DNA of 64,000 nucleotides from Nitrospirota bacterium (GTDB taxonomy: Bacteria; Nitrospirota; Thermodesulfovibrionia; Thermodesulfovibrionales; UBA6898), in the NCBI GenBank assembly GCA_016235245.1, contig JACRLO010000018.1, forward strand, positions 1 through 64,000. The letters are read 5' to 3'. The first letter of the stretch is position 1. The number at the start of each line of letters is the position of its first letter. Below the pieces are notes generated by a model, which was not told where the DNA came from, did not search any database, and saw only the letters and a list, made by a program, of their open reading frames with translations. The position numbers and the translations under genes are program-made. Below, one piece after another: positions 1 to 64,000 of this stretch.

Positions 1-387
1 CCCTTTGTCGCCGCCATACACGATATTCTTCTCCTGAAAATCTGTGGTGATATGCATGGTGCCGAAGGTATCGATGCCGGTCTGGCCGTTATAATAGTTG
101 CGGCGCGACCACCAGCTGTACTGGCCGCAGCCGATAGGGCCGTGGCTGACCGTGATCTGGTCTTTTACAGGACCCCAGACAACACCTTTTGCCCCTGCGT
201 ACGCGCAGCCCCTGACCGTCATAACGCCTGGCCGGGACTTGACGTTCGACTTCACCTGACAGGTGCTGCACTGGCCCGACGGATCGTTTGCTGCAAGATG
301 CTTTGCCCGGTCCTTCTTCGACTTCTCCGGGTAGGCATCCAGGACTTCCTCTATCATCTTCTGTGTATCTTTAATTGCCGTGCTCAT
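1..387 (-). CDS. nifD: Nitrogenase MoFe protein alpha chain, N-terminal part (runs off window)
   Basis: This is the first 129 codons of the alpha subunit of molybdenum-iron nitrogenase, which carries the FeMo-cofactor and half of the P-cluster; the rest lies beyond base 1. The ATG at 387 follows AAAGGAG with a six-base spacer. The P-cluster cysteines are visible in [14 protein letters not shown] (Cys61) and HGPIGCGQY (Cys87), and the region ends in the family block [13 protein letters not shown]. Residues 91-100 read [10 protein letters not shown], where well-studied NifD proteins have a different local sequence; I take this as lineage variation. It follows nifH by 127 bases on the same strand, the usual nifHDK order. 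AnfD or VnfD is less likely from the overall match but a full-length sequence would settle it. Confidence 0.93.
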
Positions 388-403
388 TTCATTCTCCTTT
401 GTA

Positions 404-510
404 TTAGCTATCAGCGTTCAGCAATCAGTCTTAACGACAGCCTATAACGGTCATTACAAATCGCCTGCCTTTTTTCTTGTTTTAGCTGACGGCTGAGCGC
501 TGAGTGCTTA
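404..510. repeat. Short nano-repeats between nifH and nifD
   Basis: The nifH-nifD spacer holds two tracts of short degenerate repeats: TATCAGCGTTCAGCAATCAG near 409-428 and GCTGACGGCTGAGCGCTGAG near 485-504, both built from GCTGA/TCAGC units. No coding sequence is evident. Similar low-complexity units appear elsewhere in this window (26.5 kb, leuS, bioF), so I regard them as a genome-wide repeat habit rather than a nif regulatory signal. Confidence 0.6.
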
Positions 511-514
511 TTTC

Positions 515-1396
<882 letters not shown>

Positions 1397-1400
1397 CTAT

Positions 1401-1419
1401 TTTGCAATTGATATGCCAC
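1401..1419 (-). promoter_or_regulatory. Sigma-54 promoter of nifHD
   Basis: On the minus strand the sequence reads TGGCATATCAATTGCAAA: the -24 GG (1417-1416) and -12 GC (1405-1404) are separated by exactly ten bases, matching the TGGCAC-N5-TTGCA consensus. Transcription would begin about 38 bases before the nifH ATG. This fits RpoN/NifA control of nitrogenase genes. Confidence 0.85.
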
Positions 1420-1472
1420 CCATGAAATCCCTGCAATTACACGCTTTCCTGAAACTCTGCGATATTACGGTG

Positions 1473-1507
1473 AGACATTAATGTCTGCTAACAAACAATA
1501 CTGTTAG
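1473..1507. promoter_or_regulatory. Nested palindromes upstream of nifH (possible second operator)
   Basis: AGACATTAATGTCT at 1473-1486 is a perfect 14-base palindrome. Immediately next to it CTAACA (1488-1493) and TGTTAG (1502-1507) form a six-base inverted repeat with eight bases between. Neither is needed by a TGT-N10-ACA site, which spans only part of them. The region lies between divergent nifH and the nitroreductase gene, so the operator could serve either. Confidence 0.45.
1482..1497 (-). promoter_or_regulatory. NifA-type upstream activator site
   Basis: TGT-N10-ACA, the classical NifA upstream activator sequence, lies about 90-105 bases before the predicted nifH transcription start, inside the usual window for sigma-54 enhancer sites. 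It overlaps a separate perfect palindrome at 1473-1486, so two proteins might compete here. Confidence 0.65.
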
Positions 1508-1586
1508 TGCGGCAAATACGAACGGAGCTGTCAATTTGTCTCAGGAGCACCGGTACCTGTGGTATAGTTTCTTAGGGAGGTGTTAT

Positions 1587-2147
1587 ATGGAACTTTTCGA
1601 GGCGATTCAGACAAGAAGAAGTGTGCGGAAATTTTCGGACAGGCCGGTAGAAGAAGAAAAACTGCAGCAGCTCCTTGAGGCGGTCAGGATGGCACCGTCA
1701 TGGGCCAATATGCAGTGCTGGCGCTTTGTCGTGGTGAAGGAGACTGCAACAAAACAGCAGATCAGCGAGCTCTCCTATGTCGAGTCTTTTTTTGCTCCCA
1801 AGGGCTATAAGGTCAATCCCGCAAAGAAGGCCCTTGCCGAAGCCCCGGTAGTTATCGTTGCCTGCGCAGACCCGGTAAAGTCCGGGGTATTGTGGGAGCA
1901 GACGTACTACATGACCGATCTGGGCATCGCCTGCCAGAACCTCTGGCTTGCGGCCCGGGGGCTCGGTCTTGGCACGGTCTTTGTCGGTGTTTTCGATGAG
2001 TCAAAGCTGAGGGAGCTTCTTGGCATCCCATCGGATATCAGGGTCGTCGGACTTTTCCCTCTCGGCTATCCCCTTGAGGAAAAAACAGGAGGCCCTGCCC
2101 GGAAGCCGCTTGGCGAGATCGTTTTTACGGAGAAATGGCCGAGTTAA
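1587..2147 (+). CDS. Nitroreductase family protein
   Basis: FMN-dependent oxidoreductase of the nitroreductase fold, 186 residues, expected to be cytoplasmic and to use NAD(P)H on nitro, quinone or flavin substrates; the natural substrate cannot be read from sequence. The N terminus has the family signature [20 protein letters not shown] with the FMN-phosphate binding Arg-Arg-Ser-x-Arg, and later [15 protein letters not shown] and GLGTVFVG. I chose the ATG at 1587 because AGGGAGGTG precedes it; the frame is open back to a TTG at 1536 without a ribosome site. A TGG-TATAGT extended -10 box at 1560-1568 may be its promoter. It runs divergently from nifH and is followed six bases later by rsmE. 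Confidence 0.88.
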
Positions 2148-2153
2148 TTCTGC

Positions 2154-2861
2154 ATGAACCTTATTCTTCTTTCTGAAGACGATTTTGTTGGGCAGAACTG
2201 CGTCCAGGTGCAGGGTCGCAGACTAAAACACATACTCGAAGTCCACAAGGCCTCTCCGGGAGATCAACTTTCGGTAGGCCTGCTGAACGGCCCCCTCGGC
2301 AAGGGAACCGTAACCACACTGACGCCTGAGGCCATCACCCTTGAACTGCATCTTGACCAGAAGCCGCCCGCTCCGCTTCCTGTGATACTTATCCTCGCTC
2401 TGCCTCGCCCCAAGGTTCTGAAACGGGTGCTTATTGCTGCGTCTTCCATGGGTGCAAAGAAGATCGTTCTCATGAACGCCTATCGGGTTGAAAAGAGCTT
2501 CTGGAAGAGCCCCCTGCTGACCAAAGAGCGCATTGACGAATATCTGAGCCTCGGACTTGAACAGGCAAAAGATACCCTCATGCCCGAGGTTCAACTCAAA
2601 CCTCTGTTTAAGCCGTTTGTCGAAGACGAACTGCCGGCGATCATACAGGAGCGTCTTGCGCTGGTGGCCCATCCTGCGGCCGAGCATCCCTGTCCCCGGA
2701 ATCTGAATCAACCTGCGGCTGTCGCGATAGGCCCGGAAGGGGGTTTCATTGCCTACGAGATTGAAAAGCTCTCCTCCATCGGGTTCATGCCGATCAGCCT
2801 CGGTCAACGCCCCCTGCGCGTTGAAACAGTTGTGCCTGCCCTGCTTTCAAAGTTATTCTAA
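2154..2861 (+). CDS. rsmE: 16S rRNA (uracil-1498-N3) methyltransferase
   Basis: RsmE methylates U1498 of 16S rRNA at the decoding site of the 30S subunit using S-adenosylmethionine. The 235-residue product has the N-terminal PUA-like domain and the C-terminal SPOUT knot with the two diagnostic motifs IGPEGGF (about residue 193) followed by an acidic residue, and LGQRPLRVET (about 217-226). Length is typical. It starts six bases after the nitroreductase stop and ends four bases before the PHP gene, so the three are probably one transcript. Confidence 0.93.
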   Translation: MNLILLSEDDFVGQNCVQVQGRRLKHILEVHKASPGDQLSVGLLNGPLGKGTVTTLTPEAITLELHLDQKPPAPLPVILILALPRPKVLKRVLIAASSMGAKKIVLMNAYRVEKSFWKSPLLTKERIDEYLSLGLEQAKDTLMPEVQLKPLFKPFVEDELPAIIQERLALVAHPAAEHPCPRNLNQPAAVAIGPEGGFIAYEIEKLSSIGFMPISLGQRPLRVETVVPALLSKLF

Positions 2862-2864
2862 GAC

Positions 2865-3494
2865 ATGCCGTGTAATATCGATCTTCATGTCCATTCAGTA
2901 AACAGCGGGGACAATCCGACCGATCCAGAGGAAGTAGTCCTGCAGGCTATCAAACGCGGATTAGACGGCATCGCCTTCACGGAACATTATTATTACGAGG
3001 CGTCCGAAGGCGTCGAACTTCTGCGCGAGAAATACGGCAGCAGGATCATGCTCTTCAGGGGTGTTGAGTTCTCTGCCGCTGAAGGCCACTGCCTCGTCTT
3101 CGGCGTAAACACGGACATGCTGTCGATTAAATATGCACCTATTGCAGACCTGATAAAGATAGTTAACGGACATGGAGGCATTGTGATCCCGTCACATCCT
3201 TTTCGCGGAGTCAACAGCATCGGCAACATGATAATGAAACTGGAGGGGCTCTGCGCCCTGGAGGGATTCAACGGCTGCAACATGCACCACTTTAACCAGA
3301 AGGCTGTTGATACAGCACAGGCACTGAACCTCCCTTTCACAGGAGGTTCAGATGCACATGCTGCCGGGGAAATCGGGTCGTGCTACACTGAGTTCTCTGA
3401 TGCCGTTACCTACGACAATTTCATTGACTGCCTGAAACAGGGCAGATACCACGGCATTGACACCCGCAAGATAAGCAGGCTCTGGCCGTTCTGA
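2865..3494 (+). CDS. PHP-domain metal-dependent phosphoesterase
   Basis: A 209-residue stand-alone PHP domain. Metal-binding motifs are present in order: DLHVHS at residues 6-11, TEHYYY near 40, SHPFR near 107, and GGSDAHA near the end. PHP proteins of this size hydrolyse phosphoesters such as histidinol phosphate or nucleotides, but specificity cannot be assigned. It has no polymerase or zinc-ribbon extension, unlike the second PHP protein in this window at 11.3 kb. It sits directly after rsmE in the same direction. Confidence 0.82.
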   Translation: MPCNIDLHVHSVNSGDNPTDPEEVVLQAIKRGLDGIAFTEHYYYEASEGVELLREKYGSRIMLFRGVEFSAAEGHCLVFGVNTDMLSIKYAPIADLIKIVNGHGGIVIPSHPFRGVNSIGNMIMKLEGLCALEGFNGCNMHHFNQKAVDTAQALNLPFTGGSDAHAAGEIGSCYTEFSDAVTYDNFIDCLKQGRYHGIDTRKISRLWPF

Positions 3495-3509
3495 TATGAC
3501 TGCCTTTGC

Positions 3510-3869
3510 TCAGGCTGCTGACAGGACTGCGTCCGCCACGTTAATTTCCTGCGGCGCGCGCTTTTCTTTAAGCACAAGATACAGCCCGAGGTTTCCTTTC
3601 AGATCGTAATCAAAGGCGACTGTTTCTCTCACAAGCACTGAGACTGTATAGGCGAGGTCTTCGAGTTTTTGGCCAAGCCCGTCTTGTGTGCGGTCTTCCA
3701 GATCATAAATTTCGAGAATGTCGATAATGTCTTCGATGTCACCGGTGTTATAGGATTCAAGAGCCACTTTGCCGCCTGGGGGGACCATGCCGTCCAGCCT
3801 CTGCTTTGCGTTTGTGATCTGGAACTTCACCCTCATAAGGCATACGTTGTATATCTTTGCATCATCCAT
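3510..3869 (-). CDS. Conserved-looking protein of unknown function, 119 aa
   Basis: I do not recognise this protein. It starts at an ATG preceded by AAGGAG, has no signal peptide or membrane segment, and is acidic in the middle (TGDIEDIIDILEIYDLEDR), suggesting a small helical cytoplasmic protein. It is convergent with the PHP gene and divergent from the sigma-54 activator at 4.0 kb, so it could be a target of that activator, but no sigma-54 box was found in front of it. Confidence 0.6.
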   Translation of the reverse strand: MDDAKIYNVCLMRVKFQITNAKQRLDGMVPPGGKVALESYNTGDIEDIIDILEIYDLEDRTQDGLGQKLEDLAYTVSVLVRETVAFDYDLKGNLGLYLVLKEKRAPQEINVADAVLSAA

Positions 3870-3997
3870 GATCCTTCTCCTTGACGGTTATAGTGCTAAA
3901 AAAACCGGTTTCCGATCTTTCCTCTATAGTTGCAACCGCCATGCCAACAGCAATATCCTTTAAAACCAGGGAGTTCTCATGGCCACCAAAGCGCCCA

Positions 3998-4026
3998 TTG
4001 ATTAATATATTATCAGTATGTATAAT
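3998..4026 (+). promoter_or_regulatory. Sigma-70 promoter with very short leader
   Basis: TTGATT (3998-4003), 17 bases, TATAAT (4021-4026). Transcription should start near 4033, only about seven bases before the ATG at 4040, which has no Shine-Dalgarno sequence. Confidence 0.75.
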
Positions 4027-4039
4027 TAATATACAAAAG

Positions 4040-5377
4040 ATGGAAAAGATTGCACTGATCAGCAAAGACCGGTCACTATTCAAGGAGCTTTCAGGGGTTC
4101 TGCTAAAAGGCACGAAACTTACCGAAGGCACTCCGGAAAGCGATGGGTCTTTTGTCTTTTTCGATATCGATACCATGCGGCCGGGTATGATCAGGGAACT
4201 GACCGACAGCCACTATGTTATGGCAGTCACAAAGCAGAAGCGGACAGAGCGGGTCATGGAAGCCGCGACTTTCGGCGCCTATGAGGTGATACAGCGGCCG
4301 CTCACGCCCGAGGCGATTGCCGGCCTTCTTGAAGAGCTTCAGGAATTCCGTGACGAAATCCGGGACCATATCCCGATTGCGCCACTGCCTCCTACGCCGA
4401 CCTGTGCAATCGTAGGCAGCTCACCGATCATCATGGATGTCTGCAAAAAACTGGCGAGGCTCTCGCAGGTTGATGCACCGGTGCTGATCACGGGAGAAAC
4501 AGGGACCGGCAAGGAGCTGATCGCAGAATCGATAGCCCAGCTTTCATCGCGCTTTGGGAAACCCTTTGTTGTCGTTAATTGCGCGGCAGTGCCAGAGGCC
4601 CTGCTGGAGTCGGAGCTCTTCGGTTTTGAAAAGGGCTCCTTTACCGGAGCGGTCGCATCAAAGGAAGGCATGCTCAAGATCGCCGATGAGGGTTCTGTAT
4701 TTTTTGATGAAGTAGGGGAACTGCCCCTGCCCCTTCAGGCGAAGCTTCTCCGCTTTCTCCAGACCCAGGCATTTTATCCCCTCGGCAGCACAAAGGAGGT
4801 CCAGGTAAATGTGCGGGTGCTCTCGGCAACAAACAGAAATCTCGAAGCAATGGTTAAACAGGGCACATTCAGGGAAGATCTTTATCACCGGCTCCGTGTC
4901 ACGACGATCCATATCCCGCCGCTTCGGGAGCGCAGAAAAGATATTCTTCCGCTTGTCCAGTTCTTCCTGAACCGCTACAAACAGACAGCGCCGCGCCATA
5001 TCAGGGGATTTACCCGGCAGTTTTCCAGGCGGCTCAGTTCCCATGACTGGCCCGGAAACATCCGGGAGCTTGAAAACACGATACGGTCTGCCCTGGCACT
5101 CGCCAGAACGCCTTATCTTACGACACATGAACTGAGCGAACTCGGTTCTCATGCAGTCCCCCAACAGGCGGAAGCTGAATCACTCGGCACGGCAGTCACT
5201 TCCTTTGTGAAACAGGCGATAGAAAATAAGGAACGAGGCATGTATGACCGTGTCCATGACGAGGTTGACCGCGCGCTTATTTCCTATGTCCTCAGCCACG
5301 TGCATGAGAACCAGTCAGAGGCAGCCCGCCTGCTAGGCATCAGCAGACTCACTCTCAGGAAGAAACTGAAATACTGA
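4040..5377 (+). CDS. NtrC-family sigma-54 activator with degenerate receiver domain
   Basis: A 445-residue enhancer-binding protein that would remodel RpoN holoenzyme. Residues 1-105 look like a CheY-type receiver but the conserved Lys-Pro near the end reads RPLT, and the acidic pair at the start is reduced (ISKD), so phosphorylation is doubtful. The AAA+ domain has Walker A GETGTGKE, the sigma-54 loop as GSFTGA (Ala to Ser), Walker B FFDEVGELP, and DWPGNIRELEN. A Fis-type helix-turn-helix (SEAARLLGISRLTLRKKLKY) ends the protein. The frame is open upstream to 3881, but the promoter lies inside that extension, so I chose 4040. The M28 peptidase gene starts three bases after its stop. Confidence 0.88.
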   Translation: MEKIALISKDRSLFKELSGVLLKGTKLTEGTPESDGSFVFFDIDTMRPGMIRELTDSHYVMAVTKQKRTERVMEAATFGAYEVIQRPLTPEAIAGLLEELQEFRDEIRDHIPIAPLPPTPTCAIVGSSPIIMDVCKKLARLSQVDAPVLITGETGTGKELIAESIAQLSSRFGKPFVVVNCAAVPEALLESELFGFEKGSFTGAVASKEGMLKIADEGSVFFDEVGELPLPLQAKLLRFLQTQAFYPLGSTKEVQVNVRVLSATNRNLEAMVKQGTFREDLYHRLRVTTIHIPPLRERRKDILPLVQFFLNRYKQTAPRHIRGFTRQFSRRLSSHDWPGNIRELENTIRSALALARTPYLTTHELSELGSHAVPQQAEAESLGTAVTSFVKQAIENKERGMYDRVHDEVDRALISYVLSHVHENQSEAARLLGISRLTLRKKLKY

Positions 5378-5380
5378 ACG

Positions 5381-6244
5381 ATGGATATGATAAAGGATAA
5401 TGTCATGGCTACGGTTTCTCTTCTTGCCGGAGAGATCGGACAGAGAAGCTGGAAAGATCTGGACAAGCTCGCCCGATCAGCCGATTTCATCGAAGAGAAG
5501 CTCAAAAGTTCGGGATGCGAAACCGTCCGTCAAGCCTTCACCTTCAGGGACAATACCTACCACAATATTATCACCGAGATCCGGGGTAGCGAGCCAGACT
5601 GCCAGGGACTCCTTGTGGTCGGTGCTCACTACGACTCCTGTGAGGGAACACCAGGAGCGGACGACAATGCAAGCGCAGTAGCTGCACTGCTCGAAATTGC
5701 ACGCCTGACAAGGGAAAGGCCTCTCAGGAGAACTGTGCGTTACGTTGCCTACTGCCTCGAAGAACCGCCTGCATATATGACACACCATATGGGCAGTTAT
5801 GTCCATGCAGAGAGCCTTCATGATGAAGGGACAATGGTCTTTGGCATGATCTCGCTTGAGATGCTGGGTTATTTCAGTGAAGACAAAGGGTCGCAATACT
5901 ACCCGTCGTCGCTGTTTAAGCCCTTCTACCCTGACATTGGTAATTTCATCGCCTTTGTCGGCAACTTCTCTTCGCGGATCTTCTCAAACAGCTTCAAGGC
6001 CGCCTTCACCTCTGTTTCGTCATTCCCGGTCGAATCCCTCAACGGTTTCTCGATTATTCCAGGCGTGGACTTCTCTGACCACAGGAATTACTGGAAATTC
6101 GGTGTTCCTGCCTTTATGATCACGGACACTTCATTCTATCGCAACCCGAATTACCACGATTCCGGCGATCTGCCGGATACGCTGGACTACGACCGGCTTG
6201 CCCTTCTCACCAGAGATCTCTACGAAGCATTGCAAATCGTATAG
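5381..6244 (+). CDS. M28-family metallopeptidase
   Basis: A zinc aminopeptidase-like protein of 287 residues. The di-zinc site is recognisable as GAHYDSCEG, PGADDNASAVAALLE and the Glu-Glu of YCLEEPP, with a late His in NYHDSGDLPDTLDY. No signal peptide is visible, so it is probably cytoplasmic; many M28 enzymes are secreted. It is co-transcribed with the sigma-54 activator (three-base spacing), which is an unusual pairing. Substrate unknown. ATG 5387 is an alternative start two codons later. Confidence 0.85.
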   Translation: MDMIKDNVMATVSLLAGEIGQRSWKDLDKLARSADFIEEKLKSSGCETVRQAFTFRDNTYHNIITEIRGSEPDCQGLLVVGAHYDSCEGTPGADDNASAVAALLEIARLTRERPLRRTVRYVAYCLEEPPAYMTHHMGSYVHAESLHDEGTMVFGMISLEMLGYFSEDKGSQYYPSSLFKPFYPDIGNFIAFVGNFSSRIFSNSFKAAFTSVSSFPVESLNGFSIIPGVDFSDHRNYWKFGVPAFMITDTSFYRNPNYHDSGDLPDTLDYDRLALLTRDLYEALQIV

Positions 6245-6304
6245 CACTGAAACAGATCGATGAATATCGGATTCCGTTCAATCTTTGCGTAATATGCAAA
6301 ACGC

Positions 6305-8593
6305 TTATCCATGGTCAAGCATCTCCCTCATTTTTCGGAGCAGCTCAGATGGCTTGACCGGTTTCATGATGAGTTCCTCTCCCTCATCAAGTTCCCCGCG
6401 CGCCTGAATGATGTCAGCGGTATAGCCGCTGGTAAAGAGAATTTTTGCCTTCGGATGCATTTGTCTGATCTGCCTGGCAGCATCCCTGCCGTTCAGCTTT
6501 GGCATAACAATGTCCATAAGGACAAGCTGGATCCTGTCACGATGTTCTTTATACCTTTCGACGGCATCCTGCCCGTCTTCAGCCACAATTATGTCGTAGT
6601 CAAATTTGCTGAGTGCGTCCAGCACAACTCCACGCACATCCTCATCATCTTCCGCCACCAGAATTGTTCCACCGCCTGTTACGTGAAAGTCCGGAGATGT
6701 AATACCCTCATACTTGACCTCAGAATCAGAGATGGGAATATATACCCTGAACACAGTCCCGTCTCCCGGCGCGCTCATAACATCGATATAGCCATTGTGC
6801 TGCTTAACAATCCCATAGACAATAGCAAGCCCGAGACCTGTCCCTTTCCCGATTTCCTTGGTAGTAAAATAGGGTTCGAATATTTTTTGTCTCGTTTTCT
6901 CATCCATCCCCTCGCCAGTGTCAGAAACCGTAAGCACGGCATAGTGGCCAGGCGTACCATAGCCATGGGTTTCTATAAATGCGTGACCTATCGTATCGCG
7001 AGACAGATCCATGGTCAACTGTCCGCCGCCTGGCATCGCATCTCTGGCATTGGCAGCCAGATTCATCATAATCTGCTCAAGCTGGCCGCTATCCGCTGAA
7101 ACCGTGAGGGGTTCGTCGGCCAGGGCAATGTTAAGACAAATATCCTCACCGATGATTCTTTTGAGAAACTTCTCAAAATTATGAAGGATTGGATTCAGAT
7201 CGAACACCCGGAGATTAAGCGGCTGTTTACGGCTGAACGTCAGGAGGCTTTTGGTCAGGCGGGCAGCACGATCTGCTGCAGCATGCATCTTTTCAATATT
7301 AAGACGCAACGGGTCATTCTTCTCAATACGCATGAGCGTCAATTCGCTATAGCCCGTGATTACCGAGAGGATATTGTTAAAGTCGTGGGCCACCCCGCCG
7401 GCGAGCTGACCTATTACCTCCATCTTTTGTGAATGCCGGAGCTGTTCCTCCAGTCGCCTGCGTTCAGTGATATCGCGGGAGACGCCGATTAAGCCGCCTG
7501 CCTTTCCTTCATCATCATGGAACGGTGTCTTGATCGTCTCCAGGATCGCCTGCCTTCCGTCCTGAAGAGTGCGCAGCCGTTCATAGGAGCAGGACATCTG
7601 CGTGCTGATACACTCCAGATCAGTCCTGCGTATGATCTCAACCAAAGCAGGATCCGGCTCAAAATCCCTGTCAGTGAACCCGATAATCTCTTCTTGTGGT
7701 TTGCCGATAATACTGCTGGCATAGTTTTGATTGCAGCCCAGGTAGACACCCTGTACATCCTTATAAAAAAGCATGTCAGGGATGGTATCCAGCATGCTCT
7801 GAAGGAACTGCTGTTTTCCTTTTAACTGCCGTGTAATCTCCCACCAGTAGACCCCAACAAGAAGTGCGATCGCAGCAATATGGAGGCAATGCCGCAACGG
7901 GGCAAATACAGGGGCATAACGATCATTGTGCAGATCATTTACCGCCTGAAGTGCATCATCCATGAAGAAGAAGAAAAAAGCAATAAACGCCAGCCAGGGA
8001 AATTTTATCGACCTTGTCTTTGAATACAGAAACGAATTAAGAATCAGGAAGCAGACAAAAGCCCCCAACAGACGAAATACCAGATCACCGGAAAAGTCGT
8101 GAAACGCAGCACCGATAAAGAGGTCGCTATTGAGTGAGGCACGGGCAGTCGCATCCAGAAACCTTACCCACAGCGGGGCGATAACGATGTAAACAGCTAG
8201 CGTCAGGAGCGAACTGCAGATCAAAAAGAAGCGTGAGAAGCGTTCAAAGCTGAAATAGAAGCGAAGAAAGGCATAGCCCATGAGGATAATTGAAAGTATG
8301 GCAACTGCATGCTCCAGTGGCGGATAATAGCGAAAAATCGTAGGGAAGGAGATATATCCGCGAAAGCTGCCGTATTCGGCAGTAAACATAAAAAGTTCCC
8401 TGCTGGCGCCGACTGCGGCAGAAATCGAAAAATAGAGATGCCTGCGGTCTGCCGTGGTACGCCACATCAGCGAGGACACCAGTAAAAGCACCACCCAGAA
8501 GAAAGTAGCCAGAAGAAAGCGTACTACATTGTTGGCAGGGTCTCCCGGCCCGCCTCCAAATTGTGTTAGGATCAGAATCAGTTCCTGAAGCAT
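6305..8593 (-). CDS. Membrane-bound PAS hybrid histidine kinase with C-terminal receiver
   Basis: A 762-residue hybrid sensor. Roughly residues 1-255 form about seven hydrophobic segments, a membrane sensor domain. A PAS domain follows (FLQSMLDTIPDMLFYKDVQG to GVSRDITERRRLEEQL), then the HisKA box with the phospho-acceptor His in GGVAHDFNNIL, the HATPase with NLAANARDAMPGGG and GTGLGLAIVYG, and a receiver with Asp in VLMDIVMP and Lys in MKPVKP. There is no DNA-binding output, so it must signal to a partner elsewhere. ATG 8593 is preceded by GGAG, and a TTGACA-N17-TAATAT promoter lies at 8649-8677. A related soluble hybrid kinase is encoded at 27.9-29.6 kb. Confidence 0.92.
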   Translation of the reverse strand: MLQELILILTQFGGGPGDPANNVVRFLLATFFWVVLLLVSSLMWRTTADRRHLYFSISAAVGASRELFMFTAEYGSFRGYISFPTIFRYYPPLEHAVAILSIILMGYAFLRFYFSFERFSRFFLICSSLLTLAVYIVIAPLWVRFLDATARASLNSDLFIGAAFHDFSGDLVFRLLGAFVCFLILNSFLYSKTRSIKFPWLAFIAFFFFFMDDALQAVNDLHNDRYAPVFAPLRHCLHIAAIALLVGVYWWEITRQLKGKQQFLQSMLDTIPDMLFYKDVQGVYLGCNQNYASSIIGKPQEEIIGFTDRDFEPDPALVEIIRRTDLECISTQMSCSYERLRTLQDGRQAILETIKTPFHDDEGKAGGLIGVSRDITERRRLEEQLRHSQKMEVIGQLAGGVAHDFNNILSVITGYSELTLMRIEKNDPLRLNIEKMHAAADRAARLTKSLLTFSRKQPLNLRVFDLNPILHNFEKFLKRIIGEDICLNIALADEPLTVSADSGQLEQIMMNLAANARDAMPGGGQLTMDLSRDTIGHAFIETHGYGTPGHYAVLTVSDTGEGMDEKTRQKIFEPYFTTKEIGKGTGLGLAIVYGIVKQHNGYIDVMSAPGDGTVFRVYIPISDSEVKYEGITSPDFHVTGGGTILVAEDDEDVRGVVLDALSKFDYDIIVAEDGQDAVERYKEHRDRIQLVLMDIVMPKLNGRDAARQIRQMHPKAKILFTSGYTADIIQARGELDEGEELIMKPVKPSELLRKMREMLDHG

Positions 8594-8648
8594 GGGGGAT
8601 CTCCATAATTCGCAGCGAGTTGCATTTACGATACGCTGAAAGACTGTT

Positions 8649-8677
8649 ATATTATGGTTTTGGCTCTACCGTGTCAA
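8649..8677 (-). promoter_or_regulatory. Sigma-70 promoter of the membrane hybrid kinase
   Basis: On the minus strand TTGACA (8677-8672) and TAATAT (8654-8649) are separated by 17 bases. This gives a leader of roughly 50 bases before the ATG at 8593. Confidence 0.7.
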
Positions 8678-8710
8678 TCCGGCCTCTGTTGACTGCTCTC
8701 CTGTCTGAGA

Positions 8711-8753
8711 CAAACAAAAAGCAGGGCAGGAGGTAGTCTTTCCTGCCCTGCTT
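8711..8753 (-). terminator. Rho-independent terminator after the DegP gene
   Basis: AAGCAGGGCAGGA (8719-8731) and TCCTGCCCTGCTT (8741-8753) form a perfect 13-bp stem with a nine-base loop, followed on the minus strand by TTTTTGTTTG. It lies 20 bases after the protease stop codon. Confidence 0.9.
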
Positions 8754-8772
8754 ATGCTGTTTGGTTTGACTA

Positions 8773-10239
8773 TTATCGGGCAGAGAGTGAGAGATAGGTG
8801 ACCGAGCCGTTTCTGAAGACAAGCAGCAGGACATCCTCTGCGGACTTGATTTTCGATACAATAGCCTCATAGTCCTTTGCGCTGGTTATCTTCCTGCGGT
8901 TGACTTCCACAATAACATCCTTGGGCAGCAGCAGTCCTCCGGCAGGGCTTCCCTCTTCGATGTCTGCAACAACAACCCCTGATATTCTCGCCGGTATATC
9001 GAGACTTTTTTTCAGTTCAGGGGTAAGCCCCTGCACAATGACTCCCTTGAGAAGATTGTCGAATCCTCCATGAAGCTTCTGCTGATCTGCCGGAAGTTCG
9101 GCAATGGCAACATCGAGTGCCTTAATTTTGCCGTCGCGCATGACTTTAATCGCAGCCTTTTTGCCGGGAGGAGTTGCAGCCACATTATTTCTCAGACTTG
9201 CAGGATCAGTCACTTCCCTGCCATCGAACTCTATGATGACATCGCCATTCTGAATCCCGGCTTTTTCAGCAGGGCTCTCTTCCACGACATCGCCCACAAG
9301 GGCTCCTTTATCGTCCTTGATATTGAACTGCTTTGCAAGATCAGGAGTGACAGGCTGTATTGATACCCCGAGCCAGCCCCTGACAACCTTCCCTTTCTGA
9401 ATGAGGTTATCCATCACGGCCTTTGCCATGCTGCTGGGGATCGCAAAACCGATTCCCTGATAACCGCCTGAGGTGCTGAATATGGCCGTATTGATACCGA
9501 TGAGTTCTCCTTTCACGTTAACGAGCGCTCCTCCTGAATTGCCGGGATTTATCGGGGCGTCAGTTTGAATAAAATCTTCATAGTCGGCAATGCCTACATT
9601 TGCCCTGCCTGTTGCGCTGACAATACCAGATGTTACCGTCTGGTTCAGTCCAAAGGGGTTGCCGACCGCAATGACGGTCTCCCCGACCCTCAGTCTGTCC
9701 GAATCACCGATCCTCAGCACAGGGAGATGGTTCGAATCTATCTTGATCACGGCAAGGTCAGTTTTTGTGTCTGTGCCGATCACCTTGCCCTTGAACTCTC
9801 TCTTGTCAGACAACTTGACCTTAATCTCATCGGCATCCTTGATCACATGGTTGTTGGTCAATATATAGCCGTCTTTATCCACTATTACGCCGGAACCGAG
9901 ACCAGACGACTTATGTTCTCGCGGCCTTCTGGGCTGCCCGAATTCATCGCCGAAAAATCTCCGGAAAAACGGATCGTCAAAGAAGGGCGACTGCATGCCG
10001 GATATTTTTATCGTTTTTGTCGAAGAAATATTTACAACTGCAGGTTTCACGGCAGCAGCAACTTCGGCCATAGCTTTTCCTGTCCTGGAAAGGATATCAA
10101 TAGACTCTTTCGATATAGCCGGTTCCTGCGTATGGCCGTTTGAGAGCAGATTGAAGTTTGAAGATATGCCGAGGCCTATGATAAGCCCGACCAGTATAAG
10201 TGTTGCAGCGTACATTAACGTGCGTTTTTTCTCTGTCAT
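8773..10239 (-). CDS. degP: DegP/HtrA-type periplasmic serine protease (Do family)
   Basis: Envelope protease/chaperone that degrades misfolded exported proteins. The 488-residue product begins with a hydrophobic export segment (residues 10-26), followed by the trypsin-like domain with triad His131 (LTNNHVIKDA), Asp161 (TDLAVIKI) and Ser235 (GNSGGALVN), then two PDZ domains at about 285-375 and 395-485. The ATG at 10239 follows GAGGTG; the frame opens with the GTG inside that ribosome site, so the shorter start is preferred. It lies 97 bases downstream of the Hsp20 gene on the same strand, a stress-protein pair, and ends at a strong terminator. Confidence 0.93.
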   Translation of the reverse strand: MTEKKRTLMYAATLILVGLIIGLGISSNFNLLSNGHTQEPAISKESIDILSRTGKAMAEVAAAVKPAVVNISSTKTIKISGMQSPFFDDPFFRRFFGDEFGQPRRPREHKSSGLGSGVIVDKDGYILTNNHVIKDADEIKVKLSDKREFKGKVIGTDTKTDLAVIKIDSNHLPVLRIGDSDRLRVGETVIAVGNPFGLNQTVTSGIVSATGRANVGIADYEDFIQTDAPINPGNSGGALVNVKGELIGINTAIFSTSGGYQGIGFAIPSSMAKAVMDNLIQKGKVVRGWLGVSIQPVTPDLAKQFNIKDDKGALVGDVVEESPAEKAGIQNGDVIIEFDGREVTDPASLRNNVAATPPGKKAAIKVMRDGKIKALDVAIAELPADQQKLHGGFDNLLKGVIVQGLTPELKKSLDIPARISGVVVADIEEGSPAGGLLLPKDVIVEVNRRKITSAKDYEAIVSKIKSAEDVLLLVFRNGSVTYLSLSAR

Positions 10240-10335
10240 TTTTTTCACCTCATGAGTCTGTTGCAGTTTAATAGTCCTGAAATTCTGTTGTTTTGATGCA
10301 GTTCATGACTTTTCTCATTCCCAACCGGAGAACTG

Positions 10336-11097
10336 CTACTGCCCGGCCCTTACCTCAATTTTTCTTGTTTTTGCCTTTTCTGCCCTGGGAAGTATCAGTC
10401 GTAAAACACCATTTTTTACCGTAGCCTGGATCCTGTCCCTGTCGATCTCATCAGAAAGCGTAAAGCGGCGGTGATAGTCGCCGATGCCATACTCTGATAT
10501 GACAAGCCTCATTCCCTGAGGGATATCCGGATCTACCTTTCCATAGATTTCGAGGATGTTCTTTTCAAGGGTAATATCCACGGAAGATTCATCAACACCG
10601 GGCATATCCGCGATTACTGTCGTTTCATCCTTGCCCTCGATGATATCTACTGCCGGAGTATAGACCCGCCGCTCACGCGTCCTTTCTTCCCGTTGTTCAG
10701 CGACTGCCTCTCTCGGCAGAACGATCGTGAGCACACCCTTCTGATACTTCGCCTCAACCCTGCTGTTTTCTACCCTGAAGGGCAGAACAATATTCTTCGA
10801 AAACTGCCCGGTCCAGCGTTCCCGCCGGTGATAAGTCTCTTCAGCCTTAGGATCATCACTATGGCGTTTCCCCTTGATCGTAAGCACCTCATCAGCGACC
10901 GAGATATCAATATCCTCACGATTCATCCCTGGCACCTCGGTTGTCACAACTGCCTTGTCAGCAGAAGTCCATGCATTAACATGCGGAAAATCACGGTCAT
11001 TCTGTGAACCCATCCTCGATAAGTCCCTGCTCATTCGTTCGAACTCCCGCCAGGGGTCGATGAACCTTCCAAGTCTTTCAAATTCCGACCATAACAT
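10336..11097 (-). CDS. Small heat-shock protein with two fused alpha-crystallin domains
   Basis: An ATP-independent holdase, but with two Hsp20/alpha-crystallin domains in one 253-residue chain instead of the usual one of about 150. Domain 1 (about 40-133) contains TTEVPGMNREDIDISVADEV and ends GVLTIVLPR; domain 2 (about 147-250) contains VIADMPGVDESSVDITLEKN and ends GVLRLILPR. The join is an Arg/Glu-rich linker (AEQREERTRERR). The first domain has no typical C-terminal I-x-I tail because it runs into the linker. A CIRCE operator and a TTGACA promoter lie directly upstream, so it is probably repressed by HrcA. RBS AGGAGG precedes the ATG at 11097. Confidence 0.93.
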   Translation of the reverse strand: MLWSEFERLGRFIDPWREFERMSRDLSRMGSQNDRDFPHVNAWTSADKAVVTTEVPGMNREDIDISVADEVLTIKGKRHSDDPKAEETYHRRERWTGQFSKNIVLPFRVENSRVEAKYQKGVLTIVLPREAVAEQREERTRERRVYTPAVDIIEGKDETTVIADMPGVDESSVDITLEKNILEIYGKVDPDIPQGMRLVISEYGIGDYHRRFTLSDEIDRDRIQATVKNGVLRLILPRAEKAKTRKIEVRAGQ

Positions 11098-11134
11098 GTC
11101 TAATCCTCCTAATATAATGTTTTAAAACAACTAA

Positions 11135-11161
11135 TTGGCACTCTTAATTGACGAGTGCTAA
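11135..11161 (-). promoter_or_regulatory. CIRCE operator (HrcA binding site)
   Basis: TTGGCACTC (11135-11143), nine bases, GAGTGCTAA (11153-11161): 17 of 18 arm positions match the CIRCE consensus TTAGCACTC-N9-GAGTGCTAA. It lies at the predicted transcription start of the Hsp20 gene. Confidence 0.92.
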
Positions 11162-11166
11162 TTTTA

Positions 11167-11194
11167 TTTATCATAAAAAAACTGGCTCTGTCAA
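11167..11194 (-). promoter_or_regulatory. Sigma-70 promoter of the Hsp20 gene
   Basis: On the minus strand a perfect TTGACA (11194-11189) is followed after 16 bases by GATAAA (11172-11167). Transcription would start at the first bases of the CIRCE element, the normal arrangement for HrcA repression. Confidence 0.7.
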
Positions 11195-11292
11195 GCCCCC
11201 AAAAAGAGCATCACGTACCGTATTGAAATTACTGCAATGGATCTTACCTGAAGTGGATTTGAACACCTGTTTCTGCCCCAGATTCCGCTTCA

Positions 11293-11301
11293 TGCTATAA
11301 T
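11293..11301 (+). promoter_or_regulatory. Extended -10 box of the endonuclease Q gene (leaderless)
   Basis: TGC-TATAAT ends five bases before the ATG at 11307, which has no Shine-Dalgarno sequence. Transcription from this box would start at or within a base of the start codon. Confidence 0.55.
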
Positions 11302-11306
11302 CTCCC

Positions 11307-12578
11307 ATGCGTTTTATTGCCGACCTGCATATCCATTCGAAATATTCCCGCGCAACCAGCAGGGACCTCAATCCCGAGAACCTCTGGAAATGGGCACAGC
11401 TCAAAGGCATCTCTGTAGTCGGTTCAGGAGATTTCACGCATCCGCAGTGGATCAAAGAACTTGAGGAGAAACTTGGGCCTGCAGGCAATGGACTTTTCAG
11501 CCTGAAAAAAGCCTTTGAAACAGATGACGTGCCTGACTCCTGCAGAGCAGATGTCTCGTTCATGCTTTCAGCAGAGATCAGCTGCATCTATAAGAAGAAT
11601 GACAAGACCCGGAAGATCCATAGCGTCATTCTTGCACCCGGTTTTTCAGCGGCAGAGAAGATCAATGCCCGGCTGAAACAGATCGGCAACCTCCATTCAG
11701 ACGGCAGGCCGATACTCGGGCTTGATGCAAAGGAGCTTCTTAAGATCGTTCTTGATATATCGCCTGATGCCATGGTCATTCCAGCCCATGCCTGGACGCC
11801 TCACTTTTCGGTCTTTGGCGCAGTATCCGGCTTTGACAGCCTTGAAGAATGCTATGAAGAACTGACGCCCCACATTCATGCCATCGAGACGGGCCTCTCG
11901 TCCGACCCGCTTATGAACTGGAGACTGTCCGCGCTCGACAATATCACGCTTATCTCGAACTCTGATGCCCACTCGCCGTCAAAATTGGGCCGCGAGGCAA
12001 ATGTATTGGAGACGGAGATTTCGTATGGCGCAATCACTGATGCACTTAAGACACGGAAAGGATTTTCAGGGACGATCGAGTTTTTCCCTGAGGAAGGCAA
12101 ATACCATTATGACGGCCACAGGGCCTGCGATGTGAGCTTTACGCCAAAGGAATCGATCAGGTATAACAACATCTGCCCGGTCTGCAGCAAGAAGCTCACG
12201 ATCGGCGTTATGCATAGGGTCGATAAACTGGCCGACAGAGACGAAGGCTTTCGGCCAAAAGACGCGCCCCCCTTCCATTCGATCATCCCGCTCGTAGAGA
12301 TTATCGGAGAGGCATTGAGTGTCGGCCCATCCAGCAAGAAGGTGGCGGCAATGTATTTTAATCTGCTTAGCGCTCTTGGAAATGAGTTTACGATCCTCCT
12401 GGATACCCCTCTTACTGAAATCGAAAACGCAGGTTCTGCAAAAATAGCCGAGGCCATTGCAAAAATGCGCTCCGGAGATATATCGATCGCTCCAGGATAT
12501 GACGGCGAGTTCGGCAAGATCAGGATATTTGAACAATTCAAAAAGAAAGAGCCCAAAGGACAGACAAGCCTTTTTTAG
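11307..12578 (+). CDS. Endonuclease Q-like PHP nuclease with C-terminal clamp-binding-like peptide
   Basis: Endonuclease Q nicks DNA 5' of deaminated bases (uracil, hypoxanthine) and is best known from Thermococcales and some bacteria. The 423-residue length matches the family. The PHP domain has ADLHIHSKYSRATS at the N terminus, GSGDFTHP, and SNSDAHSPSKLG. A zinc ribbon follows: Cys in HRACDVSF and CPVC in NNICPVCSKKLTIGVMHRV. The last five residues are QTSLF (419-423), matching the bacterial sliding-clamp pentapeptide Q-x-[S/D/L]-L-F; archaeal EndoQ works with PCNA. The gene stands alone between divergent hsp20 and the dienelactone hydrolase-like gene. Confidence 0.87.
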   Translation: MRFIADLHIHSKYSRATSRDLNPENLWKWAQLKGISVVGSGDFTHPQWIKELEEKLGPAGNGLFSLKKAFETDDVPDSCRADVSFMLSAEISCIYKKNDKTRKIHSVILAPGFSAAEKINARLKQIGNLHSDGRPILGLDAKELLKIVLDISPDAMVIPAHAWTPHFSVFGAVSGFDSLEECYEELTPHIHAIETGLSSDPLMNWRLSALDNITLISNSDAHSPSKLGREANVLETEISYGAITDALKTRKGFSGTIEFFPEEGKYHYDGHRACDVSFTPKESIRYNNICPVCSKKLTIGVMHRVDKLADRDEGFRPKDAPPFHSIIPLVEIIGEALSVGPSSKKVAAMYFNLLSALGNEFTILLDTPLTEIENAGSAKIAEAIAKMRSGDISIAPGYDGEFGKIRIFEQFKKKEPKGQTSLF

Positions 12579-12656
12579 ATATCTTCACAGCCATCTTCCG
12601 TTTTTCTCCTGAAGCGATATAATGGTAATATGCATCATATTCAAAGGAGGCCTGCC

Positions 12657-13460
12657 ATGAAAACATCTCTCTCTCTGATCTTCTGCATACTCTCAATTGT
12701 GCTTCTGACTTCCGTTGCCAATGCGACCATCCGTACTCAAGCTGTCGAATACAGGGATGGAGATGCGATTCTTGAGGGATACCTCGCGTACGATGATGAC
12801 ATGCACCACAAAAAAATGCCGGGAGTGCTAGTTGTACACGAATGGATGGGGCTCGGCGCGTATGAGAAAGGCAGGGCAGAGCAGCTTGCTGCCTTGGGCT
12901 ATGTGGCCTTTGCAGCGGATATCTATGGCAAGGGCATCAGGCCGAAGGACGGAAAGGAGGCTGCGGAATTTGCCGGTAAATATCGCGGAGGCGACCGTAA
13001 GGTGCTCCGCTCCCGCGTAAATGCAGCGCTCGATGTCCTGAAAAAACAACTATTGGTAGATACGACAAAGACCGCTGCAATCGGATATTGTTTCGGCGGC
13101 ACAACCGTGCTTGAGCTTGCGCGAAGCGGCGCCGACACTCTGGGCGTTGTGAGCTTCCATGGCGGCCTTGCCACCTCTATGCCCACTGATGCGAAGAATA
13201 TCAAAGGCAAGGTGCTGGCTCTGCATGGCGGGGACGATCCCTTTGTAAAGGCCGAGGAAGTGCTGTCCTTTCAGGACGAGATGCGCAAGGCAGGTGTGGA
13301 CTGGCAGTTTGTGAGTTATGGCAATGCTGTTCACAGTTTCAGCAATCCTGCTTCGGGCAATGACAACAGCAAGGGGGCTGCTTACAATGAGAAGGCTGAC
13401 AAGCGGTCCTGGGCTGCGATGAAGACGTTCTTCAAGGAAATCTTCGGCGATAAGAAATGA
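12657..13460 (+). CDS. Exported dienelactone hydrolase family protein
   Basis: An alpha/beta hydrolase of the DLH family, 267 residues, with a clear signal peptide (MKTSLSLIFCILSIVLL then SVANA before TIRTQ). The nucleophile Cys is in IGYCFGGTTVLELARSG, the DLH variation of the G-x-[CS]-x-G elbow; Asp in HGGDDPFV and His in NAVHSFSNP complete the triad. The preceding glutamate in VVHEWMGLG is also characteristic. The ATG at 12657 follows AAAGGAGG; a TATAAT box lies at 12618-12623. It overlaps the next gene by four bases (ATGA), so the two are coupled. Substrate unknown. Confidence 0.88.
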   Translation: MKTSLSLIFCILSIVLLTSVANATIRTQAVEYRDGDAILEGYLAYDDDMHHKKMPGVLVVHEWMGLGAYEKGRAEQLAALGYVAFAADIYGKGIRPKDGKEAAEFAGKYRGGDRKVLRSRVNAALDVLKKQLLVDTTKTAAIGYCFGGTTVLELARSGADTLGVVSFHGGLATSMPTDAKNIKGKVLALHGGDDPFVKAEEVLSFQDEMRKAGVDWQFVSYGNAVHSFSNPASGNDNSKGAAYNEKADKRSWAAMKTFFKEIFGDKK

Positions 13461-14053
13461 GCGCGAAGATGAATTATCTTATCCTCTATGCCCATCCGAA
13501 CCCCAAGAGCTTTAACCATGCCATCTTTGAGGCGGTCATGGACACACTCGCAGAGGCCGGGAAGGAAGTCTTTGTGCGCGATCTGTACGCACAGAATTTC
13601 AACCCTGTGCTGTCACTTAATGACCTGGCTGATATGATGCAGGGAAAGCTTCCGCCTGAAGTAAAGGCAGAGCAGGAGTATATCAGCTCAGCGGATATGG
13701 TCATTGTGATCTATCCGCTCTGGTGGGCAGGCATGCCCGCGATCCTGAAGGGATATATAGACAGGGTCTTTACCGAGGGCTTTGCCTATCGTATCAACGG
13801 GCCGGATCTTGAAGGCCTGCTGAAGGGGAAGAAGGTGCTGCTGATCACAACGACCGGTGCGCCGCAGGAGATGTATGAAGCGTCAGGCATGTTTAAAAGC
13901 ATAGGCCAGACCACCGGAGAAGGCATCTTCCAGTTTACCGGCATGGAACTGATCGCACATAAATATCTCTGTGCAATACCATATGTAACGGATGAAGACA
14001 GGAGGAAGATGCTCGAAGAGGTGAGGGAATTGATTCAGAAAATACTGTTGTAA
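13457..14053 (+). CDS. Flavodoxin-fold NAD(P)H:quinone oxidoreductase family protein
   Basis: A 198-residue NQO/KefF/MdaB-type flavoprotein. It shows the FMN/FAD-binding start YLILYAHPNPKSFNHAI, the block MVIVIYPLWWAGMPAILKGYIDRVF and the TTTGAPQEMY loop. Such enzymes reduce quinones or electrophiles by two electrons using NAD(P)H in the cytoplasm. Translation is coupled to the exported hydrolase by a four-base overlap, although one product is exported and the other not. MSAK or the second Met at codon 5 may be the true start. Confidence 0.85.
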   Translation: MSAKMNYLILYAHPNPKSFNHAIFEAVMDTLAEAGKEVFVRDLYAQNFNPVLSLNDLADMMQGKLPPEVKAEQEYISSADMVIVIYPLWWAGMPAILKGYIDRVFTEGFAYRINGPDLEGLLKGKKVLLITTTGAPQEMYEASGMFKSIGQTTGEGIFQFTGMELIAHKYLCAIPYVTDEDRRKMLEEVRELIQKILL

Positions 14054-14060
14054 AACAATG

Positions 14061-14099
14061 CACCCAAAACGGCGAGGATGGTTTCATCGTTCCTCGCCG
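14061..14099 (-). terminator. Terminator after the CysRS-like gene
   Basis: CGGCGAGGA (14070-14078) pairs perfectly with TCCTCGCCG (14091-14099). On the minus strand the stem is followed by TTTTGGG, so it best serves the CysRS-like gene that stops at 14139; the convergent reductase gene may use the same stem. Confidence 0.65.
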
Positions 14100-14138
14100 A
14101 ATGTTTGTTCGCCCCTACGTCTTCCTTCCGCCTTCAAC

Positions 14139-15356
14139 TCAGAAAAGGACCTGCAAAACCTCATCGATCTTTTTCAAAACCTTGATAATCCCTGCGGCCT
14201 GAGGCGCAGACAGCGACGGCAGATCGATCTTTTTCAGTGTCTCCTGCATCGCGTCAAAGGCGGGCTTTACACTCATATCATTATCCATGGAAAATTCAAA
14301 AGCCGTTTTAAGACTCTCGGAGATCTGCGAGTCTGCAGGTCTTGATGCGCCGGCCTTCTTCTTAGTCAACATCACGCAATTCCTGAAATCTCTCAGCCGC
14401 TCTGCTGCTGCCTTCATGGCATTGTCAGAATAGTTGAGCTTCTTCCGGTAGTGGCTGTACATAAGAAAGAATCGGATCTCCTGGGCAGAATAGCCTTTCT
14501 TGATGAGCATCTCCGTGTACAGGATATTACCCTTGGACTTGGACATCTTCTGGCCGTCAACATAAAGATGAGCACCATGCAGCCAGAACCGCGACATGGG
14601 ATAGGGTTTGATCGATTCAAGTATGGCAAGGGAGTAGTCATGATGCCTGTACAGGTTGTCTATGCCGCCGCAGAAGGCAGCGAGGGTTCCGCTGAAATGG
14701 CGCAGTACCATGCTGGGGTCCTGCACGTTCCATGACGGCCTTCCCTCACCCAGTTCAGTCTTCCAGCAGGCCTTTTCGCTGATCTCGCAGCCGTGCCAGA
14801 GGACGAAATCTCCGTAGTTCCACTGTATGCCGGGATAGGTGTCCTTATGGAAACGTCTCTTCTTCTTCGGCCATTTTGACATGTCCAGTCCGAACAGTTT
14901 GCCGAAGCTGCGGACCTTCAGCGGGTCAAAGTAGATATTGCCGCCGAAGCTGTATGCAATCTTTCTTTCAAGCAGCCTCTTTATGATACAGACCGATTCG
15001 TCCACACATTCAGATGCACGGGGCATATACTGGGGCACCTTCATATTCAGCAGCTTCAGTTCTTTGATGAACTGCGCAATGTTTTTGTCGGTCAGTTTCT
15101 TTACCGAAGTTCCATATTTTTCTGCCTCTCTGATAGCCTTGTCCTCGATATCAGTGACCGCCATACCGCGCTCAACCGTGAAGCCCGAATATTCAAGGTA
15201 CCGGACAAGGATATCCTCAAACAGAAAGGTCCTGAAATTGCCGATATGCGCACGCTGGTACACCGATGGGCCGCAGGTGAAGATTGAAGCACGCTTGTTG
15301 CCTACAGTCCTGAATGGTTCAAGTTTTCTGCCAAACGTATTGAACAATTTCAACAT
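14139..15356 (-). CDS. Cysteinyl-tRNA synthetase-like protein without two zinc ligands and anticodon domain
   Basis: A class I synthetase catalytic core: CGPSVYQRAHIGN at 28-40 (HIGH motif) and KMSKSKGN at 270-277. In true CysRS the thiol of cysteine is recognised by zinc held by Cys28, Cys209, His234 and Glu238 (E. coli numbering). Here Cys28 and the His pair (238-239) are kept, but the family block WHIEC reads WNVQD (Cys replaced by Asp213) and HHENE reads HHDYS (Glu replaced by Ser242). The protein is 405 residues against about 460 and stops just after the DALR helices, so the anticodon-binding tail is absent. MshC, the mycothiol ligase, is shorter in the same way but keeps zinc. I infer an amino-acid-activating enzyme that does not use cysteine or tRNA normally; a decayed CysRS is the alternative. 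It follows the MATE gene by 26 bases. Confidence 0.85.
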   Translation of the reverse strand: MLKLFNTFGRKLEPFRTVGNKRASIFTCGPSVYQRAHIGNFRTFLFEDILVRYLEYSGFTVERGMAVTDIEDKAIREAEKYGTSVKKLTDKNIAQFIKELKLLNMKVPQYMPRASECVDESVCIIKRLLERKIAYSFGGNIYFDPLKVRSFGKLFGLDMSKWPKKKRRFHKDTYPGIQWNYGDFVLWHGCEISEKACWKTELGEGRPSWNVQDPSMVLRHFSGTLAAFCGGIDNLYRHHDYSLAILESIKPYPMSRFWLHGAHLYVDGQKMSKSKGNILYTEMLIKKGYSAQEIRFFLMYSHYRKKLNYSDNAMKAAAERLRDFRNCVMLTKKKAGASRPADSQISESLKTAFEFSMDNDMSVKPAFDAMQETLKKIDLPSLSAPQAAGIIKVLKKIDEVLQVLF

Positions 15357-15382
15357 GGATAGTCCCCTCTTCGTAATTATGC

Positions 15383-16753
15383 TTATTCAACCTTCAGATG
15401 TTTCCACGATCCTTTATGGAACCGCGCTGACATTAGTATACCCTGTATACACATTGATATGACCATGGCCATCCAGACGCCTGAGGCGCCGTAATGCAGG
15501 ACAAGCGCAAAAAACCATGCAAGAGGAAGTCTGATAAGCCACATGCATATACCGATCACCTTCAGAGTGCCCCGCGTGTCTCCTGCGCCCTGGAGCGCAC
15601 CACCAAGAATAGCACTCATGGCCATAAAGGGTTCTGAAAACATATTGAACCGGAGATACCGCTCAGTCTCTTCAAGCACGTCCTGCCTGCTGGTTAGCAA
15701 TGAGGCAAGCTGCCCGGCATTCAGGAAAAAGACAAGAGACAGCACGCTTATAATAAAGGCCCCGGAAAGTGCGATCTTCCAGCCTGCCTTTTCAGCCCGC
15801 CCAGGATCGCCTGCCCCAAGGTTCTGCCCAATAAGCACCGAAGCGGCCATATTCAGGGCAAAAGCAGGCAGATAGATGATCCCTTCGATCCTGAGCCCGT
15901 TGGATATGGATGCAAGGGCAGTAATGCTGCTGTCTTCAAGCCTGCCGAGTATGTTATAAAGGACGATGCTGCCTGCATTCCAGGTTATCTGGAGCATTGC
16001 AGCAGGCCATCCTATCCGTATGATCTTCCCTATCGTCTCCACCGAGGGTTTCCATGCCTCTGCAAAGAGCGCCCTCCATCTGCTAAAGCTGAAGAAGAGA
16101 AGGTTTAAGATCATGCCGATCATCAGAGATATCGCCGTAGCGGTTGCGATCCCCTTATAGCCGAGAGCCGGAAAGGGGCCGAGACCAAAGACTAGGCAAA
16201 AAACCGTGATCACGTTGATAATGGTCACAGCAGACATAGTCATGAGCGGTTTTTTTACTTCACCACTGGCGTTGAATATGGCATTGGATATGATCAGCAC
16301 GTAGTTGGGTGCAAGGGCAAGCACAAAAATCCTGAAGAAGTCCCCGGCGATCTTTCTGATCTCGTATGGAACGCCCGCAAGGGCAATGATCTGCCTGTAC
16401 ATCAGGAACCCGGCAGTTGCAAGGATGACTGCGCAGACAAGGCTGAAGAGCAGGGACTGTCTGGCAATATGCAGCGCACGCGGATGATCATTGGCGCCGA
16501 CAGCCCTCGAAATAAGCGCAAGGGTTCCGATGCTGACTGCATTGGCAACGATGACCACAAGAAAATAGAGCTGGCTGATGAAACCGACGGCAGCCTGGAT
16601 CTGAGGGTTAAGCAGCCCGGCAACGTAGATATCCGTGAATCCGACAATAAAATTCAGGACCATGATGATCAGCATGGGCCATGAAAGCCGCCAAATGCTT
16701 TTCCAGAGACTCCCTGAAATGATACTTGCCTGCACTACCCGCGTCACTGACAT
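15383..16753 (-). CDS. MATE family efflux transporter
   Basis: A 456-residue inner-membrane exporter with twelve predicted hydrophobic segments arranged as two MatE repeats (about 20-180 and 245-405), for example LSWPMLIIMVLNFIVGFTDI in the first and IRIGWPAAMLQITWNAGSIV in the second. MATE proteins expel organic cations, drugs or metabolites using H+ or Na+ gradients. It is the first gene of a probable two-gene unit with the CysRS-like enzyme, so the cargo could be that enzyme's product; this is inference from spacing only. Confidence 0.92.
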   Translation of the reverse strand: MSVTRVVQASIISGSLWKSIWRLSWPMLIIMVLNFIVGFTDIYVAGLLNPQIQAAVGFISQLYFLVVIVANAVSIGTLALISRAVGANDHPRALHIARQSLLFSLVCAVILATAGFLMYRQIIALAGVPYEIRKIAGDFFRIFVLALAPNYVLIISNAIFNASGEVKKPLMTMSAVTIINVITVFCLVFGLGPFPALGYKGIATATAISLMIGMILNLLFFSFSRWRALFAEAWKPSVETIGKIIRIGWPAAMLQITWNAGSIVLYNILGRLEDSSITALASISNGLRIEGIIYLPAFALNMAASVLIGQNLGAGDPGRAEKAGWKIALSGAFIISVLSLVFFLNAGQLASLLTSRQDVLEETERYLRFNMFSEPFMAMSAILGGALQGAGDTRGTLKVIGICMWLIRLPLAWFFALVLHYGASGVWMAMVISMCIQGILMSARFHKGSWKHLKVE

Positions 16754-16800
16754 AGGACTATTCTACCAGCAGGATCGCATCCAGGGGAGCCGGACTCCAA

Positions 16801-17196
16801 TTATTGGTTATGACAGGAAAGACAGAGTTTTTCTCGGCCCATGCGGAGCATTGCTCCGTTGGCGTTGGAATGTGGATCATGGCAGGTCACACAGGTCATC
16901 TTCCCTTCGGTCAGGGGCAGACCCGGAACCGGCGAGGAGATGATAACATCGACCTTATGTTCAGCAGGACCTTTCCTGTCTGGATGGCATTCCAGGCAGA
17001 GCTTTGTTATCGGCTCTTTCAGCACCAGTTCACCGTCTGCGCCATGTGACGTATGACAGGTCAAGCAATCCTTCTTGATCTCCGGCATATTCCCCTTTAT
17101 AGCCGTGTCTGTTGACGATAAGATTGCCGAACAGCCAGGCAGAAGCATGATAAGAACCAGTATTTGAAGCCGGGAAAATGTTGCGGAGCATTTCAT
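16801..17196 (-). CDS. Tetrahaem c-type cytochrome lipoprotein (doubled CXXCH family)
   Basis: A 131-residue exported protein with a lipoprotein signal (IMLLPGC, Cys22 lipidated) and four haem-binding motifs: CLTCH 44-48, CLECH 67-71, CVTCH 102-106 and CLSCH 125-129, in two pairs as in the doubled-CXXCH family. It would be anchored in the membrane facing the periplasm and carry electrons. It follows on the far side of the MATE gene with 47 bases between, same strand, but probably a separate unit. CcdA, needed for haem attachment, is encoded at 23.0 kb. Confidence 0.9.
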   Translation of the reverse strand: MKCSATFSRLQILVLIMLLPGCSAILSSTDTAIKGNMPEIKKDCLTCHTSHGADGELVLKEPITKLCLECHPDRKGPAEHKVDVIISSPVPGLPLTEGKMTCVTCHDPHSNANGAMLRMGREKLCLSCHNQ

Positions 17197-17229
17197 GAAC
17201 GTATTGTATCACAGGGGCTCGATTTCAGG

Positions 17230-17258
17230 CCGATGTCAGCCAAATCCGGAGACATCGG
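17230..17258. promoter_or_regulatory. Inverted repeat upstream of the cytochrome gene
   Basis: CCGATGTC and GACATCGG form a perfect eight-base inverted repeat with 13 bases between. It lies 34-62 bases before the cytochrome start and before the small-RNA promoter; it could be an operator or a stem in the cytochrome leader. No T-run follows on either strand. Confidence 0.35.
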
Positions 17259-17313
17259 TTCATAGATAGCCTGGCAGAGAAAAAAAGATATAGTCAATTA
17301 GTTAAGCAATCTA

Positions 17314-17342
17314 TTGACAATGCGACAAATAACAGATAAAAT
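17314..17342 (+). promoter_or_regulatory. Strong sigma-70 promoter driving a non-coding transcript
   Basis: A perfect TTGACA (17314-17319), 17 bases, TAAAAT (17337-17342). This is one of the best promoter matches in the window, and no reading frame with a ribosome site follows it before the terminator at 17494-17517. Confidence 0.85.
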
Positions 17343-17348
17343 AATCTA

Positions 17349-17517
17349 ACTAAAGCGGATTCTGTATATTTGCTGCAGCAAACGCAGAAACAGGTTGTTA
17401 AGTCAGGTTAAGTCTGTGCGGGTGATATACCCTCCATCCCGCGCGGAATACAGCCTGGGGGCACTCCCCGATACCAGCCCTCAGGTTATAGATGGCCCTC
17501 GCAAGAGGGCCTTTTTT
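17349..17517 (+). ncRNA. Predicted small RNA of about 169 nt, class unknown
   Basis: The stretch begins seven bases after a near-consensus promoter and ends in a perfect intrinsic terminator, with no supported coding sequence. Internal stems are visible: TTTGCTG/CAGCAAA at the 5' end, GCGGG/CCCGC in the middle, and GGGG/CCCC around a five-base loop before the terminator. CAGGTT occurs three times. The length is close to that of 6S RNA, but I cannot match it to the 6S consensus or to SRP, tmRNA or a known riboswitch. The ferredoxin gene lies convergent and its stop codon touches the T-run, so the RNA is not a leader of that gene. Confidence 0.65.
17494..17517 (+). terminator. Intrinsic terminator of the small RNA
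   Basis: GGCCCTC-GCAA-GAGGGCC followed by TTTTTT. The seven-base stem with a GCAA tetraloop is a textbook terminator on the plus strand only; the minus strand has no T-run after it. Confidence 0.92.
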
Positions 17518-17707
17518 ATTCCTCCAGCGTTATCGCCTCTACAGGGCAGTTCTCTTCAGCAGCTTCGCAGCAGCCGGTATAATCGCAGGCTTCTTCATCG
17601 ATCACCCTTGACTTGCCGATCTCAGGGTCAACATGAAACACTGCGGGACAGATCTCTTCACACCTGCCGCAACCGATGCAGGCGTCTTCATCAACAATAA
17701 CTCTCAT
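17516..17707 (-). CDS. Single-cluster 4Fe-4S ferredoxin
   Basis: A 63-residue acidic ferredoxin with CIGCGRCEEICP (Cys10, 13, 16 and 20) and a C-terminal CPVEAI. The second half reads CDYTGCCEAAEENCP rather than a second C-x2-C-x2-C motif, so it fits the single 4Fe-4S class in which Cys10, 13, 16 and the last Cys bind the cluster and others form a disulphide. It overlaps the upstream DHS-fold gene by four bases and should be translated with it, which suggests the two work together. Confidence 0.9.
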   Translation of the reverse strand: MRVIVDEDACIGCGRCEEICPAVFHVDPEIGKSRVIDEEACDYTGCCEAAEENCPVEAITLEE

Positions 17708-18648
17708 CGCATCTCCTCAATCACCGCAGCAGATAGCAGCGGGAACATGATCTCATGATGACCGGTGAGGGCAAAGTTTTGACCGCAGCTCATGGTCGGC
17801 CTTTTCAGCACGTTCTCTTTCGGCCGGTAATGCTGGATAAAATCCATATTCACGGTCGTTATCTTCTCGACCTTGTTGCCGAGGTTCCGTGCAACATTGA
17901 GTGCCTTCAGAAAGACCTCAGGCAGTATGACCGCAGAGCCGAGGTTGATATAGACGCCACCTTCAAGATCGGCAATAACAGAGGCAAGAAGCCTGAAATC
18001 GTCCATGCTTCCCTTGCCGATAGCCGCACCATCTGCCTCAGGATGCATATGGATGATGTCCGTCCCCATGGCAACGTGAACCGTTGCCGGAATGCCAAGC
18101 TCATGCGCCTGACAAAATATGCTCTTCTCCCAGAACCTGAATTTTGCGCTGCGGATATATTCGCCCACTGACTTGCCGATGCCGTATCCTTTTTTAACGC
18201 CTTTATTGATCGCAAGGTTCAGCCCCCTGCCCGTCTCCTTTGACATGCCGAACGTTCCGCTGCAGAGTTCGCGCGCAACGTCTTCTGAGGTATGACCTGC
18301 CATGGCTATCTCAAAATCATGAATGGTGCAGGCCCCGTTGGCAGCAATTGCGGTGATAATCCCTTTTTTCATAAGGTCGATAATAATCGGCGAAAGGCCA
18401 AGCTTTATCGGATGGGCGCCCATGCCGAGGATAACCGGCCTTCGGTCTTTTCTCGCCTGCACAATGGCAGAGACAACAGATTTGAAGTCACGCACTGCAG
18501 AGAAATCAGGCAGTTTGTCGAGGAAGTTCGAAAATGAGTCGCCCCGCTCCGGGACACCGGCAAAGGAGCTGACCGATACCTTGCTCTTCCTTCCGGAGAG
18601 GGAATAGGTCTTGACTGATTTCAGGGATAAGGGTTTATACTGTTTCAT
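17704..18648 (-). CDS. Deoxyhypusine synthase-fold protein of unknown function
   Basis: The 314-residue protein has features of the deoxyhypusine synthase NAD-binding fold: VILGMGAHPIKLGLSPIIID, ITAIAANGACTIHDFEIAMAG (where DHS has a TTTG-x-x-H-D block), IHMHPEADGAAIG and a terminal HHEIMFPLLSAAVIEEM resembling the DHS segment DASLVFPLL. When I line up the ends without gaps, the DHS catalytic lysine (WGK) position is not a lysine here. Bacteria lack hypusine, and related bacterial enzymes make homospermidine; without the lysine neither reaction is assured. The overlap with a ferredoxin gene points to a redox-linked role. The assignment is to fold, not function. Confidence 0.7.
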   Translation of the reverse strand: MKQYKPLSLKSVKTYSLSGRKSKVSVSSFAGVPERGDSFSNFLDKLPDFSAVRDFKSVVSAIVQARKDRRPVILGMGAHPIKLGLSPIIIDLMKKGIITAIAANGACTIHDFEIAMAGHTSEDVARELCSGTFGMSKETGRGLNLAINKGVKKGYGIGKSVGEYIRSAKFRFWEKSIFCQAHELGIPATVHVAMGTDIIHMHPEADGAAIGKGSMDDFRLLASVIADLEGGVYINLGSAVILPEVFLKALNVARNLGNKVEKITTVNMDFIQHYRPKENVLKRPTMSCGQNFALTGHHEIMFPLLSAAVIEEMR

Positions 18649-18708
18649 GGAATAAATTGTAGCACATAAGCTTCAGACCTTGCACATAGCCATTCTCCCG
18701 CTTCCGCA

Positions 18709-18738
18709 TTGCTTTAACAGGGTCTTTTATGGTATAAA
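18709..18738 (+). promoter_or_regulatory. Promoter of rpsT
   Basis: TTGCTT (18709-18714), 18 bases, TATAAA (18733-18738) preceded by TGG, an extended -10. The mRNA leader is about 25 bases and contains AAGGAGG. Confidence 0.6.
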
Positions 18739-18769
18739 ACAGGACTTTTCCATCAAGGAGGACAGCACA

Positions 18770-19057
18770 TTGGCAGCAAAAGCACCGGTAAAAAGAAACT
18801 TATCAGCAGAGAAAAGAGCTCGGCAGGCAGAAGCAAGAAATGCCCGTAACAGAGCGGCAAAAAGCACGATCAAAGGGGCCACAAAGGCGGTCGAGGCATC
18901 GGTAAAGGCAAACGACAAAGATGCTGCAGCCAAGACTTTGAAGGCTGCCATCAAGACCATCAGCAGCGCAAAGTCAAAAGGTATACTCCACAGGAATACC
19001 GCTGCACGCAAGGTATCCAGGCTGACAAAAAAGGCTAACGCACTGGCGAAAGCTTAA
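18770..19057 (+). CDS. rpsT: 30S ribosomal protein S20, TTG start
   Basis: S20 binds 16S rRNA early in 30S assembly. The 95-residue product is lysine/alanine-rich with the family pattern RNLSAEKRARQAEARNARNR near the start and SKGILHRNTAARKVSRL near the end. The start is TTG at 18770: AAGGAGG lies eight bases before it and the protein then has normal length; the open frame further upstream has no ribosome site. E. coli rpsT also uses UUG and is autoregulated through it. Its last 23 bases overlap the convergent holA gene. Confidence 0.95.
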   Translation: MAAKAPVKRNLSAEKRARQAEARNARNRAAKSTIKGATKAVEASVKANDKDAAAKTLKAAIKTISSAKSKGILHRNTAARKVSRLTKKANALAKA

Positions 19058-19937
19058 GCAGTTTGACCAGAAGCAGTTCAAAGGGATAGAATCCCCCGGT
19101 CTTTATGCCCAAGTCTGCACTGTTCAGCAGGCGAAATACTTCATACAGATAGTTCCGCTCTTTGGGGGAATTTTTTCCCCCTGACATCTGTGCATACTGC
19201 CAGTTCAATGCCCCCAGCAGCGCATAGGGCTCCTCGGTCTCCCGTAAAATACTGTAGATCCTGAAAACCTTTTCCTTGTCCCGATTACGGATCGCATTGA
19301 TAAGGTCAAACGCACCGAAGATCCGTTTACCTTCAATGATCTCGGCAATGTCGCCCTTTTCTATTTCAGGTTTCCCGACAAGAGTCAGTTTCTCTATCTC
19401 TGTCGAAAGCATGCCAAGGTCAGGTCCGATCACCGCAAGAAGGTATTGAGCCGCATCTCCTGAGAGCTTCAGACCCTTCAGCCTTGCCTTTTCTGCGATC
19501 CAGGCAGGCATGTCGCCTTCCCTGATATCAAGACTGATCTGTTTGACTCCCCTGAAGCTCTCTTTTGCATCCTTCTTCAGGCTCCCTTCATACAGGAGCA
19601 CCAGCACAGAACTCCCGGACGGACCCTGCAGATAGGTTTCAAGCTTCTTAAGGTCCTTCTTCACAATCTTATGGGCATTTTCAATGACAACATATTTGCG
19701 GCCGCCAAAAAATGGGACCGTATTTAATACATCCAGTATCTGGTCAAAGGCCGTCTTTTCCTGCTCAGAGGAGAGCATATCAAAAGACTGAAAATTGAAG
19801 TCAAGTTCCTCATGCGGGATTAAGCCCTTGATAAGAGAAACCGCTTCTGCATGCAGAAAACGGTCGGATGCATTAAAAAGATAGCAGGGAGAGGGAAGAC
19901 CTTTTTTTATTTCATCGACAAGATTTTTGTAGCTCAT
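19035..19937 (-). CDS. holA: DNA polymerase III delta subunit (clamp-loader wrench)
   Basis: The 300-residue delta subunit opens the beta sliding clamp during clamp loading. Family features include the start YKNLVDEIKKGLPSPCYLFNASDRFL, VPFFGGRKYVVIENAHKI near residue 75-92, and DLGMLSTEIEKLTLV about 175-190. It overlaps lptE by four bases upstream and the convergent rpsT by 23 bases downstream. leuS-lptE-holA is a common bacterial gene order and supports the call, since delta subunits diverge quickly. Confidence 0.93.
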   Translation of the reverse strand: MSYKNLVDEIKKGLPSPCYLFNASDRFLHAEAVSLIKGLIPHEELDFNFQSFDMLSSEQEKTAFDQILDVLNTVPFFGGRKYVVIENAHKIVKKDLKKLETYLQGPSGSSVLVLLYEGSLKKDAKESFRGVKQISLDIREGDMPAWIAEKARLKGLKLSGDAAQYLLAVIGPDLGMLSTEIEKLTLVGKPEIEKGDIAEIIEGKRIFGAFDLINAIRNRDKEKVFRIYSILRETEEPYALLGALNWQYAQMSGGKNSPKERNYLYEVFRLLNSADLGIKTGGFYPFELLLVKLLKLSPVR

Positions 19938-20452
19938 TGATAGATCAGTGCGCCTATGAGCCCCACGGCAATATCCGCCACTGCCTTATCTTCAGCCATG
20001 TCCCGGGAACCCAGGAGCACGGCCATATCCCCGGCCCCTGAAGACGAGACAATAAAGGGTGGCATCACCTTTTTTATCTCGCGCATCTTTCCATTGCTGT
20101 CTCTGTAGGTGAAGTCAGCATCAATGACAATCCTGTATTCAACGGTTATGTCCTTCTTTTCGGAAAGGCTGGACATTTCGAATCTGCGGACAACTCCGGA
20201 CAGGACATTCCCGGCAGAAGGGTCAACCGTGATGCCATTTCTGGTGAATTCCCTTACAAGCGCCTTATGCAGTTTATCCTGCAGTTTCGGCTCTACCGAG
20301 TAGTTCTCGATCTTGCCTATCCTGATCTCGGTAAACGGCAGATCTGCCTTGCGATGAAGAGAATATCCGCAGCCTGAGGTCATGCAAACAGCAAGATAGG
20401 CCAACAACCCCAAAACGACAGATACCATTATCCGTCTGCTGCGCGCCATCAT
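19934..20452 (-). CDS. lptE: LPS-assembly lipoprotein LptE
   Basis: LptE plugs the LptD barrel in the outer membrane and guides lipopolysaccharide to the surface, so the organism has an LPS outer membrane. The 172-residue product has a lipoprotein signal ending MTSGC (Cys28), followed by [29 protein letters not shown], the DUF/LptE pattern in which the G-Y-x-L-x-G segment begins right after the Cys. It overlaps leuS and holA by four bases on each side, so it is tightly coupled. Confidence 0.9.
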
Positions 20453-22932
20453 CCCCCCACAACGATATTTACAAGACGGCCCTTAATCACAATAACCTTT
20501 TTAATGGCCTGTCCGCCGATAAACTCGCCAACCTTACTGTCCTTGAGCGCTCGCTCTTTTACATCATCGTCCGGCAGTCCGGCAGGAATCATAAGCTTGC
20601 CCCTCAGCTTGCCATTGATCTGGATCACAAGCTCGATCTCCTCATCTTTTGCGATCTCCTCATCCCAGACCGGCCAGGGCATTTCCGAGGCGTTTTTCTT
20701 ATGGTCCATCTGGGCCCAGAGCTCCTCAACAATATGCGGGGTAAAGGGAGACAGAAGCAGGAGAAGATTTTCGACCGCAAACGTGTATGCCTGCAGCTCC
20801 TTTTCATTGCCGGGCTCGAAGCCTACCAGTTCGTTCACCAGTTCCATCATCGCAGCAATTGCGGTATTAAAATGATAATCTTTTTCAATATCTGCGGTAA
20901 CTTTCCTGATCGTCTGGTGCGTCTTTCTAAGAACTGCTCTTGCGGTCTCCGAGAGTTCGGCTGAACCGGCAGCAGCCTTCTTCAATGCATCGGCATGCTT
21001 CCGGGCAACTGACCAGACCCTGTTCAGAAAACGATAGGCTCCATCAACGCCCTTGTCAGACCAGTCAAGGTCTTTTTCGGGCGGAGCGGCAAAAAGGGAG
21101 AAGAGCCTCGACGTATCAGAGCCGTATCGGTTTATGAGATAGTCAGGATCAATTACATTGCCCTTTGATTTGGACATCTTTGCGCCGTCCTTGATGACCA
21201 TGCCCTGTGTCAGCAGGTTTACGAAGGGCTCGCTAACATCAATAATGCCGAGATCGCGGATCACACGGGTAAAGAACCGCGAATAGAGAAGATGAAGAAC
21301 GGCATGCTCAACGCCGCCGACATACTGGTCCACAGGCATCCAGTATTGCAGGGGGTTGGAGTTTGAGAGTTGGGGGTCAGTCAGTGCACTGTTTTTTTCG
21401 CCAATCCCAAATCCCAAATTCCCATTCCCTTCCTTTAAACAATAGGCGACAAAATACCAGGAAGAGTCCACAAAGGTGTCCATGGTATCTGTCTCGCGCC
21501 GTGCTTTTCCACCGCACTTCGGACAGGCAGTCTGAAGAAACGCGTCCGATTCCTGAAGCGGAGAACCGCCGGTGCCGGTAAATTTCACATCTTCGGGCAG
21601 TATCACCGGCAGGTCCTTCTCGGGTACAGGCACAATCCCGCAGTTGTCGCAGTAGATCACCGGAATAGGTGTTCCCCAGTACCGCTGCCGCGATATACCC
21701 CAGTCACGCAGTTTGTAGTTAATAACCTTCTTGCCAAGGCCCTTTTCTTCGAGATAACCGGCGATCTTCTGTTTTGCATCAGCGCTATGGAGGCCGCTGA
21801 ACTGCCCTGAATCAAGAAGAATTCCCTCGTCTTCATAAGCTTCTTTTAATCCCTGGCTCCCGACTTCCTGCGGCCTTCCTATGACCTGTCTCACCGGGAG
21901 TCCGTATTTTTCTGCGAATTCAAAATCGCGCTGATCATGGGCAGGAACCGACATGATCGCGCCGGTGCCGTATTCCATCAAAACAAAATTCGCAATATAG
22001 ACAGGGATCTTTTCATTATTCATCGGATTGATACAGTATGCCCCGGTGAAAAGACCAACCTTTTCGTCGACCTTGCCGTATTGAGATCTCACCTGCTCAA
22101 GCGCGTCTTTATCGGCAACAAGCTTCTCAGCAAGCGGATGCCCGGGAGAAAGGCAGAGAAAGGTCGCGCCAAAAAGCGTATCTGGTCTCGTGGTGAATAT
22201 TCTTATATTCTGGTCGATCCCCTCAACACTGAAATCTACCTCAGCGCCATGGCTCTTGCCGATCCAGTTCTTCTGCATAAGCACGACCTTCTCAGGCCAG
22301 CCAGACAGGGAATCACAGCCGCTCAGAAGTTCTTCCGCATAGTTGGTTATCCGCAGAAACCACTGTTCAAGCTTCTTCTGCACCACAACGCTGTCGCAGC
22401 GCCAGCATTTCGTATCAATCACCTGCTCGTTGGCAAGAACGGTTGCACAGGAATGGCACCAGTTCACGTATGAGGACTTTCTATAGGCAAGTCCTTTTTC
22501 GAGCATTTTGATGAAAAACCACTGGTTCCACCGGTAATATTCAGGGCTGCAGGTTGCCACTTCCCTGGACCAGTCATAGCTCAGACCGAGCTTCTTGAGC
22601 TGGCCTTTCATATAACTGATGTTCTCATACGTCCACTGCGAAGGGTGGACATTATGCTTGATCGCAGCATTCTCAGCCGGCATGCCAAAGGAGTCCCATC
22701 CCATGGGATGAAGGACATTATACCCCTGCATCCTTTTATATCGGGCAATCACATCGCCGATGGCGTAGTTGCGCACATGGCCCATATGGATCTTTCCGGA
22801 GGGATAAGGGAACATTTCCAGACAGTAGAATTTTTTGCGCGAGTCATCCTGGTCAGTTCTGAAAAGATTTCTCTCTTCCCAGTACTGCTGCCATTTTGGT
22901 TCGATAGTTAATGGATCGTATCTCTCTTCCAC
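20449..22932 (-). CDS. leuS: Leucyl-tRNA synthetase
   Basis: Charges tRNA-Leu. The 827-residue class I enzyme has [15 protein letters not shown] (HIGH motif, about residue 42), the CP1 editing domain with [12 protein letters not shown], zinc-type Cys clusters (CDNCG, CPKCGG) and KMSKSKGNV near 590. The start is GTG at 22932 after CCGGAGG. Between SWYFVAY and [11 protein letters not shown] the protein has about 15 more residues than usual; the DNA there (21351-21432) is made of TTGGGAT- and CTCCAAC-like nano-repeats. It is the first gene of leuS-lptE-holA. Confidence 0.96.
21351..21432. repeat. Nano-repeat tract inserted in frame inside leuS
   Basis: On the coding strand the tract contains TTTGGGATTTGGGATTGG and later CCCCAACTCTCAAACTCC, short tandem units typical of intergenic spacers. 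It adds about 15 residues ([20 protein letters not shown] part) at a surface loop between two conserved blocks, keeping the frame. Confidence 0.6.
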
Positions 22933-22993
22933 AGACCGTTGCCTCCGGAAATATTCAGGGATTAATAATGATTTTTCAGGAATTACGACAGCT

Positions 22994-23002
22994 ATTATAG
23001 CA
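22994..23002 (-). promoter_or_regulatory. Extended -10 promoter of leuS-lptE-holA
   Basis: On the minus strand TGC-TATAAT with no convincing -35 box. It gives a leader of about 55 bases before the GTG start; I saw no T-box or attenuator in it. Confidence 0.5.
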
Positions 23003-23047
23003 TAGCGCTTATACTGAAAAGGTTCGACGGGATTAGATAAGCAATTC

Positions 23048-23770
23048 CTAGAAGTTTATGCCGAGGTCCGGGAAAAACGTTGTGAGCTGACGGACGTTAT
23101 TGGTTAGGAGCAAAACGCCAAAGGCAATAAGTACAATGCCGCTGATCAGCATAATGACCCTCATATATTTTCGGATCCTGGCAGAATAGCTCAGGAACGA
23201 GTTAAACATAAGAGAAGAGACGAAAAATGGCAGGGCAAGGCCAAGAGAATAAACCGAAAGCAGTTTGAAGCCATATGCAGCAGACCCCTTTGAACCGGCA
23301 TAAAGCAGGATCGTACCAAGGATCGGGCCTATGCAGGGGGTCCAGGCAGCGGCAAAGGTCATGCCGACCAGAAAAGTTCCCACGTACCCGGCAGGTTTTC
23401 CGGACAGATGAAATTTCCGTTCCCGGGTCAGGAAATCCAGTCTGATAATGCCTGAGACAAAAAAACCAAAAAAGATGACCACCACCCCGCCGATAATCCT
23501 TATCCAGTCCTGGTAATGTAAGAGGAACCCGCCGATCATCGAAGACGATGCCCCAAGTGCTATAAAAATCAGGGAAAAACCTGCGATAAAGGCAAGCGAA
23601 TTCGTTATCGTCAGAAACCGGATGCGCTTGCGGTCAGTTCCCTCTTTCAGGTCTTCGAATGAGACACCGGTGATGAAGGTGATATAAGACGGAACAAGGG
23701 GAAGCACGCAGGGAGAGAGAAAAGATAGGACACCCGCAGCAAATGCAAGGGAAAAAGAGACATCCTTCAT
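23048..23770 (-). CDS. ccdA: CcdA-type thiol:disulphide transporter (cytochrome c biogenesis)
   Basis: A 240-residue inner-membrane protein with six hydrophobic segments that carries reducing equivalents to the periplasm for haem attachment to c-type cytochromes. The reactive cysteines are in [12 protein letters not shown] (segment 1) and [12 protein letters not shown] (segment 4), the DsbD/CcdA signature. ATG 23770 overlaps the mogA stop (ATGA); a GTG two codons earlier is possible. It fits the multihaem lipoprotein at 16.8 kb. Confidence 0.93.
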
Positions 23771-24267
23771 CTGCACATTCCTTCGGTCAGCGCGCAGTCC
23801 TCGGTGCTGCCCTTGATCTTCTCTATTGCATGCGGTATCACATCCATAATCGCGTCTAATCCTTCTTTCACTGCCTTTGGACTTCCAGGCAGGTTGATGA
23901 TTAATGTCTTGCCCTTACTACCTGCCACGGCGCGGGAAAGCATAGCCCTGTTCGTCTTCTTAAGCCCTGCCATCCGCATTGCCTCGGCAATGCCCGGAAT
24001 CTCCCTGTCGATCACCTCAAGCGTTGCATCCGGCGCCACATCCCTTGGTGAGAGTCCGGTGCCGCCGGTAGTGATAACAAGATCAACGTTGTTACTGTGC
24101 TCGATCAGTTTTTCTTTAATCAATTCTTTTTCGTCGGGGATTATCACGTAGTGAAGCACTTCTGCACTGATCGTCCTGAGCATATCCCTGATCAGGGGGC
24201 CGCCCAGGTCCTCGCGTTCGCCGCGGGAGCCTTTGTCACTGAGAGTGAGTATGGCTGCTGTTATCAT
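23767..24267 (-). CDS. mogA: Molybdopterin adenylyltransferase (MogA/MoaB family)
   Basis: Activates molybdopterin by adenylation before molybdenum insertion. The 166-residue product has AAILTLSDKGSRGEREDLGGP at the N terminus, the MoCF signature DLVITTGGTGLSPRDVAPDATL and LIINLPGSPKAVKE. Its stop and start overlap the flanking MOSC and ccdA genes by four bases, forming one operon. Molybdenum cofactor genes here suit an anaerobe with molybdoenzymes; FeMo-cofactor itself does not use molybdopterin. Confidence 0.92.
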   Translation of the reverse strand: MITAAILTLSDKGSRGEREDLGGPLIRDMLRTISAEVLHYVIIPDEKELIKEKLIEHSNNVDLVITTGGTGLSPRDVAPDATLEVIDREIPGIAEAMRMAGLKKTNRAMLSRAVAGSKGKTLIINLPGSPKAVKEGLDAIMDVIPHAIEKIKGSTEDCALTEGMCR

Positions 24268-24719
24268 GATCCGGAAGGCTTTGCTATGATAGTGACATTG
24301 TCACCATTTCTGACTGTACCGCCTTTGATGACCTTGATAAAAATGCCCTCTTTCGGCATGACACAGTCTCCTGCCTGATAGTAGATTGCACAGCGGGTAT
24401 GACATTCCTTACCGATCTGGCTCACCTCGGCGATAATATCCTGCCCAATCTGCAGGCGTGTTCCTATAGGCAGGGAAACAAGGTCAATGCCTTCGGTGGT
24501 GATATTCTCCGCAAAGTCTCCAGCCTTCACATCCAGGCCCTTGTCCTGCATCTTCTTTATGCTTTCGCGTGCGAGGAGACTGACCTGCCGGTGCCATTGC
24601 GAGGAGGCGTGGGCATCTCCCTCAATACCGAAATCCGTGCGGAGCACCGCCGCTTCAACAGGCTTCTTCCGCATCCCTTTCTTCTCGCTGATATTAATAG
24701 ATACTACTTTGGCTTGCAT
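24264..24719 (-). CDS. MOSC domain protein
   Basis: A 151-residue stand-alone MOSC domain, a fold that handles sulphur or molybdenum cofactor, as in the C terminus of MoCo sulphurase and YiiM. The conserved Cys region is [17 protein letters not shown], and [10 protein letters not shown] is the typical early motif. Overlap with mogA supports a molybdenum-cofactor role. Its first 16 bases are overlapped by the frameshifted 3' end of ahcY. Confidence 0.9.
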
Positions 24720-26320
24720 GCCATTAGACTACCACAGAGGTTCTCAAGGGGACAAGATACGAAGGGCCAAACGTGTCTACTCTTCGACATAAAAAAGGCC
24801 ATATCCCTTATTCTTCCGGGATACGGCCTTTTAATGATTATTCGATGAAAACTGTTACGTGCCTTCCTGCCAGCTTGCGAGGTAATTCTTCTGTGCAGTG
24901 GGATGGATATATTCATCCCCGCCGCAAGGTTATGCTGATAACTACCGGCTAATAGCGGTAGTGCTCGGTCTTGTACGGTACGTTCAGCGGCACGCCGATA
25001 TAGGCGGCCTGCGCATCGGTGAGCGTCGTCAGCTGCGCGTTGAGCTTCCTCAGCTGCAGGCGCCGGATACTTTTTGGAGCCCTTCTGCGCTTCAGTCCAC
25101 AACTCGATCTGCGCGATGGTCTGGTTGGCGAAGGAGGACGACATCACGTAGGATGGATGACCCGTGGCGCAGCCGAGGTTCACCAGGCGGCCTTTGGCCA
25201 GCAGAATGATGCGGTGCCCATCGGGGAAGATTACGTGGTCGACCTGCGGCTTGATCTCCTCCCACTGGTATTTCTCGATCGAGGCGACGTTGATCTCGGA
25301 ATCGAAGTGGCCGATGTTGCAGACAATGGCCTGATCCTTCATCTTCACCAGGTGCTGGTGGTCGATGACGTGGTAGTTGCCGGTGGCGGTGACGAAGATG
25401 TCAGCCTTGTCGCACGCGTAGTCCATGGTGACGACGCGATAGCCTTCCATCGCCGCCTGGAGCGCGCAGATCGGATCGATCTCGGTGATCCAGACCTGGG
25501 CCGAGAGCGCCCGCAGCGCCTGGGCCGAACCCTTGCCCACGTCGCCGTACCCGCAGACCACGGCGATCTTGCCAGCGATCATGACGTCGGTGGCGCGCTT
25601 GATGCCATCCACGAGCGATTCGCGGCAGCCGTAGAGGTTGTCGAACTTGGACTTGGTGACCGAGTCGTTGACGTTGATCGCGGGGATCCTGAGTTCGCCC
25701 TTCTCGTGCATCTGGTAGAGGCGATGCACGCCCGTGGTGGTCTCTTCCGTGACACCCTTGATCTGCGCCAGACGTGTCGAGTACCACTTCGGGTCCTGCT
25801 TGAGCTTCTCCCTGATGCTGGCGAACAGCACTGTGGCTTCCTCGCTGTCCGGCTTGTCGAGCACCGTGATGTCCTTCTCAGCCTTCGATCCCAGGTGCAG
25901 GAGCAGCGTGGCGTCGCCGCCGTCGTCGAGGATCATGTTGGAATAGCCGCCGTCCGGCCATTCGAAGATGCGGTGCGTGTAATCCCAGTATTCGGGCAGG
26001 GTTTCACCCTTGACCGCAAACACCGGCGTGCCGCCCGCTGCAATGGCCGCGGCCGCGTGGTCCTGCGTCGAAAAAATGTTGCATGAGGCCCAGCGCACCT
26101 GCGCGCCGAGCGCGGTCAGCGTCTCGATCAGCACAGCGGTCTGGATCGTCATGTGCAGGCTGCCGGTGATGCGCGCGCCTTTCAGGGGCTGGCTCCTGGC
26201 GTATTCCTCGCGGATGGCCATGAGACCTGGCATCTCGGTTTCGGCGATCTTGATCTCTTTGCGGCCCCAATCAGCCAGTTTGATGTCTGTGATAACGTAG
26301 TCTTTTGCTGCAGTAGTCAT
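24704..26320 (-). CDS. ahcY: Adenosylhomocysteinase with frameshifted, read-through C terminus (likely broken)
   Basis: SAH hydrolase splits S-adenosylhomocysteine to adenosine and homocysteine. From the ATG at 26320 (RBS GGGAGG) the protein is normal through the NAD domain ([19 protein letters not shown]) to [15 protein letters not shown]. It then goes out of frame at about 25060. In the +1 frame the DNA encodes the true family ending ([20 protein letters not shown] ... HYRY, stop at 24949). About 44 bases corresponding to the VGVYVLPKKLDEEV segment are missing. The C-terminal Lys-x3-Tyr that closes the neighbouring subunit's NAD site is therefore lost, replaced by about 120 unrelated residues that run across a terminator. 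GC-rich codon use and a SAH riboswitch suggest transfer from a proteobacterium. An assembly error is the alternative. Confidence 0.85.
24791..24832. terminator. Bidirectional terminator, now inside the extended ahcY frame
   Basis: AAAAGGCCATATCCC and GGGATACGGCCTTTT form a 15-bp stem with one G-T pair. On the minus strand CCTTTTTT follows. It lies 117 bases past the original ahcY stop (24949), where a terminator would be expected, confirming that the current read-through ORF is secondary. Confidence 0.85.
25058..25068 (-). other. Deletion/frameshift junction in ahcY
   Basis: On the coding strand AAG TAT CCG is followed directly by GCGCCTGCAGCTGAGG. In intact homologues codons for about 15 residues lie between Tyr-Pro and the Leu-Gln-Leu-Arg-Lys stretch. 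The lost length is not a multiple of three. Confidence 0.75.
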
Positions 26321-26348
26321 GGTATTCCTCCCATTCGGTTTTTTGAAT

Positions 26349-26430
26349 GGGCGCCGTTTCTGTTGAACCACTCCATCGAGCCTGACAGACGCACCTTCCG
26401 GTGACTGCTGCAGCGCCCCTCGACGCAGTC
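26349..26430 (-). promoter_or_regulatory. SAH riboswitch upstream of ahcY
   Basis: On the minus strand the conserved blocks occur in order: TCGAGGGGCGCTGCAGC (26423-26407), a CACC-GGAA-GGTG hairpin, GTCAGGCTCGA, and AACGGCGCCC (26358-26349). GGGCGC/GCGCCC forms P1, and CGAG with CTCG can form the pseudoknot. These match the S-adenosylhomocysteine riboswitch, which turns on ahcY when SAH accumulates. It ends 28 bases before the ahcY start. Confidence 0.88.
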
Positions 26431-26489
26431 ACGCAATATTGAGGGCAACCCCGCAGGGCTGCCCTATAATTTCACACAGCAATGCATCC

Positions 26490-26524
26490 CGGATTTCGGC
26501 TTTTATTCCGCGTACCGAAATCCG
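26490..26524. repeat. Inverted repeat between metK and ahcY
   Basis: CGGATTTCGG (26490-26499) and CCGAAATCCG (26515-26524) form a perfect ten-base inverted repeat, continuing into CATTCCGCATTAC-type nano-repeats up to the metK stop. It may serve as the metK 3' stem although no T-run follows. A second stem, GGGCAACCCC/GGGCTGCCC-like, lies at 26443-26464. Confidence 0.5.
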
Positions 26525-26536
26525 CATTCCGCATTA

Positions 26537-27688
26537 CTACAGTCCTGCTTCTTTCTTCAGCTCCGCTGCCTTGTCAGTATTTTCCCAGGTGAAATCAGGA
26601 TCGTTCTTGCCGAAGTGGCCGTATGCTGCGGTCTTCTTATAGATCGGCCTTCTCAACTGAAGATGATCGATGATCCCCTTAGGCGTAAGGTTGAAGTTCT
26701 TGCGGATGAGCTGCGCGATCTTCTCTTCTTCGATCTTGCCTGTCTCATGGGTATCAACAAGGATCGAGACCGGCTCAGGCACGCCGATGGCATAGGCAAG
26801 CTGCACTTCTACGCGGTCTGCAATACCGGCCGCGACAATATTCTTTGCGATGTACCGGGAGATATATGCGCCTGAACGGTCGACCTTCGTGGGATCCTTG
26901 CCGGAGAATGCCCCGCCGCCATGGCTTCCGACGCCGCCGTAGCTGTCAACAATGATCTTTCTTCCGGTCAGACCGGTGTCGCCCATCGGGCCTCCCACAA
27001 CAAAACGGCCGGTCGGGTTGATATAGTATTTCACGGTCTCTTCATCAAGCAGTTCATGCGGCACAACAGGCTTGATGACCTTTTCGATGATGTCCTCACG
27101 CATCTCTTTCATATGCACATCAGGGCTGTGCTGGGAAGAAACCACAATAGTGTCAATGCGGAACGGCTTGCCGTCCTTATACTCAATGGTCACCTGTGAC
27201 TTGCCGTCAGGCCTGAGATAGCCAAGGATGTCCTGCTTTCTCACTTCAGAGAGCTTCATCGCGATCTTGTGTGCAAGCATGATCGGCATCGGCATCAGCT
27301 CAGGCGTCTCGTTGCAGGCAAAGCCGAACATAAGTCCCTGGTCTCCTGCGCCGCCGGTGTCAACACCCATCGCAATGTCGCCTGACTGCTGGTCAATGGA
27401 AGTGATGACCGAACAGGTTTCGTAGTCAAAGCCGTATTTTGCGCGTGTATAACCGATATTCTTTATCGTCTCCCTGACAATGTCCGGGATATGCACATAG
27501 CAGGAGGTCGATATCTCGCCGGCAACAAAGGCAAGGCCGGTAGTTACCAGAGTCTCGCACGCAACCCTGGCTACCGGGTCCTGCGCAATGATCGCATCAA
27601 GGACAGAATCCGATATCTGGTCAGCTATCTTGTCCGGATGACCTTCAGTTACTGATTCTGATGTAAAGAAATAGTCTTTTTTGGGCAT
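26537..27688 (-). CDS. metK: S-adenosylmethionine synthetase
   Basis: Makes SAM from methionine and ATP. The 383-residue product has [18 protein letters not shown] at the N terminus, [12 protein letters not shown] (the GAGDQG hexapeptide) and [16 protein letters not shown] (P-loop-like). The ATG at 27688 follows AAAGGAG; the upstream open frame lacks a ribosome site. It lies upstream of ahcY on the same strand, forming the activated-methyl cycle, but a SAH riboswitch and GC-rich ahcY between them suggest that ahcY was inserted separately. I looked for a SAM riboswitch before metK and found none. Confidence 0.97.
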
Positions 27689-27877
27689 GGAAGCGCTCCT
27701 TTCTGATACAGCAATTGCATATTTTAATCTTTTTATGAGGAAAAAAAAAGACAATTACCGCCTCTGGACCAAAGCAGCCGCAACTATCTCAGTTGACGAC
27801 TATCGCGTTTGCTGGCAAGATCGTTGCAAATAAGGCCAGGGGAAAGGCAGGAAGCGAACCGGGATCGCCGATAAAAA

Positions 27878-29560
27878 TCACTCTTTCCTGTCCAGAATCT
27901 CCCGTATTGTTTTCAGAAATCTTTTCATCATAACCGGTTTCTGCATAAAATAAAGATGAGGATCTTCCGCAATCCCTTTTTTCCGGATTATATTGTCAGG
28001 GTACCCGCTCACAAACAGCACCTTAACATCAGACCGTATCTGCCTTATCTCATCCCATGCCTCCTTCCCACTCTTTTTCGGCATAATAACGTCAAAAAGC
28101 AGAAGGTCGATCCTTTCCCGGTTTGCGCTGAACTGCCTTACCGCCTCTGCCCCGTCCTGTGCTTCCAATACTGCATATCCGAAATGCTCAAGCATATCTT
28201 TCGTAAGTTTTCTTACATTCGGATCATCGTCAGCAAGCAATATGGTTTCGGTCCCGCGCGGGCTCGCCTCTGTATCAGCCTCTTTGACTTCAGACGACTC
28301 ATGATGAACAAGTGGCAGATAGACCTTGAATGTCGTGCCCTTGCCCGGTTCGCTGCAGAAATTGATATATCCGTTATGTTGCTGCACAATCCCGTACACA
28401 ATAGCCAGACCCAGGCCAGTGCCTTTACCCACCTCTTTCGTAGTGAAAAACGGCTCAAATATCTTCTCGCATATTTCCTGATCCATACCTTTGCCTGCAT
28501 CAGAGACTGAAATGAGCGCATATCTGCCGGGCTTTCCAGATCCATGCGCATGGGGAAATTCATTGTCTGCCTCAAAAAGCGCTGTTCGTATAGCCAAGGG
28601 GCCTCCATCTGGCATGGCATCCCGCGCGTTCGTAACAAAGTTCATCAGCACCTGCTCGAGCTGTCCGTAATCTCCCATTACCATCAGTTTTTCATCAGCA
28701 AGGATAATAGTTGCCTCAATATCCGCACCGATAATCCTGAGCACCATTTTCTGCATTCCCCTGACCAGATCATTGACATCAACAGGCCTCAGTTCCCTGG
28801 CCTGTTTTCTGCTGAAAATCAGCAGCCCCTCGCTAAGGTGGGTCGCACGCTCTGCCGCGGCAAGGATCTCCTTCAGATAGGGCATCATGGAGTCGCCTTC
28901 CGGCATCTTCACCTCCATCAGGTTAGCGTATCCCACTATTACACTGAGGATATTATTGAAATCGTGCGCAATACCTCCGGCAAGGGTCCCGATTGCCTCA
29001 AGTTTCTGGGAGTGACGCAGCTGATTCTGAAGATTCCTCTGATCCTCCTCGGCCTGTTTGCGCTGGGCAAGGGCATTCTCAAGCTCCTTCACCTTTTCCT
29101 CAAGTTTGTTTGCCACGATGTTGCTGTATTTCAAAAGATAGTCGTGATCTTCTTTGATGGGTACAGCCCGCAACTCCGTCATATCTCTGAGACGGCACCC
29201 CTTTACAATATTGTTCAGCTCGTCCCAGAATTCGACAAGGTCTTTGGGCTTGATGATAAAGGCATCTGCGCCCAATGAAATCGCAAGCGCAGCTTCTTCT
29301 TCCCCCGTATAGGTGGCAGAATAAAAGACAAACGGAACGGACTGCAGCGCCTTATCAGTCCTGACAGCTCTCAAAAACTGGAAACCGTCCATCCGGGGCA
29401 TGAGCGCATCCGAAATGATCAGGTCGGGCAGATGAAGGGCCACTAGCTCAAGGGCCTCCTGACCATCGGCAGCTTCTGTCACCTGACAGCCGTGGTGTTC
29501 AAGAAGGCACCGCAGGATCTTCCTGTCATCAGCATTGTCATCAGCAATCAGGGTCTTCAT
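27878..29560 (-). CDS. Soluble hybrid histidine kinase (REC-HisKA-HATPase-REC)
   Basis: A 560-residue cytoplasmic signalling protein. An N-terminal receiver (phospho-Asp in LIISDALMPRMDGF) leads through a coiled coil (LEEKVKELENALAQRKQAEE) to HisKA with the His in GGIAHDFNNIL, the ATPase with NFVTNARDAMPDGG and GTGLGLAIVYG, and a second receiver (LLLFDVIMPKKSG). The kinase core closely resembles that of the membrane kinase at 6.3 kb, suggesting paralogues. It lies 35 bases downstream of the membrane sensor at 29.6-31.2 kb on the same strand, so that protein may feed it. Confidence 0.92.
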   Translation of the reverse strand: MKTLIADDNADDRKILRCLLEHHGCQVTEAADGQEALELVALHLPDLIISDALMPRMDGFQFLRAVRTDKALQSVPFVFYSATYTGEEEAALAISLGADAFIIKPKDLVEFWDELNNIVKGCRLRDMTELRAVPIKEDHDYLLKYSNIVANKLEEKVKELENALAQRKQAEEDQRNLQNQLRHSQKLEAIGTLAGGIAHDFNNILSVIVGYANLMEVKMPEGDSMMPYLKEILAAAERATHLSEGLLIFSRKQARELRPVDVNDLVRGMQKMVLRIIGADIEATIILADEKLMVMGDYGQLEQVLMNFVTNARDAMPDGGPLAIRTALFEADNEFPHAHGSGKPGRYALISVSDAGKGMDQEICEKIFEPFFTTKEVGKGTGLGLAIVYGIVQQHNGYINFCSEPGKGTTFKVYLPLVHHESSEVKEADTEASPRGTETILLADDDPNVRKLTKDMLEHFGYAVLEAQDGAEAVRQFSANRERIDLLLFDVIMPKKSGKEAWDEIRQIRSDVKVLFVSGYPDNIIRKKGIAEDPHLYFMQKPVMMKRFLKTIREILDRKE

Positions 29561-29595
29561 TCAGCCTCCTTGGAAAGTGCTTCCAGCCAGTTCAT

Positions 29596-31161
29596 CTATT
29601 GAGACCTTTTCAGCCGATTGATCTCTTCCCGGACCGTTGCGGCACATTCAGGGCAGTACCCATGGGTAAACTCAGCGTCCGTGTGCTCAGAGACATAAGA
29701 CTCGACCTGTGTCCAGTATCCTTTATCATCACGGATCTTCTTGCAGGAGGAGCATATGGGCAGAAGACCGTTCAGGGTCTTAATGTGACTCAGGGCATTC
29801 GTAAGTTCCCTGATAACATCTTCCTTCTCGGCCTCTGCACGCCTGCGGACGATAATTTCATCCTTAAGGCTGTTTACCGAGGCGTTGAGGTCCTGCCGCA
29901 TGCTGTCGAACGATTTCGCAAGGTCGCCGATCTCATCACTGGCCGCCACCCTGATTTCAGAGGTAAAATCGCCTTTCCCGATCTTCAGGGCAGCATCGCG
30001 CAGCTGTATAACAGGAAAGACCATATTTCTGAAGAGAAACCATAAAGTCAGCATTCCGATAGCAGCGATCAGCACACTGATCATGAATATCGTATTTTTC
30101 CCCCTGTCGACAACCCTGACAACGGCATCAATACTCTTCCTGATCTCATGCTCTTCATTGACTACCAGCGAGTCAAACTGACCTGAAAGCAGGCGGTCTA
30201 TTTCATTCAGTTCAGTGCGCAAACTGACCATATCACCGTTTCTGTTCTTAATTGCAGACCGATTCATTGCAGCCTCGCCTGTCTTTTCCATCCGGTCAAA
30301 AAGAGGTACCATACTGCGAATTGCGGCTATCTCCCGCTGGTCCTCCTTTTTCTTCTCCTCTTCCTGTCCGTCGGGTGATTCCTGCGTCCAATCGTCAAGC
30401 ATCCCGCGGATTTTTTTTCTGAAATCTTCGAACTGGCTTCTATCGAACCGGTATGAGCTCCCGGCAAAGACATGAAGGATGTCCAGATACTGACTGGAGA
30501 AGAACCTCGAAATTTTCTGGATCTGGAGCGCATGCTCAAGCTCATGGGACATATCCCTGAGATGGATATCAGTCTTGAGAAGAGGAATTACCGCGGTCTG
30601 CTGAAGACTGCTGAAGAGCAGAGGAAGATCTTCTTTGACTTCTGTCTCAAGCTCCTTAATTATGGCATCTGCATGGGGCAGGAGCTCCTGTCTGATACTG
30701 CCGTCTATCATGTCCATCACCCTGACAGCTGCAGGTGCATTCCCTGTTTCGGCGAATTCCACCGCGCTTTTTGACAGGTCCTGTATCCGTCTTGAGGTCT
30801 CTGTCACCTTATTGAGACGACCGTTCAGCTGCCCTCTCTTTTCCGGGGTAAACTCTGCAGAAAGAAAGGCTGTCTGCCATCTGCCAAGGATTTCTCCTGC
30901 ATGTCTGCTGAGCAGATCAAACTCCTTTCGGCCTGATCTATCCCTGCCGTTTAGAACAAGCTTTGCTACTTCATGCTGCTGCTCGTAGATGGTTCTGACA
31001 AATTTTTCCGCCTCCATTATCTGAACAATGTCGTATCTCACATCACTCATAAGGGACTTCATCTCCCGGTATGGAGCATTAAGGACATAAATCAACATTC
31101 CCACAACGATCAGGAAAAGCACAATGAAGAGGCCGAATTTTTTTCTGAGTGTGAGTTTCAT
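29596..31161 (-). CDS. Membrane sensor with HAMP and Cys-motif tail, no kinase domain
   Basis: A 521-residue protein with a transmembrane segment at about 8-27, a long helical periplasmic domain, a second segment near 355-375 and a HAMP domain (FPVIQLRDAALKIGKGDFTS). After a short coiled coil it ends in LLPICSSCKKIRDDKGYWTQ followed by THGYCPECA, a Cys4 motif seen at the end of many sensor proteins in delta-proteobacterial relatives. There is no histidine kinase, cyclase or methyl-accepting domain. It likely passes its signal to the hybrid kinase encoded immediately downstream. The role of the Cys4 tail (metal or redox) is not known to me. Confidence 0.82.
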   Translation of the reverse strand: MKLTLRKKFGLFIVLFLIVVGMLIYVLNAPYREMKSLMSDVRYDIVQIMEAEKFVRTIYEQQHEVAKLVLNGRDRSGRKEFDLLSRHAGEILGRWQTAFLSAEFTPEKRGQLNGRLNKVTETSRRIQDLSKSAVEFAETGNAPAAVRVMDMIDGSIRQELLPHADAIIKELETEVKEDLPLLFSSLQQTAVIPLLKTDIHLRDMSHELEHALQIQKISRFFSSQYLDILHVFAGSSYRFDRSQFEDFRKKIRGMLDDWTQESPDGQEEEKKKEDQREIAAIRSMVPLFDRMEKTGEAAMNRSAIKNRNGDMVSLRTELNEIDRLLSGQFDSLVVNEEHEIRKSIDAVVRVVDRGKNTIFMISVLIAAIGMLTLWFLFRNMVFPVIQLRDAALKIGKGDFTSEIRVAASDEIGDLAKSFDSMRQDLNASVNSLKDEIIVRRRAEAEKEDVIRELTNALSHIKTLNGLLPICSSCKKIRDDKGYWTQVESYVSEHTDAEFTHGYCPECAATVREEINRLKRSQ

Positions 31162-31219
31162 CCCCGCTTAACGCCTCCTGACCAATCATATCACGAATAG
31201 GGAAAAGGGGACAGACAGG

Positions 31220-32104
31220 CTATCGAATAAACTCCCTGAGGGCAGTGGAAAACATGATCGGCTCAAAACCAAAGTTCCTTCTGATGATATCAACAGCCGA
31301 GATATTGTCCTGTTCAAGCAGGCGAAGCTGGTCGGTCGTAACCAGCGGAGAAGGGAAAAACCGCTCGAGGATCGAGGCACTGAGCTTCATAAACCCCATC
31401 GGAATACTGAACGTCGGCCTCCTGTGGCCCATGGCCTTTGAGAGACTTTCAACGATCTGACGATACGAGAGATGCTCAGGTCCGCCGATATCAAAGGACC
31501 CGATGAATTTTGCCGGATCATCAATGACCATGCCAATGCAGGCGAGCCAGTCTCTTATATAGATCGGCTGGAATTTCGCCTTGCCCTCTCCCGGCAGAGG
31601 AATGACCGGAGAAAACTTCAGCATCTCCATGATCTTTTTCGTGAACCCGTCCCAGGGACCGATGATCAGGGACGGCCGGAATATGGTATACGACAGACCG
31701 CTCTGCTTGACGATCTCTTCAGCCTCTGCCTTTGTCTTCAGATACCCTGACCAGGAGGACATGTCCGCCCCCAGTGCTGATTGATAAAAGAAATGCCCGG
31801 CCCCGGCGCGTTGTGCTTCTTCAATCAGATTTTTTGTGCCATCTACATGGACGGCATGAAATGCAGAGGTGCCTTTTTCTTCTATAATCCCGACGAGATG
31901 AATGACTATGTCTCCAGGATTGAGAAGACCCTTCAGGGTATGGGGCTGCGTAATGTCGCCCTGGACGACCTCTGCGCCCTTCCGGATGAGCAGATCCTTT
32001 GCCTTCCCGGAATGAACCAGACATTTGAGCTTATGCCCTTTTGAAAGGAGAAAATCTACAAGATGCCCGCCGACAAAGCCTGATGCGCCGGCAATAACAA
32101 TCAT
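31220..32104 (-). CDS. NAD(P)-binding epimerase/NDUFA9-like protein
   Basis: An atypical short-chain dehydrogenase of 294 residues with the N-terminal Rossmann motif GASGFVGGHLVDFL, the VHLVGII strand, HVDGTKNLIEEAQRAG and a YLKTKAEAEEIV active-site-like helix. It resembles the NmrA/complex I NDUFA9 branch, whose bacterial members have unclear roles, sometimes in quinone or lipid metabolism. It overlaps the fumarase beta gene by four bases, placing it third in that operon. Confidence 0.82.
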   Translation of the reverse strand: MIVIAGASGFVGGHLVDFLLSKGHKLKCLVHSGKAKDLLIRKGAEVVQGDITQPHTLKGLLNPGDIVIHLVGIIEEKGTSAFHAVHVDGTKNLIEEAQRAGAGHFFYQSALGADMSSWSGYLKTKAEAEEIVKQSGLSYTIFRPSLIIGPWDGFTKKIMEMLKFSPVIPLPGEGKAKFQPIYIRDWLACIGMVIDDPAKFIGSFDIGGPEHLSYRQIVESLSKAMGHRRPTFSIPMGFMKLSASILERFFPSPLVTTDQLRLLEQDNISAVDIIRRNFGFEPIMFSTALREFIR

Positions 32105-32697
32105 TTCATATGTATGAGTTCTTTGAACTTCTCAAAGGAAGCCGCCTCTATTTCTCTATGGGTACTGTTGCCGTGGCTGTCCATGGTAACAATGGCGGGA
32201 AAGTCCTTTACTTCAAAGATCCACATTGCCTCAGTTGTGCCAAACTCTTCAAGCCTCCAGGAGTCAATGGTCCTGACGATCCTGTCTGCAAGATATGCGG
32301 CTGCGCCGCCAATGGTCTGAAGGTATACACACCCTGCTTCCTGCAGCGCTTTAGCGGTCTTCTCCCCCATGCCTCCTTTGCCCATGACCCCGCTTAACCC
32401 GTATTGCCTGATGACATCTGCCTCATACATCTCGACCCGCATGCTCGTTGTCGGGCCTGCGGCAATGACCTGGTATCCGTTCTCTGTTTTTTTCATCACC
32501 GGTCCGCAGTGATAGAGTACGGCACCTGAAAGATCAAAGGGCAGATCTTCTTTTTTCGGTTTTTCTTCAACAAGATATTTATGTACCCGGTCCCTGCCGG
32601 TCACGATCATTCCATTGAGAAGGACCATATCCCCTGCCTTAAGACCTGCCACAACAGCAGCAGAGAGCGGAAGATTCAGCCTTTTCCCCTCTACCAT
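32101..32697 (-). CDS. Fe-S fumarate hydratase, beta (C-terminal) subunit
   Basis: The 198-residue small subunit of a class I two-subunit fumarase (or L-tartrate dehydratase, TtdB). Signatures are GRDRVHKYL near 54, LYHCGPVM, GPTTSMRVEMYEADVI and GKGGMGEKTAKALQEAGCVYL. With the alpha subunit it interconverts fumarate and malate. The start overlaps the end of the alpha gene by seven bases. Confidence 0.92.
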   Translation of the reverse strand: MVEGKRLNLPLSAAVVAGLKAGDMVLLNGMIVTGRDRVHKYLVEEKPKKEDLPFDLSGAVLYHCGPVMKKTENGYQVIAAGPTTSMRVEMYEADVIRQYGLSGVMGKGGMGEKTAKALQEAGCVYLQTIGGAAAYLADRIVRTIDSWRLEEFGTTEAMWIFEVKDFPAIVTMDSHGNSTHREIEAASFEKFKELIHMK

Positions 32698-33536
32698 ATC
32701 AGCCGCCCCCTTCTCATTGCCCAGCAGCCTACAGAGACATCGACAAAATAGGATGCAGGATGGCGATGGTTAACGCCAACCTTGACCCCAAGGGCTGTCA
32801 TTCTGCCTCCGAGTCCCATGGCGCCTATGCCAAGCCCGTTAATTTCAGCAAGAAGCTGCTTCTCAAGCCGGGCAAGCTCCTCGATCTTATTTAGATCAGT
32901 CAGTTTTCTCATGAGCTGCTCTTTGGCAAGTCGTGACACCTGGTCTTTGGCAGCTCCTATGCCGACGCCCACGATATAAGGAGGGCAGCCCCTGCCCTGG
33001 GCCTTCTGGACCGCATCGAGCACGCATCTTCTGACTCCTTCGAGGTTGCGCTGTGCGCCGAGATCTTCAAGAGGCAGTTTGTAGGTCTGGCCAGCATTCT
33101 CACATCCGCCACCCTTGAGCATCAGGTCAATGATCAGCGAACCGCTTGGGGTCTCCTCAAAATAGATGATCGGAAAACCTTCTCCGGTATTGTCCCCCGA
33201 GTTCTTGTCAGTGATGATGTCGACGGCATTGGGCCGCAAGGGGACCTTCTGCGTTGCTTCACGCGTTGCCTCAAGAATGGTCTGTTTCAATTCATTCTGG
33301 CTCAGCCCAAAGGGGACCTTGACGTAAAAGACGGGGACCCCCGTATCCTGACAGATGGGACGCGCGGTCTCCCGTGCCCGTTTGATATTTTCAAGAATAA
33401 CGGAAAGAGAGGAAGCCGCGGTCGAGCCTTCAGCTTCAAGGGGCAAGGCAGATTTTAGCGCCTCTTCAACGTCAGGAGGCAGTGATGTAGCAACTTTCTT
33501 GTACAGCTCAACAATGCCGTCGAGGAGTTTGAGCAC
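32691..33536 (-). CDS. Fe-S fumarate hydratase, alpha (N-terminal) subunit
   Basis: The 281-residue large subunit carrying the oxygen-sensitive 4Fe-4S cluster. The three conserved cysteines are in PICQDTGVPVF, LKGGGCENAG and GRGCPPYIVGVGIG. The start is GTG at 33536. The choice of an oxygen-labile class I enzyme fits a strict anaerobe or microaerophile. It is divergent from a SufR-like Fe-S regulator, which is a plausible controller. L-tartrate dehydratase is the alternative activity. Confidence 0.92.
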   Translation of the reverse strand: MLKLLDGIVELYKKVATSLPPDVEEALKSALPLEAEGSTAASSLSVILENIKRARETARPICQDTGVPVFYVKVPFGLSQNELKQTILEATREATQKVPLRPNAVDIITDKNSGDNTGEGFPIIYFEETPSGSLIIDLMLKGGGCENAGQTYKLPLEDLGAQRNLEGVRRCVLDAVQKAQGRGCPPYIVGVGIGAAKDQVSRLAKEQLMRKLTDLNKIEELARLEKQLLAEINGLGIGAMGLGGRMTALGVKVGVNHRHPASYFVDVSVGCWAMRRGRLIW

Positions 33537-33671
33537 CTTTAGCTGCCTCTCTCTGCTAGGATTTTTTCACAAATTACTCTTGTTATCATACCAAATTAGG
33601 TGCAATATGTATGCATTATCGAATCCCTTGCTCTCTGCAATCCGGCGTTTTTAAGCAACTTTCTTTATAAA

Positions 33672-33718
33672 TATTAAAATAGTTATTTACGGAAATAGTA
33701 TTTTTATGCTATTTTTTA
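33672..33718. promoter_or_regulatory. AT-rich repeats before the SufR-like regulator gene
   Basis: The region contains repeated ATAGT units and the inverted repeat AAATAG-N10-CTATTT around the ATG at 33706. No Shine-Dalgarno sequence precedes either candidate start (33706, 33721). The layout would allow autoregulation of this gene and control of the divergent fumarase operon. Confidence 0.4.
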
Positions 33719-34353
33719 AAATGCTTGTTAAAGTTGATGAAAATCCGACGCGGCAGAATATCATGACGCTCCTGAAAAAAAATGGCGGCATGACCATTGA
33801 AGACCTGAGCAAGAAGATCAGCATAACTCCCATGGGTATCAGGCAGCATCTTCTTTCGCTCGAAAAAAAGGGTCTTGTCAGCTATACCGCAAAAAAGCAT
33901 GGCATTGGAAGGCCAGGCTTTGTCTATATGCTCACTGAATCTGCCGATGAACTTTTCCCGAAAATGTACGACAGGTTTGCACTCGATATTCTAAAGGAAA
34001 TTAAGAAATACGATGGGCAGGAAAAAATAAATAAAATTTTCGGCTGGCGGCGTGACAAAGTTCTCAGACAGAAAAAAGAAGCGCTTTCCGGCCTCAGCGG
34101 AATTGATGAGAACGTGCAGGGCCTGAAAAATCTTCTCGTGTCAGAGGGATTTCTTGCTGATCTCTCAAAAGAGGGCGACAATTATATTCTCAGGGCCTAC
34201 AACTGCCCTATCAAAAAAGTGGCAGCTGAGTTCAATGAGATCTGTCTGGAAGAACTTCAACTCTTCAGGGAACTCCTGAACCGCAATGTATCTATGGAAC
34301 AGTGCATGGGCCAGGGAAGCCCGTCCTGCGTCTTTTCAATCCCCAGCGCTTAA
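33706..34353 (+). CDS. SufR/ArsR-like winged-helix regulator with C-terminal cysteines
   Basis: A 215-residue regulator with an N-terminal winged helix (NPTRQNIMTLLKKNGGMTIE, then SITPMGIRQHLLSLEKKGLV and the wing GIGRPGFVYMLT). Four cysteines follow at 167, 180, 200 and 208 (C-x12-C-x19-C-x7-C), reminiscent of SufR, where C-terminal cysteines bind an Fe-S cluster, though the later spacings differ. It could sense Fe-S status or oxygen. It is divergent from the Fe-S fumarase operon. The start may instead be the ATG at 33721. Confidence 0.8.
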   Translation: MLFFKMLVKVDENPTRQNIMTLLKKNGGMTIEDLSKKISITPMGIRQHLLSLEKKGLVSYTAKKHGIGRPGFVYMLTESADELFPKMYDRFALDILKEIKKYDGQEKINKIFGWRRDKVLRQKKEALSGLSGIDENVQGLKNLLVSEGFLADLSKEGDNYILRAYNCPIKKVAAEFNEICLEELQLFRELLNRNVSMEQCMGQGSPSCVFSIPSA

Positions 34354-35532
34354 TCTCCCGCCAGGAGTATCTTTTTTCACCTTCTTCAGAAGCAGGACCA
34401 GTCTCTCCAGATGCTTTTTCTCATGGGCTGCTGTCACAACAACCCTTATCCTGGGCTCGGCAACGGTGGGTGGCCGGATCGCTGGCGCATAGACTCCATG
34501 ATCGAAGAGGAACTGCGACAGCCTGAGCGCCGCTTCAATCGTTGAGGTCCTGATCGGAATAATAGGGGTCTCACTCACTATTTCGTCGTATCCGATAGCC
34601 TGCAGAGCGTTTATAAGGTATTCCCTGTTTGTCCAGAGTCTCTGCACAAATCCCCGGTCCTTTCTGATTAGCTGAACGGCAGCAGTGACCGCGGCAATGA
34701 CTGCCGGCGGGAGGGCAGTTGAAAATATCAGGCTTCGTGCCCTGTTGGAGATCCATTGCATTGTATCTTCGCTCCCTGCAGCAAAAGCACCGAACGCACC
34801 TAATGCCTTTGAGAAGGTGCCCATCTGTATTATCCACGGTTCCGGCTTTAGACCAAAATGAGCAAGCGCACCGCTGCCATTGCCGAGCACTCCCGTGCCA
34901 TGGGCATCGTCAAGATAAAGAAGTAATGCGTTATGCGTTATGCGTGATGCGTTAACAGACTTGCAAAAGTCATAAAGATCTTTTAATGGGGCAAGATCCC
35001 CGTCCATACTGAAGACCGTATCGGTGACAACGATCTTTTTCCCGGAGGTCTTGCACTTCTTCATCAGTGTTTGAAGGTGCCTGATATCACCGTGCCGGTA
35101 TATGATAGTCTTTGCCCTGCTCAATCTGCAGCCCTCTATGATGCTGGCATGGTTGAGCGAATCGCTGAAAATCAGGTCCCCCTCATCGGCTATGGCCGGT
35201 ATAATGCCGGTATTTGCAGCATAGCCTGAGTTAAAGACTACAGCGGACTCAGTTCGTTTCCACGCAGAGAGCGTCTTTTCAAGCTTCGCATGAAGTACTG
35301 TCCCGCCGGCAAGAAGCCTTGACGCTCCTGCACCGAATCCGTATTTGAGCATTGCCTGAGCTGCCGCCTTGACAAGATCAGGATGAGCGGCAAATCCGAG
35401 GTAGTCATTTGAGGAAAAATTGACAAGTTTCTTCCCTCCTATGGCTATCACCGGCCCCTGGGCAGAGGCCCTGTCAATGAACTGCCGCTGTAGTTTTTGC
35501 CCTATCAGTTTTTCCATCTCGGCTTCGAACAT
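34336..35532 (-). CDS. bioF: BioF-type alpha-oxoamine synthase (8-amino-7-oxononanoate synthase)
   Basis: A PLP enzyme of 398 residues, most like BioF, which condenses alanine with pimeloyl-ACP in biotin synthesis; KBL (glycine C-acetyltransferase) is closely related. Signatures: NFSSNDYLGFAAHP, GAGASRLLAGG, DDAHGTGVLGNGSGALAHFG and the PLP lysine in MGTFSKALGAFGAF. Between FCKSVN and LLYLDDAHG there is an extra ASRITHNA-type stretch encoded by four ATGCGTT repeats (34926-34953). No other bio genes are nearby. It is convergent with the SufR-like gene, overlapping it by 18 bases. Confidence 0.88.
   Translation of the reverse strand: MFEAEMEKLIGQKLQRQFIDRASAQGPVIAIGGKKLVNFSSNDYLGFAAHPDLVKAAAQAMLKYGFGAGASRLLAGGTVLHAKLEKTLSAWKRTESAVVFNSGYAANTGIIPAIADEGDLIFSDSLNHASIIEGCRLSRAKTIIYRHGDIRHLQTLMKKCKTSGKKIVVTDTVFSMDGDLAPLKDLYDFCKSVNASRITHNALLLYLDDAHGTGVLGNGSGALAHFGLKPEPWIIQMGTFSKALGAFGAFAAGSEDTMQWISNRARSLIFSTALPPAVIAAVTAAVQLIRKDRGFVQRLWTNREYLINALQAIGYDEIVSETPIIPIRTSTIEAALRLSQFLFDHGVYAPAIRPPTVAEPRIRVVVTAAHEKKHLERLVLLLKKVKKDTPGGRLSAGD
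34926..34953. repeat. Four tandem 7-bp repeats inside bioF
   Basis: Plus-strand units ATGCGTT, ATGCGTT, ATGCGTG, ATGCGTT. They encode an in-frame insert of about eight residues just before the DDAHG motif. The unit type is normally intergenic. Confidence 0.85.
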
Positions 35533-35580
35533 TGCCTGATAGTATCACAGGCTGATCCCGAGATTAAAGTTTTTCTCCCA

Positions 35581-35668
35581 TTGTTACGATATAAAGAATT
35601 GTGATTTGTCTAACTCTTTATAAATAATACTTTTTTATGGTGAATTACCCCTTGTTGCGATATAATGA
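35581..35668 (+). repeat. 71-bp-spaced direct repeats with -10-like boxes before the pilus operon
   Basis: TTGTTACGATATAAAGA (35581-35597) and TTGTTGCGATATAATGA (35652-35668) differ at two positions. Each contains a TATAAA/TATAAT-like box, so they may be tandem promoters or repeated regulator sites for the secretion operon that starts at 35734. The 35533-35733 gap holds nothing else I can identify. Confidence 0.6.
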
Positions 35669-35733
35669 TTGCACATTATATGGTCAATCGTATTCTATTG
35701 GCAGGGGCCTGATAATCTCCTGAAAGGATAGCC

Positions 35734-37200
35734 ATGCAACCTAAACGTATTGGTGATCGTCTCATAGAAGCCGGTCTTATTACACCGGAACAGCTGAATA
35801 TTGCACTTGAGGAACAGAAAAGAACCGGGGAACTTATCGGTGCGATTCTGTTTAGTCTCGGGTTTATAAGCCAGACTGATCTGTTCACCGTGCTCTCTAT
35901 GGTTCATAGCAGCGACCAGCAGAAGAAAGAAGGACGGGATAGTGCAAATATTCCCGACGACCTCGATGATATCGTCAAACAGAGCACCTCAGCGCTCCGG
36001 ACCTTTGAGCGTGAATCAACCCGGTCAGGCGATATTTCTATAGCGCCGGTTGTCAGACTGGTTGATCGGATTATAACTACTGCCCTCCAGAAGGGAGCGA
36101 CTGACATTCATATCGGCCCCGATGCCAAGGGCACACGCGTGCGGTACAGGATCGACGGCTTGCTCCAGCACGGGATGTATCTGCCAAAGGAGATCCTTCC
36201 GGCCCTTGTTTCGAGAATAAAAATCATGGGAGCCATGAATATTGCAGAAAACCGGGTGCCGCAGGACGGAGCAACCGAGTTCGCCTGGAAGTCAAAAGTG
36301 CTCGACCTCAGGATATCGACCTTCCCTGTCCTGGGCGGGGAAAACATCGTACTCAGGATACTTGATAAATCCCGCCTTCTCCTGGGGCTTGAAAACCTCG
36401 GCTTTATGAAAGAGGATATCGAATTGCTGAATAAGTCCCTTGTCATGCCCTATGGTCTTATTCTGGTGACAGGGCCTACGGGTTCAGGAAAAACCACGAC
36501 ACTCTATTCTCTCCTTTCGATCATCAACAGCGTTTACAAGAATATTTTCACGATCGAAGATCCGATAGAATATCAGCTCCCCCTTGTACGACAGTCCCAG
36601 GTAAATATCAAGGCAGGTCTGACCTTTGCGACAGGCCTTCGTTCCATACTCAGGCAGGACCCTGACGTCATTCTGGTTGGCGAGATGCGTGATGTGGAGA
36701 CTGCGGAACTTGCAATCCGGTCTTCGCTGACCGGCCATCTGGTCTTCAGCACACTCCATACAAATGACGCAGCGTCAAGCCTGCCCAGGATTATCGATAT
36801 GGGCATAGAGCCCTTTCTGCTTGCATCAACTGTCGACACAATCATTGCCCAGCGCCTCGTCCGGCTCCTCTGCGAAAAATGCAAGGAAGCCTATTCCCCG
36901 TCTCCGGAAATGGTGAAGCGGCTCGAGCCTGCGATCACCGAAGAGACGGTCCTGTACAGGGCTAAGGGCTGCCCTGAATGCAGCGACACAGGATACCGCG
37001 GCAGAACTGTTATTTATGAAATATTCAAGATGAACGAAGAAATCAGGCGGCTTGTCCTGTCCAAGAAAGGCTCGGATGAGCTCTTCGAGACGGCAATCCG
37101 AACGGGCCTCAAGACCATGTATCGCGTCGGCATCCAGAAAGCTGCAGAAGGCCTGACTTCCCTGGAAGAAGTTCACAGCGCCACGAGGATTGCATTCTGA
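35734..37200 (+). CDS. PilB/GspE-type assembly ATPase
   Basis: The cytoplasmic hexameric ATPase that drives pseudopilus or pilus extension. The 488-residue product has an N-terminal MshEN-like domain (RIGDRLIEAGLITPEQLNIA), Walker A GPTGSGKTTTLYS, the Asp box IFTIEDPIEYQ, Walker B DPDVILVGEMRD and the zinc site CEKCKEAY ... CPECSDTGYRGR. RBS AAAGGAT. It begins a seven-gene unit; the pilC/gspF gene starts at its stop codon. No pilT retraction ATPase is present in the cluster. Confidence 0.93.
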   Translation: MQPKRIGDRLIEAGLITPEQLNIALEEQKRTGELIGAILFSLGFISQTDLFTVLSMVHSSDQQKKEGRDSANIPDDLDDIVKQSTSALRTFERESTRSGDISIAPVVRLVDRIITTALQKGATDIHIGPDAKGTRVRYRIDGLLQHGMYLPKEILPALVSRIKIMGAMNIAENRVPQDGATEFAWKSKVLDLRISTFPVLGGENIVLRILDKSRLLLGLENLGFMKEDIELLNKSLVMPYGLILVTGPTGSGKTTTLYSLLSIINSVYKNIFTIEDPIEYQLPLVRQSQVNIKAGLTFATGLRSILRQDPDVILVGEMRDVETAELAIRSSLTGHLVFSTLHTNDAASSLPRIIDMGIEPFLLASTVDTIIAQRLVRLLCEKCKEAYSPSPEMVKRLEPAITEETVLYRAKGCPECSDTGYRGRTVIYEIFKMNEEIRRLVLSKKGSDELFETAIRTGLKTMYRVGIQKAAEGLTSLEEVHSATRIAF

Positions 37201-38399
37201 TGGCTTTTTATCATTACCGGGCAATTGATGACGCAGCAAAGGTCATCGCAGGGAAATTGGAAGCCTCCAATGAAGGAGAACTTGAAAACCTCCTTAATGC
37301 AAAAGGCCTGACGCTGATAGAGGTATCCAAAGCCGGTTTCGGGTTTCAGGCACCGTTCAGACTGAATGACAAAGACCTCCTGAACTTTACGTATTTTCTC
37401 CAGCTTATTCTTTCTTCAGGCGTGCCGCTTATGGGTGGCCTGGATGATCTTGCAAAACAGACTGCAAGCAGGAAAATATCCAAAACAGCGGCCATGATCT
37501 ACACAAAACTTGAATCAGGTAAATCAATATCAGAGGCAATGTTCGATTATCCCAACATCTTTCCTGGCTATTATGCAAGCATGGTGAGAGCAGGCGAGGC
37601 AGCCGGTAGCCTTGAGCAGATACTGAACGACCTGATGGTTTACCTGGAATGGCAGATGAAGCTCAAAAAAGATGTAAAATCGGCCCTGGCGTACCCTGCC
37701 ATAGTCCTCACCGCGGTATTTGGCCTTATCATGATCCTCTTTGTCTTTGTTATGCCCAAGTTCGTGAAGATCCTGACCGACCTGAAGGTTGCACTTCCGC
37801 TTCCGACGCAGATCATGATCGGGACCGTAGAATTCATGAAGGGGTACTGGCCGTTTATCCTTCTGTTTTTTTTCTCCCTTCCCTTCATCTACCGGCAACT
37901 CAGCAGGCATTTGACCACAAAGCGGATCATTGACCGTATCGTATTGAAGCTCCCTCTCATCGGAGATCTCACAAAAAAGCTTAATCATTCCAGGTATTTC
38001 AGAACCTTTGCGATTTTATACCGTTCTGGCCTGAGCATGCATGAAACCCTGCGGGTTTCTGCAGACGTTATCAGAAATACCGTTATTGCCGGGTCGTTTA
38101 ACAGAGTTGCCAATGCCGTGCTCAGCGGAGAGCAGATCAATACGGCGCTCAGGATGACCGGTGATTTCGGGCCTCTTCTTCTGAATATGGTAGAGATCGG
38201 CGAAAAAACCGGTACGCTGGACAATACGGTCCTGAAGATCAGCACGATGTATGACAAAGAAATACCGGAGACGCTAAAAAAGGTCTTCACGATTATCGAA
38301 CCGCTCATCCTTCTTCTGCTTGGAGGGATTGTGCTCCTGACGCTTGCGTCATTCTTCCTGCCTCTTTACAAAATTGTCGGAGGACTACGGGTAAGATGA
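37200..38399 (+). CDS. PilC/GspF-type inner-membrane platform protein
   Basis: A 399-residue integral membrane protein with the duplicated T2SSF domain: YFLQLILSSGVPLMGGLDDL ... GEAAGSLEQIL in the first half and FAILYRSGLSMHETLRVSAD ... GEKTGTLDNTVL in the second, with three membrane segments. It is the platform on which the ATPase acts. One-base overlap upstream, four-base overlap downstream. Confidence 0.93.
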   Translation: MAFYHYRAIDDAAKVIAGKLEASNEGELENLLNAKGLTLIEVSKAGFGFQAPFRLNDKDLLNFTYFLQLILSSGVPLMGGLDDLAKQTASRKISKTAAMIYTKLESGKSISEAMFDYPNIFPGYYASMVRAGEAAGSLEQILNDLMVYLEWQMKLKKDVKSALAYPAIVLTAVFGLIMILFVFVMPKFVKILTDLKVALPLPTQIMIGTVEFMKGYWPFILLFFFSLPFIYRQLSRHLTTKRIIDRIVLKLPLIGDLTKKLNHSRYFRTFAILYRSGLSMHETLRVSADVIRNTVIAGSFNRVANAVLSGEQINTALRMTGDFGPLLLNMVEIGEKTGTLDNTVLKISTMYDKEIPETLKKVFTIIEPLILLLLGGIVLLTLASFFLPLYKIVGGLRVR

Positions 38400-39367
38400 A
38401 ATACGGTATTGCAGACAGAAAATACGTTTCAAGGTTGATCCCTCCTTGCGGGGGATCGGATACAGTACCCCATTCCGGGCACAGAGGTTTTACGTTAATA
38501 GAAGTTGTCGTGGTAATGGCGATTATCGCGGTACTGACCGGCATTATGGTCCCCTTCATCTACCGGATTTGGGAGAGCACTGAGGTCGATACCACCAGAG
38601 AGCGCATGACCGATCTCAAGAAGGCGATGGTGGGCGATCCCAAACTGGTACAGAATGGCGTGAGAACTCATTTCGGATTTGTCGGGGACAACGGACAACT
38701 GCCGTCGACAATCAGCAATCCGGACTTTGGAGGCAATTACACGATCTCTAATGACCTTCTCACGGGTGCGCCGATGCTCTATCCCAACTGGAAAGGTCCC
38801 TACATGCCGGCAGGCTATGATGTATCAACGTACAAGAAAGATGCCTGGGGCAGGCATTTCATCTATACCGTCACGACCGTTGGCAGCAGAAGGGTAGCGG
38901 CCTCACTGATAAGCGCCGGACCTGATGGCACACTGGGGACATCGGATGATATCTCGGATGCCGAACTGCAGATATCGGAGCGGGAGGTGACGCCTACTGA
39001 TACTGTTCAGGGCAATCTGCATTTCGTCTTCCTGAATTCCACCGCAAATCCGGTTACTCCTTCATACAGCGCAAAGGTTACCGCAGCATATACCGGTTCT
39101 TTTGGCCCAACGACAACGAGCGGCGCCTGCATCGCCCTGACGATCGGCCAGATTAACGCCGGCGAATCAAAGCCCGTCGTCCAGAGCGTGAGCGAGACCT
39201 TGCCTTTGAAGCTTCCCACAGGTAAATCCGTCTTCAATGCCACCTTTTATGCAAACGGAGCATGCAGCGGCTCCGGCATAGCATCCAATTCCATGGCTGT
39301 CTTCATTCCTGATGGCATAAATGCGATATCAGTAAATCTTCCGACTATTAACTATACGATCCCGTAG
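38396..39367 (+). CDS. GspG-like major pseudopilin
   Basis: A 323-residue prepilin with the processing site G-FTLIEVVVVMAIIAVLTG at about residues 31-50, cut by prepilin peptidase. After the N-terminal helix the sequence shows GspG-like features DAWGRHFIYTV and SAGPDGTLGTSDDIS, a likely calcium loop, then a C-terminal extension of about 130 residues (VTAAYTGSF...). The 31-residue leader is longer than the usual 6-20; no better start is visible, since ATG 38396 overlaps the previous stop. It is the only pilin-like gene in the cluster. Confidence 0.85.
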   Translation: MKYGIADRKYVSRLIPPCGGSDTVPHSGHRGFTLIEVVVVMAIIAVLTGIMVPFIYRIWESTEVDTTRERMTDLKKAMVGDPKLVQNGVRTHFGFVGDNGQLPSTISNPDFGGNYTISNDLLTGAPMLYPNWKGPYMPAGYDVSTYKKDAWGRHFIYTVTTVGSRRVAASLISAGPDGTLGTSDDISDAELQISEREVTPTDTVQGNLHFVFLNSTANPVTPSYSAKVTAAYTGSFGPTTTSGACIALTIGQINAGESKPVVQSVSETLPLKLPTGKSVFNATFYANGACSGSGIASNSMAVFIPDGINAISVNLPTINYTIP

Positions 39368-39385
39368 GAAGGGCAAGGATATATT

Positions 39386-40807
39386 ATGAATTCATTGAAT
39401 ATTGACTTCAGAGGAGAGAGCCTGAGGGTACTGTCTGCTAAAGATGGGACTTTAAAGCATGTTCTCATTTCCAGAAATTTTTCCCTTGCCGACACAAAGG
39501 CTGCAAAAGAGCAACTGACAAACGCCATCAGGGAGGCCGGGGGCAAAAAAGGTAAAGTCAATGTAATACTCCCTCACAAGATCGTAAGATTCAGCATTTC
39601 CCAGGTCCCTGCAATGGATATCGCTGATGCAGAGAAGGTTGTCAGAAGGGAGATCGCAAAAGAACTCGGCACCCAGGACTTTGTCCTGGGCATCAGGAGG
39701 ATCATCAGGAACCAGCCCGGAAAACAGGATATTCTGGCCGAATACGCCCTCAAATCGGACATGCTACCCTATTTCAGTCTTTTGAAAGCGTGCGGCATCA
39801 AGGCCTCTGTTATGACAACAAGCCTTGAAGGAATTATCAGCGTCTTTAACAGGATTAGGCCTGAAACCGAGGGAAATGAGGCTGTTCTGGAAATCGGCCA
39901 AAGTTTCATAGAGATCATCGTCTTTAATGACGCCAAACTCATCAATTACAAGAAGGTCCAGATGCCTGCGGTCGACGACGCCAAACTCTCCAGCAAAGAC
40001 ATGGACCCGCTGCAGATCTGCAAGATCAAGATGTATACGATCGTCGATGCGCTTTATAACTTCATTATGGAGACCGGAAGCGGCGAAGAAAAAATCTCCC
40101 GCCTCTGGATCAGCGGTCTGGGATCGACCGAGGAAGGAACAACGCAATGCGTATCAGAGGGGCTCGGCCTGAACAGTTCTCTTCTGAACCCTTTTGATGT
40201 TGAGGTGGAGCATGCAAGCATCTACCCTGCAATTGCCGGTCTTTCAATGCTCACGCCTTCTGACCGGATTGTCAACCTTATACCTTCTGACGAGAGAGAC
40301 AGGGGCAAGCATATTGTCGGGAATACAGCCCTTATCGTCGCCCTCGCCTTTTATGTGATCCTGATAGGAGGCGGCTACACAGTCCTGAACAGGGCTGAAA
40401 AAGATCTGAAGATCGTAAAAGAAAAATTTGACGCACAGGGCAAGTCATCTCAGGAATCAGGGACCCAGGGAAAAAGCGAGCAGGATGCCCTGAGAAAAAT
40501 CTTGAGCACCCGCAAGAACCTCTACCCCCTATTCAGAGATATTGCCAATATAACACCTCCAGGCATCAGTCTGACCAGCCTCGACGTTGAAAAAACAACT
40601 GAGGCAACGTTTATCAAACTGGGCGCAAGTCTGCAGTCCGGAGATGAAGTCCTGAGGAACTCGGCAGTTTCAAAGTTCCTGAGTTCCCTTGAGGCCACAG
40701 GTCGATTCGTGCTGACCTCGCCACCCGAGATCTCAACAGCCGCAGCGGCGCCAAACGCTAAAAAACAGGAGTTTATGGTAAAGGCAAAGTTTGAGGTGCG
40801 GCAATGA
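39386..40807 (+). CDS. PilM-PilN fusion (GspL-like assembly protein)
   Basis: A 473-residue protein that joins an actin-like PilM domain (about 1-290, with SLNIDFRGESLRVL and AVLEIGQSFIEIIVF as nucleotide-fold strands) to a PilN-like part: RIVNLIPSDERDR, one membrane segment near 315-335, a coiled coil and a ferredoxin-like periplasmic domain (ITPPGISLTSLDVEK). In type IV pili these are two proteins; in type II secretion GspL joins them similarly. It should recruit the ATPase to the inner membrane. Start codon after AAGGAT; overlaps the next gene by four bases. Confidence 0.85.
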   Translation: MNSLNIDFRGESLRVLSAKDGTLKHVLISRNFSLADTKAAKEQLTNAIREAGGKKGKVNVILPHKIVRFSISQVPAMDIADAEKVVRREIAKELGTQDFVLGIRRIIRNQPGKQDILAEYALKSDMLPYFSLLKACGIKASVMTTSLEGIISVFNRIRPETEGNEAVLEIGQSFIEIIVFNDAKLINYKKVQMPAVDDAKLSSKDMDPLQICKIKMYTIVDALYNFIMETGSGEEKISRLWISGLGSTEEGTTQCVSEGLGLNSSLLNPFDVEVEHASIYPAIAGLSMLTPSDRIVNLIPSDERDRGKHIVGNTALIVALAFYVILIGGGYTVLNRAEKDLKIVKEKFDAQGKSSQESGTQGKSEQDALRKILSTRKNLYPLFRDIANITPPGISLTSLDVEKTTEATFIKLGASLQSGDEVLRNSAVSKFLSSLEATGRFVLTSPPEISTAAAAPNAKKQEFMVKAKFEVRQ

Positions 40808-41316
40808 ATAATCAAAAAAAGGCTTTTTATATTATACTTGCGGTCGTAATCGTTACCGGACTGCTCTTTTCTTTTTATGCTTTTTCAAAAATCAGCTCAA
40901 TCCATAAACTCCGGGCGGCGATTGAAAAATCGGGAGCAGAGCGCGTCCTGACAACAGAAAAATACTCCGGCAGCAGCGCTGATCTCAGAAAATCAATACC
41001 CGGGAAGATGTGGACCGTAGAATTCATCGAGACCGCCTACAATGCATCACGAAAGCATAAAATCAGCGACCTGACGTTTGAACAAAAATCTTTGGACGTT
41101 TCCCGCAGACAAACCCAGGGCAATAGCAGGCCTTCTCTCCAGGCCTATCCTGTCAAAATGAATTTCCATGCAGGTTACCGGGAAATGGCGGAGTTTGTCC
41201 GCGAGTTGCAGAACCTCGAAAAACTGGTGACAATAGACAATCTCAGGGTAAAGGGTGAAAAGAGCTATCTTGCGGTAGAGATGACTATCAGCACATATGC
41301 CATGGAGGAGAAATAA
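40804..41316 (+). CDS. PilO/GspM-like protein
   Basis: A 170-residue bitopic protein with one N-terminal membrane segment (residues 7-28, AFYIILAVVIVTGLLFSFYAF), a helical stretch and a ferredoxin-like C-terminal domain (PVKMNFHAGYREMAEFVREL). Sequence identity in this family is low, so the call leans on topology and position between PilMN and PilP. Confidence 0.8.
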   Translation: MNNQKKAFYIILAVVIVTGLLFSFYAFSKISSIHKLRAAIEKSGAERVLTTEKYSGSSADLRKSIPGKMWTVEFIETAYNASRKHKISDLTFEQKSLDVSRRQTQGNSRPSLQAYPVKMNFHAGYREMAEFVRELQNLEKLVTIDNLRVKGEKSYLAVEMTISTYAMEEK

Positions 41317-41822
41317 TGTCTATGCCCCAGGGGGTACTCGGGAACAAATATGTCGCAGGTGCCGTGGGCATTGCCCTGGCCCTGGTGATCGTCTATAATG
41401 TTCAGTTCTTCATGACCAAAAACAGGCCGACTGCCCCGGCTGGACCGATCCATCGTCTGGCCCCATCGAAGCAGGAACCTGCTGCGCAGTCGCCAAAGAC
41501 CCTCTCAGCAGATCTCGCCCAACCTACAGACAAGAGCGCGGACAAGGCTGAGTGGAAGCGGGACCCCTTCTCTCTCCGTCAGGCCGCGGGGACAGGCAGT
41601 AAAACAACCGAGGAAACCTATGATATCAAGCTCATGGGAATCATAAAGAGAGATGGCATCAGCCATGCTCTCATCGACGGCAAGGTCTATAGAGTCAATG
41701 ATCGTATTGGTAAGGCAGTTATCAAGGAGATAACTCAACACAGTATTGTGCTTCTGGCAGAAGGGAAAAAACAGGAAATATCGTTTGATGATTATAAAGT
41801 TATCAAGGAGAAGAAGAAATGA
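41316..41822 (+). CDS. PilP/GspC-like protein
   Basis: A 168-residue protein with a membrane segment at about 14-31, a Pro/Ala-rich linker and a C-terminal HR-like beta domain: DIKLMGIIKRDGISHALIDG, VYRVNDRIGKAVIKEIT. This domain contacts the secretin in both pilus and type II systems. No lipobox is seen, so it is more GspC-like in anchoring. Confidence 0.82.
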   Translation: MSMPQGVLGNKYVAGAVGIALALVIVYNVQFFMTKNRPTAPAGPIHRLAPSKQEPAAQSPKTLSADLAQPTDKSADKAEWKRDPFSLRQAAGTGSKTTEETYDIKLMGIIKRDGISHALIDGKVYRVNDRIGKAVIKEITQHSIVLLAEGKKQEISFDDYKVIKEKKK

Positions 41823-43450
41823 AGATTTTTCATGTAATAGCAGTCGTTCTCACCTTTATCATCATGGGATGTGCAACACCCAGGATGACCGAAGTCCCTG
41901 AGACTATGGCACTAAAGCAGCCGCCGCAGATTCCGGCACCAAGCGTGCGGCCGGAGCCTCCAAAGGCAGAGGAGCTGCCGCCGGCAAAAGACAGGAGCAA
42001 GTTTTCCCTGAGCGTAAGGGATGCTGATGTACGGGATGTGTTTCTTCTCCTTTCAAAAGACAGCGGGATAAACATAATTGCTGATAAAGATGTAACCGGC
42101 AAGGTCTCTATTGACTTCACCAATCTGGAACTGAACAGCGCCCTCTATGCCATAACGCGGCAGCTTGGCTTCACCTTCAGGATGGATAAGGGGTTCATAA
42201 GAATAACAAAACCGATCCTGGAGACAAAAACCTTCAGAGTCAACTACATAACAGGGAAACGGACATCAACCAGCACCATGAATGCGGCAATATCGACCGG
42301 GAATAACAATACCAGCGGCACATCCGGAGGAACAAACATAAATATCTCCTCCGGGACATCGGGGTCTGGAACTACAGCCTCTTCTTCGACAACGCAGGGA
42401 ACGGTAACCGTTACTACGTCAGGCACCTCTGACTTTTGGAAAGAGATAAGAAGGGGCCTGGAAGTCCTCGTTTTCGGTGATACAAAAGGTGCCGGAGATA
42501 GCGAGGGCGGGTTCAGCAGAGGTGATGATAAAACAGGGAAGAAACTTATCATAAGCGAAATTGCAGGCATTGTGCTGATCACCGATTATTCAGACAGCAT
42601 GGAGAGAGTTGCAGATTTTATTGCGGATGTTGAGCAGTCGGCAAGAAAACAGGTGATGATTCAGGCACATATCATTGAAGTAGCTCTTAAGGATGACTAT
42701 AAATTTGGTCTTGACTGGACTGCAATGGATAACTTCGATGGGCTGAATGTGAAAATCGGCCAGAAACTGTCAACTGAATCCGGTGTATTTACCGTTGACC
42801 TCAAAAACAATAAGATCAGTTCGTTTCTCGACGCGATGAAAGAACAGGGACAGGTGAATGTGCTTTCGAGCCCGAAGGTCTCGACCATGAATAATCAGCG
42901 GGCCGTGATCAAATTGACCACGAAAGAAGTATCCTGGGTGACCAATTCCTTTACCAGTGGCACCACCGGTGAGATCGTTGTCTCCAACACAACACCTCAA
43001 ATAGATGAAATTGGCCTCTTTCTTGACGTTACCCCGCAGATAGACGACGAAGGCATTATCACCATGCAGATACATCCGAGCATTTCCGAGAAGTTGAAGG
43101 ACCTGACTTCGCCTGACGGCAAAAACACTAAACCGCTTATAAATACAAGAGAAGCTGATACAATGATTAAAACGCGAAACGGACAGACCATCGTTATAGC
43201 AGGTCTCATCACTGACAAAATCAATGATACGGCCAGAAGGGTTCCGCTTCTCAGTGATATCCCGCTTTTCGGGGCTGCCTTCAAGCAGGTCGTGCAGGAA
43301 AAGAACAAATCCGAACTTGTTATCCTGCTGACCCCCTATATTTTGACCGACCAGTCTATTGCCGACATCAGGAAGGAACATGAAGAAAGATTCAGGAAGG
43401 CAGGAAGACCGTTTGAATCATCGCCCGTTCTTCCCTTAAATGGGCCATAG
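41819..43450 (+). CDS. Secretin (PilQ/GspD family), lipoprotein
   Basis: The 543-residue outer-membrane channel. It has a lipoprotein signal ending IIMGC (Cys18), an STN/N0 domain (FSLSVRDADVRDVFLLLSKD), one N1-like domain interrupted by a long Ser/Thr/Gly-rich stretch (about 155-205), and the secretin core with IIEVALKDDYKFGLDW, VLSSPKVSTMNNQRAVI and GQTIVIAGLITDKIND. A self-piloting lipoprotein secretin needs no separate pilotin. It ends the seven-gene operon. Confidence 0.93.
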   Translation: MKIFHVIAVVLTFIIMGCATPRMTEVPETMALKQPPQIPAPSVRPEPPKAEELPPAKDRSKFSLSVRDADVRDVFLLLSKDSGINIIADKDVTGKVSIDFTNLELNSALYAITRQLGFTFRMDKGFIRITKPILETKTFRVNYITGKRTSTSTMNAAISTGNNNTSGTSGGTNINISSGTSGSGTTASSSTTQGTVTVTTSGTSDFWKEIRRGLEVLVFGDTKGAGDSEGGFSRGDDKTGKKLIISEIAGIVLITDYSDSMERVADFIADVEQSARKQVMIQAHIIEVALKDDYKFGLDWTAMDNFDGLNVKIGQKLSTESGVFTVDLKNNKISSFLDAMKEQGQVNVLSSPKVSTMNNQRAVIKLTTKEVSWVTNSFTSGTTGEIVVSNTTPQIDEIGLFLDVTPQIDDEGIITMQIHPSISEKLKDLTSPDGKNTKPLINTREADTMIKTRNGQTIVIAGLITDKINDTARRVPLLSDIPLFGAAFKQVVQEKNKSELVILLTPYILTDQSIADIRKEHEERFRKAGRPFESSPVLPLNGP

Positions 43451-43490
43451 GACAGAGCAGCGTCAAGGCGCCTTATCTGCCGGCACAAAA

Positions 43491-43518
43491 AAAGGGATGG
43501 CAAAATTGCCATCCCTTT
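43491..43518 (-). terminator. Terminator of the 26-codon gene
   Basis: AAAGGGATGGCAA and TTGCCATCCCTTT form a perfect 13-bp stem. On the minus strand it is followed by a T-run (plus-strand A-run 43487-43493). It may also stop the convergent secretin transcript. Confidence 0.88.
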
Positions 43519-43540
43519 CTGCTTGAAATTCAAGCAGGTC

Positions 43541-43621
43541 CTATTTCTTCTTTGCTGGTGCCTTCTTCGCTGTGGCTTTCTTTGCCGTTCCACAGGTGCC
43601 GCTCTTTGATTTACAGGCCAT
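43541..43621 (-). CDS. Lysine/alanine-rich 26-residue microprotein
   Basis: A very short gene with all signals of expression: a TTGACA promoter, AAGGAGGT five bases before the ATG at 43621, and an intrinsic terminator after the TAG at 43541. The product, MACKSKSGTCGTAKKATAKK plus APAKKK, has two cysteines near the start and a tail of A-K-K repeats like histone H1 C-terminal tails. It would be strongly basic and probably binds nucleic acid or another polyanion. I do not know its family. Confidence 0.75.
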   Translation of the reverse strand: MACKSKSGTCGTAKKATAKKAPAKKK

Positions 43622-43650
43622 GATTACCTCCTTCTTTAAGGTATATTACC

Positions 43651-43679
43651 AACCTATCACAGGAGTAACGGTCTGTCAA
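43651..43679 (-). promoter_or_regulatory. Promoter of the microprotein gene
   Basis: On the minus strand a perfect TTGACA (43679-43674), 17 bases, TAGGTT (43656-43651). The leader is about 25 bases. Confidence 0.65.
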
Positions 43680-43685
43680 CACGTA

Positions 43686-43715
43686 TTGATACAGGACATG
43701 CCTGATGCGTATAAT
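43686..43715 (+). promoter_or_regulatory. Promoter of the zinc-ribbon gene at 43748
   Basis: TTGATA (43686-43691), 18 bases, TATAAT (43710-43715). It is back-to-back with the microprotein promoter. Confidence 0.65.
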
Positions 43716-43747
43716 GGTCTTACAGCCGGGACAATAGGAGGCAGTTC

Positions 43748-44029
43748 ATGAAGATCTGTAGCCACTGCAGGAAGGAAATAGGGACCGACACGATTGTCGT
43801 CAGAAAATCAATCTGCCCAAAATGCAGCAGTGACCTTCATGTCTGTCTGAACTGCCGGTTCTACTCGGAATCAGCTCACAACAAATGCGCAGAACCACAG
43901 GCAGAGTTTCAGAGGTCTCGTGACAGGGCAAATTTCTGTGATTATTTCATTTTCAGGGAGGCGGAGGCTGCGTCATCCCAGGACAGGGCTGATGCACTGA
44001 AAAGTCTGGACGATCTGTTCAGAAAATAA
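43748..44029 (+). CDS. Zinc-ribbon protein of unknown function, 93 aa
   Basis: A small protein with several Cys pairs: CSHC at the N terminus, CPKC, CLNC, a later Cys in HNKCAEPQ and NFCDYF. This is a conserved pattern in small proteins from anaerobic bacteria, but the function is not known to me. Strong RBS AGGAGG and own promoter. The C-terminal 30 residues are helical and charged. Confidence 0.8.
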   Translation: MKICSHCRKEIGTDTIVVRKSICPKCSSDLHVCLNCRFYSESAHNKCAEPQAEFQRSRDRANFCDYFIFREAEAASSQDRADALKSLDDLFRK

Positions 44030-44032
44030 GCG

Positions 44033-45052
44033 TTACCTGAAAATGAGCACACCGGCATAAACAAGATAAAGGACTCCTCCTAAAAGCATCACAAAAGGTG
44101 AAATGCGCTTTGTCACCGCAATGACACCAAGAACCGCTGATGCTGAAATAATCGTAAGCACAGCCGAAAAGAGCGCCATGCCGGTGATGTTCCAGTCAGT
44201 ATAAATCAGACCCACCGATACCGGGAACGTTGACTGAAAAACCATAGCTCCGGTGATATTTCCTAATGCAAGGGTGTCCCTCCCCTTCCACGTCCAGGTG
44301 ACACTATTGAACTTCTCCGGCAACTCTGTTGCAACAGGAGCAAGCAAAAGAGAAAAGATCAGCGGGTCCATACCGAACCTGGCAGAGATCAGCTCAAGGC
44401 TCTGCACAAACGTGTGGGCGCCCTTTATCATCACTGCAAGGGCCAACGCAATTTGCGCAAGAATGACAAATAAAGGGGGCTTGGGTCTTACGAGCAAGGG
44501 CTTGAGCCGCTGTATAACCCTCCAGAGATATATGCCCTCTGAATGCTCCATCTCGGCGCTTTCACTTCTAAAAGTCAGATACGCATACAATAGATAGCCG
44601 ATAATCAGGGCAACGGATATGGGGACCAACATGGTCTTCCCGCCGATTATCGGCAGAATAATGGCTGTCGAATACATAAGAAGGAAAAAAATGAGATCCC
44701 TTCTGATGGAATGCGCCTCGACCTTGAGCTCAAAAGCGCGTTTTTTGCTGACTGCCGCTATGGTCACGGTCAGGCCGACAAGAAAAAAAGCCAGGGTCGA
44801 GAGCATGAAGGGAGCGCCCAAAATTGCGCCAACACCGATCTCCTTTGCCGAAGCACCGCCATACATAAAGATCGCAACGGCAGGCAGGATCGTTTCAGGC
44901 AGCGCAGTACCGACAGCGGCGAAAATGCTCCCTACGACTGCCTGGGAAAAAGAAAAATAGCGGCCGAACTCCTCTATGCCGTTCGTAAAAAACTCGGCAG
45001 CGATAAGAATCAGAACAAGGCCGGATATCAGAAACAGCAAGGAAATCAACAT
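44033..45052 (-). CDS. Sodium/calcium exchanger family (CaCA) membrane protein
   Basis: A 339-residue protein with about ten membrane segments in two inverted repeats. The alpha-1 repeat includes VGSIFAAVGTALPETILPAV and the alpha-2 repeat LLLAPVATELPEKFNSVTW, in which the conserved Ser-x-P-E is varied as ALPE and ELPE. It should exchange a divalent cation for Na+ or H+. Its ATG overlaps the UspA stop by one base (TGATG), so it is translationally coupled to a stress protein. Confidence 0.85.
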   Translation of the reverse strand: MLISLLFLISGLVLILIAAEFFTNGIEEFGRYFSFSQAVVGSIFAAVGTALPETILPAVAIFMYGGASAKEIGVGAILGAPFMLSTLAFFLVGLTVTIAAVSKKRAFELKVEAHSIRRDLIFFLLMYSTAIILPIIGGKTMLVPISVALIIGYLLYAYLTFRSESAEMEHSEGIYLWRVIQRLKPLLVRPKPPLFVILAQIALALAVMIKGAHTFVQSLELISARFGMDPLIFSLLLAPVATELPEKFNSVTWTWKGRDTLALGNITGAMVFQSTFPVSVGLIYTDWNITGMALFSAVLTIISASAVLGVIAVTKRISPFVMLLGGVLYLVYAGVLIFR

Positions 45053-45915
45053 CAGTGGACAATGAGAACCGGGCAGGAAGAGGCCCGGAGGACCGCTTCT
45101 GTCGTGCTGCCGATAAGCAATCCCTGGATATAGGAAAGCCCGCGGGCTCCCATAACAACGAGATCATATCCTCCTTCATGAGCACGATTGCAGATCGTTT
45201 CTGCCGGATTTCCGTGGAGTACCTCTCCTGAATGCTGAAGACCTGCCTTTTGGATCATTTTTGACAGTTCTTCGTCTGCTTCCGCCTTCATCTGCTCGTC
45301 AAATTGGTCTTCATCGATCTCGCCGACCGCCTCCCATATTGCCCACCTGGTCTTGATCGTATGCGAAGGTATACTATGGACGACATGCAGTTCCGCAGAA
45401 AATACCTTGGCATAATCAGCGGCCATCCTCAGTGCTTTTGCGGCGTTTTCAGAGAAATCCACGGCACAGAGAATCTTTTTGACAGACAGAGGCCCCGGCT
45501 TTTCTGACTTGCTCCCACGTACAACGAGCATAGGCATCTCAAGGGATCTGATAAGCCGCTCTGAACTGCTTGGTCTGAAGGCATGTGACTGATACCCTAT
45601 TACCAAAAGGTCAGGAGAAAACTCGCCAATTGCCTGCACAAAAGATTCACGGAGTCTCCCCATCATGACGTGTGCATCAGCAGATATGCCCTGCTTCTCA
45701 AGACGGTCTTTCCAGCGCTGAAGTTCTCCCTCATCGCGCTTCTGCTCTTCATGTATATAGGGCGCGAGGTATGTCGGAGGGGTCAGGAGATAATCGATCA
45801 CATAGAGCAGCATGACCGATGACTTCGTCCCGGCCGAAAAATACGCAGCATAGGAAACGATTGTTTGCGTGTCAGGCCCTAAATCTATAGCAGTGAGAAT
45901 ACAACGACATTTCAT
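45052..45915 (-). CDS. Tandem universal stress protein (UspA)
   Basis: A 287-residue protein with two Usp domains (about 1-140 and 145-287). The second ends with the ATP-binding signature GARGLSYIQGLLIGSTTEAV before CPVLIVH; the first has the weaker VIGYQSHAFRPSSSERLIRS. Such tandem proteins bind ATP or AMP and respond to stress. It is the first gene of a unit with the cation exchanger, so it may regulate that transporter. Confidence 0.9.
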   Translation of the reverse strand: MKCRCILTAIDLGPDTQTIVSYAAYFSAGTKSSVMLLYVIDYLLTPPTYLAPYIHEEQKRDEGELQRWKDRLEKQGISADAHVMMGRLRESFVQAIGEFSPDLLVIGYQSHAFRPSSSERLIRSLEMPMLVVRGSKSEKPGPLSVKKILCAVDFSENAAKALRMAADYAKVFSAELHVVHSIPSHTIKTRWAIWEAVGEIDEDQFDEQMKAEADEELSKMIQKAGLQHSGEVLHGNPAETICNRAHEGGYDLVVMGARGLSYIQGLLIGSTTEAVLRASSCPVLIVH

Positions 45916-45984
45916 TTTTTCGGAAACTTCCCTGTATTGGTCATTATTTTTTCATGGTCCCGTCTCTTCTGTGCGCCACAAAAG

Positions 45985-46012
45985 AAAAGGGACAAATTCC
46001 TTTGTCCCTTTT
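45985..46012 (-). terminator. Terminator after the HU gene
   Basis: AAAAGGGACAAA and TTTGTCCCTTTT form a 12-bp stem around TTCC. On the minus strand it ends in TTTTCTTTTG. It lies 22 bases after the HU stop. Confidence 0.88.
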
Positions 46013-46034
46013 CCCATCCTGTTCAGGAAAAGTA

Positions 46035-46310
46035 CTATTTCCTTATTGCATCCTTCAATGCCTTGCCGGCAGTGAACTTAGGAGTTTTTGCCGCCGCGAT
46101 CTTGATCTCCTGGCCGGTTCTTGGGTTGCGGCCCATCCTGGCCTTTCTTTTGGTAACACTGAATGTGCCGAAGCCGACGAGCGTCACCTTCTGCCCCTTC
46201 TTCAATGCACCCTTGACCGCATCAAGCGATGCATCGAGCGCCCTTGATGCATCTGCCTTGCTGAGACCTGCGCCTGCAGCAATCTTTTCAATCATTTCTG
46301 CTTTTGTCAT
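46035..46310 (-). CDS. hup: HU-family nucleoid protein
   Basis: A 91-residue histone-like protein that bends DNA. The family signature [20 protein letters not shown] lies at residues 46-65, with the intercalating Pro in RNP and the arm [15 protein letters not shown]-terminal [20 protein letters not shown] is the dimerisation helix pair. It stands alone between a TTGACA promoter and a strong terminator. Confidence 0.95.
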
Positions 46311-46361
46311 AATCCTCCCCCCTTTCTGTAGTGATGTTCTGTAAATAATCAGGCTGAGATA

Positions 46362-46390
46362 ACACTATCAAGAACGTATTTTTTTGTCAA
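46362..46390 (-). promoter_or_regulatory. Promoter of the HU gene
   Basis: On the minus strand TTGACA (46390-46385), 17 bases, TAGTGT (46367-46362). The leader is about 45 bases and contains GGGGGGAGGAT before the ATG. Confidence 0.65.
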
Positions 46391-46552
46391 GCAATTGGCC
46401 AATGCTCAACCCTATAAATACAGGCTTTAAGGCCTCTATGCCTTGTAATTTATGACGCCTTCTCCGTGAAGTTTTTTGAACATAATCGTCCTCAATATAC
46501 CCCTCGACTATTTGTCTGTTTTAGGGTAGCCTAATAGCAAGGAGAAACTATT

Positions 46553-46753
46553 ATGAACCACATCCATAAATATGAGTCAGTCTCCCACCATGGAATCTCA
46601 GCAAAGCTCATGGAGTTCGGGATCGAAGCAGCGGAGATGCGCAAGTGCAAGAAATGCGGCCAGCAGATGCCGTTTCTTCTTACGAAGAAAGGGGATTGGG
46701 TCGCGCTCTTCGCAGAGGGCGAAACAGACCAGCAGGATATTCTTCTTGCGTAG
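46553..46753 (+). CDS. Small Cys-x2-Cys protein of unknown function, 66 aa
   Basis: Starts at an ATG after AAGGAG. The product is His-rich at the N terminus (NHIHKYESVSHHG) and has MRKCKKCGQQMPFLL, half of a zinc ribbon. It may bind metal as a dimer. It precedes prmA by 135 bases in the same direction. I do not recognise the family. Confidence 0.65.
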   Translation: MNHIHKYESVSHHGISAKLMEFGIEAAEMRKCKKCGQQMPFLLTKKGDWVALFAEGETDQQDILLA

Positions 46754-46888
46754 CTGACGGAATTCCCGGGGCTGCTTCAGTTCCTGTTGTCTTCCCCTGT
46801 CAACAATTACCCATGGTATACCTGCAAGGCGACCGTGAACTCGTATTCAGCAGTCGCCCGTTATCTATTAACAATGGAGATTAAACCG

Positions 46889-47731
46889 ATGACCTATATC
46901 GAGATCATAGTCATGGCACCGGAAGAATCGAGGGATGCCCTTAGCAGTAAAATGTCGTCAATGGGCGCAATCGGCTTTGTTGAGAAGGAGGGAGGGCTGA
47001 TCGCTTATTTTGAACCGAAGCAATCGCCTGCCGAGATATGTGATGAACTGGACAGGTTCCGCTCGACGCTGAAGGCTTCAGGTCTTGATGCCTCATGTAC
47101 CCTGTCCCATACTCTCCTGCCTGAAAAGGACTGGAATAAGACATGGAAAAAGAACTTCACCCCTATCGATGTTGGAGATAACCTTACCATCATCCCGTCC
47201 TGGCTTCAATCAGAGACTGACAGAATCCCGATCATCATAGACCCGGGCATGGTCTTCGGCACAGGTCATCATGAGACCACACGTACCTGCCTCAGCATGA
47301 TAGAAAAGGCGTCAAAGAATCACAATAACCGGCGGCTTCTTGATATCGGCACAGGCACAGGCATTCTTGCCATCGGAGCAGGAAAGTTGGGCTTCAACGA
47401 GGTGGTCGCCGTTGATATAGACCCGCTCTGTGTTGATGCGGCAGCAAGAAATATCGCGGCAAATGGGCTGGGTAATATTGAGGTCAAAGAAGGCGGCATA
47501 TCAATCACCACCGGGACCTTTGACGTCATTATTGGAAACCTGCTTTCAGAGATCCTTACAGAAATTGCCCCTGACCTGTCTGCCCGACTCAATCCCGGTG
47601 GAACTGCGATCCTTTCCGGCATGCTTATCGGTCAGGAGGATGAGGTAATTCAGGCAATGACATCTGTCGGCCTTAACTTTCAGGAAAAAATCATTGATGG
47701 CAAATGGGTCACACTTGTCATGGTGAAGTAG
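46889..47731 (+). CDS. prmA: Ribosomal protein L11 methyltransferase
   Basis: Trimethylates L11 using SAM. The 280-residue product has the N-terminal substrate-binding domain (TYIEIIVMAPEESRDALSSK) and the C-terminal methyltransferase with DPGMVFGTGHHETTRTCL, motif I LLDIGTGTGILAIGAGKLG, VVAVDIDPLCVDAA and the N-[LI]-L-motif DVIIGNLLSEIL. The start at 46889 has GGAG nine bases before it; ATG 46874 and the longer frame lack a ribosome site. Confidence 0.93.
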   Translation: MTYIEIIVMAPEESRDALSSKMSSMGAIGFVEKEGGLIAYFEPKQSPAEICDELDRFRSTLKASGLDASCTLSHTLLPEKDWNKTWKKNFTPIDVGDNLTIIPSWLQSETDRIPIIIDPGMVFGTGHHETTRTCLSMIEKASKNHNNRRLLDIGTGTGILAIGAGKLGFNEVVAVDIDPLCVDAAARNIAANGLGNIEVKEGGISITTGTFDVIIGNLLSEILTEIAPDLSARLNPGGTAILSGMLIGQEDEVIQAMTSVGLNFQEKIIDGKWVTLVMVK

Positions 47732-47754
47732 TACAAAAGCATATCCTCTCCTCA

Positions 47755-48675
47755 CTACGATGCGTTTGTTTCAGCACCGTCTTTTGTGCTCTTGTATTTC
47801 TTCACCTGAAGCAGCACTATTGATGCAATAACCAGCCCTGCTCCGGCAATCTGCAATGGCGTCAGAACCTCACCAAGAAATACGAAAGCAAGCATTCCTG
47901 CCATGACCGGTTCAAGCGTTGCAGTTATGCTTGCATGCGTGGAACAAATACGCTTTACTCCTTCGTTATAAAGACCAAACGGCACTACGGTACCAAAAAG
48001 GCTTACATACCCTATCCATCCCCAGGCAGAAGCGCTGTATTTTGCGGTAAAGGCTGCAAAGGGAGAAATTATACTGTTCCAGACAATTGCCGCAACCAGA
48101 AGTGCATAAAACAGGACTGTCCAGGCTGAATAGCTGCGCATGCCGTATTCGCTCCTGACCGAATAGAGGGCCAGGGCAACTGCTGAGGCCAGACCTGACA
48201 GGATACCGGCTTTATTCATATCAAGTATATTTAGGTTATATGCTCCGACCATAAGATAGCAGCCGATGATCGCACCGATGATCGCCACAACCGTAAATAC
48301 TGACAGTTTAATTCGGAGAAAGAAAAAAGAATACAGTGCAATAAGCGCAGGAGCCTGGTATTGAAGCAGGACAGCAGCAGCAACATGTATCCTGCTGATT
48401 GCGTACAGATAGGCAAACAGCATGACTGCCAGGACAATACCAAGATTGATGAAATACAGCACGTCACTTCGCGCTATCTTCAAAAGGTCGCGCCGTCGAA
48501 ATAACAGGAAAAGCAAAAGCAGAGCAGCAGCTATTGTTGTCCTGAGTTGGACCAGCTGAAACGGGGTAACCTCACTCTGAAGAAGTAGCTTGGATGCGTT
48601 GCCTGAAGCTGCCCAGAGCAGAGCGGCACAACATACAGAAATATAGCCAAGCCGGACAGCATTCTTCTCAGACAC
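47755..48675 (-). CDS. EamA/DMT-family transporter
   Basis: A 306-residue inner-membrane protein with ten hydrophobic segments in two EamA repeats (about 12-145 and 157-295); the first contains LLWAASGNASKLLLQSEVTP and the second ATLEPVMAGMLAFVFLGEVLTPLQ. Drug/metabolite transporters of this type export or import small metabolites; substrate unknown. Start GTG at 48675. Convergent with prmA. Confidence 0.9.
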   Translation of the reverse strand: MSEKNAVRLGYISVCCAALLWAASGNASKLLLQSEVTPFQLVQLRTTIAAALLLLFLLFRRRDLLKIARSDVLYFINLGIVLAVMLFAYLYAISRIHVAAAVLLQYQAPALIALYSFFFLRIKLSVFTVVAIIGAIIGCYLMVGAYNLNILDMNKAGILSGLASAVALALYSVRSEYGMRSYSAWTVLFYALLVAAIVWNSIISPFAAFTAKYSASAWGWIGYVSLFGTVVPFGLYNEGVKRICSTHASITATLEPVMAGMLAFVFLGEVLTPLQIAGAGLVIASIVLLQVKKYKSTKDGAETNAS

Positions 48676-48725
48676 AGGAGATCACAGGTTTGGCCTTGAA
48701 GGACATATGCCATGCCCCCCAGGCG

Positions 48726-50408
48726 CTACCGGGTAAGACTGCGGTATTTGATCCTGTGAGGCTGATCAGCAGCAGAACCTAAACGTGCCTTACGGTCAGC
48801 CTCATACTCGGAATAGTTGCCGTCAAACCAGACGACCTTGCTGTCTCCTTCAAAGGCAAGGATATGAGTTGCTATACGGTCAAGGAACCATCTGTCATGG
48901 CTGATCACCACAGCACACCCTGCAAAAGTCTCAAGCGCCTCTTCCAGCGCCCTCATAGTGTTTACATCAAGATCATTGGTCGGCTCGTCAAGGAGCAGAA
49001 CGTTTGCGCCTTCTTTAAGTATGCGGGCAAGATGCACCCGGTTGCGCTCTCCGCCTGACAGCAGGCTCACCTTTTTTTGCTGGTCCTGCCCGGAAAAATT
49101 GAATTTCCCTACATATGCGCGGGAGTTCACTTCCCTGTTGCCTATCTGCACCGTGTCCTGGCCGTCAGAGATCGCCTCCCAAATGGATTTATTGGGGTCA
49201 AGCGAATCCCTGGACTGGTCAACATAGGCAAGTTTCACGGTGTCGCCTATCCTGATCTCACCCGAGTCAGGTTTTTCCTGGCCGGTAATCATGCGAAAGA
49301 GCGTTGTCTTGCCCGCGCCATTGGGGCCGATAATGCCGATGATGCCGCCGGGCGGAAGCGAAAAGGTCATACCCTCAACAAGGATATTCTCTCCATAGGC
49401 CTTGGTCACATTTTCCGATTCGATAACAACATTGCCGAGCCTCGGGCCGGGCGGAATAAATATCTCCATCTCTTTTGCCTGTTTTTCCATGTCCTGCTGG
49501 AGAAGCATTTCATACGATGTGATACGGGCCTTCGCTTTGGCATGCCTGCCTTTAGGCGACATCCTGATCCACTCAAGCTCCCGCTGCAGGGTCTTCTGCC
49601 GTTCACTTTCTGACTTTTCCTCCTGCTTCAGTCTGTTCTGCTTTTGATCAAGCCAGGAAGAATAATTGCCTTTCCAGGGTATGCCCTGCCCCCTGTCGAG
49701 CTCCAAAATCCAGCCGGCCACATTATCAAGGAAATACCGGTCATGGGTCACGGCAATAATAGTGCCGGCATAGCTCTGGAGGTGATGCTCAAGCCATGCT
49801 ACGGACTCTGCGTCAAGGTGGTTGGTCGGCTCATCAAGAAGAAGGATATCGGGCTTCTGAAGAAGGAGTCTGCAGAGCGCCACACGCCTTTTCTCTCCTC
49901 CGGAGAGCACAGTTATCGGCGTATCAGCAGCCGGGCAGCGGAGTGCATCCATTGCCATATCAAGACGGCTGTCAAGGTCCCAGGCGTCAAGGTGATCAAG
50001 CTTTTCCTGGACCTTGCCCTGCCGCTCGATCAGCTTGTTCATCTCATCATCAGACATGGGCTCAGCAAACTTCTCATTGATCTGATTGAATTCATTCAGG
50101 AGATCGACCGTCTCCTGGACCCCCTGCTCAACGATCTGCCGCACGGTCTTTGTATCATCAAGAACCGGCTCCTGCTCAAGAAACCCGATCGTGTGGCCAG
50201 GGGAAATAACCGTCTCACCAACAAATTCCTTGTCAACACCAGCCAGAATGCGAAGGAGGGAACTCTTGCCCGAGCCGTTGAGGCCGAGCACACCGATCTT
50301 CGCGCCGTAGAAATAGGAAAGGTAGATGTCCTTCAGCACCTGTTTCTTGTTATGGAACTTGCTGACTCCTACCATGGAGTAAATCACTTTATTCGGTTCA
50401 TTTGCCAT
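48726..50408 (-). CDS. ettA: Energy-dependent translational throttle protein (ABC-F)
   Basis: A cytosolic ABC-F ATPase of 560 residues that binds the ribosomal E site. Two ATPase domains are visible: Walker A GLNGSGKSSLLRIL and GPNGAGKTTLFRMI, signature LSGGEKRRVALCR and LSGGERNRVHLAR, Walker B LLLDEPTNHLDAESV and LLLDEPTNDLDVNTM. The EttA-type arm and the inter-domain linker (EWIRMSPKGRHAKAKARI) are intact. The ATG at 50408 has no Shine-Dalgarno sequence and follows a TATAAT box by seven bases. Confidence 0.94.
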   Translation of the reverse strand: MANEPNKVIYSMVGVSKFHNKKQVLKDIYLSYFYGAKIGVLGLNGSGKSSLLRILAGVDKEFVGETVISPGHTIGFLEQEPVLDDTKTVRQIVEQGVQETVDLLNEFNQINEKFAEPMSDDEMNKLIERQGKVQEKLDHLDAWDLDSRLDMAMDALRCPAADTPITVLSGGEKRRVALCRLLLQKPDILLLDEPTNHLDAESVAWLEHHLQSYAGTIIAVTHDRYFLDNVAGWILELDRGQGIPWKGNYSSWLDQKQNRLKQEEKSESERQKTLQRELEWIRMSPKGRHAKAKARITSYEMLLQQDMEKQAKEMEIFIPPGPRLGNVVIESENVTKAYGENILVEGMTFSLPPGGIIGIIGPNGAGKTTLFRMITGQEKPDSGEIRIGDTVKLAYVDQSRDSLDPNKSIWEAISDGQDTVQIGNREVNSRAYVGKFNFSGQDQQKKVSLLSGGERNRVHLARILKEGANVLLLDEPTNDLDVNTMRALEEALETFAGCAVVISHDRWFLDRIATHILAFEGDSKVVWFDGNYSEYEADRKARLGSAADQPHRIKYRSLTR

Positions 50409-50415
50409 AGGAGAG

Positions 50416-50424
50416 ATTATACCA
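50416..50424 (-). promoter_or_regulatory. Extended -10 box of ettA (leaderless)
   Basis: On the minus strand TGG-TATAAT ends seven bases before the ettA ATG, putting the transcription start at the start codon. Confidence 0.55.
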
Positions 50425-50449
50425 TTTTTGGGTTATTGAATTGACTGAA

Positions 50450-50594
50450 TTAGTTTAATTGGGGTCGAAGCCACAGATACAGACTTTTGCTCGATATCCC
50501 CAATCGCTCGCAGACATCTCGTCCCATAGCTCCGTTCGACCACCTGCTTGATTGCCTCAGATTTGAAATCCTCTGTGTATTTCCGGTTTGACAT
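50450..50594 (-). pseudogene. IS3-family transposase OrfA remnant, frameshifted and truncated
   Basis: Begins MSNRKYTEDFKSEAIKQVVE, the IS3 OrfA helix-turn-helix start, with RBS GGAGG. One frame slip after ERSYGT restores RDVCERLGISSKSLYLWL in the next frame, then a stop at 50450. The rest of OrfA and all of OrfB are missing. It lies between ettA and the exported-protein block. Confidence 0.85.
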
Positions 50595-50662
50595 AGACAC
50601 CTCCTCCGTTGCTTCCAATTTTACCTTTAATTGTGTCTATCAAACCGGGGGAACTCCAGTCT

Positions 50663-51220
50663 TTACCCGGGACACCAGCCACACCCAAGAAGAAATTTTC
50701 CCTTTGACAGAGGTGTAAGCGCGATGGTCCGCGGACAGAGCTCTTTGACCTCACCCCGCTCAAACCGCTTCGGGTCAACCGGCAGGGGATTAACATATCT
50801 GCCGATTACGACATCATTTTTTTCTGCGGGTCTGAACTCCTGAAGTTTCAGCTCTCGAATTACGCGGCCGGCATCACCCTCGAACTCAGCAAACACAAAA
50901 CCGTTAAAGTCCTCCAGCGGAGATGAAAATGACATCATCACTGCGTTCGCCTTTGCGCCGGCGATAGAGATCCCGCCGTCGATAATGATAACTCCCATCT
51001 CATCAAGTCCTCCTCCCCAACCCCATGAGTATGCAGCGACTCCCTGGGAGAACACCTTGCTGCCTATCCCAACAGTTTCCCTGAAGGTTTTCAATGGGTC
51101 GCCTTTGCAAAGAAGTGCACCCGCAAGGTTCTTTCTGACCGTTTCCTTATCTATAGCCTCAGAAGGTAAAGCGCTCAACGACATGAAAACGGCAATCCCG
51201 ATTAACATGTTTATCAGCAC
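50663..51220 (-). CDS. Exported protein of unknown function (last gene of block)
   Basis: About 185 residues with a signal-like N terminus (LINMLIGIAVFMSLSALPSEA). The mature part is soluble, with the Gly/Trp stretch AAYSWGWGGGLDEMGVIIID and a C-terminal LLGCGWCPG containing two cysteines. The start is uncertain: AGGAGG inside the end of the upstream gene favours GTG 51220 (nine-base spacing); TTG 51226 and ATG 51208 are alternatives. No family recognised. Confidence 0.6.
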   Translation of the reverse strand: MLINMLIGIAVFMSLSALPSEAIDKETVRKNLAGALLCKGDPLKTFRETVGIGSKVFSQGVAAYSWGWGGGLDEMGVIIIDGGISIAGAKANAVMMSFSSPLEDFNGFVFAEFEGDAGRVIRELKLQEFRPAEKNDVVIGRYVNPLPVDPKRFERGEVKELCPRTIALTPLSKGKFLLGCGWCPG

Positions 51221-51222
51221 AA

Positions 51223-51663
51223 TCAATATCCTCCTGAAGACCCGCCGCCGCCGAATTCTCCGCCACCACCTTTTGTGCTGCCTCCGGAAGAACTGCTCCT
51301 GTCATCAGAAGATCCACCCCCAAGAACAACTTCGGCAGCCATTTCAGCAGCAGCCTTGCCAAGGTCTTTCGCAACATCTATCGCGATCTCACTGCCTGCA
51401 CGCCTGGCAACGATGCCTCTTAGTATCTTGTCAACTACGAAGAGATAGAAAAAGCACGGAAGCACGATGCTGAAAACTGACGCAAAAAATATGGGGTCGG
51501 TGCTATCACCTGCAGCAAGCGGAAATTTGCCGCCTGACTTGCGGAAAATCAGCATGAAGATTTCATATCCGAGCGGAAGCATGGCAAGAATGGAGCTGAC
51601 CCTCCATGACAACGGGAGCCTTACTTTATCGAACGATCTTCGCTGTTTTTTCTTCGTTGTCAT
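51223..51663 (-). CDS. Membrane protein with Ser/Gly-rich tail, unknown function
   Basis: A 146-residue protein. Two hydrophobic segments (about 25-42 and 60-85, the second FFASVFSIVLPCFFYLFVVD) are followed by a helix (SEIAIDVAKDLGKAAAEMAA) and a low-complexity tail of Ser and Gly ending GGGSSGGY. Such a tail is seen on some TPM/DUF2207-type membrane proteins, but the rest does not match that I can tell. ATG 51663 follows AAGGAGG. Its last codons contain the ribosome site for the next gene. Confidence 0.65.
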   Translation of the reverse strand: MTTKKKQRRSFDKVRLPLSWRVSSILAMLPLGYEIFMLIFRKSGGKFPLAAGDSTDPIFFASVFSIVLPCFFYLFVVDKILRGIVARRAGSEIAIDVAKDLGKAAAEMAAEVVLGGGSSDDRSSSSGGSTKGGGGEFGGGGSSGGY

Positions 51664-51684
51664 TCCGACAACCTCCTTCAAGTG

Positions 51685-52419
51685 CTACTTGATACCACAA
51701 ACGCTTCTTTTGAAAACAGCATATTTCTCTGCCTTCCCTGATTTACAGGCAGCAAGGCAGAGTTTTTCGAGCGCATCGTGGTTAAAGCCGGGGCTGTTCG
51801 AAATGGCTGCAACACCGCGGCGGACTGCGCCGGGGAAATAGTTCATATCCAGCTTCCCGCAGGTCTTGTCCTCCTCACGCTCCAGAATGCACTGTCCATC
51901 AACCGTGTTGTCATAAACCCATTTGCAGTCCTTGTTTTTCATCGCAGCCTTCTTTCCCGGGGCTTCGAATTCGATAGCTATCTTTTCTCCATCAAAGGTT
52001 GCCTTCTTGCGTCTGCCCGCATCATAACCTAGGTCTACGACAATAGCATCTTTTACCTGTTTCGGCTTTTCCGTACCGTCGCTCGAAATAAAATCACTGT
52101 GATTCACAACCTTTGGTTTCCTACCCTTCTGAAGTATCAGGAAATGAAGCTCGTCGAACGGGCAGGAATTACCTCCGCAGTTCGTGCCGAAAAGAACCAC
52201 GTCTTTGTCCCCAAGCTCAAACGTATTCTTGAGCGATACAAATATGTCTTCCACTTTGTAGACAAGCTTTTCATTGACCGTAATCGTATCAATGTACATT
52301 GCGTTGGGCGCACTGCGTGCAGTTTCGACAAGCCCGAATCTGGTCTGCATCGAATCTTCGGCATGTGTCATGCCCTGAACTGTCAATAAAAAAAGAAAGA
52401 TCGTCACCAAATACTTCAT
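51685..52419 (-). CDS. Exported Cys-containing protein of unknown function
   Basis: A 244-residue protein with a signal peptide (MKYLVTIFLFLLTVQGMTHA before EDSMQ). The mature protein has FGTNCGGNSCPFDELHFLIL near residue 90, DCKWVYDNTVDGQCILE, and two more Cys pairs near the C terminus, so disulphides are likely in the periplasm. ATG 52419 follows AGGAGG. The longer frame from 52449 lacks a ribosome site. Not recognised. Confidence 0.65.
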   Translation of the reverse strand: MKYLVTIFLFLLTVQGMTHAEDSMQTRFGLVETARSAPNAMYIDTITVNEKLVYKVEDIFVSLKNTFELGDKDVVLFGTNCGGNSCPFDELHFLILQKGRKPKVVNHSDFISSDGTEKPKQVKDAIVVDLGYDAGRRKKATFDGEKIAIEFEAPGKKAAMKNKDCKWVYDNTVDGQCILEREEDKTCGKLDMNYFPGAVRRGVAAISNSPGFNHDALEKLCLAACKSGKAEKYAVFKRSVCGIK

Positions 52420-52536
52420 TATCTGCCGCCTCCTGATTTTGATTTGCACGTGCTATCCTGATCATTACCGTGGCGCTGCCTTCTGTGCAGGACCAGCTTC
52501 CTGCCGTCTGCCTGTCATCGGCTTCAGATTCTGAAG

Positions 52537-52836
52537 CTATCTCACCTTCAGGACGAGCGACGAGATCCTGTCGATCCTTACGACTGCATCGTAAAAGTCC
52601 TTTCCGGAGAGCTTCGCAATATGGACCAACTGATCTCCGACTTTGGTGACCGTGCCCTCGAGCGACTCACCGCCATCCGTCTTCACCGCTACTCGTTTTC
52701 CGACCTGTGAGGCGAGGACCTCTTTAACACTGAACTGCGGATTCAACTCGAACTTCGTCTCCTCTGCAGAAACCATACTAACGCCCATCAGAAAAGACCC
52801 GGCAGAAAGAACAAAAGCAACTAAAGTCTGTTTCAT
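52537..52836 (-). CDS. Small exported protein with Sm-like beta domain
   Basis: A 99-residue protein with signal peptide MKQTLVAFVLSAGSFLMGVSMVSA. The mature part reads VGKRVAVKTDGGESLEGTVT ... VGDQLVHIAKLSGKDFYDAV then VRIDRISSLVLKV, a five-strand pattern like Sm/LSm or YcfP-type beta barrels. Similar small exported proteins occur widely in anaerobic bacteria, but their function is not known to me. Strong RBS AAGGAGG. It is separated from its neighbours by 60 and 117 bases. Confidence 0.72.
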   Translation of the reverse strand: MKQTLVAFVLSAGSFLMGVSMVSAEETKFELNPQFSVKEVLASQVGKRVAVKTDGGESLEGTVTKVGDQLVHIAKLSGKDFYDAVVRIDRISSLVLKVR

Positions 52837-52896
52837 TTTACTTCCTCCTTTGAGATTATTATACCTTCATTGGTTGCCGTGCAGGAGCAGGAGATC

Positions 52897-53694
52897 CTAT
52901 TTCCCATAGATCTTATACGCCTCGTCCCTTTGCATAATTTCAGGCTTTGTACCGCCGTGCGGCTTCATGACGACAACATGGTCTTCATGGCAGCCAGGTC
53001 CGGTCCATCCATAATAGTTCTGCCTGTTATACTTTTCGGACAGCCTCAGATTCTGGTTCATGGTCTCATCCGGAGACTTCCCGAACTGAAATACCTGATA
53101 CGGGGCATAACTGTTGTACGTATGACTCATTGGGTCGTCGGCCGGGCCCCAGACCTCGGCATAGCAATGCTTGCCTATAAGTTCCGGGATTCCGTCACCC
53201 GTAATGTCCATATAACCTGAGAGCGAGAAGTGCCTTTCAGAAAAAACCAGCTTCGGAATTCCGCCCCCCCCGAGGATTATAATATGGAGACTTCCGGGTG
53301 AGCTTGCATAATCAGGGCCAAAGAGGAGCAGGGCAGGGGGTATTGATCTATCTGTGGATTGAGGGAGGAACAAAAGATAAGCACTATCGGCAAGCCTGTT
53401 TGCCGGCAGCATCCCCCTGACCTGTTTTGTCATAATTGTGTGCTTTGTAAGACCGTCTTCGTCTTCAATCGTGAAAAGCACCTTTCCATTTCTGCGAATG
53501 GTGAGTTTCGTGTATTCACCGCCAGAGTCCCAGTCTTCAGGGATCTCAAGCGTAACGGCATAGGGAATGCCATCCCCTCTCCAGTCGTACTCGACAGAGC
53601 TTACCAGTTTCCATGGCCCTGCAGCGATGACATAGGCTGGGAAAATACAGCACAGGAGCAGCGATATTAGAGAGCCTTTTATCACTCTGTCCAT
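52897..53694 (-). CDS. Exported protein of unknown function, AGPWK paralogue A
   Basis: A 265-residue protein with a signal peptide (SLISLLLCCIFPAYVIA) then AGPWKLVSSVEYDWRGDGIP. It contains an integrin-like DITGDGIPELIGKH segment (Asp-x-Thr-Gly-Asp), as found in FG-GAP/VCBS repeats that bind calcium. The next gene encodes a protein of the same plan (AGPWK start, RKGNVVFELKGED matching RRNGKVLFTIEDED), so these are paralogues. Start ATG 53694 after GGAG, three bases past the upstream stop. Confidence 0.65.
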   Translation of the reverse strand: MDRVIKGSLISLLLCCIFPAYVIAAGPWKLVSSVEYDWRGDGIPYAVTLEIPEDWDSGGEYTKLTIRRNGKVLFTIEDEDGLTKHTIMTKQVRGMLPANRLADSAYLLFLPQSTDRSIPPALLLFGPDYASSPGSLHIIILGGGGIPKLVFSERHFSLSGYMDITGDGIPELIGKHCYAEVWGPADDPMSHTYNSYAPYQVFQFGKSPDETMNQNLRLSEKYNRQNYYGWTGPGCHEDHVVVMKPHGGTKPEIMQRDEAYKIYGK

Positions 53695-53697
53695 ACG

Positions 53698-54567
53698 TTA
53701 CTCCGGCAATGGAGACCCTGCATTCAGTCTTCTTAGTTCAACCCAGTAAGGGCTGGTACTGAGTTGCCTCCTGAATTCCTCCAGAAATCGGTCTTTTCCT
53801 GCAGCATGAGCCGGCCATGATTTATCAAAGAATTTCCAGGCAGCATCGGCATTTCCGGTATAGATAAGATCAAGCATCGTTGCCCAGAGTCTGACAGGCG
53901 GATAATTGTTCTGCCATTCTTCGTCTTGCAAAATCCGGCGAGACTGCTCGTCAAATGCTTTTTTGTCCGGCTCCGGTTTGAGCATCAATCTTCCGGCAAG
54001 TCTGTACAGGCCATCACGATATTCAAGAATAACTTTTGGCGCAGGAGATTCAGAGAAGCTTGTCTTCCAGTAGGCAAAAGTGAAATCCCAGGTAACAAAT
54101 TCCAGCTTCCTGTCGTTATTGAGGTCTTCAAAATGCGATAGACCAGCATGAGTGACATCTAGTTTGGCGACCTGCCTGACTGTTTCTCCCAGCTCAAATA
54201 CGTGATAGCTATAGCAGCAGTGGACCCCGCCGGTCCATTCGGATATGACAAGATTCGGGATGCCTCTCCCTGTAATATCCATGCCAACAGGGATTAAGGC
54301 ATTATGCCTGTCGTCACCGTTTAGGTCCCCGATTCTGAAGCGGCTCATATCCTCCCCCTTCAGTTCAAAGACAACGTTACCCTTTCGGGTGATGACAACT
54401 CGCCCTTCACCTTCCTCAGTTAAAAATACTTTTATGCTGTAGTCCCGAATCTGTTTCTTCTCTTTCAAATCCTTCCACGGGCCAGCAAAGACAATCTCCG
54501 GGAAAAGGAGCAGTCCCGCAATCAGCATGAAGATATTCAAACCCAGCCGGCACCTGCAGAGCAGCAA
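53698..54567 (-). CDS. Exported protein of unknown function, AGPWK paralogue B
   Basis: A 289-residue exported protein (signal ending EIVFA) beginning AGPWKDLKEKKQIRDYSIKV. It has DLNGDDRHNALIPVG, DITGRGIPNLVISEWTGGVH and HFEDLNNDRKLEFVTWDF, three Asp-rich turns resembling VCBS/FG-GAP elements. The C-terminal third (residues 195-289) is extra relative to paralogue A. Start is TTG 54567 with GGGG ten bases upstream; an ATG 13 codons later lacks a ribosome site. Confidence 0.65.
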   Translation of the reverse strand: MLLCRCRLGLNIFMLIAGLLLFPEIVFAGPWKDLKEKKQIRDYSIKVFLTEEGEGRVVITRKGNVVFELKGEDMSRFRIGDLNGDDRHNALIPVGMDITGRGIPNLVISEWTGGVHCCYSYHVFELGETVRQVAKLDVTHAGLSHFEDLNNDRKLEFVTWDFTFAYWKTSFSESPAPKVILEYRDGLYRLAGRLMLKPEPDKKAFDEQSRRILQDEEWQNNYPPVRLWATMLDLIYTGNADAAWKFFDKSWPAHAAGKDRFLEEFRRQLSTSPYWVELRRLNAGSPLPE

Positions 54568-54571
54568 ATGA

Positions 54572-55333
54572 CTAATTCCCCTTTGCTTTGTTCAGTATAT
54601 AAAGCGGTTGTGTATCACAGCTTATCGGAGTATCTTTATCATACCTGATCCGGTAAATCATAAGGCTGTTTCCCTTGCGACTAAATCCGATCCTTCTGGA
54701 TCCGCCCGGTTCTTTGCTTGCAGGAGTCGTAATATAGTCACAGTCTGCTTCACTTCCATCCATGGAAATAGTATAGTTGAACGTTTCGTCAGGCCATTTG
54801 GCGATGCCGTCCATAGAAAAATTGAATAATCTATTGTCTTTGTCCTGCCAGACCCCGACGAGCAGAAGTTTAGATGAGTATCTGTGCAATTCATCAGGAA
54901 TCCGAACAAAAGATTCGTCCAGGTGGCTGATAGCGGGATAGTCCATGAACTTGAGTGAAACTGCCCTCCCGGCCGTATCGGTCTTTATCTGTATGGCAAG
55001 TTCGTCTCCATCAGACCGTTCTGTCGAATACCTCTCATAAGGACTGAATCTCAAGATAGCCCCTTTGGGTCTCTTCTTATAGTTAAGAATATATCGCCAG
55101 GTCGCTTCATGATAGTTTACCCAACTGAATCTCCATCGCGTTTCGTCAGACACTGCAATGATGATCATTTCCGGATTAGATGCATGCGGCGACATGCTTT
55201 CGTGCAGTTTCCTTATCGTTGACTCAGGTACCCAAATCCCTTCGATTGACAGAATCGGATCTTTCAATATTGCGGCGCCGACTGCAGAAGAACAAGCTAA
55301 TAAACACAATAGGGCGAATAACGTTTTTCTCAT
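54572..55333 (-). CDS. Exported protein of unknown function
   Basis: A 253-residue protein with signal peptide MRKTLFALLCLLACSSAVGA. The mature part reads SIEGIWVPESTIRKLHES and later VGVWQDKDNRLFNFSMDG, two IW/VW-x-P/Q-containing strands that could be a lipocalin-like repeat. Two cysteines lie near the C terminus (DCDYITT, ISCDTQPLY). ATG 55333 fits the signal peptide. It ends five bases before paralogue B. Confidence 0.6.
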   Translation of the reverse strand: MRKTLFALLCLLACSSAVGAAILKDPILSIEGIWVPESTIRKLHESMSPHASNPEMIIIAVSDETRWRFSWVNYHEATWRYILNYKKRPKGAILRFSPYERYSTERSDGDELAIQIKTDTAGRAVSLKFMDYPAISHLDESFVRIPDELHRYSSKLLLVGVWQDKDNRLFNFSMDGIAKWPDETFNYTISMDGSEADCDYITTPASKEPGGSRRIGFSRKGNSLMIYRIRYDKDTPISCDTQPLYILNKAKGN

Positions 55334-55389
55334 TGCTACCCCAATCCTCTTAATTACCTGCCAAACTCCGGATATCTGCAGACCACCGG

Positions 55390-56502
55390 TTACTCCGACT
55401 GCCAAACGACCCTGCCCGTCCTGTCAATATACTGCGATATTTTCCCTTTTAGAACATAACCGAGCGGCCCTTCAAAGGGACGTGCAAAATTGTACGTGGC
55501 CGGAATGACTATCTTGCCGGCCTTATCAATATAGCCGTAACGGTTTCCGCTTTTGAAGACTGCAAGCCCGCTCGAAAACGGATAGACCCGGTCGAAATCA
55601 GTTCTGAAGACCACAGCCCCGGTCCTGTCAATAAATAAAGACGTCTCGTTTTCCCTCACCAGTGCCAGTCCGTCAGAGAAGGCCTCTGCGCTTGTGAAAC
55701 GCGGGAGAATAACAACTTTGCCGGTTTTGTCAATGTAGCCAAATCTGCCTCCGCCCCCGCTCTTATAAATTCGCGCCATCCCTTCCCTGAATTCCGACGC
55801 CTGATCAAATTGGGGAGGGATAACGAGTTTCCCTGCAGTATTCATGTAACCCTCTTTTCGTGCGGACCAGACCCGGATCATCCCTTCAGCCTGGATGCCG
55901 ATGAAATCGATCCCTTCTGGCGTGACATCATGACCAGATCTGTCAATGATGCGCATGACGTCCTTTGTTGTCACTCTCGCAAAACCGCCTGAGAATGGGA
56001 ACGTCTTATCATAACGTGCAGGGATTACCAGTTTACCCTTCTTATCGATGAACCCCCGCTTCACAATGCCCCATTCGTCCGGTACCCCGACCTCGGCCAT
56101 CCCCTCCGAAAACGCCCTTGCATCAGAGAAATCACCCGGGATTACAAAAGAAAGGGAATGATCGAGGTATCCCATCCCGCCTTTCCCTCTGCTGTCATGC
56201 ATGGAGGCAGGGGCCATCCCTTCCGAAAAAGGGACCCGTATCTGCTCCTGAGGTTTTATGACCATTTTCCCGGAGGTGTCGAAAAAAGCTGTTTTTGTCC
56301 CTCTGGATGCCATGATAAGCCCGTCAGAAACCTGAAGGGGTTGATCGAACTCAGCCGGGATGATCACACGTCCTTCTTTGTTGATCAGGCCATGCCGGTC
56401 ATTTACCCGAATCTGAAAGAGTTCCGGAGGGCCTTCAGAAGCCACGAACGTTGCCGGACAAACACTGTACAGTAACAACAATATAAGACCGAGTTTTCTC
56501 AT
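55390..56502 (-). CDS. Exported WG-repeat protein
   Basis: A 370-residue protein with a signal peptide (KLGLILLLLYSVCPATFVAS) and at least seven WG/KWG-type repeats, each of the form G-x-I-D-[KR]-x-G-K-x-V-I-P: GLINKEGRVIIPAEF, GFIDKKGKLVIPARY, GYMNTAGKLVIPPQF, GYIDKTGKVVILPRF, GYIDKAGKIVIPATY. The repeats form a beta structure of uncertain function. It is the first gene of the exported-protein block. A TATAGT box at 56513-56518 would start transcription about four bases before ATG 56502; there is no ribosome site. Confidence 0.85.
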   Translation of the reverse strand: MRKLGLILLLLYSVCPATFVASEGPPELFQIRVNDRHGLINKEGRVIIPAEFDQPLQVSDGLIMASRGTKTAFFDTSGKMVIKPQEQIRVPFSEGMAPASMHDSRGKGGMGYLDHSLSFVIPGDFSDARAFSEGMAEVGVPDEWGIVKRGFIDKKGKLVIPARYDKTFPFSGGFARVTTKDVMRIIDRSGHDVTPEGIDFIGIQAEGMIRVWSARKEGYMNTAGKLVIPPQFDQASEFREGMARIYKSGGGGRFGYIDKTGKVVILPRFTSAEAFSDGLALVRENETSLFIDRTGAVVFRTDFDRVYPFSSGLAVFKSGNRYGYIDKAGKIVIPATYNFARPFEGPLGYVLKGKISQYIDRTGRVVWQSE

Positions 56503-56576
56503 TATTGTCATACTATACCACACGTTGTAGAACTCGGCTTCGGAGTGAACGTCGGCAACATTCTGAAGTCATATCG

Positions 56577-56626
56577 CTCCCTCAACGAGGGAGGCTTGAC
56601 GGTTTAGGAGCCGTCTCCAAGACGGC
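56577..56626. mobile_element. Right-end hairpins of an IS200/IS605-type remnant
   Basis: Two perfect stems lie just past the transposase stop: CTCCCTC-AAC-GAGGGAG (56577-56593) and GCCGTCT-CCA-AGACGGC (56610-56626). Subterminal hairpins are the recognition sites of Y1 transposases. Confidence 0.55.
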
Positions 56627-56643
56627 CAGTTCAATTGTTGATA

Positions 56644-56871
56644 CTAAAAACTTCCTTCGTCCGGCTCCTTTTCAAGCGTTTCTTGGTGAGCTATATATTC
56701 CTTCACCTTTTCCAGTTCAAAGCCCACCGTCGATGCAGCGCAGCCTCTTGCCCAGAAATTCTCACAGTTGAAATTCTTCTGCTTCCGTCCAAACTGCCGG
56801 GCCACGGCAAGCGCACTCTTACCTTTCAGATACCCGATCACTTCAGAAACAGCTTACTTCGGCGGTATCTC
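56644..56871 (-). pseudogene. IS200/IS605-family Y1 transposase fragment with internal stop
   Basis: The C-terminal part of TnpA is recognisable: VIGYLKGKSALAVARQFGRK, FWARGCAASTVG and the catalytic-tyrosine helix VKEYIAHQE. Upstream, IEIPPK is followed by TAA (56854-56856) where the family has PPKY, so the frame is broken. The His-x-His half of the active site is absent; the DNA before IEIPPK is a long palindrome instead. The gap 56524-56952 contains nothing else. Confidence 0.85.
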
Positions 56872-56900
56872 TATTTTTCGACGCAGTGCGTCGAAAAATA
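56872..56900. repeat. 29-bp perfect palindrome inside the transposase remnant
   Basis: TATTTTTCGACGCA and TGCGTCGAAAAATA flank a single central G. It has T-runs on the 5' side and A-runs on the 3' side on both strands, which is the wrong order for a terminator. Confidence 0.85.
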
Positions 56901-56952
56901 TGTAGACCCACTGCTGCCTGCTTCTGAATTCTATGCCGAGATCCCCTATATA

Positions 56953-57297
56953 TCACCCCGGAGGCCAGTGCATGGCCCTGCCGCCTAACAGGTGCAGGTG
57001 AATATGAAATACGGTCTGACCGCCGTCAGCGTTCGTATTCATGACCAGCCTGAAGCCTTTTCCGTCGATGCCTTTGTCTTTTGCGATCTTTGCTGCTGTC
57101 CGGACGAGATGCCCGACAAGGGCGATGTCTGCTTCCGAGACCTCAAGGGTCGTTGATATATGTTTCTTCGGGATGATCAGGGTATGCACCGGCGCCTGGG
57201 GCGTGATGTCCTCAAAGGCAAGACAGATATCATCTTCAAAGATGACCTTTGCCGGTATCTTCTTCTCTGCTATCTTGCAGAAGATGCAGTCACTCAT
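56953..57297 (-). CDS. HIT-family nucleotide hydrolase (HinT-like)
   Basis: A 114-residue histidine-triad protein with [20 protein letters not shown] at the start and the triad HIHLHLLGG near residue 100. It splits AMP from nucleoside phosphoramidates. ATG 57297 follows AAGGAG; a longer frame to 57351 has no ribosome site. It overlaps the hisE stop by eight bases. Confidence 0.93.
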
Positions 57298-57586
57298 CGC
57301 TTTCTCTCCTTTTCTGAAACCGTATTTCAAGCTCCCTGAAAATATCGTCATGGCTCAGTCCATCCTGATGCATAAGCATCATGCAGTGAAACCAGAGATC
57401 AGCAATTTCATGAATGACCTCTTCCCTGTTGCTGTTTTTTGATGCAATGATAACTTCAGACGCTTCTTCTCCAATTTTTTTCAGTATTTCGTCTTTTCCT
57501 CTGGCCTGAAGCCCCGAAATATAGGAACCCGGCTGTGGATTAATCTGTCTGTTTCTGATTACTGCAAGCAGGTCGTCGAGAATCAT
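57290..57586 (-). CDS. hisE: Phosphoribosyl-ATP pyrophosphatase
   Basis: Second step of histidine synthesis (PR-ATP to PR-AMP). The 98-residue product has the all-helical MazG-like motif [13 protein letters not shown] followed by [17 protein letters not shown], with the acidic metal ligands. Separate from HisI, overlapping it by four bases. Confidence 0.94.
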
Positions 57587-57957
57587 TTTTTGCCGTACAC
57601 GTCTTCTTCGGAAAACACCGCGCCGGATATCTCGCTGCCGTTGATGTCAGTATAAAAGCATGACCTGTGGCCTGTGTGGCAGGCCCCCGGACCTTTCTGG
57701 TCGACCTTGATAAGCACCGTATCTTTATCGCAGTCATAGAGGATCTGCTTCACTTCCTGGACGTGGCCGGAGGATTCACCTTTTTTCCAGAACTTCTGGC
57801 GGGACCGGGACCAGAAATGCGTGTGCCCGGTCTCGACGGTCTTCTGCAAAGAAGCTTCGTTCATGTATGCCATCATCAGGACTTCATTATTCTGGACATC
57901 CTGGATGATCGCCGGTATAAGTCCCTGTGAGTCGTATTTCAGGTCAGGTATATTCAT
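57583..57957 (-). CDS. hisI: Phosphoribosyl-AMP cyclohydrolase
   Basis: Third step of histidine synthesis. The 124-residue zinc enzyme has [20 protein letters not shown], the DCDKDT metal-binding aspartates and [10 protein letters not shown] with zinc cysteines. RBS GGGAG. It heads hisI-hisE-HIT; the other his genes are not in this window. Confidence 0.95.
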
Positions 57958-57970
57958 TTCTTCTCCCTAT

Positions 57971-58453
57971 CTATAATTTATGGCCGATCTTTCTAAGAAA
58001 TTCATGCCTGTGTGCCTTGTCCTCGGCGTTTTCAATGCCGCGGGGTGAAAACCCGTCAATGACTCCCAGAACGCCGTTCCCCTGTGAAGACACTGCGGTG
58101 ATCACCTCAACAGGGTTGCCGGTTGCGCAAAATATCCTGCAGACCTCTGGGCAGTTCTTCACCTGATTCAGAATATTGATCGGGAACGCATTCCTAAGGA
58201 GTATGCAGAAGACATGGCCGGCGCCCACAGCCAGCAGGTTCTTTACGCAGACATCGGTCAGCCCGCTATCATTGCCCTCGGTCCTGATGAGGCAGGGGCC
58301 GGAAGCTTCACTGAAGGCAATGCCGAACTGCGCCTGGGGAACGGTGGTGGCAATAATCTCATACAGGTCTTCGGCAGTCTTGATGAAGTGCGTCTGGCCC
58401 AGTATGACATTGCAGTCTTCAGGTATCTCGAGTTTTACCGATGTTATCTCCAT
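57971..58453 (-). CDS. DUF355 family, adenosine-specific kinase-like protein
   Basis: A 160-residue protein with the family start MEITSVKLEIPEDCNVILGQ, HFIKTAEDLYEIIATTVPQA, FGIAFSEASGPCLIR and SSQGNGVLGVIDGFSPRGIE. A related archaeal protein has been reported to phosphorylate adenosine. ATG 58453 lies after AGGGGG; the open frame upstream lacks a ribosome site and crosses the divergent promoter region. It ends 13 bases before hisI starts. Confidence 0.85.
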   Translation of the reverse strand: MEITSVKLEIPEDCNVILGQTHFIKTAEDLYEIIATTVPQAQFGIAFSEASGPCLIRTEGNDSGLTDVCVKNLLAVGAGHVFCILLRNAFPINILNQVKNCPEVCRIFCATGNPVEVITAVSSQGNGVLGVIDGFSPRGIENAEDKAHRHEFLRKIGHKL

Positions 58454-58540
58454 AAGCCCCCTTTCTTCAGCGCCGGAACCCTTTTGGATTTGGAGGGTTA
58501 TGCTATAATGGAAATATTTTTCAGGAGATGTCAAGCCAAA

Positions 58541-59098
58541 ATGTCTCGTATTTTCAGCATCGTTATACTCGTCATTGCCCTATGTTATCCCCTTGTGTCG
58601 GAAAGCCAAACCCTCTCCGGCCCCGAGGTAAAGAAGGTCAATAGCGATCTCTTCGTCTCCTTCAGCCTCAGCCTTGACGAAAAAGGGCTGGATGCGATCA
58701 GGGGAGGCGTGGACAAGGACCTCAAGTTCTATGTCGACCTTTTCAGGATATGGAAGATCTGGCCGGATGAGTTTGTTCTTGGTAAAGCCATTGTCAAGAC
58801 CGTCAAGGTTGATCCTATCAAGAAAGAATATGTGGCGACTTCAAGCGATGGCAGTCTGCTCATAGAAAAACGGTTTAAATCATTTGAGTCGATGATGGAA
58901 TGGGTTGTCGTTTTCAGGGACCTGAAGCTTACCAATATCCGGGAACTTGAGCCTGGCCAGTATTTTGTGCGGATCACGGTTGAATCAAAGATCCGCAAGC
59001 TCCCTCCTGTCATCGGGTATCTGTTCATCTTTGTTTCCGAAAACGAGTTCAGGGTCATGAAAGACTCGACGGTCTTCACGATCGAGGGCAGCCGATGA
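58541..59098 (+). CDS. DUF4390 family exported protein
   Basis: A 185-residue protein with a signal peptide (MSRIFSIVILVIALCYPLVS before ESQTL). The mature part is beta-rich (LFVSFSLSLDEKGLDAIRGG, DLKFYVDLFRIWKIWPDEFV), the pattern of DUF4390, usually next to NtrY-type kinases. Its stop overlaps ntrY by four bases, so it may modulate the sensor in the periplasm. A TGC-TATAAT box at 58501-58509 is the likely promoter; AGGAG is somewhat far from the ATG. Confidence 0.82.
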   Translation: MSRIFSIVILVIALCYPLVSESQTLSGPEVKKVNSDLFVSFSLSLDEKGLDAIRGGVDKDLKFYVDLFRIWKIWPDEFVLGKAIVKTVKVDPIKKEYVATSSDGSLLIEKRFKSFESMMEWVVVFRDLKLTNIRELEPGQYFVRITVESKIRKLPPVIGYLFIFVSENEFRVMKDSTVFTIEGSR

Positions 59099-61131
59099 AG
59101 AACTTCCGGTTCCCGCTTTTTATTTCCCTTATCATTATTTTCATTATTTCGGTATTCTCCATAGAATTCCATTATATGGGGCTCAAAGATGTTCCTGCCC
59201 TTACAAAAGTCCTTCTTTTCGCCCTTTTAAACCTCAACCTTGTTGCACTTCTGACGCTGATGTTCTTTGTCGGGAAAAGCCTGATCAGACTCTATTTTGA
59301 ACGCAAACAGAAGGTGCTTGGATACAAGCTTAAGACGCGCTTTGTCGTGGTCCTTGTTATCATGACACTGATTCCCTCGGCTTTTCTCTTTATCGTTTCC
59401 AGCGGTGTTGTGACGAACTACCTGGACCGATGGTTTGATCCCCAGATAAAGCAGCCCCTCGACCTCGCTATCGAAGTTGCCAAGTCTGCTTATGAGATGC
59501 AGCGACAGCAGACTCTTGTTTTTGCAAAAGCTGCCGCTTCTGGCCAGAGCCTGCCGGCAGGGATGAAAGCCTACACGCTGCATGCAATTCCTGACAATGC
59601 ATCAGAGATCATAAAGGCCGGGTTTGAGGGCAAAGAAGATGTGGAGGTCATTTCTGCTGCAGAAGGTGACATAGTCCGTGCCGTCGTGCCGAGGAACAGA
59701 CTGAAACCTCAGGAAGGCATTATGGTCGTAGAATCGATCATGGACAGAAACATCAGCAAAAATGCAGAGGCACTCCAGACAGCATACAAGAATTATCTCA
59801 CGCTTGAGTCCTGGAAAATGCCGATCAAGACGAATTATCTCCTGATACTCGGTTTCTCCACCCTGCTGATGGTCTTTATGGCGCTCTGGATAGCGCTCAG
59901 AATTTCGCGCGGAATTACAGACCCTATCCAGGCCCTTGCACAGGCAACTGCAGAGGTTGCAAAAGGCAATCTCGATATGTCAGTCAATATCGAACGGGAT
60001 GACGAGATCGGCCTTCTGGTGAGTTCCTTCAATAACATGGTCCGGGAGTTGAAGGAAAACAAAGAGTCTCTCCAGCATGCATCCCAGGTATCGGACAGAC
60101 GCAGGCTTGTTATCGAGAAGATCCTTGAAAACGTGAACTCAGGCGTTATATCCCTGGATGCTGAGGGCAATATCCTTATCATCAATAATGCAGCCTGCAA
60201 AATACTGAGCATCGCCCCGGCTGATGTAATTAATAGAAAGTATGATGCACTCCTTTCACTCATAGACTCTGATGAACTGAGAGAAACGGTTAAAGGCATC
60301 ATTATCAGAGATTTTAAGGGTGTCGAAAAAGAGATCAGGATCATGGCGGGAGAGAAGCGCATCCTGCTCAGACTCTTTATCACAAGTCTGAGGGATGCCG
60401 AGAATTTCATGGGAACGCTGGTCGTCTTTGATGACCTGACCGAGATTACCAGGGCGCAGAGGGCGATCGCCTGGCAGGAGGTGGCCAGAAGGATAGCACA
60501 TGAGATCAAGAATCCTCTGACCCCTATAAAGCTGTCGACTGACCATATGGTGAAGAAGTGGCAGAACAATGATGAGGATTTCGGCAAGGTCTTCGAGAGG
60601 TCCACAAAAACGATTATCAGGGAAGTGGAGAGCCTTAAGAGGCTGGTCGACGAATTTTCCCGCTTTGGCAAAATGCCCGAGATCCGCAAGGCCCCTGCGC
60701 TGCTCTCTTCGATCATTGAGAGCGTGATCAACTTGTACAAGGACTACAAAGGCATTGAGATGCGTCTTTCCCTGCAAGGCAGTGAAGGGCTCATTGAGCT
60801 TGACGCTGAGCAGTTCAAAAGGGTCATCATCAATATCGTAAATAATGCCATTCAGGCAATGCAGAATCAGGGACAGATTGATATAATGATACACCAGGAT
60901 GTCCTTTCTAACCGGGTGTATGTAGATATCGCCGACAACGGACCTGGAATTCGTGAAGAAGACAGGGAGAAGCTTTTCCTGCCCTATTTCTCGACCAGGA
61001 AGGACGGCACAGGACTTGGTCTTGCGATTGCCAGCAGGGTCGTGACTGAGCACAGAGGGTATATCAGGGTCCGAGACAATAAACCACACGGGACCATTTT
61101 CAGCATAGAACTGCCGATAAAGGAAGGCTAA
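59095..61131 (+). CDS. ntrY: NtrY-type sensor histidine kinase
   Basis: A 678-residue membrane kinase. Three or four N-terminal membrane segments (about 5-100, and near 245-268) flank an extracytoplasmic domain; then HAMP (ISRGITDPIQALAQATAEVA), PAS (ILENVNSGVISLDAEGNILI), HisKA with phospho-His in RRIAHEIKNPLTPI, and the ATPase with NIVNNAIQAM and GTGLGLAIASRVV. The RIAHEIKNPLTPIKLS box is the NtrB/NtrY class. It works with NtrX, whose gene starts at the next base. NtrYX affect nitrogen, redox and envelope responses. Confidence 0.93.
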   Translation: MKNFRFPLFISLIIIFIISVFSIEFHYMGLKDVPALTKVLLFALLNLNLVALLTLMFFVGKSLIRLYFERKQKVLGYKLKTRFVVVLVIMTLIPSAFLFIVSSGVVTNYLDRWFDPQIKQPLDLAIEVAKSAYEMQRQQTLVFAKAAASGQSLPAGMKAYTLHAIPDNASEIIKAGFEGKEDVEVISAAEGDIVRAVVPRNRLKPQEGIMVVESIMDRNISKNAEALQTAYKNYLTLESWKMPIKTNYLLILGFSTLLMVFMALWIALRISRGITDPIQALAQATAEVAKGNLDMSVNIERDDEIGLLVSSFNNMVRELKENKESLQHASQVSDRRRLVIEKILENVNSGVISLDAEGNILIINNAACKILSIAPADVINRKYDALLSLIDSDELRETVKGIIIRDFKGVEKEIRIMAGEKRILLRLFITSLRDAENFMGTLVVFDDLTEITRAQRAIAWQEVARRIAHEIKNPLTPIKLSTDHMVKKWQNNDEDFGKVFERSTKTIIREVESLKRLVDEFSRFGKMPEIRKAPALLSSIIESVINLYKDYKGIEMRLSLQGSEGLIELDAEQFKRVIINIVNNAIQAMQNQGQIDIMIHQDVLSNRVYVDIADNGPGIREEDREKLFLPYFSTRKDGTGLGLAIASRVVTEHRGYIRVRDNKPHGTIFSIELPIKEG

Positions 61132-62472
61132 ATGGCAAAAGCTCTTGTATTAATTGTCGATGACGAAGAGGGCATACGGGAAAGCCTGTCCCAGATCATT
61201 GAGGATGACTATGAAACCGTTACAGCGTCCTCAGGCGAGGAAGCGGTCAGGATTGCAAAGGAGACGTCACCTGACCTTGTGCTGTTAGACATCTGGATGG
61301 ACGGCATGGACGGCATCCAGACACTGCAGGAACTCAAAGAGGCACATCCTGACCTCCCCGTTATTATGAGCTCGGGTCATGCAAATATAGAAAATGCGAT
61401 CAAGGCAACACGGATGGGCGCCTATGATCTCCTCGAAAAGCCCCTCTCTCTCGAGAAGGTCCTTCTTACGGTACAGCGGGCTCTTGAAAAGAAAAACCTT
61501 GAGATCGAAAACAGGGCGCTCAAGGAAAACTATTCAAGGCAATGGAGGCTTATCGGGAATTCTGCAAAAATAAAGCAGGTGATTGAGCAGGTACAGATGG
61601 CGGGTGCCAGCAATGGCAGGGTGCTCATATTGGGAGAAAGCGGCTCAGGCAAGGAACTTGTTGCACATCTTCTGCATCAGAACAGCCCCCGTCATGGCGG
61701 CCCCTTTGTCGAGGTTAACTGCGCTGCCATTCCTCAGGAACTGATCGAAAGCGAACTCTTCGGCCACGAAAAGGGATCCTTTACCGGAGCGTTTGAGCGA
61801 AAACAGGGAAAATTCGAACTTGCCGACAAAGGTGCGCTCTTCCTTGACGAAATTGGTGACATGTCGCTCCAGACGCAGGCAAAGGTCCTCAGGGTGATCG
61901 AGACGCAGGAGTTCCAGCGCGTCGGCGGCAGCAAGAACATCAAAGTTGATGTGAGGATCATCTCAGCGACGAACAAGGATCTCGCGGAAGAGGTAAAAAA
62001 AGGTGCATTCAGGGAAGATCTTTTTTTCCGGCTTAACGTGATCCCGATCAGGGTACCTGGACTCAGGGAGCGTTCAGAGGATATCCCTGCACTGGTGGAT
62101 CATTTTCTAAATCTCTTTGCTGCCGAGTATGGACAGCAGAAAAAGGAGGTCTCTCCTGAAGCAATCAAGACTCTCCAGAATTATACCTGGCCCGGCAATA
62201 TCCGCGAGCTGAAGAATGTGCTTGAGAGGCTGGTGATCATGACCCCGTCAAGGATTATCAGCAAGGTGGATCTTATCGCGGCAGGCTCTCCCCGTTCCGA
62301 TTACTTGTCATTATCCGCGCTGAAAGATGCCCGGGAGGCTTTTGAGAAGGACTTTATTATCAAAAAACTTGAAGAAAATTCCTGGAATGTTTCAAAGACG
62401 GCAGAACTGCTTGACATTGAACGGAGCAACCTTCACCGAAAGATCAAGGCCTACGACATCAAGATGCCTTAG
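61132..62472 (+). CDS. ntrX: NtrX-type sigma-54 response regulator
   Basis: A 446-residue response regulator: an intact receiver (IVDDEEG, phospho-Asp in LVLLDIWMDGMDG, Lys in LEKPLSL), AAA+ domain with GESGSGKE, GSFTGA (Ser for Ala as in the activator at 4.0 kb), FLDEIGDMS and YTWPGNIRELKNV, and a Fis-type helix-turn-helix (VSKTAELLDIERSNLHRKIK). It is expected to be phosphorylated by NtrY. Directly adjacent to ntrY with no gap. Confidence 0.94.
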   Translation: MAKALVLIVDDEEGIRESLSQIIEDDYETVTASSGEEAVRIAKETSPDLVLLDIWMDGMDGIQTLQELKEAHPDLPVIMSSGHANIENAIKATRMGAYDLLEKPLSLEKVLLTVQRALEKKNLEIENRALKENYSRQWRLIGNSAKIKQVIEQVQMAGASNGRVLILGESGSGKELVAHLLHQNSPRHGGPFVEVNCAAIPQELIESELFGHEKGSFTGAFERKQGKFELADKGALFLDEIGDMSLQTQAKVLRVIETQEFQRVGGSKNIKVDVRIISATNKDLAEEVKKGAFREDLFFRLNVIPIRVPGLRERSEDIPALVDHFLNLFAAEYGQQKKEVSPEAIKTLQNYTWPGNIRELKNVLERLVIMTPSRIISKVDLIAAGSPRSDYLSLSALKDAREAFEKDFIIKKLEENSWNVSKTAELLDIERSNLHRKIKAYDIKMP

Positions 62473-62489
62473 GCCGGTTCATTTCAGCC

Positions 62490-63899
62490 TTATTCCCCTA
62501 TCTGGTGTATTTTCATGAAATTTGTCTTTGCCTGTGTAGACAGAGGCGAGCCTGAGATGATAACAATGTGATCTCCCTTCTTTGCAATCTTCTCGGAAAG
62601 AAGTGATTTTTCCACTTCACGAAGCATCTGGTCCGTACCCTGGAGCGGCCTCATATAATGAGGAACAACACCCCAGCAGAGCGAAAGTCTGGTGAGTATA
62701 GACCGGTCAGGAGTAAAGGCGATGATCGGCAGCTTCGGTCTGAATTTGGAGACGAGTCGCGCGGTAAACCCTGACTGCGTAAATGCCACAAGCACCTTTG
62801 CCCCTATGTCTTCAGCTGCCATACATGCAGCCTCAGCAAGGGCTTCGGCATAGGAGTTCCCCCTTTCATAACACGAGGCTACTGCGGCGGTCTGTTCCGT
62901 AAAGGTGATGATCCTGTTCATCATGACGAACGCCTCAAGCGGATAAGCGCCGGCTGAGGTCTCTACAGAGAGCATCAAGGCATCCGTCCCGTCGAGTACT
63001 GCGTTAGCGACATCGGTTGTCTCGGCACGGGTAGGCCTCAGGTGTTCCTTCATTGATTCAAGCATCTGAGTTGCCGTGATCACCAGCTTTCCCTTATTGT
63101 TCGCCCTCTTGATAAGGTCTTTCTGTATAAGCGGCACCCGCTCGGGAAATACTTCAACGCCAAGATCCCCCCTGGCGATCATAATGCCGTCAGCCGCATT
63201 GAGAATTGCCTCGATATTCTCAAGGGCCTCAGGTTTTTCGATCTTGGCTATGATCGGTATGCTCTTCCCCTTTTTTTTCATCCAGTTTCTGATCTGGCGG
63301 ATATCTTCTGCCTGCCGGACAAAGGAGACCGCAATATAATCCAGATCCATGCTGAGGCCAAAGGCAAGGTCTCTCTTATCTTTTTCAGTAAAAGACTCCA
63401 TGGTTATCTTCATGCCGGGAAGATTGACGCCTTTTCTGTCTTTAAGTATTCCCCCTTCGATAACCTTTGTCGTAAGAGACGTGTTCGATTTCATTTCTAC
63501 TCTCAGCTGGATCAGCCCGTCATCGAGCAGTATTCTGTCACCCGCCTTTGCGTCGGACAGAAGATGCGGATACGATACAAAGATACTTCTTTCATCGCCT
63601 TCACCTTCGCCCGGGAATATTGACAGGCTTGACCCTTTCTTTAATTCTACGCCGCCATTTTTCATCAGCCCTACACGGATCTTGATGCCCTGCAGGTCCT
63701 GGAGAATTGCGACCGATTTGCGGTATTTTTTTGCAAGCTGCCTGACCTGTTTTATGGTTTTGCGGTGAAACGCATAATCCCCATGAGAAAAATTCAGCCT
63801 CGCCACGTCCATGCCCTCGCGGACAAGAGCAGACAGCACCTGCGGTTTGACTGATGCCGGTCCCATCGTGCAGACGATCTTTGCTCTCTTCTGTTTCAT
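62490..63899 (-). CDS. pyk: Pyruvate kinase
   Basis: Converts PEP and ADP to pyruvate and ATP. The 469-residue product has KIVCTMGPAS at the N terminus, the active-site signature IPIIAKIEKPEALENI, GIMIARGDLGVEVF and ATQMLESM, and the C-terminal domain VLVAFTQSGFTARLVSKFRP. RBS AAAGG lies before the ATG at 63899. It is convergent with ntrX, only 17 bases apart. The 100 bases beyond its start contain no further gene I can support. Confidence 0.96.
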   Translation of the reverse strand: MKQKRAKIVCTMGPASVKPQVLSALVREGMDVARLNFSHGDYAFHRKTIKQVRQLAKKYRKSVAILQDLQGIKIRVGLMKNGGVELKKGSSLSIFPGEGEGDERSIFVSYPHLLSDAKAGDRILLDDGLIQLRVEMKSNTSLTTKVIEGGILKDRKGVNLPGMKITMESFTEKDKRDLAFGLSMDLDYIAVSFVRQAEDIRQIRNWMKKKGKSIPIIAKIEKPEALENIEAILNAADGIMIARGDLGVEVFPERVPLIQKDLIKRANNKGKLVITATQMLESMKEHLRPTRAETTDVANAVLDGTDALMLSVETSAGAYPLEAFVMMNRIITFTEQTAAVASCYERGNSYAEALAEAACMAAEDIGAKVLVAFTQSGFTARLVSKFRPKLPIIAFTPDRSILTRLSLCWGVVPHYMRPLQGTDQMLREVEKSLLSEKIAKKGDHIVIISGSPLSTQAKTNFMKIHQIGE

Positions 63900-64000
63900 T
63901 GGATTGCCTTTCCCTTGCCTGATAAAAGATCGCTGTGCGCCGACAGGTTAATGCAATTTTTGTCCCATATAAAATGCTCTTTCCAATTCTCGCCGCGGTC

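Follow-up and report, generated by a model that had tools for sequence, protein, structure and literature searches.

The window, by which we mean the whole 64,000-nucleotide stretch of DNA that was analyzed, encodes a 405-residue protein that, in our judgment with high confidence, belongs to a separate, functional family other than the cysteinyl-tRNA synthetases (CysRS). The clade is best read as a previously undescribed family of CysRS-derived aminoacyl ligases, and a literature search found no published description of it. Its fold, its ATP-binding motifs, the residues Gly29, Ser31, and Thr68, the loss of the anticodon domain, and a fixed rebuilding of the amino acid pocket were either observed directly or strongly supported. 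The explanation that we favor, an aminoacyl ligase that depends on ATP, whose side-chain selection has changed, whose acceptor is not tRNA-Cys, and whose product is exported in bacteria, has in our estimate about an even chance of being correct as a whole. The features of the window that bear on it are as follows.

14139 to 15356, minus strand: CysRS-like aminoacyl ligase without an anticodon domain, 405 amino acids (open reading frame, Pfam tRNA-synt_1e match, and AlphaFold2 model)
15273 to 15275, minus strand: Cys28, the first zinc-ligand position, kept (81/81 family members)
15237 to 15248, minus strand: HIGN (the HIGH motif), residues 37 to 40 (HIGN in 81/81 members covering it)
14829 to 14873, minus strand: family-specific basic loop WPKKKRRFHKDTYPG, residues 162 to 176, with Lys/Arg at 165 to 167 and 171
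14718 to 14732, minus strand: WNVQD (canonical WHIEC), residues 209 to 213, with Asp213 standing where canonical CysRS have the second zinc Cys
14631 to 14645, minus strand: HHDYS (canonical HHENE), residues 238 to 242, with His238 retained and Glu replaced by Ser
14535 to 14549, minus strand: KMSKS, residues 270 to 274, intact in the sequence
14154 to 14426, minus strand: C-terminal helical (stem-contact/DALR-type) region, residues 311 to 401, with which the chain ends (helices in the AlphaFold2 model)
15383 to 16753, minus strand: MATE efflux transporter, directly upstream of the ligase gene with a 26-bp gap (Pfam MatE, 160.5 bits; TIGR00797, 218.9 bits)

The open reading frame starts with an ATG at position 15356 and ends with a stop codon at 14139 to 14141 on the minus strand. 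Its product matched the Pfam family tRNA-synt_1e (PF01406) with 229 bits, scored 289.7 bits against the NCBIfam profile cysS (TIGR00435), below the curated cut-off of 340, and scored 169.3 bits against the MshC profile (TIGR03447), below the curated cut-off of 485.1. Residues 1 to 402 aligned with residues 1 to 392 of the 461 in E. coli CysRS (1LI5), and because the alignment stops there, the anticodon domain is absent. The full-length relatives (n = 77) were 401 to 425 amino acids long, which, together with the alignment, bears out the original prediction that the chain stops after the helical region and has no anticodon domain. The AlphaFold2 model (pLDDT, 94.5; pTM, 0.93) had as its top PDB matches the CysRS structures 8qhp and 1u0b, with a TM score of 0.89 of the query; MshC ranked lower, with a TM score of 0.83.

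Relatives with 40 to 85% identity came from several groups of mostly uncultured bacteria and archaea: Nitrospirota, deltaproteobacterial lineages, Spirochaetota, Bathyarchaeota, and Methanofastidiosa-type archaea. Among the genomes sampled, the family was present in 22 of 296 from the phylum of the window, 12 of 395 from the phylum of a deltaproteobacterial MAG (G321), 13 of 247 from the phylum of a Spirochaetaceae MAG (G331), 28 of 251 from the class of a Bathyarchaeum MAG (G324), and 9 of 61 from the class of genome G326; the last four counts were read from match lists, with full-length CysRS (frames of ~460 to 510 amino acids) excluded. In a tree that included CysRS and MshC, all sampled members formed one separate clade with a bootstrap support of 100/100 and with Asp213 fixed, and the nearest outsiders were full-length CysRS of Spirochaetota and Bathyarchaeota (L199 and L113), which have intact zinc ligands. 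Members of different phyla were nested in places, as with deltaproteobacterial sequences within Nitrospirota, a pattern that suggests horizontal transfer of the family between phyla. In a search of plasmids and phages, the matches listed were all below 60% identity, those of full length at about 32% or less, and no family-like sequence was among them.

The HIGH motif, which had been described as intact, actually reads HIGN, in the window protein and throughout the clade; this is not damage, because the solved structure of Borrelia CysRS (3SP1) likewise has HIGN. The KMSKS motif was correctly described as intact, and its residues M271 and K273 were each found in 85/85 family members. In the basic loop, R168 was conserved in 84/87 and D172 in 86/87 members. 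The predicted change from Cys209 to Asp213 (WHIEC to WNVQD) proved to be real and is fixed in the strongly supported clade. Asp213 was kept in 86 of the 87 relatives covering the site, the lone exception being a frame-broken fragment (L064), so the substitution is not peculiar to one genome; the same position was Cys in 14/14 canonical CysRS compared. The other predicted change, from Glu238 to Ser242, is present in the window protein but is not fixed in the clade, where position 242 is mostly Asn, Thr, or Ser (N31, T31, S17, I3, L1, and V1). The window protein thus does not have the four-ligand set Cys/Cys/His/Glu: Cys28 and His238 are kept, and Asp213 and Ser242 are new. Asp213 is surrounded by Asn210 (85/87), Gln212 (86/87), Asp240, Tyr241, and Cys229 (83/85); H238, H239, D240, and Y241 were each found in 85/85 members, and Ser31 (81/81), Thr68 (82/82), and Trp209 (86/86) were invariant among the roughly 85 members.

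In MshC, the zinc ligands are Cys43, Cys231, and His256 only, and the amino group of the substrate is held by Gly44, Thr46, and Thr83 (PMC9736012). In the alignment, these residues corresponded to Cys28, Asp213, and His238 and to Gly29, Ser31, and Thr68 of the window protein, respectively, and MshC reads HHEYS where the window protein has HHDYS. By this alignment, an alpha-amino-group pocket of the MshC type is retained in the clade. A missing Glu ligand does not entail a loss of zinc, because MshC, with the same Ser, is a working zinc enzyme that binds the metal with Cys/Cys/His. The sole new ligand change is that from Cys to Asp, and the neighboring residues have changed with it, Asn replacing His and Gln replacing Glu. 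Asp is able to ligate metal, and a metal site made of Cys28, Asp213, and His238 is plausible in the clade. Since Cys28 and His238 are invariant, a metal is probably still bound. The view that zinc was simply lost is weakened by the invariance of these two residues and by the fact that MshC itself has Ser where CysRS has the Glu ligand.

With CysRS the family shares the catalytic fold, the HIGN and KMSKS motifs, the alpha-amino pocket, and the helical stem-contact region, and its nearest neighbors in the tree are spirochaete and bathyarchaeal full-length CysRS; it differs in lacking the anticodon domain, in having Asp for the second zinc Cys, Ser/Thr/Asn for the Glu ligand, and N/Q for the H/E of WHIEC, in its strongly basic core, and in sharing its host genomes with a canonical CysRS. 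With MshC it shares a length of ~410 amino acids, the loss of the anticodon domain, Ser for the Glu ligand, and the alpha-amino pocket, whereas MshC keeps the second Cys ligand, which is Asp in all intact family members covering the site, and has an acidic core. Orthology with MshC was rejected: a joint clade cost 31.4 log units (p-AU, 0.0004, with MshC represented by one sequence on a long branch), and the MshC profile score was far from its cut-off. The best reading is that the family works like MshC but arose separately.

In the mechanism that we favor, the enzyme would make an aminoacyl-AMP from an alpha-amino acid. Its probable Cys28/Asp213/His238 metal site would be less thiol-selective than that of CysRS and may favor an amino acid other than cysteine, the activation of which is plausible. 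The aminoacyl group would then be passed to an acceptor other than tRNA-Cys, and the adjoining MATE or ABC transporter would probably export the product or a derivative of it in Nitrospirota and Spirochaetota. The more specific proposal, that this is a new bacterial-archaeal ligase family whose Cys/Asp/His site selects a non-cysteine amino acid, so that either a new exported metabolite is made or an unexpected RNA is aminoacylated, falls a little short of an even chance.

The export step is drawn from the neighboring genes. The MATE and ligase genes were paired on the same strand at 14 loci, 13 in Nitrospirota and one in the sample from the G321 phylum (L138). Five Spirochaetota genomes had, downstream and on the same strand, a gene for an ABC ATPase with an unclassified partner that resembled an ABC permease by eye, and in one Nitrospirota genome, genes for an HlyD protein and an ABC ATPase lay downstream. 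An MFS transporter gene stood by the family gene in two genomes and a CDF transporter gene in one. Altogether, MATE or ABC exporters adjoined the family gene at about 20 bacterial loci; because unrelated exporters recur in this position, the arrangement suggests that the product leaves the cell, although transporters are common genes. No exporter neighbors were seen at Bathyarchaeota or Methanofastidiosa-type loci. A peroxiredoxin gene, identified by eye, was upstream at about a dozen Bathyarchaeota loci, and in the Methanofastidiosa types a HAD phosphatase gene was upstream and an HD hydrolase gene downstream. Elsewhere in the window, an S-adenosylhomocysteine (SAH) riboswitch (26342 to 26427) precedes an ahcY-like open reading frame (24704 to 26427, minus strand, riboswitch included) whose C-terminal part looks frame-shifted and which has a metK-like frame upstream, and a 253-residue frame at 10336 to 11097 (minus strand) resembles two tandem small-heat-shock (Hsp20) domains.

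The amino acid is very probably attached to something other than tRNA-Cys. The original prediction had named a small molecule or protein as the acceptor; a role away from tRNA-Cys is very likely, but a non-RNA acceptor is not supported, the core being unusually basic. Over the first 330 residues, the family had a median pI of 9.5 and a median net charge of +15 (45 distinct proteins), compared with +2 for canonical CysRS relatives and -12 for MshC; the charge was +20 in the window protein and -8 in the CysRS of its own genome. Family-specific Lys/Arg residues were conserved at positions 35, 63, 106, 165 to 167, 171, 237, 275, 320, 325, and 364, reaching into the helical region. A core of this kind would be compatible with RNA or another anionic acceptor, and chiefly for this we keep a tRNA-like substrate as a serious rival. 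The family would then act independently of the anticodon and, with an altered choice of amino acid, charge or modify one particular RNA, either a tRNA or a tRNA-like molecule, which we consider possible but rather unlikely.

For such an activity there are one known precedent and one predicted one. GluQ-RS (YadB), which originated from GluRS and not, as the family did, from CysRS, has tRNA queuosine as its target. Like other truncated aaRS paralogues, it has lost the anticodon-binding domain and retained the catalytic core (PMC9437257). CysRS* of Desulfobacterales is a CysRS without an anticodon domain that is in an operon with a selC* tRNA; it is located with selC*/selB*, and its predicted reaction is the ligation of Cys to the selC* tRNA, a tRNA-Cys known from Nitrospirae among others (PMC9437257, PMC7609411, PMC11415595). 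Like CysRS*, which we compared by description only, the family is a CysRS paralogue with no anticodon domain, an altered connective-polypeptide region, and a canonical CysRS in the same genome; unlike CysRS*, it is not linked to selC*/selB* at the loci examined and does not co-occur with selC*-type tRNA.

The genome of the window does contain two selC*-type tRNA-Cys(GCA) genes, besides one tRNA-Sec and one ordinary tRNA-Cys gene, and the selC*-type tRNAs have an 8-bp acceptor stem, a long variable arm, and a U discriminator. With a covariance model built from these two tRNAs, and with matches of at least 54 bits counted, selC*-type tRNA was detected in 46 of 101 related genomes; ARAGORN called tRNA-Cys(GCA) at 26 of 30 such loci and left four uncalled. 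Such tRNAs occurred in 10 of the 23 genomes with the family and in 36 of the 78 without it (Fisher P = 1.0), and the seven other genomes of the same genus all had the family (7/7) and no selC*-type tRNA (0/7). The scan for tRNAs detected none anywhere in the window or adjoining the gene at the loci examined, and no selB-like gene adjoined it at the loci inspected. The locus scans, the covariance model, and the 101-genome co-occurrence test thus revealed no link, and the family is not evidently CysRS*, falling outside it in the linkage and co-occurrence tested. As for the selC*-type tRNA genes themselves (G000:C1:168864-168957 [L069] and G000:C20:72111-72204 [L070]), each adjoins a gene for a homologous-looking small CxxGCP protein, of 111 and 136 amino acids, the 111-residue one having no Pfam match; a YedF/TusA-like gene lies by one tRNA gene, and a gene resembling the D component of 2-hydroxyglutaryl-CoA dehydratase lies by the other.

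Retention of cysteine as the substrate is a question separate from that of the acceptor, and it overlaps both our preferred reading and an RNA acceptor. The Cys28/Asp213/His238 site would in this case hold zinc, and the product would be a cysteinyl compound, for example a low-molecular-weight thiol, made convergently with MshC. MshC functions with three protein ligands and has Ser in place of the Glu, Cys28 and His238 have stayed invariant where the lack of a metal would have let them drift, and the peroxiredoxin genes of Bathyarchaeota point the same way. Against this, the clade has Asp213 fixed together with Asn210 and Gln212, an arrangement seen in none of the aligned canonical CysRS and not in MshC, and the neighbor survey found no thiol-pathway gene recurring beside the family across lineages; we regard cysteine as a doubtful substrate.

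A second, canonical cysS is present in the genome of the window (G000:C6, L001 790-2913), where it is fused behind the serine acetyltransferase gene cysE; the 707-residue fusion has 4/4 zinc ligands and scored 587.7 bits against cysS. A separate CysRS also accompanied the family paralogue in 12 of 16 other member genomes checked; of the remaining four, two were Methanofastidiosa-type archaea and two were draft genomes. In the G326 class, all nine family-bearing genomes lacked any other CysRS match, and eight of them had SepRS above the cut-off; the ninth (G327), a draft genome, had only a weak SepRS match. The family is not needed as a CysRS in these archaea, because the SepRS route can supply Cys-tRNA in eight of the nine. 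A backup or stress cysteinyl-tRNA synthetase would fit the closeness to CysRS in sequence and fold and the intact ATP-site motifs, but it is very improbable, given the missing anticodon domain, the altered cysteine pocket, the missed cysS cut-off, and the presence of canonical CysRS in most hosts and SepRS in most of the rest.

Several observations concern the other synthetases of these lineages. Open frames of ~700 to 750 amino acids at cysS in many relatives suggest that the CysE-CysRS fusion is widespread in the order. The phylum of G321 has long-frame (~780-residue) CysRS paralogues (L122 and L148 to L165), of which L122 is a cysteine-synthase-like/CysRS fusion. Some of them have altered zinc or KMSKS motifs (HCENV in L122; HHENS, with KMSKS lost, in L165; KMDEN in L159), and their synthetase half may be changing its role. 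Two SepRS genes (G1221:C39:6977-8425 and G1227:C22:1982-3424) have one in-frame TAG each, with none in relatives, possibly reflecting readthrough or sequence error.

The window gene is under strong purifying selection, with dN/dS ratios of ~0.12 (dN, 0.090; dS, 0.763) and ~0.11 (0.098 and 0.932) against its two nearest relatives. A decaying duplicate, for which only one Bathyarchaeota member split over two frames could speak (G332, L064 8001-9232; a pseudogene or a sequencing error), is virtually excluded by these ratios, the intact frames of the 77 full-length members, and motif residues that are fixed in bacterial and archaeal members alike, in keeping with the earlier argument from the catalytic motifs.

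CysRS is the textbook example of an enzyme that selects its amino acid by means of zinc and does no editing. A deep bacterial and archaeal clade that has altered exactly this zinc site in one fixed way makes the retuning of a metal-based selector testable. Automatic annotation can easily mistake the family for a second cysteine-tRNA ligase. The family would mark an unknown pathway of Nitrospirota, Spirochaetota, and Bathyarchaeota should its product be an exported metabolite, and an unknown aminoacylation should its acceptor be an RNA.
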